20,889 nucleotides of DNA from a virus: the IMG/VR virus record IMGVR_UViG_3300048800_000179, positions 1 through 20,889 of that record. One strand, written 5' to 3'. The position numbers were made by a program, and so were the translations under genes. Shown piece by piece: positions 1 to 20,889 of the stretch. Every line of letters starts with the position of its first letter. The stretch's first letter is position 1. The notes below the pieces were generated by a model. The model ran no database searches. It saw nothing but the letters and a program-made list of their open reading frames with translations, and was not told the origin of the DNA.

Positions 1-75
1 TTAGCATTTGCTAGGTGATATGTGCATCTCGCGTTGACAGTTGTCTACGCTTCGTGAGAGCATTTTCCATCGGAT

Positions 76-591
76 ATGACGAAGGAAATCCAGCTCACCC
101 GAGGCAAGGTAGCCATTGTCGACGACGAGGACTTCGAGACACTTTCGGTGGTTAAGTGGTACGCGCGTCAGGACGGCCGCACATGCTACGCCGAACGGAA
201 CTTGCACCTTCCAGATGGACGATGGACGACCGAGAAGATGCATCGTCTTGTGCTCGCGCGAAAGATCGGGCGCGATATCTCCCATGGCATGGAGTGTGAC
301 CACGACGATGGGAATGGACTCAACAATCAGCGCGAAAACTTGTTCGAGGTCACGAAGGCGCAGAACCTTCGTAATCGCCATCGGCGCGTGGCGAACCCAT
401 CAAGCCGGTATCTTGGTGTGTGTTGGTGCAAGCGCTATGAGAAGTGGCTGACACAAATCCAAGTGAATGGCAAGTGCATAAACCTTGGATGCCACCCCAC
501 CGAGCTCGAAGCTGCCATGATCCGCGAAGCCTACATCGCCACGCATCCTGAGCTAAACGCAAAATCAAACTTCCCAGAGGATCCTAGATGA
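76..591 (+). CDS. HNH endonuclease with C-terminal AP2 DNA-binding domain (homing-endonuclease-like)
   Basis: 171 residues. The N-terminus (residues 1-30) has the 'ltrGkvAiVDDeDfe' pattern typical of phage HNH/AP2 endonucleases. An HNH_3-type core spans about residues 56-101, with a CDHDDGNGLNNQRENL stretch carrying the catalytic His and Asn candidates. An AP2-like domain spans about 111-152 (SRYLGVCWCKRYEKW, then INLGCH). Proteins of this build are known in phages as free-standing homing endonucleases that cut DNA and spread their own gene. The start is the first ATG that keeps the conserved N-terminus; its Shine-Dalgarno is weak. A TTGACA at 33-38 could be a -35 box, but no good -10 follows. 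It opposes the large minus-strand operon and its stop overlaps the start of the next plus gene (ATGA at 588-591). The family call is firm; homing activity is inferred. Confidence 0.9.
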   Translation: MTKEIQLTRGKVAIVDDEDFETLSVVKWYARQDGRTCYAERNLHLPDGRWTTEKMHRLVLARKIGRDISHGMECDHDDGNGLNNQRENLFEVTKAQNLRNRHRRVANPSSRYLGVCWCKRYEKWLTQIQVNGKCINLGCHPTELEAAMIREAYIATHPELNAKSNFPEDPR

Positions 592-1022
592 AAGTTCTCG
601 CCATCTCACGCGAAGCTCACGCCCCGGCCGCCGTTGTTCGCGCCGCCCGCCTACTCGAGCGGTTCGAAGTCAAACAACTGATGGCCGCCACGCCGTTACG
701 GGACTCGTGCCTGTCAGGGCCGGCTCGACTGCTGGACGCGATTCGGGAATGGCGGCAGTTCTTCGATGCGCCGAAGATTCGCAAGCGCCGGCCGCGGAAG
801 ATGTCCCGCTGTCAATTCGACGAGGCCGTGGCCGCGCTAGCGAAGAGCCACGTCCGCCCGGTCGATGGCCAGTACGCGGTCCCCGTTCACCCTGACAACG
901 TGCACCCGTTGCTGCGCATCCTGGGCAAGGGTCAGCGGAAGAACAGCGTTCGCAACCGCTCCGACCGCTCCCCGCGCAAGGTCTCGGCGCCACGGGTGGC
1001 GAAGCGGCGGATGCCTGGGTGA
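588..1022 (+). CDS. Hypothetical basic protein coupled to the HNH/AP2 gene
   Basis: 144 residues, not recognised. The start overlaps the upstream stop as ATGA, and an AGAGG Shine-Dalgarno lies seven bases before it, so translation is probably coupled to the HNH/AP2 gene. The N-terminal half is Ala/Arg-rich and probably helical (residues 10-60). A basic patch (KIRKRRPRK) lies around 63-71, and the C-terminal 35 residues are strongly basic, which would suit nucleic-acid binding. Third-position GC is high throughout. The last 91 bases overlap the end of a convergent minus-strand ORF, so one of the two tails may be shorter in reality. Confidence 0.6.
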   Translation: MKVLAISREAHAPAAVVRAARLLERFEVKQLMAATPLRDSCLSGPARLLDAIREWRQFFDAPKIRKRRPRKMSRCQFDEAVAALAKSHVRPVDGQYAVPVHPDNVHPLLRILGKGQRKNSVRNRSDRSPRKVSAPRVAKRRMPG

Positions 1023-1132
1023 ATCTCCTCAAACGTGATGCTCTCGAAGGGCGGGCGCCTGCGCACCGTCGTGTGCCACGCCGATGTCGATGGGAGTGGG
1101 CGCCAGGTCCAGACCTGATAGCCGTACTTCAC
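932..1132 (-). CDS. Small hypothetical protein at the end of the head operon
   Basis: 66 residues, starting at GTG 1132 in a GTGA overlap with the stop of the MuF-like gene. This is the same coupling used at many junctions of this operon. The sequence starts VKYGYQVWTWRPLP, contains HTTVRRRPPFESITFEEIHPG, and ends basic. It is not recognised. Codon third positions are GC-rich, as in neighbouring real genes. Its last 91 bases run antisense to the end of the plus-strand gene 588-1022. It could also be read as a C-terminal extension of the MuF protein lost to a stop codon, but the MuF protein already ends in a family-typical tail. Confidence 0.5.
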   Translation of the reverse strand: MKYGYQVWTWRPLPSTSAWHTTVRRRPPFESITFEEIHPGIRRFATRGAETLRGERSERLRTLFFR

Positions 1133-2064
1133 GCCGGGATCCTTCGCCCGCCCTTGTACCGCCAGCCCGGCGTTCCCCACTTCGGCGACCAGGGCATCAC
1201 CGTCTCCCTGCCATTCGGGCGGCACGGCGGCACGGCCCAAGACTGGCCCACCAGCGCAGGTGGAACGATCGTGTTCCCTTTCACATCTGGAAACGGCGCC
1301 GTCGCCGGCATGGTGAACACGCCGCCTGGGTCGGTCACCTGGCCATGAATGGCGATACTGTCTACTGAGGTTCTTTCGTCGAGGGGGCGACCATCGGGCG
1401 CGCAGAATTCGACCCACTGCTGGAGCAGGCCCGGGTCTTCCTTCGCGATGTCCTTGATCCCATCGGAGTGGGTGACGTTCGCGGCGTAGCATGACTCTGT
1501 CCTCGCGATGCGCTCGGCCTGCCAGAACTCGCCCTTCACGGTGCTGTGCACCCGCGTGATCACCCCGTCGAGCGTCTCGCCCGAGGCCAGCGAAACGGCC
1601 ATCTGCTCCTGCACGCTGTCGATCACATTCACCCCGTACCGCTTGATGCTGGTCTCGTGCTGGCGCAACAGCGAGCTGCGGCTCTTATCTATTACGCCGG
1701 CAAAGCGCGCGGCCTCCTCAATGGGCAGCACGGGTGCGTGCCCGGTGAAGTGGTTCTCGAGCTTCTTGTAATCCCTCACGAGGCCGTGCAGCGATTCCAC
1801 CTGCGCCTCACGGGTGGCGGTGTTGAGCTCGCCGATCATCTGGTCGTCGATGTAGATCTGCCCGGCCTTGAGCTGCGCGAGGGCCATGTGGAGGTGATGG
1901 GCCGTAAAGCTGCTGGATCCCTTGCCGAGGCGTTCGAGCTTGGCTAGCACCTCGGCCGTGGCCTTCACGTACACAGACTTGAGCCGCTCGACGGCGCCCT
2001 TGTCGATGAGGCGGTCGAGCGTGCGCCGGTGGGCAGAAACGACTTGGTCATACAGGGACGGCAC
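1129..2064 (-). CDS. Phage MuF-like minor head / head morphogenesis protein
   Basis: 311 residues. MuF-type proteins sit inside or on the procapsid near the portal and take part in head assembly or are ejected with the DNA. The middle (about residues 180-200) carries ERIARTESCYAANVTHSDGI, the typical 'RxARTE...A' MuF pattern. The C-terminus has family-like VFTMPATAPFPD, SWAVPPCRPNGRE and PWSPKWGTPGW motifs and ends GRRIPA. The frame is open upstream to 2325, but that part is low-complexity Arg/Ser-rich shadow of the next gene. I therefore place the start at GTG 2064, which has GAGG six bases before it and overlaps the upstream gene by 17 bases. In many phages this gene directly follows the portal; here eleven genes separate them. 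Confidence 0.85.
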   Translation of the reverse strand: MPSLYDQVVSAHRRTLDRLIDKGAVERLKSVYVKATAEVLAKLERLGKGSSSFTAHHLHMALAQLKAGQIYIDDQMIGELNTATREAQVESLHGLVRDYKKLENHFTGHAPVLPIEEAARFAGVIDKSRSSLLRQHETSIKRYGVNVIDSVQEQMAVSLASGETLDGVITRVHSTVKGEFWQAERIARTESCYAANVTHSDGIKDIAKEDPGLLQQWVEFCAPDGRPLDERTSVDSIAIHGQVTDPGGVFTMPATAPFPDVKGNTIVPPALVGQSWAVPPCRPNGRETVMPWSPKWGTPGWRYKGGRRIPA

Positions 2065-2251
2065 CGGCGTCCTCGACTTCCACCAGCAGGACGGTCTCGT
2101 ACTTCTCGCGCGTGCGTGGCACCCAGTACCTCCTGAGCCTCTCCGCTTCGATGTCAGCCGCCTCCGTGGTAGCGAACAGCATCTTGCTCTGGCTGAACGT
2201 GTCCACCTCGCCCTGCCCGCGCACCGCTGGTCTGTAGAAGATTCGCGCCAT
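2048..2251 (-). CDS. Small hypothetical protein upstream of MuF
   Basis: 67 residues, not recognised. It begins MARIFYRPAVRGQGEVDTFS, has a mid-region rich in Glu/Arg (residues 30-50), and ends in acidic VEVEDAGAVPV. The pattern suggests a small alpha/beta fold with no membrane segment or metal site. It starts three bases after the stop of the gene before it and overlaps the MuF start by 17 bases. This frame, not the longer overlapping one, has normal amino-acid composition, which is why the MuF start was moved downstream. Confidence 0.75.
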   Translation of the reverse strand: MARIFYRPAVRGQGEVDTFSQSKMLFATTEAADIEAERLRRYWVPRTREKYETVLLVEVEDAGAVPV

Positions 2252-2254
2252 GAT

Positions 2255-2509
2255 TCAGTGCAGGTGATAGTTGAAAACGGTGTCCGGCTTGCCCTTCTCG
2301 TAGGGCGGGTCTCGGTAGTTGACATTCGTGGTCTGGCGCACCTGAATGGTCAGCCTCCTGCGCAGCCAGCGGTCGCCGAGAACTGGGATGCGCTCGAACC
2401 ATCGGCGGTGGATGCCTCGCTCAATCGCGATTATCGTCAGCGCATGCCCGGTTGCTCGTTTGGGCGGTGGGATCGAGATCGTGCAGTCCTTGAAGGTGTA
2501 GACCCGCAT
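2255..2509 (-). CDS. Hypothetical protein, 84 residues
   Basis: Starts at ATG 2509 in an ATGA overlap with the preceding gene, with AGGGA six bases upstream. A longer frame extends to 2620 but has shadow-like composition. The protein begins MRVYTFKDCTISIPPPKRAT and has a possible beta-rich core. Residues 35-60 are basic and aromatic (RRWFERIPVLGDRWLRRR), and the C-terminus ends VFNYHLH. No family is recognised. The beta pattern would suit a small structural or adaptor protein, but that is only a guess from position. Confidence 0.75.
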   Translation of the reverse strand: MRVYTFKDCTISIPPPKRATGHALTIIAIERGIHRRWFERIPVLGDRWLRRRLTIQVRQTTNVNYRDPPYEKGKPDTVFNYHLH

Positions 2510-2652
2510 CACTTTCCCTTTCCGACCGAGGCCTGCCTCGCCTTGATGGCGCGCTCCTGGGCGACGGCCGCCTCCTTGGTTGTGACCTTGCCGAGAGGGC
2601 GCTTGCCGTCGGAGGTCCACAGTTGGAACTTGGAGCCGACCTTCTTGATCAC
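2509..2652 (-). CDS. Tiny hypothetical phage protein (47 residues)
   Basis: Starts at GTG 2652 in a GTGA overlap with the gene before and ends in an ATGA overlap with the gene after. The sequence begins VIKKVGSKFQLWTSDGKRPL, followed by LGKVTTKEAAVAQERAIKA. This resembles short phage proteins with a strand-strand ('k...f.lws.dGkk.LG') then helix ('t.eeA..qe.ai') plan that sit between head genes in many siphophages. The likeness is by eye and no function is known to me. It is too short to find unless the GTG start is accepted. Confidence 0.75.
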   Translation of the reverse strand: MIKKVGSKFQLWTSDGKRPLGKVTTKEAAVAQERAIKARQASVGKGK

Positions 2653-2987
2653 TTCTTGTGCCCCTTGCGCTCGACAGGATCCGCTGGCGCCCGCTGTAGA
2701 ACCTTGATTCGCTGGATCATTCCGCGCGGAATTGAGATGGCGTCGCCGTGGTGGTTCTGAACGGAAAGCGACGCTGCGATGCTGATGTGGCCCGGCGCCC
2801 TCCGCAAGAGAAACCCCGTGGTTGAGCAAAGGCTGAGGCCGGGTTCGTGATCGTTGTCTTCCCACTTGCTCATCGAAGTCGCATCCTTCCAGTCCACTTG
2901 GACAATGGAACTGCGACGAATGTCCTTGTCGTAGGCCCCAGCGCGCGGCCAGAGAAAGCGTTCAGTCCTGCGCTTGCGCTTTCTCAT
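2649..2987 (-). CDS. Hypothetical protein, 112 residues
   Basis: Starts at ATG 2987 in an ATGA overlap with the gene before. The in-frame extension to 3044 is shadow of that gene. The N-terminus is very basic (MRKRKRRTERFLWPR) and is followed by an acidic segment around SMSKWEDNDHEPG. The middle is alternating hydrophobic (GHISIAASLSVQNHHGDAISI) and probably beta, and the tail is basic (ERKGHKK). No family, signal peptide or metal site is seen. The basic ends could bind nucleic acid, but there is no direct support. Confidence 0.7.
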   Translation of the reverse strand: MRKRKRRTERFLWPRAGAYDKDIRRSSIVQVDWKDATSMSKWEDNDHEPGLSLCSTTGFLLRRAPGHISIAASLSVQNHHGDAISIPRGMIQRIKVLQRAPADPVERKGHKK

Positions 2988-3337
2988 GCCAGCAGTCCTT
3001 CCTGCAGCGGAGCGCTCCCAGGATGGGGCCACGTCCTGACCCACTCGCGCAACTGCTCAACGATTTGCTTCTCGTGCGCCTGGAAGAACTCGGCCACATT
3101 CTCGCGTGTGGCTGGCACGAACTGGATGGTCGAGTGTGACGCCCAGAGCACGCAGTTCTTGATGGCCTCGCGGACCTCTGGCTGGATGTCTCCCGGCAGC
3201 TTGTCCACGTCATTTCTGGAAGCGAGGACCCACTCTTCTGTCAGGCCTGGCACGGCGATGGTTGCCGGCTCCCATACTGGGAGGATGTAGCAGGCGCTCC
3301 CCGTTTCGACGATGCAGACACCACCGAGCGGCTTCAT
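2984..3337 (-). CDS. Hypothetical protein, 117 residues
   Basis: Starts at ATG 3337 in an ATGA overlap with the HNH gene and ends in an ATGA overlap with the next gene. The N-terminal third is hydrophobic with beta character (GGVCIVETGSACYILPVWEP). The rest is helical and rich in Glu/Val, including ATRENVAEFFQAHEKQIVEQ near residues 75-95. No known domain is recognised. Its coupling on both sides means it is made together with the HNH nuclease and the structural genes. Confidence 0.75.
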   Translation of the reverse strand: MKPLGGVCIVETGSACYILPVWEPATIAVPGLTEEWVLASRNDVDKLPGDIQPEVREAIKNCVLWASHSTIQFVPATRENVAEFFQAHEKQIVEQLREWVRTWPHPGSAPLQEGLLA

Positions 3338-3795
3338 TCGTCGCCTCGCATGGGCTCTGGCTTCTCGCCGTCGTCGATTTCTCTTTCACGGTTGTGCACC
3401 TGATCGTGGCATTTCGCGCAGAGCACGTGGAGCGCATCGATCTTGCTGACGTGACCGAGCTTGATCCCGCGCTTCAAGTCCTTGCGGTTTCGCGCGCCCT
3501 TGTCCTCGGCGATCTCCTTTGGGTGACCCGATATGTGATCGAGATCCAAATCCTTCTTCGGCGTCGGACAGTCCTCATTCGAGCAGCGCCACTTGTACTT
3601 GCGGAACACGCCGAGGGCCAGGGATGGTCGCAGTCCGCCTTCGCCGTCGCTCTTCAGCGTGGAGCCAGCCGCCTTGGCCTCGCGCCGGATCTTCTTCAGC
3701 GCCAGCCGCTCTTGGGCGTTCCACTTGGGCCTGTCCTCGTGCTCCTGCTGGGGCTGCTGTTTGGACTTGGCGTAGTTGGCTGCTGCTTTTCCCAT
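3334..3795 (-). CDS. Phage HNH endonuclease
   Basis: 153 residues. HNH nucleases coded near phage terminase genes are known to help genome packaging, probably by nicking or cutting DNA with the terminase. A zinc site is visible as C71/C76 (CSNEDC) with C126/C129 (LCAKCH). The catalytic DH pair lies in DLDLDH (residues 82-87), and the end of the HNH fold is HDQVH (130-134). A Lys/Arg-rich helix (residues 25-45) precedes the core. The start ATG 3795 follows an AAAGGAG site made by the stop region of the previous gene. It lies away from terS-terL, among small genes between portal and MuF, so a packaging role is inferred only. Confidence 0.9.
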   Translation of the reverse strand: MGKAAANYAKSKQQPQQEHEDRPKWNAQERLALKKIRREAKAAGSTLKSDGEGGLRPSLALGVFRKYKWRCSNEDCPTPKKDLDLDHISGHPKEIAEDKGARNRKDLKRGIKLGHVSKIDALHVLCAKCHDQVHNREREIDDGEKPEPMRGDE

Positions 3796-3804
3796 AGGGA
3801 CAGT

Positions 3805-4167
3805 TTACTCCTTTGAGGCGGGTCCGATGTCGGCTGTGATCGTTATCCAACTAACGGGGCGGATCATCTCCGCGGAGGCCGAGGCTACCCATGCCACGTC
3901 GAGTTCGCCTAGCTTTAGGGGCTTGATCCCTGCCATGAGGGCTTCGCCTGGAAACGGTGGTTCCCATTGCAAGGAAATCTGAATGGACGCCTTGGCGTGC
4001 TCGTGTGCCATGTACCACGCCTGCGCGCCGATGTGTGACCGAGCCTGATGCAGGTACTTTCGCGCACGCTGGTCTCGGCGCTGGGATTCGGCTCCGCCAA
4101 TGCACCTGCCGGCCAGCGCGACCATTTCGCGTGCCCAGTCCTCGTTGCCTAGAAGCTTCCCCCTCAC
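3805..4167 (-). CDS. Hypothetical protein, 120 residues
   Basis: Starts at GTG 4167 in a GTGA overlap with the lipoprotein-like gene. The frame stays open to 5247, but the extra part is Arg/Pro/Ser-rich shadow. The N-terminal half is helical and basic (SQRRDQRARKYLHQARSHIG), with Trp/His around AWYMAHEHAKAS. The second half is hydrophobic beta-like (LKLGELDVAWVASASAEMIR and SWITITADIG). No family is recognised. Its stop supplies the Shine-Dalgarno for the HNH gene nine bases downstream. Confidence 0.75.
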   Translation of the reverse strand: MRGKLLGNEDWAREMVALAGRCIGGAESQRRDQRARKYLHQARSHIGAQAWYMAHEHAKASIQISLQWEPPFPGEALMAGIKPLKLGELDVAWVASASAEMIRPVSWITITADIGPASKE

Positions 4168-4889
4168 GGCGTCCCCGTAATCTGCGCCGCCGCCACGTCC
4201 TCGCAGACCAGACCGATGTTCCATCCGTCCTTGGAGCGGTCGTTCGTGGTGAGGCACGCCCGGTACAGAATCACGCCACGCTGGGGCTGGACCATGCCCA
4301 CCGCCACGTGCCCGCTCGCCGGGCCAGCCATGCTTCCAGGGATGTTCGCGTAGTCCCCAACGTAGATGACGACCGAGCGGCCGGCGATGTCCTCGACTGT
4401 CTCCACGCGGAAGTACACGCGGCCGTTGGAGACTGGGAAGCTGGTGGCCTCGCCGATGAGAGTGAGGCCGTCGGGTGCGATGTCGGCCCCTGCGGTGAGG
4501 AGGTTCTTCCAGACTTCCGCCGGCTGCGCGTCGATGCCCGGCACCGGCGGAATGACGTCCACGCCCGCCGGCCCGCGCCGCGGTGGCGTTGGCTCGCCCG
4601 AGTCCACGCCCGCCAGGCCAATGCCAGCGCCATCGGTAGAGCACCCCGACATGCCCCAGAGCAGGCAGACCAGAGCCAGGCAGCAAGCGAGTTTGTCTCG
4701 TCGGTCCATGGTGTCCTCCGTCCCTAGTATGGAACAGGCAGCGCTCCGGCCGCCGTCCTGGGTGCGCAGCTCGGGATGCTTCGCGAGGAGCTTCATGCAG
4801 GCCGGGCAGGTCCGCAGCAGGTAGGCCGGTGAGGTGCACTTCCCCGCCTCGTGCTGTGGGCACGGCCCTATCTTCGTCCGCCTGGTCAC
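4164..4889 (-). CDS. Putative lipoprotein with in-frame N-terminal cysteine-rich extension
   Basis: 241 residues if read from ATG 4889, which overlaps the previous stop as ATGA. Residues 1-60 form a small cysteine-rich stretch (CPQHEAGKC, then CPAC) that could bind zinc. Residue 61 is a second ATG (4709) with a strong GGAGG five to six bases before it. From there the protein starts MDRRDKLACCLALVCLLWGM followed by SGC, a lipoprotein-type signal peptide with a slightly atypical lipobox (MSGC). The mature part has a Pro-rich linker, then a beta-rich domain with IAGRSVVIYVGDYANIPG. Two products are possible: a cytoplasmic fusion and a membrane-anchored lipoprotein. Phage lipoproteins are often exclusion or lysis factors; which, if any, applies here is unknown. 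Confidence 0.75.
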   Translation of the reverse strand: MTRRTKIGPCPQHEAGKCTSPAYLLRTCPACMKLLAKHPELRTQDGGRSAACSILGTEDTMDRRDKLACCLALVCLLWGMSGCSTDGAGIGLAGVDSGEPTPPRRGPAGVDVIPPVPGIDAQPAEVWKNLLTAGADIAPDGLTLIGEATSFPVSNGRVYFRVETVEDIAGRSVVIYVGDYANIPGSMAGPASGHVAVGMVQPQRGVILYRACLTTNDRSKDGWNIGLVCEDVAAAQITGTP

Positions 4890-5302
4890 CGTGGCACCTG
4901 CGAGAAGACCTTATCCACCTCGGGCCCGGTTCGAATCTCGGCCACGACGTAGCTGGGCTTGTGGGCGGCGAACTTCTCCATGTCCTTGCGGCAGAGTCCA
5001 CAGAAGTAGAGCACCGGCAGGGCCACGAAGTTGCGAGCCTCGCCGTTGACGTTGAACTGCACGTAGGGAATGCGCCCGCCGCACTCGGTGGCGTACTGGA
5101 GGGCGAGCCGTGGGTGGTCCTTCTGGAAGTCCGCCGCGGGCGAGAACATGTTGATTGTTCCGATTGCCGGGGCGGTCCTGCAGTGCAGGCAGAACTTGCC
5201 GGGCAGCACCGTCTGCCGCCAGAGTTCTTTCGCGGTGATGCGGCCACCGAAGGCCTTCTTGGTGAAGGCGGGATCTATTTTCGAGCGTGATGCGCGTCCC
5301 AT
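4886..5302 (-). CDS. Hypothetical zinc-ribbon protein
   Basis: 138 residues. Two CxxC knuckles, CLHC (about residues 38-41) and CGLC (about 100-103), are spaced as in a zinc ribbon with a long insert. The insert holds hydrophobic beta segments (GRIPYVQFNVNGEARNFVAL). The C-terminus is Lys/Val-rich. The start ATG 5302 has GGAGG upstream, formed by the end of the preceding gene. The gene ends in an ATGA overlap with the lipoprotein-like gene. No named family is recognised. Small zinc ribbons are common in phage operons and often bind nucleic acid or a protein partner. Confidence 0.8.
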   Translation of the reverse strand: MGRASRSKIDPAFTKKAFGGRITAKELWRQTVLPGKFCLHCRTAPAIGTINMFSPAADFQKDHPRLALQYATECGGRIPYVQFNVNGEARNFVALPVLYFCGLCRKDMEKFAAHKPSYVVAEIRTGPEVDKVFSQVPR

Positions 5303-5305
5303 GGC

Positions 5306-6052
5306 CTACGCCTCCCTTCCCAGCACGTCTGGGTGCTGCTGCTTGGCCGCTGCGATCTTGGCCTTCAGGCGTTCGATGCGGTGGCGGGTGGGGGCCGTGG
5401 AGTCGAGGATGCGGTCGGAGGCTGTGCGGAGGTCGTTCAGGATGGTTTCTTGGGCCTGTCGCATAGCCTCGGAGTTGCACAATCCATCGGCGGCCTTCTC
5501 CACGTATGCCTTCTGCACTTCGATCGAGGCCAGTAGTTCGGCAAGGCGCTCGTTGAGTTGGCCGAGGGTTCCGAGTTGGGCAACGCGCAGATCGTCCGCC
5601 GCCTGCACCGCTTCAGTCGCTGAGGCTAGGTTCCGCTCTGCCTGTGCAATCCCCGCATCGTGCCCCTGGATCCGCTCGACCACCTCGGCTTCGAGCTTCG
5701 CCACGATGGCCTCAAGGTTGGCGATCTTCTTGGTCACGCGCTCCCGCTCCAGGTCAGCGTTCTTCTTGACCTTCACGAACGAGGTGGACGGCGTCTCGCC
5801 TGCCAGCTTGCGCCTCATGAGCCGGATGGCGCAGCCGCAGACGCGCTCGCTGATGGGAGCGTCCTTCTGGCCGTTGGCGAAGAAGCGCTGCCATCCGCTG
5901 CCCATGCAGTATCGGCAGTCCTTGTCCGCCATGGCGAGAACTTCGGCGAGGGGCACCAGCATGCCCTTGCCATTCAGATCGAACATCTTGGGTGGCGCCG
6001 GCGGTTCGCTGGGCAGCATTGCTGGGGTTTCGGATCGGGTCTCGGTCTCCAT
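5306..6052 (-). CDS. Coiled-coil protein with N-terminal DnaJ-like zinc knuckle
   Basis: 248 residues from ATG 6052, chosen because GGAGG lies six bases upstream; another in-frame ATG at 6064 would add four residues. After a Pro-rich leader, residues 40-80 hold CRYCMGSGW and later VCGCA, resembling half of a DnaJ CxxCxGxG zinc domain. The rest is a long helix-forming region from about residue 95, with heptad-like repeats (LERERVTKKIANLEAIVAKL, later LNERLAELLASIEVQ) indicating a coiled coil. It lies between the HAD-peptidase fusion and a zinc-ribbon protein. By position it could be a scaffold-like or head-associated protein, but the zinc knuckle is unusual for a scaffold. The function is not known. 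Confidence 0.8.
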   Translation of the reverse strand: METETRSETPAMLPSEPPAPPKMFDLNGKGMLVPLAEVLAMADKDCRYCMGSGWQRFFANGQKDAPISERVCGCAIRLMRRKLAGETPSTSFVKVKKNADLERERVTKKIANLEAIVAKLEAEVVERIQGHDAGIAQAERNLASATEAVQAADDLRVAQLGTLGQLNERLAELLASIEVQKAYVEKAADGLCNSEAMRQAQETILNDLRTASDRILDSTAPTRHRIERLKAKIAAAKQQHPDVLGREA

Positions 6053-6066
6053 GGTGGCCTCCATGA

Positions 6067-6098
6067 TTGGTTATTGCGCGTTCGGCGCTGGATTCGTC
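6067..6098. repeat. Copy 1 of dispersed ~32-bp repeat
   Basis: A 14-base block at 6067-6080 and an 8-base block at 6091-6098 are repeated exactly, at the same spacing, at 18105-18136. Here the repeat codes for the last residues of the HAD-peptidase protein (TNPAPNAQ, stop) and the few bases after it. Confidence 0.6.
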
Positions 6099-7228
6099 AC
6101 AGGAATTGCAAGGGCCTGGCGAACGGTCTGCCCGGCGTAGGCCGCCCGCCACTCCTTGGGCACGCCGATGTCGTGGTTGGTGGGCCAGCCGGCCAGCACG
6201 CCGGTCGCGGACAGCCAGTTGACGTAGGCCATCTTGCGGAGGGCGCCGGGCCCGGCCTTGCTGGCGTCGAAGGTCGTATCCAGCCACGCCGCGAAACTCT
6301 CGGCCCAGTCCTCGTCCGGATGGCGTTGGCCGTAACATGGCCCGCTGTCCTGCACATACTCGACGAAGTCTGGGCTGCCCTCGATGATGGGCCAGCTTCC
6401 CTCGACCTTGGGGTATGGCTTCGTGAAGTCCCCGAAGAGTTGCCGCCAGTCGTCCCGCTTCCAGAGTTCGAAGGCATAGTTGACCGCGTGCCCGGTCTCG
6501 TGCCGAATGCCGCGGAGCACATTGCCCCAGTCCATTGGGTAGCGCGCCTCGGCCAGCTGCTTGAGCTCGGGCGTGGCCAGGAACCATGGCAGGTTCACCG
6601 TGATGGCCCGGTCTGCACACCAGAAGCCGGAGTCGCCCAGCCCGAAGATGGGCTCGAAGTGCACGATCCCGGCGGCGCGTAGTTCGCCACGCACGGTGTC
6701 CAGGATGTCCTTGAGTGGCCCGATGGGGACGAGGTTCAGGCTGGCCACGGGCCGGTCCAGGATCGTGGCCGCTGGCAGCTCTTCGAAAAGGGGTTCCTGC
6801 TCGCCATACACGCGGGCGATGCGGGACCATGTCGCCGCGCCGCGCATGACCATGGCCTTGTCGTCGATGACCAGGTCGAAGCTGAACTTGCCCGCGAGGC
6901 CATCGTCGATGGCATCGAACACGCCTGGAAGCTCCCGTTCCACGAACGCAACCATCTGCTCGTAGCGCGCGCGGTGCAGGTGGCGCGACTCTAGCCACGC
7001 CCGCCGGTTCACATCGACCACCCCGGCGCGCACCAGCGGGTCCAGGTTGGGGTCGTAGAGCAGGGCGCGGCTTGCGCGACCACTCCACAGCACCAGCAAG
7101 TGCCCGGCCTTCTTGAGCGCCAGCAGGCCTTCCTTGGCGCCTGGGATGAATTCGGGCGGAGTCGTGATGTCGCTGTAGGGACGATCCTGGGTGACGATCG
7201 TTCCGTCGAAGTCAACGGCGATCTTCAT
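6071..7228 (-). CDS. HAD-like phosphatase domain fused to zinc metallopeptidase-like domain
   Basis: 385 residues. Residues 1-130 match a HAD-superfamily small hydrolase: motif I is DFDGT (D6, D8), WSGRAS lies near 48-53, and motif IV-like DLVIDDK lies at 118-124. Residues about 165-360 look like a zinc metallopeptidase: HETGH (243-247) gives two His ligands and the catalytic Glu, and EDWAESFAAW (306-315) could give the third ligand, as in gluzincin-like enzymes. Both sets of key residues are intact. The start ATG 7228 overlaps the portal stop as ATGA, so it is co-translated with the portal. A role in head maturation (protease) or nucleotide/phosphate handling (HAD) is inference; the two domains together are unusual. 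Confidence 0.85.
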   Translation of the reverse strand: MKIAVDFDGTIVTQDRPYSDITTPPEFIPGAKEGLLALKKAGHLLVLWSGRASRALLYDPNLDPLVRAGVVDVNRRAWLESRHLHRARYEQMVAFVERELPGVFDAIDDGLAGKFSFDLVIDDKAMVMRGAATWSRIARVYGEQEPLFEELPAATILDRPVASLNLVPIGPLKDILDTVRGELRAAGIVHFEPIFGLGDSGFWCADRAITVNLPWFLATPELKQLAEARYPMDWGNVLRGIRHETGHAVNYAFELWKRDDWRQLFGDFTKPYPKVEGSWPIIEGSPDFVEYVQDSGPCYGQRHPDEDWAESFAAWLDTTFDASKAGPGALRKMAYVNWLSATGVLAGWPTNHDIGVPKEWRAAYAGQTVRQALAIPVTNPAPNAQ

Positions 7229-8907
7229 CGGCCCTGCTGTAGCTCCGTGAGCGATTGCGCCGCCAGGTCCGCCCCGGGCGTTGGCTCCTTCTGGATCTTC
7301 GCCAACTCGGCCTGTGGGTTATCCACGTCGAAGTCGCTGGCCACGTGGCGCACGCCGGTCTCCTGGGAGATGATCCTGGTCGCGCGCGCGGCCACCACTC
7401 CCTGCACCTTCGTGAGGGTTTCCTGGGAAGACGGCTTGGAGAATGGCGGCCACACCAGCTTGAGCTGCGCGCCCTCCACGGCCCCGAGCTCTTGGGGAAT
7501 CGGCTGGTCTCCGTCGAAGCGAGGGGGCAGCTTGATCTGACCCTTGATGGTCGTGCCCGGCTTGACCGGCTGGCCGTTACGATCCACCACGCCCTCGCCG
7601 GCCTGTTTGCCCACGGCGAGCTTGCGCCCGACCTTCACGAGCTTGTTCATCAGCAGCACCACGCCGCGGTTGCCGTACTGATCGCGCAGCAGGGATGCCT
7701 TGTTGTGCATGGCGGCCGTGCGCCCGCGAATCTCGGTGGCCGTGACTGCCGCTTCGCCACCGGTGTCCTCATCGGGAAGCACACACTCGGCCGTGCGCAG
7801 CGCCTTCTTTTCAAGGCGGTCGGACTCGTCGGACGCGGCCTTGAGGGACGAGCCGTTGGTCTCGGCGAAGGTCATGGTCCCGCCCTTTTCGAGCTTGAGG
7901 GCTTCCTTGCTGCCCTGGCGGCTGGACGTCAGGTTGCCATCGGTGCTGATGACTGGCGTTGGGTCGGCGTTTCTCACCGCGCCGCCGTGGCACTGGCTGT
8001 CGATCTCGCCGATGCGGTCGAAGTAGTCGTAGCAGCCAAGGCAGTCCGGGTCGCCGTCGATGTCGCCGCTCACCTCAAGGTTCTGAATCCACTGCCATGG
8101 GCAGAAGCCGAAGCCGTGCTCGACCGAGGTGTAGTTGTTCTGGTTCTCCCAGTCGGGCTCCGCGCTGCCGTCGCCCACCTCCATGGGCTTCCAGAGCACG
8201 TCGTGCTGGTGGTCGATGATCCGGCGGTACCAGTAGTTTTCTTCCTTCCATTCGAAGGTCTCGGGATCCTGGACCTCCTTCGGGTACATGAACTTGATTT
8301 CGAGCTTGAGCAACTCGTGCGGGTTCGTCGGGTCGAATTCCGGAAAGCACCAGCGCGGGTCGGCCTCTTCGAATACCACCTCGTCGTTGATGATCTTGAA
8401 CCCCATGACCCCGGTGCCCATGCCGCCGCCGAGGTTCCGCACCATGATGAGTTTGGCCCAAAGTCCGTAGGTATCCGTGATGGCCTGGACCCATGCCTCG
8501 GTCTTCTTGTCCCCCTCGACCTTCCAGATCGGAGCCTGCTGCTCGGACACCAGCAGCCCTGTGAAGCGCGAGATGATGACCTTGGCCAGGTTACAGGGAA
8601 CGCTCGGCCGGCGGAACCGCAGGGGGATTGGGTCCGTCTGGCCGCCGATGTCCGTGTAGTTGCTGGGCATGGCCGGACTCGCCACGATCGATGCCCGCAT
8701 GAGGGTATCGGCGTGGGGGCTGCCGTCCCAGTCGCTTGCGCAGTCGTCGTGCTGCTGGGTCCGCGCGTAGGCATACAGCCGGCTGAGCTCCATCTGGCGC
8801 GGCGAGAGCCCCAATCGGCGGACCCGCTGCTCGACGAGTTGTTGGTCCGCAGTCGCATCGACAACTTTTCGGCCGGCTCCTAGGTCTCGTGTGATTCCGC
8901 TTGGCAT
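7225..8907 (-). CDS. Phage portal protein
   Basis: 560 residues, a usual size. The portal is the dodecameric ring at one head vertex through which DNA enters and leaves and to which the terminase docks. The call rests on position directly after terL and on portal-like features. An N-terminal segment has 'YTDIGGQTDPIPLRFRRPS' followed by hydrophobic 'NLAKVIISRFTGLLVSEQ'. A central region is rich in Trp/Tyr and Asp/Glu (FPEFDPTNPHELLKLEIKFM). A C-terminal helical region has TATEIRGRTAAMHNKASLLR, the long helix pattern seen near the tunnel domain of SPP1-type portals. The start ATG 8907 has AGGA eight bases upstream and follows a 27-base gap after terL. The stop overlaps the HAD-peptidase start. 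Confidence 0.88.
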   Translation of the reverse strand: MPSGITRDLGAGRKVVDATADQQLVEQRVRRLGLSPRQMELSRLYAYARTQQHDDCASDWDGSPHADTLMRASIVASPAMPSNYTDIGGQTDPIPLRFRRPSVPCNLAKVIISRFTGLLVSEQQAPIWKVEGDKKTEAWVQAITDTYGLWAKLIMVRNLGGGMGTGVMGFKIINDEVVFEEADPRWCFPEFDPTNPHELLKLEIKFMYPKEVQDPETFEWKEENYWYRRIIDHQHDVLWKPMEVGDGSAEPDWENQNNYTSVEHGFGFCPWQWIQNLEVSGDIDGDPDCLGCYDYFDRIGEIDSQCHGGAVRNADPTPVISTDGNLTSSRQGSKEALKLEKGGTMTFAETNGSSLKAASDESDRLEKKALRTAECVLPDEDTGGEAAVTATEIRGRTAAMHNKASLLRDQYGNRGVVLLMNKLVKVGRKLAVGKQAGEGVVDRNGQPVKPGTTIKGQIKLPPRFDGDQPIPQELGAVEGAQLKLVWPPFSKPSSQETLTKVQGVVAARATRIISQETGVRHVASDFDVDNPQAELAKIQKEPTPGADLAAQSLTELQQGR

Positions 8908-8934
8908 GGCTGCAATCCTATCAGGGTTTGGGTT

Positions 8935-10479
8935 TTACCAGTGCGAGAGGTTCAGATGGAGGCGACCGACTGCTGGCGGTGGCGGCGGCGGGACATTCAT
9001 TCGCTCGCCCTCGTCCATGAACCAGCCCGCCATTACGTAGTCGGAGGTGTGGGCCAGAGGGCTGTAACTGAGCAAGCCATCCATCCACTCGGCGATCTCT
9101 GGATGCACGGATCCGCCGCGGCTCGGAATGATGTACTTGCCGGCGGCAAACTTCGTACTGAGCGCCTCGACGCCGAAGGTCGGGTCAGCCTTATTCTTGC
9201 CGGTGGTGAATGGAATGATCGGCAGCGCCGTGCTGCCCTTGCGCAGGTGGGCCAGGCCATCGCTGTCAAAGACGAGGTTCATCTCGGTGCTTCCCTGCAT
9301 GATCTGGACGAGCAGATCTTGGGCGGCCACGTTCTCGACCACGAAGATGCAATGGAAGCGGCTGTAGAGGTCTTGGGCCTTGGCCATGATCTCTGTGGCA
9401 CGCCAGCGGTTGCCCTCGACCCACAGCACTTGTCGGTCACCGTTCGGGTGGATGAGGCCGACGAAGAACACCGTCTTGGCATTGCCGCGGTTCTTGCCGA
9501 TCCCAAGGTCGACCCCGCAATACACCTTGCAGAACATCGGGATCGCTCGCAGGGCGTAGACCATGTCCTTGCCCTCGCCGCGGGCCTTGCAGGTCTCCAG
9601 CCAGTCGCGCTTGAACCTTGCCATGGCGTCGTCGATGGCCTGGCACATGAGCTGAATCATCGTCTCGAGCGGACCAAGCTCGGTCTTGCGGGCCTCGATG
9701 CGCGCAAGCGGCCACTGGCTCGGCCAGATGCTCGTTCCGTCCCGCTTGATGATTGGGTACTTGAAGGCCTTGAAGCGTGGGTTCTTGGCCAGCTTGTGAA
9801 ACAGGTCGTCTGGGTGCAGGGCGTTCCCGATCCCGAGGATACGGCCACGCGCGGTCATGCGGCTTGGGAAGGTCTTGAGGTAGCGGTCCAGCACCTCCTT
9901 CCGCATGTAGTCGCTGTGGGTGTTATCGTGAGTCAGGACGTCGTCGAGGACGAGTCGGTCGACGCGCGCGCCCTGGGTGTTGCTGCCCCAGCCCAGCGTA
10001 TTGACCGAGGGATCCTTCGAGATCACGCCTGGGCGCCTGATCGTGAGCTGCTCACTGTTCCACGGGTAGCGCGTGTCTGGCACGAGGTTGGGGAACACTT
10101 TATGCAGCTCTGGGGAGTTCAGGATGTACTGGCTGATCTGCCCGGCGATCTTGATCGCCCGGCCATCGGACTTCGAAACGATGGCGAAGCGGAGGGTGGG
10201 ATCTCGCCCGAGTTCCCATAGGGTGCGGGCGACGCTGATACTGGCCGACTTACCGGACTCAGCAAAACTCCAGATGATGAGCCGATCGTACTTGTCCAGG
10301 TGGTCGTGCCATTCCTCCTGGAATGGCTCCATTTCGACGTGGGCCCCGGTCTCCTCGTCCCGCATCACATACGAGAAAAAGGCGCGGATGTTGGTCCGCG
10401 CCAGCTGAATCATGTCCTGCTCGGCGAGCTCGTAGCCGTCCTCGAGCTGCTTGCGCTCTGCCGAGCTGACCGTCGTCAC
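8935..10479 (-). CDS. terL: Terminase large subunit (ATPase and nuclease)
   Basis: 514 residues. TerL pumps DNA into the head using ATP and cuts the concatemer. The ATPase domain has a Walker A-like motif SFAESGKS (residues 71-78), Walker B RLVLDD (175-180), and a coupling-motif-like GRILGIGNALHPDD near 212-225. The RNase H-like nuclease domain starts near 318 with YCGVDLG (D324). Further candidate acidic residues are in VVEN (380-383) and in the PLAHTSDYVMAGWF stretch (D480). The start is GTG 10479 in a GTGA overlap with terS, with GAGG before it, so the two subunits are translationally coupled. A proline run (six to seven residues near 497) and a short tail follow the nuclease. Confidence 0.95.
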   Translation of the reverse strand: MTTVSSAERKQLEDGYELAEQDMIQLARTNIRAFFSYVMRDEETGAHVEMEPFQEEWHDHLDKYDRLIIWSFAESGKSASISVARTLWELGRDPTLRFAIVSKSDGRAIKIAGQISQYILNSPELHKVFPNLVPDTRYPWNSEQLTIRRPGVISKDPSVNTLGWGSNTQGARVDRLVLDDVLTHDNTHSDYMRKEVLDRYLKTFPSRMTARGRILGIGNALHPDDLFHKLAKNPRFKAFKYPIIKRDGTSIWPSQWPLARIEARKTELGPLETMIQLMCQAIDDAMARFKRDWLETCKARGEGKDMVYALRAIPMFCKVYCGVDLGIGKNRGNAKTVFFVGLIHPNGDRQVLWVEGNRWRATEIMAKAQDLYSRFHCIFVVENVAAQDLLVQIMQGSTEMNLVFDSDGLAHLRKGSTALPIIPFTTGKNKADPTFGVEALSTKFAAGKYIIPSRGGSVHPEIAEWMDGLLSYSPLAHTSDYVMAGWFMDEGERMNVPPPPPPAVGRLHLNLSHW

Positions 10480-11249
10480 CCTCGCCTCGTCGAGATGCTG
10501 CCCACCGCTGGCTGCGCCGGCTTGGGCGCTGGCTTGGCCTGGATAGCGACTGTCGCCGGCCTGGGCATCGCTCCGGCAGCAGGTGGGACGGCCGAGTCCG
10601 GTACCACGGCGACATCTGGCGGCAATTGCACGCCCTCCGAATTCGTGCTCGCCGATACCTCCACGCCCTCAAGCTCTGGCGTGGTCTTACTGCGCTCAAA
10701 GATTGCCTGGGCGATGCGCATGGACCGCACCAGGCGCGTGGCCATCTCCTCGGGTGACAGTAGCGCGGTGGGGGGGCTGGTCGTCTCAATGGGTCCGCCG
10801 GCCGGGCCGCTTACCTCCATCGACTTTGGCGGCGCCCCGAACAGCGTGTGCAGGCAGAATTCCCGGGCCGCCGGGTCGCCGTTGATGGCCTTGAGCATCT
10901 CCTGCCTGGCCAGCGCCTTCATCCAGGACACCTTGACCGTTTTCTTCTCCTCACCTTCCTTGCCCACCATGAGGGGCGATCCGTCCATCATGCAGACGTC
11001 CTCGTTGCCAGCCAGCTTGATGAGCCAGCGCAGCCGCGGACGCATGAACAGGTAGGGGTCGGATGCGATAAGCTGCGCCATCTCATCGGCGCAGTCTGCG
11101 GGTGGAAGAGATCCCTTCGATTGGAGCGCCTGCGCGGCGGCCACGGCCAGATCGGAGCGCGTGTCCTCTGGGGTGCCCGGCTTGGGTATTTCCGGCGGTG
11201 GCTTGGCCTTTCCACCCTTCCTTCCCTTGGGCTTTACGATCGCGCCCAT
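10476..11249 (-). CDS. Putative terminase small subunit
   Basis: 257 residues. Named mainly by position directly upstream of terL with a 4-base overlap. The N-terminus is basic and Pro-rich (MGAIVKPKGRKGGKAKPPPE). The middle (about residues 55-140) is helical and includes DPAAREFCLHTLFGAPPKSM, which resembles the conserved 'GD..A..l.l...gkPp' stretch seen in several phage TerS-like proteins. The C-terminal third is low-complexity Pro/Ala/Val. TerS binds the packaging site and presents DNA to TerL. The start ATG 11249 has GGAG six bases before it, four bases after the XRE stop. An N-terminal HTH is not obvious, so a TerS-like packaging factor is as far as I would go. Confidence 0.65.
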   Translation of the reverse strand: MGAIVKPKGRKGGKAKPPPEIPKPGTPEDTRSDLAVAAAQALQSKGSLPPADCADEMAQLIASDPYLFMRPRLRWLIKLAGNEDVCMMDGSPLMVGKEGEEKKTVKVSWMKALARQEMLKAINGDPAAREFCLHTLFGAPPKSMEVSGPAGGPIETTSPPTALLSPEEMATRLVRSMRIAQAIFERSKTTPELEGVEVSASTNSEGVQLPPDVAVVPDSAVPPAAGAMPRPATVAIQAKPAPKPAQPAVGSISTRRG

Positions 11250-11252
11250 GGA

Positions 11253-11600
11253 CTACTCCGCTGCATCGCTGGCGCTCTGCTCTGGCTCCCTGTCCGTCGC
11301 TGGTGCACTGACTGCCCTTGCCAGTGCGGTCAGCCTGGCCGCGCCGAGGGCCTCAATGATCTTGTCCAGCGTCCTGTAGTCCAAGGTGGATGCGAGCTCG
11401 GGATGCAGGATGACGGCCGCGACCACCCGCTCGTCGACGAGGCTCTCAAGGGCGTTCTCGACCGCCTCCCCAAGGCGTCGACTTGGATAGGCGTGGCCGT
11501 TCTCAAACTGCGAAAGCGACTGACGGCAGACACCTGAGCGCTTTATGAGTGTTTCCTGAGAGATGCCTAGTAGTTCACGGCAGATTCTGACGCTCTTCAC
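11253..11600 (-). CDS. XRE-family helix-turn-helix regulator
   Basis: 115 residues. Residues 1-50 form a lambda-repressor-type HTH: 'ICRELLGISQETLIKRSGVC' then 'RQSLSQFENGHAYPSRR', with the recognition helix around SRQSLSQFENG-like residues 26-36. The rest is Ala/Glu-rich and helical, perhaps for dimerisation. There is no S24-type peptidase domain, so it is not a full cI-type repressor. The start is GTG 11600. No Shine-Dalgarno precedes it, but a TTGACT-N17-TACATT promoter ends six bases before the GTG, so the mRNA is probably leaderless, as for lambda cI from PRM. It is the first gene of the terS-terL-portal operon and may regulate its own promoter and thus packaging genes. Confidence 0.88.
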   Translation of the reverse strand: MKSVRICRELLGISQETLIKRSGVCRQSLSQFENGHAYPSRRLGEAVENALESLVDERVVAAVILHPELASTLDYRTLDKIIEALGAARLTALARAVSAPATDREPEQSASDAAE

Positions 11601-11602
11601 AA

Positions 11603-11690
11603 GACAAATGTAGATTTTCCTTGGCGACGAGTCAAGTGGGTGACGATCTAATCCTTACGCTGACTTGGCGTCAAACATCCTACATCTGTC
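11603..11690. promoter_or_regulatory. Candidate operator elements upstream of XRE gene
   Basis: An 11-base inverted repeat with one mismatch lies at 11603-11613 (GACAAATGTAG) and 11680-11690 (CTACATCTGTC); the left arm overlaps the -10 box. Two related minus-strand elements lie between them: TTGACGCCAAG (11674-11664) and TTGAC-TCGTC-GCCAAG (11635-11620), the second including the -35 box. The layout suits an autoregulated promoter, but binding is not shown. Confidence 0.4.
11607..11635 (-). promoter_or_regulatory. Sigma70-like promoter of the XRE/packaging operon
   Basis: On the minus strand, TTGACT (11635-11630), a 17-base spacer and TACATT (11612-11607). Six bases separate the -10 box from GTG 11600, which would put the transcription start at the start codon. 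Confidence 0.65.
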
Positions 11691-11817
11691 GCGTTTTGGG
11701 GTGAATCATCTCCTCCTCTGTCAGTTCCGTGCGCGGGCGGACCTTCGCTCGCTGGGCGGCGGCAATGTGAATGCCGATTCCCTCGGGTGTGAACGTGCCC
11801 GTGGACCATGAATCCAC
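11680..11817 (-). pseudogene. C-terminal remnant (or very small gene) of unknown phage protein
   Basis: A minus-strand frame codes for 45 residues from GTG 11817, containing GIGIHIAAAQRAKVRPRTEL and ending EEEMIHPKTRQM. The composition is that of a real protein tail, but no good Shine-Dalgarno precedes the GTG, and the frame continues upstream without another start until a stop near 11860. It most likely is the 3' end of a gene cut by the event that brought in the neighbouring transposase remnant. It could also be a genuine 45-residue gene. Confidence 0.4.
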
Positions 11818-11943
11818 CTTGCGGAGAGATGAATCGGATAGGGGATTGGATGCGCAAGGCTAACCCATGGGTTTCTATGCCTTTTCTATCTAGAGATGCC
11901 ATCAAATGGGCCATCCGCTGCGCACCCCCGGAACTCGGTGAGT

Positions 11944-12272
11944 GCCACGAGGGCGGCGAAGTCCGCTACAGCCCAGCCGTCTGCACTGGCGCGAAGAAGG
12001 AAGCGATCACGGGCAACCCGGACCCCGCGCACGTCTCAACCAGCTACGTCGAGCGCCAGAACCTCACCATGCGGATGTCGATGCGGCGCTTTACCCGCCT
12101 GACCAACGCCTTCTCGAAGAAGGTCGAGAACCACGCGGCGGCCGTCGCGCTGCACTTCATGCACTACAACTTCGCGCGCATTCACCAGACGTTGCGGGTG
12201 ACGCCAGCGATGGCAGCGGGAGTCACGGACCACGTTTGGGAGATTGGGGAGATTGTGAATCTGTTTGGATAG
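11944..12272 (+). pseudogene. IS1-type transposase, C-terminal remnant
   Basis: The plus-strand frame holds RYSPAVCTGAKKEAITGNPD, HVSTSYVERQNLTMRMSMRR, FTRLTNAFSKKVENHAAAVA and HFMHYNFARIHQTLRVTPAM. This is the conserved C-terminal half of transposases annotated as IS1 family in many high-GC genomes. It includes the YVERQN...R and HYNF...H segments and the family-typical end (AAGVTDHVWEI). The N-terminal DNA-binding and first catalytic part is missing, and the sequence before about 11944 no longer matches. No flanking terminal inverted repeats or target duplication were found by eye. It is an immobile fragment and its end overlaps the convergent membrane-protein gene by 50 bases. Confidence 0.8.
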
Positions 12273-12999
12273 GAATGTTGGTCATGCCGGTGACGTGGGG
12301 CAATGGGCCGTCGTGTTTCATTTGTGGTGCATTCCACGTCACCGGATACTCGTTACCCTCGACATCTCTGAATCTCAAGGTGATTACGCTCCCATATATG
12401 TCGGTCGGGCACATGTCGTCTACTGACAATAGGAGATAACCACTTACCTCTGCTCCACTTCCAAGGGAAGATGAAGTTCTTTCTAAAATGCACTCCGACC
12501 GAAGCAGCGACAATGCGTTCCCGTCAGGAAGGTAAAGCACAGTGTCCTGATTTGGGATATGCATCGTCCCCTTTACCATTTTCGAGGTTGTTTCTATCGA
12601 TACCTGATAGTTGTCGACGATGGTTGGGCGGCTTAGATTGCGTATCTTGGCGCGGATTATGATGACTGTGCGCCCATTAAGTTCGACGCTCGCCATGTCG
12701 GAAATTGATCCAGCGAGTCTGTATTGAAGACTTTTCTGTAATGCTTCAACTTTAGAGTGCTCATTTCTCCATGCTCGATAGAAGGCAACGAAGATGAGTG
12801 CGATTCCGATAGCCCAAAATGCTTTAGACGGGATCGATGTCCAGCCTGTGCGATCAAGCCAGATCGCGAACGCAAGCGAGGCTATGCCGCTCATGAGCGC
12901 CACCCAGAAACCAAAGACAGCGGCAATGAATGCCCAGACGTTCCGCATAGCGCGAGGGTACTGCCATCCGACGATCTTCGAAATGGCAAAATGCCGCAC
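12223..12999 (-). CDS. Two-helix membrane protein with soluble C-terminal domain
   Basis: 258 residues. Transmembrane segments are at about 20-48 (VWAFIAAVFGFWVALMSGIA) and 59-77 (AFWAIGIALIFVAFYRAW), joined by a short loop. A Lys/Glu-rich helix (78-92) and a beta-rich soluble domain (about 95-235) with TVIIIRAKIRNLSRPTIVDN and SVITLRFRDVEGNEYPV follow. Both ends are probably cytoplasmic. The start GTG 12999 has GAGGTGA six bases before it; a second in-frame Met (residue 18) lies just before the first helix. Base composition is visibly more AT-rich than the neighbours, and the gene sits beside a transposase remnant, both signs of acquisition. No family is recognised. A phage 'moron' such as an exclusion or host-conversion factor is a guess. 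Confidence 0.8.
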   Translation of the reverse strand: MRHFAISKIVGWQYPRAMRNVWAFIAAVFGFWVALMSGIASLAFAIWLDRTGWTSIPSKAFWAIGIALIFVAFYRAWRNEHSKVEALQKSLQYRLAGSISDMASVELNGRTVIIIRAKIRNLSRPTIVDNYQVSIETTSKMVKGTMHIPNQDTVLYLPDGNALSLLRSECILERTSSSLGSGAEVSGYLLLSVDDMCPTDIYGSVITLRFRDVEGNEYPVTWNAPQMKHDGPLPHVTGMTNIPIQTDSQSPQSPKRGP

Positions 13000-13063
13000 T
13001 GCAAATCACCTCTTGAGTCGGCGCCAGATCCGTGCTTGGGGGCTCGCATGTCAAACTGACCCA

Positions 13064-13702
13064 CTACCCTTCGCCTTGCGCTCGCATTGAATCGGCAAGG
13101 GCTTTGTACCTGGCGTCGTTCCGATTGCGGTCCTGCTCCTGGGCGGCGGCTAGGTCCAGGCGGGCGGCTTCGATGGCTTCGTTGCCGTCCATCCATGCCC
13201 CTGGGCCGCATTTATCGATATGCTGGGTGGCGAAGTTGGGAACCCAGCGCTGGACAGACTCCAGCCGCGGCAGCTTCACCGTGGCGGGCGGTTGGGCTGG
13301 CTTCGCGCATCCACCATGGCACGGCTCTCCGCTCATGCGCATGTCACCGCAGCCATGGCATACGCAGAAAGTGGATTCGCACTTCGACTCCCCCGCTGGC
13401 CGCTCGGCTGCGTTCCTGGCCACCGCTTCGACTGGCTTCACCTTCAGGTCGATGTCCACCAGCTTGACGCCGCACATGCCGCACCACTGGGTGATTCTCC
13501 CTGTGGAATCGGCGCCGCCGTGTCGGTAGCCTTGCGGGTGGTCACAGGTTGGCGCGGCCGGTTCCGATTGGATCACGATGGCCTCGGCGAGCATAGCCAC
13601 GAATTGGTCTCGCGATGCCGCGAGCGTGTCGTAGCCTGCTGTCGCAGCCTTCTTCGCGGCGGTCAGCATCTCGGGCGTGACAATCAATACTCGGTCGAGC
13701 AT
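13064..13702 (-). CDS. Hypothetical protein with two cysteine clusters
   Basis: 212 residues from ATG 13702, which has an AAGGGA-type site upstream and overlaps the previous gene by 19 bases; the frame extension to 13741 is shadow. The N-terminus is helical (LTAAKKAATAGYDTLAASRD, then FVAMLAEAIVI). Cluster one is CDHPQGYRHGG ... WCGMCG (about residues 54-78), matching a four-ligand zinc site. Cluster two is CESTFCVCHGCGDM ... CHGGC (about 107-132), very Cys-rich. The tail is an Asp/Arg-rich helix. It is not recognised. Similar zinc-dotted proteins occur as unknowns in phage early operons. Confidence 0.75.
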   Translation of the reverse strand: MLDRVLIVTPEMLTAAKKAATAGYDTLAASRDQFVAMLAEAIVIQSEPAAPTCDHPQGYRHGGADSTGRITQWCGMCGVKLVDIDLKVKPVEAVARNAAERPAGESKCESTFCVCHGCGDMRMSGEPCHGGCAKPAQPPATVKLPRLESVQRWVPNFATQHIDKCGPGAWMDGNEAIEAARLDLAAAQEQDRNRNDARYKALADSMRAQGEG

Positions 13703-14529
13703 AGGAATCCCTTCCCTTCTTTCGCGCACCACTCGGCGCAAGTCATCGTTTCGCTTTCGTTTCCGACCGGCCCGTCGTCACTATGGACGGTAAGTGGCTG
13801 ATCGTCTGGACATTGGGTGTATTCCAGATCCTTGTATTCCTCGGAGTCGCCTGATTGTTCTAGGCCGATTGCCCTGGCCTCGTCCGATGACTCGGCAACG
13901 ATCCAATCGGTCACTTCGTTCTCGTACACGTGCAGGGTGCTCATCCCCAGGCACTCGCCGCAATTTCCGCGTGAGTCCAGGTAGGCGCTGCCGCACGTGG
14001 GGCAGGATTCCGGACGGTCAGCTTGCCGACGAGCCTCAGCTTCCCACTTGTCCGAGTCGATGCACGCTTGGCGGTACTGCTCGGCTAGGCCGTCGCGTTC
14101 AGACTCTGCCCGTTCGGCGCGGGCTAGCTGCTCGTCGCGCTCCCTGGAAAGATTGAACCACTCCGTGTGATAGGCATTGCTGCAATTTAGGTTGGCCAAC
14201 TCGTGGCACGTGGGGCACGTGTCGGTGCGCACCGGCCGCGCTCCCATGTATGCGATGGCGGCGTCGGCGGCCTCGGAAGCAAGGCCAACCCTGCTGCAAA
14301 TGCGCCTCATGGCCTCCACTTCTGGCCTGCCCTGCCATGCCGGCATAGCCGCGCTCAGTTGTTCTATGAGCCATCCGAGTCGCCCCGCAAAGTCCTCAAG
14401 CTTCGGCAATTCATCCTCGCTCGCCTCCGTTTGGGCCGGGCGTTGTAATTCGCCAAGGTCCGCCCGCTGGCTTAGCTTGAGCGCCGTTTCGATGGCGCGG
14501 GTGAGGTCGCTTTGGTGTGGTTCGGTCAT
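13684..14529 (-). CDS. Hypothetical protein with coiled coil and two zinc ribbons
   Basis: 281 residues. The N-terminal 95 residues are helical. CPTC (about 104-107) with a later Cys, then a coiled-coil stretch (RERDEQLARAERAESERDGL, about 128-150), are followed by a second ribbon CPTCGSAYLDSRGNCGECLG (about 175-194). An acidic alpha/beta domain near 200-235 starts HVYENEVTDWIVAESSDEAR. The C-terminus (CAEWCAKEGKGFLCSTEY) resembles a recurring 'aeWa..GpGfLcSTEY' tail in phage unknowns. The start ATG 14529 overlaps the stop of a tiny membrane-peptide gene (ATGA). Function is unknown. Confidence 0.8.
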   Translation of the reverse strand: MTEPHQSDLTRAIETALKLSQRADLGELQRPAQTEASEDELPKLEDFAGRLGWLIEQLSAAMPAWQGRPEVEAMRRICSRVGLASEAADAAIAYMGARPVRTDTCPTCHELANLNCSNAYHTEWFNLSRERDEQLARAERAESERDGLAEQYRQACIDSDKWEAEARRQADRPESCPTCGSAYLDSRGNCGECLGMSTLHVYENEVTDWIVAESSDEARAIGLEQSGDSEEYKDLEYTQCPDDQPLTVHSDDGPVGNESETMTCAEWCAKEGKGFLCSTEY

Positions 14530-14627
14530 GGTCCTTTCCTATCCGCTCGCTTGCCGAGCCAGTATTCGATTGCGCTGCCGATTAGACTCCCGACGAACAC
14601 CGAAACGGCACATTGCCAGAAGCTCAC
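14526..14627 (-). CDS. Tiny single-pass membrane peptide (33 residues)
   Basis: Found from the spacing between two clear genes. GTG 14627 overlaps the preceding stop as GTGA and TGA 14526 overlaps the next ATG as ATGA, so the frame exactly fills the gap. The peptide starts VSFWQCAVSVFVGSLIGSAI, continues EYWLGKRADRKGP, and has one hydrophobic helix (residues 3-22) with a positive tail, predicting N-out/C-in. Small phage membrane peptides include holin-like, exclusion and lysis-control factors. This one has no partner lysis genes in view, so no role is assigned. Confidence 0.7.
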   Translation of the reverse strand: MSFWQCAVSVFVGSLIGSAIEYWLGKRADRKGP

Positions 14628-15112
14628 TTGCCCGCCATCCCCTCTGCGTCGGGCTCGCGGGTGGCGGTGGTGAAATCGGTCTTGCGTGGATGCCGGGACA
14701 CCTCGTCGCGAATCTCTTGCTCGGTTGGCATGTAGATTGTGCGGCGTTCTGGGACCTCCGGCTTGCTGAGCTCGGGCGCGGCTTCGTTCTCGTTGATTCG
14801 TTCAACCAGTGCGCCGCCTGCCTTGATAGCCGTATCCTTCCACGCTGCCACTTCCGCCCGTAGCGCCTGCTTCTCTTGCTCGGCGAGGGCCAGGGCGGCG
14901 CGAAGGCAGTCAAGCTCGGCGACCACGGCGAGGGACCCGCAAAGCAACTCGCGGGCCTTGGCCAAGAAGTCCAACCACCGCGCCTGGATGTAGTCCTCCT
15001 GGGCGGGCCATGGACACCAGTCTGTGCCGTTGAAAATACGCGAGTTGAGCTTAGCCAGCGCTTCCGCCGTCCGCTCGTCGTCGCTCATCCCGGCCGTGTT
15101 CTTGTTGCTCAT
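14624..15112 (-). CDS. Hypothetical coiled-coil protein, 162 residues
   Basis: Starts at ATG 15112 behind a perfect AGGAGG seven bases upstream. The N-terminus is Ser/Asp/Glu-rich and is followed by FNGTDWCPWPAQEDYIQARW. A helical coiled-coil stretch (about 63-110; LRAALALAEQEKQALRAEVA) then leads to a Pro/Glu-rich tail with RRTIYMPTEQEIRDEV. No known fold is named. It ends in a GTGA overlap with the 33-residue membrane peptide, so the two are probably made together. Confidence 0.8.
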   Translation of the reverse strand: MSNKNTAGMSDDERTAEALAKLNSRIFNGTDWCPWPAQEDYIQARWLDFLAKARELLCGSLAVVAELDCLRAALALAEQEKQALRAEVAAWKDTAIKAGGALVERINENEAAPELSKPEVPERRTIYMPTEQEIRDEVSRHPRKTDFTTATREPDAEGMAGK

Positions 15113-15183
15113 GTGCCTTCCTCCTCATTCACAAGTTCATCGTCTGCCAGGCGCGCGGCCTCGGAGAGTGCGGCGCTGGCTGG
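15109..15183 (-). pseudogene. Duplicated 3' end of the gene at 15705-15914
   Basis: A minus-strand frame after a TAG (15186-15184) codes for a 24-residue tail ending AARLADDELVNEEEGT and a stop in an ATGA overlap with ATG 15112. No start codon exists for it. Its 26-base core (15134-15159) is identical to the end of the gene at 15705-15914, which ends AARLADDELKEED. In both copies the Glu-rich tail codes for the GAGGAGG Shine-Dalgarno of the following gene. It reads as a copied gene end kept for its ribosome site. Confidence 0.6.
15134..15159. repeat. 26-bp direct repeat, copy 1
   Basis: Identical to 15721-15746, in the same orientation and 587 bases apart. It codes for ARLADDEL at the end of two different reading frames. 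Confidence 0.9.
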
Positions 15184-15272
15184 CTATAAAAAGCATCGTC
15201 CGCCCTCGCATCCGTCGGTGCCCTTTAGGTCGTCGGCGCTGGGGTTCTCGCGCGAGAGTTGCGAGACTGGAA

Positions 15273-15377
15273 TCAGGCGATCTGAGCAATACGCCTGCCC
15301 ATCGGTAAGCCCAAACGGTGCGCTACACGTTCGCGCGCTTCTGCCTTCCGCTGGGCCGGGGTCTTGGGGTCGGTCAT
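15273..15377 (-). CDS. Tiny basic protein sharing its start with the gene at 16105-16401
   Basis: 34 residues from ATG 15377, in an ATGA overlap with the gene before. The sequence begins MTDPKTPAQRKAEARER and is strongly basic. Its first 34 bases match the first 34 bases of the gene at 16105-16401 (MINSKTPAQRK) with four transitions. After the shared start the two diverge and this copy soon stops. The -1 frame stays open across it and on to 15184, with protein-like sequence (GLTDGQAYCSDRLIPVSQLS) but no start codon of its own. So this may be a truncated or frameshifted gene and not a real 34-residue product. Confidence 0.45.
   Translation of the reverse strand: MTDPKTPAQRKAEARERVAHRLGLPMGRRIAQIA
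15344..15377. repeat. 34-bp direct repeat, copy 1 (gene start)
   Basis: Matches 16368-16401 at 30 of 34 positions, all differences being transitions. Both copies cover the ATG and the TPAQRK codons of a small gene. Confidence 0.85.
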
Positions 15378-15700
15378 GGCTGGGCCTTTCCCTTGCTCCA
15401 CACGGCGTCGAATGCGATGCAGGCGAGTTCTGGGCTATCTCCGAATCCGGCTACCCCATCCTGCAGATTGTCTCCGTAGAGTGCGCACCACAGATTTCCA
15501 TCGATAAACACCCTCGGTCGCATCGCTCGGCTCGCTCGTGTGAGTTCGTTCTCGATGACGCCGAAGCACTGGGCGACAGCGATGTGCGCGTTTCCGAAAG
15601 CATTCCCCACGGCGCGCTCTATCGCCTCGGTTGCATCGCCGCCTCCAAAAACTCTCCGGGCCGCCTGAAGGGTTGCATCGTACACAGGTTGGTAGTCCAT
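15374..15700 (-). CDS. Conserved phage protein of unknown function (108 residues)
   Basis: Starts at ATG 15700 with GGAGG nine bases before, supplied by the tail of the preceding gene. The N-terminal helix (YDATLQAARRVFGGGDATEA) is followed by a helix around AFGNAHIAVAQCFGVIENEL. The C-terminal half is the recognisable part: MRPRVFIDGNLWCALYGDNL then QDGVAGFGDSPELACIAFD. This 'pdG..WcALyG.nLqdGvaGFGdsP..A...Fd..W' pattern recurs in proteins of proteobacterial phages and predicts a small beta-hairpin plus helix domain. No biochemical role is known to me. It ends in an ATGA overlap with the tiny basic gene. Confidence 0.85.
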   Translation of the reverse strand: MDYQPVYDATLQAARRVFGGGDATEAIERAVGNAFGNAHIAVAQCFGVIENELTRASRAMRPRVFIDGNLWCALYGDNLQDGVAGFGDSPELACIAFDAVWSKGKAQP

Positions 15701-15704
15701 CGCT

Positions 15705-15914
15705 TCAATCCTCCTCTTTCAGTTCATCGTCTGCCAGGCGCGCGGCTGCCACTTGATTTTGCACAGCCGAATTGTATCTGTCGATTACGGCGGAGCACTC
15801 GTCCTGCCACGCCTGCCAATCTCGCGTTGGCGCATTACACGGGAGAGCGTCTAGCGCGGCCCGTGCCAAACGGTAGCGCTCGCTGGCCTCGCGGAGTCGC
15901 TGGGCGCGTGTCAT
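15705..15914 (-). CDS. Small helical protein, 69 residues
   Basis: ATG 15914 overlaps the previous stop (ATGA). The composition is all-helical: MTRAQRLREASERYRLARAA, then DWQAWQDECSAVIDRYNSAV, ending in an acidic tail ARLADDELKEED. It is amphipathic, rich in Arg, Ala and Glu, and could form a helical hairpin. The last codons contain GAGGAGGA, the ribosome site for the next gene. The same tail is duplicated at 15109-15183. Function unknown. Confidence 0.8.
   Translation of the reverse strand: MTRAQRLREASERYRLARAALDALPCNAPTRDWQAWQDECSAVIDRYNSAVQNQVAAARLADDELKEED
15721..15746. repeat. 26-bp direct repeat, copy 2
   Basis: Perfect copy of 15134-15159; it codes for the ARLADDEL tail of the 69-residue protein. 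Confidence 0.9.
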
Positions 15915-16108
15915 GGGATCACCGCGATTGGTTTGCTTCTCAATCTGAGTCTCGCTGCATACTCTCCCAGCTTTCGAGCCTTCAGCCAGAGGCGAGAGTT
16001 TTCCTCTGTTAGCAATTCAAACTGCCTCCTGAGGCACGCAATATGATCCTCTACTTCACCGAGCATTTCGTCGACCTCCCCGTCATCGACGAATACCTCG
16101 TCGTTCAC
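15911..16108 (-). CDS. Small acidic coiled-coil protein, 65 residues
   Basis: I start it at GTG 16108, which forms a GTGA overlap with the previous stop and has GGAGGG seven bases upstream. The frame extends to 16192, but that part is antisense-like. Residues 1-20 are very acidic (VNDEVFVDDGEVDEMLGEVE). Residues 20-50 form a helix with heptad character (HIACLRRQFELLTEENSRLW), and the tail is basic (AARLRLRSKP). The charge split suggests a small dimeric helical protein. Not recognised. Confidence 0.75.
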   Translation of the reverse strand: MNDEVFVDDGEVDEMLGEVEDHIACLRRQFELLTEENSRLWLKARKLGEYAARLRLRSKPIAVIP

Positions 16109-16401
16109 GTTCCCGCCCTCCCGGTGAGGAGCTTGCGAATGCATTCCAACAGTATCGGATTGTTGAAGTTCTCCTTGTGCAGTTCGATGCAATGGTCGAT
16201 GTACTCCAGCGCAGGCGCCACGGCCTCGTCGATGCAGGCGCGGGCATGGGCGTCGAGTTCATCGAGGAGCGCGCCACGTGTATGCCATCTCCCACTTTCG
16301 ACCAGTGCCACCACCTTGCTTCTGGCCAGTATGGTGGCCGACTGCTTGGCGAGTTGGTCTAGTTCCACCTTCCGTTGGGCCGGGGTCTTGGAGTTGATCA
16401 T
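16105..16401 (-). CDS. Hypothetical helical protein, 98 residues
   Basis: ATG 16401 lies one base after the previous stop. The N-terminus MINSKTPAQRKVE shares its DNA with the tiny gene at 15273-15377. The rest is helical, with SATILARSKVVALVESGRWH in the middle and HARACIDEAVAPALEYIDHC plus a Cys/His-containing helix later. The Cys and His residues are scattered and do not make an obvious zinc site. It ends in a GTGA overlap with the next gene. Function unknown. Confidence 0.8.
   Translation of the reverse strand: MINSKTPAQRKVELDQLAKQSATILARSKVVALVESGRWHTRGALLDELDAHARACIDEAVAPALEYIDHCIELHKENFNNPILLECIRKLLTGRAGT
16368..16401. repeat. 34-bp direct repeat, copy 2 (gene start)
   Basis: Partner of 15344-15377. 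It covers the ATG and first ten codons of the 98-residue gene. Confidence 0.85.
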
Positions 16402-16402
16402 G

Positions 16403-16747
16403 CTACGTGCCCCTCGCGATTCGGTAGGCCTCGACGGCGGCGAGGTAAGCGGCCTTGCACTGCTTCAGGTTTGCCTGTGCCGTCTTGTGGCCTTCGGTAC
16501 CAATGCTGTATGAGCTAAAAACCCTTTGCGCAGATTCGAGTTGCAAGCGCTCCGTCTCAACGTCGATGCGCTCGGACTCGCCCTTGTCATCTGTCTCGAC
16601 AGTCTCAATTTCGACGCTGGTCGCGCCCTGGCTGACCGCTTCTGCTGCGGTTCTGTCGGCCTCTGTGGCCGTGCTGATGCCGGTTGCGATGTTGCTCGCC
16701 CGCACGCTGCCTTTGACGCTTCCCTTGACTGTGTACGTGGTCCTCAT
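16403..16747 (-). CDS. Hypothetical protein, 114 residues
   Basis: Start ATG 16747 is in an ATGA overlap with the previous stop, with GAGGA upstream; the longer frame to 16780 is shadow. The N-terminus has a small internal repeat (VKGSVKGSVRASN) and is rich in Thr and Ser. The centre is acidic with beta character (TSVEIETVETDDKGESERID), and the C-terminal third is helical (KTAQANLKQCKAAYLAAVEA). No signal peptide or metal site. Not recognised; the layout suggests a short beta region linked to a helix. Confidence 0.75.
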   Translation of the reverse strand: MRTTYTVKGSVKGSVRASNIATGISTATEADRTAAEAVSQGATSVEIETVETDDKGESERIDVETERLQLESAQRVFSSYSIGTEGHKTAQANLKQCKAAYLAAVEAYRIARGT

Positions 16748-16920
16748 GGTGTTTCCTCGCTTTCTGGCTGATAGTCGCATCCCTCGTCCAGGTCATCCTC
16801 GCGCGCCGACGTCACCGGCCATCGAGACGCGCGGACGAGTTCCATTGCGCTGGTGCTGTTGGCCAGTCGACGGCCCTCGTGGTTGAGCAGGCTGTGTGCC
16901 TCGGCGTCGTCGGGGTTCAT
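16744..16920 (-). CDS. Small acidic protein, 58 residues
   Basis: Start ATG 16920 overlaps the previous stop (ATGA) and has GGAGGAG upstream, within the end of that gene. The extension to 16974 is shadow. It begins MNPDDAEAHSLLNHEGRRLA, with SAMELVRASRWP in the middle, and ends in an acidic tail (EDDLDEGCDYQPESEETP). Its tail resembles that of the 51-residue protein at 17317-17472 (GCNVQPQSEE), so the pair may be distant relatives. Function unknown. Confidence 0.75.
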   Translation of the reverse strand: MNPDDAEAHSLLNHEGRRLANSTSAMELVRASRWPVTSAREDDLDEGCDYQPESEETP

Positions 16921-17102
16921 CGGCACTCCTCCTGCATCAGTATCAGTTCGAGCATCTGGCACGCCTCGAAGCATTCCACCGCGAACGCTTCAGCCTCGTT
17001 CAGCGCGGCAGGCTTGAGTTTCCTTGGGCGGTGGCGCCTGTCCTGCCTTGCAGCCCGCACGAATCGGCGGCGCTCGCGCTTCTCTCCGCGGGTGAATGTC
17101 AT
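16917..17102 (-). CDS. Small basic protein, 61 residues
   Basis: ATG 17102 overlaps the previous stop and TGA 16917 overlaps the next start, so the gene is coupled on both sides. The N-terminal half is extremely basic (MTFTRGEKRERRRFVRAARQ, then DRRHRPRKLKP). The C-terminal half is an acidic, Cys-containing helix (AEAFAVECFEACQMLELILM). The basic part could bind nucleic acid while the helix dimerises; this is inference only. Confidence 0.7.
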   Translation of the reverse strand: MTFTRGEKRERRRFVRAARQDRRHRPRKLKPAALNEAEAFAVECFEACQMLELILMQEECR

Positions 17103-17314
17103 ACCAAAATCCCCTCTCTCGCCTGCCTGGCCAGCGCTTCCGCCCGTACCACCGAGGCATGGGCGAGTCTAGTCACGGCTCGATCTCCTGGTACCGTGTC
17201 TGCAGAGCATGCGTGGTTGTGGAGCCGATCTCGAAGGGCTGCGATCTTGCCAATCGCGGCGGTTAGGGCATCGGCTGCATCCCGTAGGTCCTGGTCGAAC
17301 ATGATGATGGGCAT
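17099..17314 (-). CDS. Small helical protein, 71 residues
   Basis: Start ATG 17314 has GAGGAG upstream and comes two bases after the previous stop in a TAG-CC-ATG junction. The in-frame extension to 17347 is shadow. It is helical: MPIIMFDQDLRDAADALTAA, then IGKIAALRDRLHNHA, ending with an Ala/Arg-rich helix. No motif seen. Function unknown. Confidence 0.75.
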   Translation of the reverse strand: MPIIMFDQDLRDAADALTAAIGKIAALRDRLHNHACSADTVPGDRAVTRLAHASVVRAEALARQAREGILV

Positions 17315-17316
17315 GG

Positions 17317-17472
17317 CTACTCCTCGCTCTGTGGTTGGACGTTGCATCCCTCGATGATCTCCCGCGCCTCTTCCTCGTCGATGAGATTGGCAATCTTGGA
17401 CTGCGGGACCTGTGGGGCCAGGAAGAGACAGGCCAAGCGAAAATAGTCAACCTTGGGTGCTGGCGTGCTCAT
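17317..17472 (-). CDS. Small hypothetical protein, 51 residues
   Basis: A short frame that exactly fills the space between two clear genes. ATG 17472 comes two bases after the previous stop and TAG 17317 two bases before the next start. It begins MSTPAPKVDYFRLACLFLAP, has the acidic helix ANLIDEEEAREIIEG, and ends GCNVQPQSEE. The tail supplies GAGGAG for the next gene and resembles the end of the 58-residue protein at 16744-16920. Codon use matches its neighbours. Confidence 0.75.
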   Translation of the reverse strand: MSTPAPKVDYFRLACLFLAPQVPQSKIANLIDEEEAREIIEGCNVQPQSEE

Positions 17473-17474
17473 GG

Positions 17475-17843
17475 TCACGAAACTCCATTCCGGTTGAGCA
17501 AATCCGTCTCAGGGAAGCGCTCGCTCCAACTGCATCCTACGGTCCAGTCAACGATTGGAAATACCTTTTCGTCGTCAGAGAGTTCCGCATCTTCGTAATA
17601 GCCGTATTCATCCTCGGCTGCGTCGGAGATGTCGTCAATGACATCGAACACATCCAAGTCCGGCGATGAATCCACACGCACCACAAAATAGTTCGGGCGC
17701 GTGTTCATCGGTTGAATAATGAGCAGTAGCTTCCCGTCGCCAAATACCGTCTCAATGAGGCGGGGAATGACCGTGTGCTCCTGGCCCCAGAATTCGATCG
17801 TCTCTGGAACCTCAACGAGCGCACGCAGTTCCTTGGTGTTCAC
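17475..17843 (-). CDS. Hypothetical acidic protein, 122 residues
   Basis: GTG 17843 overlaps the previous stop (GTGA). The N-terminal half is beta-rich (VPETIEFWGQEHTVIPRLIE, then GKLLLIIQPMN and NYFVVRVDSSPDLDVFDVID). The middle is strongly acidic (DDISDAAEDEYGYYEDAELS). A tail with WTVGCSWSERFPETDLLNRN follows. Very acidic small phage proteins sometimes mimic DNA to block restriction or other DNA-binding proteins; the charge here invites that idea but nothing more supports it. DNA is more AT-rich than the neighbours. Confidence 0.8.
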   Translation of the reverse strand: MNTKELRALVEVPETIEFWGQEHTVIPRLIETVFGDGKLLLIIQPMNTRPNYFVVRVDSSPDLDVFDVIDDISDAAEDEYGYYEDAELSDDEKVFPIVDWTVGCSWSERFPETDLLNRNGVS

Positions 17844-18091
17844 GAGGCACCTCCAGCCGACGCCCGCCGCACAACCGCGCCCCAGTCCTCAAGCTCGACG
17901 CTGCACCAGTATGGAGCGCCCGTGTAGGTGGCGAAGTACCGCCCGTCCACGTAGGCCACGACGGTTCGGTGCTCGCCTTGGAGTCCGATGCGCTCCCACG
18001 GGGTTTCGCTATCGTAGATGCCGCGCACCCGCTGGATGTCGTTGCGGGACTCGGAGCCAATGCGCTGGGCGTGAGTGAGGGTGAGGGTCAA
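17840..18091 (-). CDS. Hypothetical protein, 83 residues
   Basis: The start is TTG 18091, with AGGAG six to seven bases upstream. It begins with a Thr/Leu repeat (MTLTLTHAQRIGSESR). A small beta-rich part follows with RTVVAYVDGRYFATYTGAPY and WCSVELEDWGAVVRR. No known domain. It ends in a GTGA overlap with the acidic 122-residue gene. A rare TTG start may keep its level low. Confidence 0.75.
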   Translation of the reverse strand: MTLTLTHAQRIGSESRNDIQRVRGIYDSETPWERIGLQGEHRTVVAYVDGRYFATYTGAPYWCSVELEDWGAVVRRASAGGAS

Positions 18092-18104
18092 GGTCGTCTC
18101 CTGG

Positions 18105-18136
18105 TTGGTTATTGCGCGCGGTGGGCGCGATTCGTC
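18105..18136. repeat. Copy 2 of dispersed ~32-bp repeat
   Basis: Matches 6067-6098 in two exact blocks (18105-18118 and 18129-18136). Here it lies in the 48-base gap between two genes. Read on the minus strand it would still code TNRAHRAQ and a stop, like the HAD-peptidase C-terminus. Confidence 0.6.
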
Positions 18137-18139
18137 TCG

Positions 18140-18391
18140 CTATTGCGCGAAGGGTTCCGCAGGGTCTTGTTCCTGTTCGGCATTGGAGAAAGGCATGCCC
18201 CACGATTGCCAGGCCAGTGATACACGCATCTCGCCGTCCCACGCGTCGAGCTCGCGGCCGATGCGCTCGGCCTTCTCGTGGCGCTCCATCTGGATGGCGT
18301 GGACCGTCTCCATGTAGCAGGTCGCCTCGTAGGCCGCGGTGGCGGTGGCTGGCAGGCTGAGAAAGTGCGCGAGCAGGGTTGCGGTCAGCAT
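18140..18391 (-). CDS. Small protein with signal-peptide-like N-terminus
   Basis: 83 residues from ATG 18391, with AGGAG eight bases before and a TAG-CC-ATG junction to the previous gene; the extension to 18448 is shadow. Residues 1-19 (MLTATLLAHFLSLPATATA) are hydrophobic with Ala-x-Ala sites, like a secretion signal, but lack the usual positive charges. The rest is a soluble, Glu/Arg-rich helix (VHAIQMERHEKAERIGRELD) with a Trp-rich middle and acidic tail. It could be a periplasmic or membrane-tethered small protein. It could also be cytosolic with an unusual start. Confidence 0.7.
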   Translation of the reverse strand: MLTATLLAHFLSLPATATAAYEATCYMETVHAIQMERHEKAERIGRELDAWDGEMRVSLAWQSWGMPFSNAEQEQDPAEPFAQ

Positions 18392-18393
18392 GG

Positions 18394-18615
18394 CTAGGCT
18401 CCTCTCTGAATATCGGCAAGCAATCGGTCCAGTGCAGCAGGCGACCATTCGCCCGGCGCGCGGTATGGCACTTCATGGCGGCCCTCGCCGTCGGTCCAGG
18501 CCACCGTCGAGGTGTAGCGGCGATGGGTGTAGATGCCTTCCGGGTCGTTCGCGTGGATGTCGGCGATTGTCTCCGAAGGGATGGGCAACGGCTGGGTCTG
18601 GCGTAGGGTGCGCAT
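18394..18615 (-). CDS. Small hypothetical protein, 73 residues
   Basis: ATG 18615 lies two bases after the previous stop (TAG-CC-ATG) with GGAGG further upstream. The sequence has IYTHRRYTSTVAWTDGEGRH and ends in a helix (SPAALDRLLADIQRG). A beta-hairpin plus helix fold is likely. Not recognised. Confidence 0.75.
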   Translation of the reverse strand: MRTLRQTQPLPIPSETIADIHANDPEGIYTHRRYTSTVAWTDGEGRHEVPYRAPGEWSPAALDRLLADIQRGA

Positions 18616-18617
18616 GG

Positions 18618-19076
18618 CTAGCGCACCTCCAACTGAGTCACGATCATGTCGCTGCGATTCGCACAGCGGGTTTCAAATGCTCGCATCTCCTCGCAATGGG
18701 CGACCGCGCGAGAGCGAAAATCATCGGGCAGTCCGTTCGTCGACAGCGCGGCCAACGCAGTGGCCACCGCGCCTGAGATGATCGCCTGCATGCTCTGCGA
18801 AATGGCTCCGCCCTGTAGCCATCTCCCAATCTGGTGCGAGTAGGCCGACTCTGCCAGCGCAGAGACTACGCACGATTTCGTGTAGTCGGCGCGCAATTCG
18901 TCATCGCTTGGCATGGGGTACGGGTCACTCAGTCGGCGGCGATGTTCAATGGTCTGGCCGGCCAGGGTGAGGACTATTTCCCGCGCCCGCAGCCCCTCGG
19001 TTTCCACGTATTTCTCCCAGTTCTCGTCAGTCAGTTCTGCCCGGAATGTTTTCGCTCGGTTGGTCAGGGTGTGCAT
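18618..19076 (-). CDS. Hypothetical helical protein, 152 residues
   Basis: I choose ATG 19076 because GGAGA lies just upstream (GGAGACACCATG); the frame up to 19127 has no ribosome site. N-terminal RAKTFRAELTDENWEKYVET is followed by a long helical part (AREIVLTLAGQTIEHRRRLS). Near residue 85 comes SAYSHQIGRWLQGGAISQSM, then an Ala-rich helix (QAIISGAVATALAALSTNGL), which could be a buried core helix. No metal site. Not recognised. Confidence 0.75.
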   Translation of the reverse strand: MHTLTNRAKTFRAELTDENWEKYVETEGLRAREIVLTLAGQTIEHRRRLSDPYPMPSDDELRADYTKSCVVSALAESAYSHQIGRWLQGGAISQSMQAIISGAVATALAALSTNGLPDDFRSRAVAHCEEMRAFETRCANRSDMIVTQLEVR

Positions 19077-19102
19077 GGTGTCTCCGTTCGGTGGATTGAA
19101 AC

Positions 19103-19119
19103 GCCTGCAACCGGCAGGC
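19103..19119. other. Intergenic hairpin
   Basis: Inverted repeat GCCTGC / GCAGGC with a 5-base loop, in the 55-base gap after the gene at 19132-19488. On the minus strand it is followed by GTTTC, too U-poor for a classic terminator. It may be an attenuator, processing site or chance. Confidence 0.35.
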
Positions 19120-19131
19120 TCGGTCAAAAAT

Positions 19132-19488
19132 CTACTCGCAGCCGCTCATGCGGTCGTAGCAGTTCGGGCAGCTAGTGCCGAGCGAGGCGCTCATGACCTG
19201 CGCGCGGGCAACGCTGTGGCCGCACGAGCAGCGAACCAGGGCAACCATGGCAGGCTCCGAAACCGGGGCGGGAGTCAGTCTGATTTGCTCGTACCAATCG
19301 GTACCGTAGCGCAGCGATTTGCCAGCCTCTAGAGCCGCCGCAACCTGGTCGCGTGTCATTTTGTGGTAGGCCATGCACTCGGTCAACCGAGCCTCTGGGC
19401 TCGCGCCGAAATCGCTGGAGTCGTTCCATCGGCCGGCTGCGTTCATTGTTTCGAGGTTCCGCGTGGTCGCTGTGTTGTTTGTTTCCAT
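19132..19488 (-). CDS. Hypothetical zinc-ribbon protein, first gene of small-gene operon
   Basis: 118 residues. The N-terminus is Asn/Thr-rich (METNNTATTRNLETMNAAGR) and is followed by an acidic helix (GASPEARLTECMAYHKMTRD). The C-terminus is a clear four-Cys zinc ribbon: CSCGHSVARAQVMS then CPNC. Such proteins recur in phage operons and may bind nucleic acid. ATG 19488 lies six bases after a GATAAC -10 box, so the transcript may be leaderless or nearly so; an AGGA is present but too close to the ATG to act normally. It is the promoter-proximal gene for the series down to 13064. Confidence 0.8.
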   Translation of the reverse strand: METNNTATTRNLETMNAAGRWNDSSDFGASPEARLTECMAYHKMTRDQVAAALEAGKSLRYGTDWYEQIRLTPAPVSEPAMVALVRCSCGHSVARAQVMSASLGTSCPNCYDRMSGCE

Positions 19489-19494
19489 GTCCTA

Positions 19495-19523
19495 GTTATC
19501 TCACGGTTGAGTTTCGCGCGCAA
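19495..19523 (-). promoter_or_regulatory. Promoter/operator of small-gene operon
   Basis: TTGCGC (19523-19518), 17-base spacer, GATAAC (19500-19495), then six bases to ATG 19488. The -35 part carries the 12-mer TTTCGCGCGCAA (plus-strand 19512-19523), which is repeated at the same place in the promoter at 19788-19816. Confidence 0.55.
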
Positions 19524-19562
19524 GAGAAAAGACGAGTGTCCATGTCGATTTCTAGAAGCGCG

Positions 19563-19781
19563 TCAAGTGCCAGGTTTCTCGGGCAATCCGATGCGCGAGC
19601 GCAGCCAGGCGGCAAACGGCTTGCCGGGAAGCTCGCGCGCGGCAGCGCCTTGACGGTCGTATTTCTCGGCCTCTGTGCAGTGGGCTCCGAGCCAGAAGAA
19701 ACGCTTTTGCCCTTGGGGATTCTTCGGGCGGCCGCGTTTGGCAGGGGTTGCGGCCGCGCTGGTACTTTTGGTTTTGCTCAT
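19563..19781 (-). CDS. Small basic DNA-binding-like protein (ribbon-helix-helix-like)
   Basis: 72 residues from ATG 19781. The N-terminus is Ser/Thr/Lys-rich with RGRPK, an AT-hook-like patch. A strand-like RFFWLGAHCT is followed by two helices (EAEKYDRQGAAARELPGK and PFAAWLRSRIGLPEK). This matches by eye the 'strand, helix, .aWlR' plan of small ribbon-helix-helix regulators (Arc/MobC type). The gene lies behind a TTGCGC-N17-TACCGA promoter with the -10 box six bases before its ATG. A related promoter drives the next operon, so it may be an autoregulator of both; this is inference. Its ribosome site (GGAGG) touches the ATG directly and is badly placed. Confidence 0.7.
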   Translation of the reverse strand: MSKTKSTSAAATPAKRGRPKNPQGQKRFFWLGAHCTEAEKYDRQGAAARELPGKPFAAWLRSRIGLPEKPGT

Positions 19782-19787
19782 CCTCCA

Positions 19788-19816
19788 TCGGTAGCACGAT
19801 ACGATTTCGCGCGCAA
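19788..19816 (-). promoter_or_regulatory. Promoter/operator of the RHH-like gene
   Basis: TTGCGC (19816-19811), 17-base spacer, TACCGA (19793-19788), six bases to ATG 19781. It shares TTTCGCGCGCAA (plus-strand 19805-19816) and a CGTG at the same offset with the promoter at 19495-19523. Confidence 0.5.
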
Positions 19817-19825
19817 TCCTTTTGC

Positions 19826-20299
19826 TTGACAATCGAGCGCCGGGCGGAGACGGGCGACACGCTGCGCACCGACGAGCACGAGCCCGAGTGTGGCGAGGAT
19901 TTCTGCGACGTTTGCGGCGACTGCTTGGCCTGCTACGGCGGAGACCCATGCTGCCCAGACGGAACCGACAGGAGCGCGCACAGGTGGATCCGCCACGAGT
20001 CGGCGGCGGCCAGCATGATCGCCGTGCTGCGCGGGCCGTGGACTGCGTCCGAGAGCAATTTCGCCACGGCGGACGGCACTTCCATCCTCGACAACCCCGC
20101 ATTGATGGAGGCCGTCGTACTGCTGCCAGAAATCTGCGAGAGCCTGCAATCGGTCGCGCAGTATCGCGTATTCGGCGACAACCAGCGCGGGGATGCGGTT
20201 GTGCGCGAGGCCGCGGCGCTGCTGAAAAGGATTCGGGGCACAAGGAGTCTCGGGCCGTCCAGCCCCGTCTCGCTCAGGTGGTTATGTTGGTGGTTATGA
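19826..20299 (+). CDS. Cysteine-rich phage protein
   Basis: Up to 157 residues; the start is uncertain. I give TTG 19826 as the first usable start in frame, without a clear ribosome site; a downstream CTG (about 19862) is another option. Near the N-terminus lies ECGEDFCDVCGDCLACYGGD, then PCCPDGTDRSAHRW. This dense Cys cluster is a recurring 'C.edfCd.CgdClaCYg.dPC' pattern in phage unknowns and suggests two zinc sites. The C-terminal half is helical, with NPALMEAVVLLPEICESLQS and VAQYRVFGDNQRGDAVVREA. It runs opposite to both neighbours. The coding call rests on these patterns. Confidence 0.7.
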   Translation: MTIERRAETGDTLRTDEHEPECGEDFCDVCGDCLACYGGDPCCPDGTDRSAHRWIRHESAAASMIAVLRGPWTASESNFATADGTSILDNPALMEAVVLLPEICESLQSVAQYRVFGDNQRGDAVVREAAALLKRIRGTRSLGPSSPVSLRWLCWWL

Positions 20300-20329
20300 T
20301 CGAGGCGCGCGCCCTGCGGAAATAGCCAG

Positions 20330-20563
20330 CTAGTCACGCCCCCTGCGTGCCATCTGCTGAAGAAGCTCGGCAGTGGACACGGAAGACTGCGCGATTGTAC
20401 CGGCTGACCGAGACCTGTCCCTACGCAGACGAGCGGCATCCTTGGGCCGGAGCGTTCCGTGCTGCGCAAAGTGCCGGCGCATTTCTGCTATCCAGGCCGG
20501 CGGCTCCAGCCGATCAAGCTCTACCTTTGCGCGAAAAGTCTGCTTGGTTTTTCTTTCGCTCAT
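20330..20563 (-). CDS. Small basic hypothetical protein, 77 residues
   Basis: ATG 20563 with AGGA about six bases upstream. The N-terminus is basic (MSERKTKQTFRAKVELDRLE). The middle has IAEMRRHFAQHGTLRPKDAA then RLRRDRSRSAGT, similar in feel to small phage helical proteins, possibly HTH-like. The C-terminus is an amphipathic helix (STAELLQQMARRGRD). It is divergent from the gene at 20800 across a 236-base gap and tail-to-tail with the Cys-rich gene. Not recognised; a regulator is one possibility. Confidence 0.65.
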   Translation of the reverse strand: MSERKTKQTFRAKVELDRLEPPAWIAEMRRHFAQHGTLRPKDAARLRRDRSRSAGTIAQSSVSTAELLQQMARRGRD

Positions 20564-20768
20564 GTCGCATCCTGGTGAGCTCCGCCTGCAACATCTACAA
20601 CGGCGGCATCAAGGTTTTTGTGCTTCACCCAGCGGAACGGCCGGCGACCAAACCGACCGGGCCATACCTTGGGAGAATGGACCCTGAGACCGGAGTGTGC
20701 GCCCGACGGTGCGTGGCCGTCAAGAGGACGACTCGCGATTTCCTGTCAAGGGCAAAAGCTAGACTCGG
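20564..20768. other. Intergenic region between divergent genes, no gene seen
   Basis: No frame here has convincing protein composition. The right part has a repeated GTCAAG (20719-20724 and 20745-20750, with a third at 20783-20788). This could be an operator cluster for the divergent promoters. The promoter of the minus-strand gene at 20563 is not clear. Confidence 0.4.
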
Positions 20769-20797
20769 TTGACTTTCTAGATGTCAAGCCATATCCT
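20769..20797 (+). promoter_or_regulatory. Sigma70-like promoter with operator-like inverted repeat
   Basis: TTGACT (20769-20774), 17-base spacer, TATCCT (20792-20797), just before ATG 20800/20809. The TTGAC...GTCAA inverted repeat at 20769-20787 covers the -35 box and most of the spacer, the usual place for a repressor site. Confidence 0.6.
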
Positions 20798-20799
20798 AC

Positions 20800-20889
20800 A
20801 TGGGTGCCATGCAAAAGGAACAGACCGCGCAGAACGCCGCAAGGCGCCTAGAAGACCACGTTTCGCACCATGGGTGTGCGGCGGAATCC
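20800..20889 (+). CDS. 5' end of a gene running off the window
   Basis: The frame from ATG 20800 (MGAMQKEQTAQNAARRLEDH, then VSHHGCAAES) is open to the window end. The expected transcription start (about 20804) lies between the two ATGs, so ATG 20809 (MQKEQTAQ...) is the likelier start, with a leader of a few bases. It is helical and polar. Being first behind a promoter with an operator-like repeat, it may begin a rightward early operon. Too short to identify. Confidence 0.5.
   Translation, partial: MGAMQKEQTAQNAARRLEDHVSHHGCAAES

Follow-up and report, generated by a model that had tools for sequence, protein, structure and literature searches.

Two adjacent transcription units close to one end of a phage genome fragment are each preceded by the same 12-base word at the same distance from their first ATG, which raises the question of whether a single regulator controls both of them. 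The sequence-only reading of this locus held that the two words belong to a pair of matching sigma-70 promoters under one regulator, perhaps the ribbon-helix-helix (RHH)-like product of one of the two units.

The window, by which we mean the whole stretch of DNA analysed, is an entire IMG/VR virus record of 20,889 bases and 62% GC, and is itself a fragment. Besides the large terminase and the likely portal protein, it encodes a long series of small genes, every one of them in minus-strand orientation. The closest relative found is a 5.9-kb fragment whose terminase and portal are 85–88% identical to those of the window, and the portal is common to about 28 further contigs at 48–59% identity; the relatives have only packaging genes in common with the window, and a homologue of the promoter region is not among what was found in them. 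When the portal relatives (L008–L035) were searched for the 12-mer motif and for the products of both genes that follow it, none was found, and one genome scan with the portal alignment gave as its sole cellular match a fen Armatimonadetes metagenome-assembled genome (MAG) at 37% identity. If shared control of the two units is real, it would offer a first way into the gene regulation of an uncultivated phage group that has no well-annotated relative. The features that place the locus are as follows.

8907–7225, minus strand: likely portal protein
10479–8935, minus strand: large terminase of a tailed phage
19132–19488, minus strand: 118-aa gene, head of the small-gene operon, with a C-terminal CxCGH...CPNCYDRMS
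19512–19523, minus strand: site A, the 12-mer TTGCGCGCGAAA, at −35 to −24 from the A of the ATG of the 118-aa gene
19563–19781, minus strand: 72-aa gene, the RHH-like protein of the sequence-only reading and a candidate regulator
19782–19825: divergent intergenic region of 44 bp, holding site B
19805–19816, minus strand: site B, the 12-mer TTGCGCGCGAAA, at the same distance from the ATG of the 72-aa gene
19826–20299, plus strand: divergent gene of about 157 aa, found by codon score, TTG start uncertain

A repeated word in register before two genes

The 12-mer occurs exactly where it had been described, before the 72-aa gene and before the operon that the 118-aa gene leads, and its plus-strand form is TTTCGCGCGCAA at 19512–19523 and 19805–19816. 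Each copy ends 23 bases before a minus-strand ATG (at 19488 for the 118-aa gene and 19781 for the 72-aa gene), and both lie in short non-coding gaps between genes. A search for further copies, which the earlier reading had itself proposed as a check, left just these two exact occurrences in the 20.9-kb window, where 0.003 would be expected, and no copy in 301 kb of related phage DNA, where 0.04 would be expected.

The window is rich in exact 12-mer repeats, with 84 of them against 23–38 in Markov sequences, so the repetition of this word alone means little. The shared register is much rarer. Taking 80 upstream bases at each of 36 gene starts, we asked how often two starts would share an in-register exact match of at least 12 bases by chance, and this happened in 3 of 400 Markov trials and in 2 of 400 trials using random real sites; the observed pair shares 12 bases, and the next best pair in the window shares 8. 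Such a recurrence of one word at one promoter position, more exact than chance would give, is what a shared operator should show. Two copies are few, and this counts against such a reading.

The word is near-palindromic (TTkCGCGCGmAA, with 10 of 12 bases symmetric), and at site B it falls within a longer plus-strand dyad, GATTTCGCGCGCAATC, that is symmetric at 14 of 16 bases, the equivalent stretch at site A being symmetric at 10 of 16. To judge from its letters, the dyad symmetry of GATTTCGCGCGCAATC would fit an operator, with the caveat that a GC core by itself makes some symmetry likely. Outside the word the two sites have little in common. Counted directly, 8 of the 23 positions that separate the 12-mer from the ATG carry the same base at both sites, which is about the chance level, and the CGTG that had been singled out at an equal offset in both spacers is part of this near-chance agreement. 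Because the flanks are alike no more than chance would make them, a recent duplication of one site to give the other is not supported.

The sequence-only reading had no gene upstream of site B on the other strand. Codon scores trained on the clear genes of the window show that plus frame 2 is coding from about 19826 to 20299, with a total of +15.5, and that it is the best frame at each step from 19800 to 20100, so that site B is divergent. The product of this gene has a cysteine-rich start, CDVCGDCLACYGGDPCC, with no family match, and it is weakly similar (E 6e-3) to a Tunturiibacter phage protein.

Promoter hexamers and leaderless geometry

The word had been read as providing the −35 box, TTGCGC, of two promoters in which 17 bases, a −10 hexamer and six further bases lead to the ATG. 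The arithmetic of this arrangement is correct at both sites; the −10 boxes were not confirmed, and neither site has a pair close to TTGACA and TATAAT. TTGCGC shares with TTGACA only its TTG, a 3/6 match at both sites, and the two downstream hexamers, with the promoter of a regulatory gene elsewhere in the window for reference, are these.

19495–19500, minus strand: GATAAC, candidate −10 of site A, a 4/6 match to TATAAT, six bases before the ATG
19788–19793, minus strand: TACCGA, the −10 proposed earlier for site B, a 2/6 match without the final T
11607–11635, minus strand: TTGACT-17-TACATT, reference leaderless promoter, six bases before the GTG at 11600, without the 12-mer
11253–11600, minus strand: 115-aa HTH_3 (XRE-type) regulator, an alternative candidate for the DNA-binding protein

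GATAAC is a weak to fair −10 that lacks the first and last T of the consensus. When a sigma-70 matrix was applied to all 1340 ATG and GTG codons of the window, site A fell in the top 1.6% and site B in the top 10%; with this rank and its 2/6 match, TACCGA was rejected as a −10 box. A consensus promoter scan of the window reported neither site. Since site B has no acceptable −10, and the flanks are alike only by chance, the description of the pair as two matching sigma-70 promoters is not supported.

A promoter of some kind at site A is nevertheless expected, because homologues of the 118-aa gene have a strong one. Three distant phages carry a promoter of the TTGACA-17-TATAAT type before the homologue, 37–91 bp upstream and with normal Shine–Dalgarno sites; well-placed Shine–Dalgarno sequences are absent at the ATGs of both the 118-aa and the 72-aa genes. 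The 118-aa protein belongs to a small phage protein family (window 19132–19488; L004–L007 and L206) that ends in CxCGH...(S/A)CPNCYDRMS. The CxCGH...CPNCYDRMS end is conserved in four other phage contigs, and it is probably a zinc ribbon; searches of Pfam, PHROGs (E 0.01) and NCBIfam gave no match for the family.

The six-base distance has a different meaning from the one first given to it. In bacterial leaderless genes the start codon follows the beginning of the TANNNT motif by about 12 bp (PMC3160421), a geometry reported in high-GC groups among others (PMC3160421; PMC12340547). We surveyed sigma-70-like sites (TTG..., 16–18 bases, TANNNT) in the window and about 30 related-phage loci, and found that start codons peak six and seven bases downstream, with seven and six cases respectively against 0–2 cases at nearly all other distances. 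The peak disappeared when the sequences were reversed or the −10 was scrambled, while a scrambled −35 left three cases at distance 7. The promoters of this spacing precede some phage small genes and some transposase-like genes, so that the leaderless start looks like a habit of the host too. If true, the finding would also show that these phages use leaderless promoters, a help when gene starts are assigned in phages of this kind.

The promoter of the HTH gene is the textbook leaderless form, its −10 TACATT conforming to TANNNT, and together with several related-phage promoters it fits the published leaderless genes exactly. Sites A and B have the same six bases from −10 position to start as the leaderless genes described generally (PMC3160421), in Deinococcus–Thermus (PMC12340547) and in Mycobacterium (PMC3898074), but unlike those genes their hexamers, GATAAC and TACCGA, lack the invariant T of TANNNT, which counts against a leaderless reading. 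So does a GGAGG that abuts the ATG at site B, an odd feature for a leaderless start. The fixed distance is real at both sites, and since leaderless or near-leaderless initiation, the geometry of this phage group, accounts for it, it is no argument for a common regulator.

What the word may do

The proposal of one regulator for both units survives in part: its support comes from the register, the rarity and the non-coding position of the shared site, and not from the spacing to the ATG. Some regulatory role shared by the two copies of the 12-mer, either as the operator of a repressor or as the box of an activator, is in our view probable. The narrower reading, that it is a near-palindromic operator in the −35 region of two leaderless or near-leaderless promoters under one regulator, is one we hold with about even confidence.

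Under this narrower reading one operator-like site would stand once before each of the adjacent units, which are the 72-aa gene and the operon that begins with the 118-aa gene. In both units transcription probably begins at the ATG or a few bases from it, and numbered from such a start the 12-mer would occupy −35 to −24. By binding the word, a protein would sit over the −35 region and adjust the two promoters jointly, the simpler guess being that it represses them; from site B the divergent gene on the plus strand might come under its influence as well. A shared operator would be an ordinary kind of feature here, a view that is moderately well supported, and one operator word at two promoters is a well-known principle. 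Phage repressor–operator systems such as that of lambda use one operator word at several promoters near the regulator gene. The present locus resembles them in that two promoters around a small gene, one of the two in a divergent region, have a near-palindromic word at matching positions, and differs from them in that the regulator is only a candidate, that each promoter has a single copy, and that no repressor is recognised in the small gene.

The two sites flank the 72-aa gene, so its product is a natural candidate for the binding protein, an assignment that is plausible though less likely than not, a host protein or another phage protein being the alternative. The protein has no Pfam, NCBIfam or PDB sequence match, there is no fold match for its model, and no RHH family appears in Pfam or NCBIfam even at E 5; its one weak match is to a PHROG of unknown function (E 0.031). 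The model, of low confidence (pLDDT 63, pTM 0.21), has two helices at 37–49 and 55–64. A fuller scenario, in which a new small 72-aa regulator binds a new 12-bp near-palindromic operator serving a pair of leaderless units and a third, divergent one, as a lysis–lysogeny or early-gene switch of this uncultivated phage group, must be regarded as a long shot.

Competing readings of the two sites

These readings overlap, and our confidences in them are not meant to sum to one. The earlier proposal that the 72-aa protein is an RHH repressor controlling its own gene draws on the flanking position of the two sites and on the helices of the model, which lie where the RHH pattern needs them; with no family, PDB or fold match, a model of such low confidence and a clear HTH_3 regulator also encoded in the window, we find it doubtful. 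Another way to account for the poor hexamers is that the 12-mer is the box of an activator or alternative sigma factor, standing in for the −35 and required for transcription. Such a box would explain both the weak −35 and the weak −10, as in promoters that need help, and leaderless transcripts would place the 12-mer at −35 to −24. T4 middle promoters likewise have a conserved word, the MotA box, where TTGACA would otherwise form the −35. MotA-type promoters keep a good −10, however, which is missing here, and no MotA-like protein, nor any other activator or sigma factor, was found among the window genes examined, so that we rate this reading as quite improbable.

It is also conceivable, but in our view rather unlikely, that site B belongs to a promoter of a different register. 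Of the sigma-70-like matches up to 45 bp from the start of the 72-aa gene, TTGTCA-17-CGAAAT scores highest, with 7.8 bits against 0.6 for the TTGCGC pair, and the 12-mer lies across its spacer and −10; the word would then be an operator in that position, the transcript would have a short leader with the GGAGG, and the equal distance to the two ATGs would be partly coincidental. Against this, its own −10, CGAAAT, is poor (0.9 bits), and a GGAGG adjoining the ATG is badly spaced. Coincidence may account for the whole pattern, as a GC-rich word recurring at equal distance from two ATGs: GC-rich repeats are common in the window, as its 84 repeated 12-mers indicate, and the finding was picked by eye and after the fact. 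We nonetheless think chance an unlikely explanation, given how seldom the null trials produced an in-register match of this length (three and two in 400), the location of both copies in non-coding gaps and the rarity of the word in the phage group.

The word elsewhere in viral DNA and further observations

A viral collection was scanned for the 12-mer with an ATG 8–38 bases downstream. The first scan showed a conspicuous excess of hits with a gap of 23, which was discarded as promoter evidence since nearly all of it comes from one conserved coding sequence that reads in frame as ...APEGRPFAREN...AMERWNG. With that sequence excluded, a second scan gave 30 copies at the exact distance, 29 of which are inside long coding frames or have no gene-like open reading frame after the ATG; only one, in L051, lies between genes, which counts against the operator reading. 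In this unrelated phage of 22% GC, a GC-rich island at 1860–1907 has the 12-mer, then TAGATT, six bases and an ATG, and the gene that begins there, of 359 aa, resembles a DNA methyltransferase in sequence. The word is single-copy in the 46-kb record, and we judged it a coincidence or an unrelated element.

Some further observations concern the window and its relatives more generally. The HTH_3 gene lies just upstream of a 257-aa gene and the terminase. On the plus strand at 20769–20809, TTGACT-17-TATCCT has ATGs at 20800 and 20809 directly behind it, a near-leaderless arrangement, and the frame from these ATGs stays open past the end of the window. At L198:17860–18190 a TnpB-like gene has a leaderless start, and its promoter and upstream stretch are doubled about 300 bases apart, with masked N following the first promoter copy. 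Finally, exact repeats of at least 16 bases join 15134–15159 to 15721–15746 and 15352–15367 to 16376–16391; they sit between small genes of the operon, at the ends and starts of neighbours, and suggest internal gene duplication within it.
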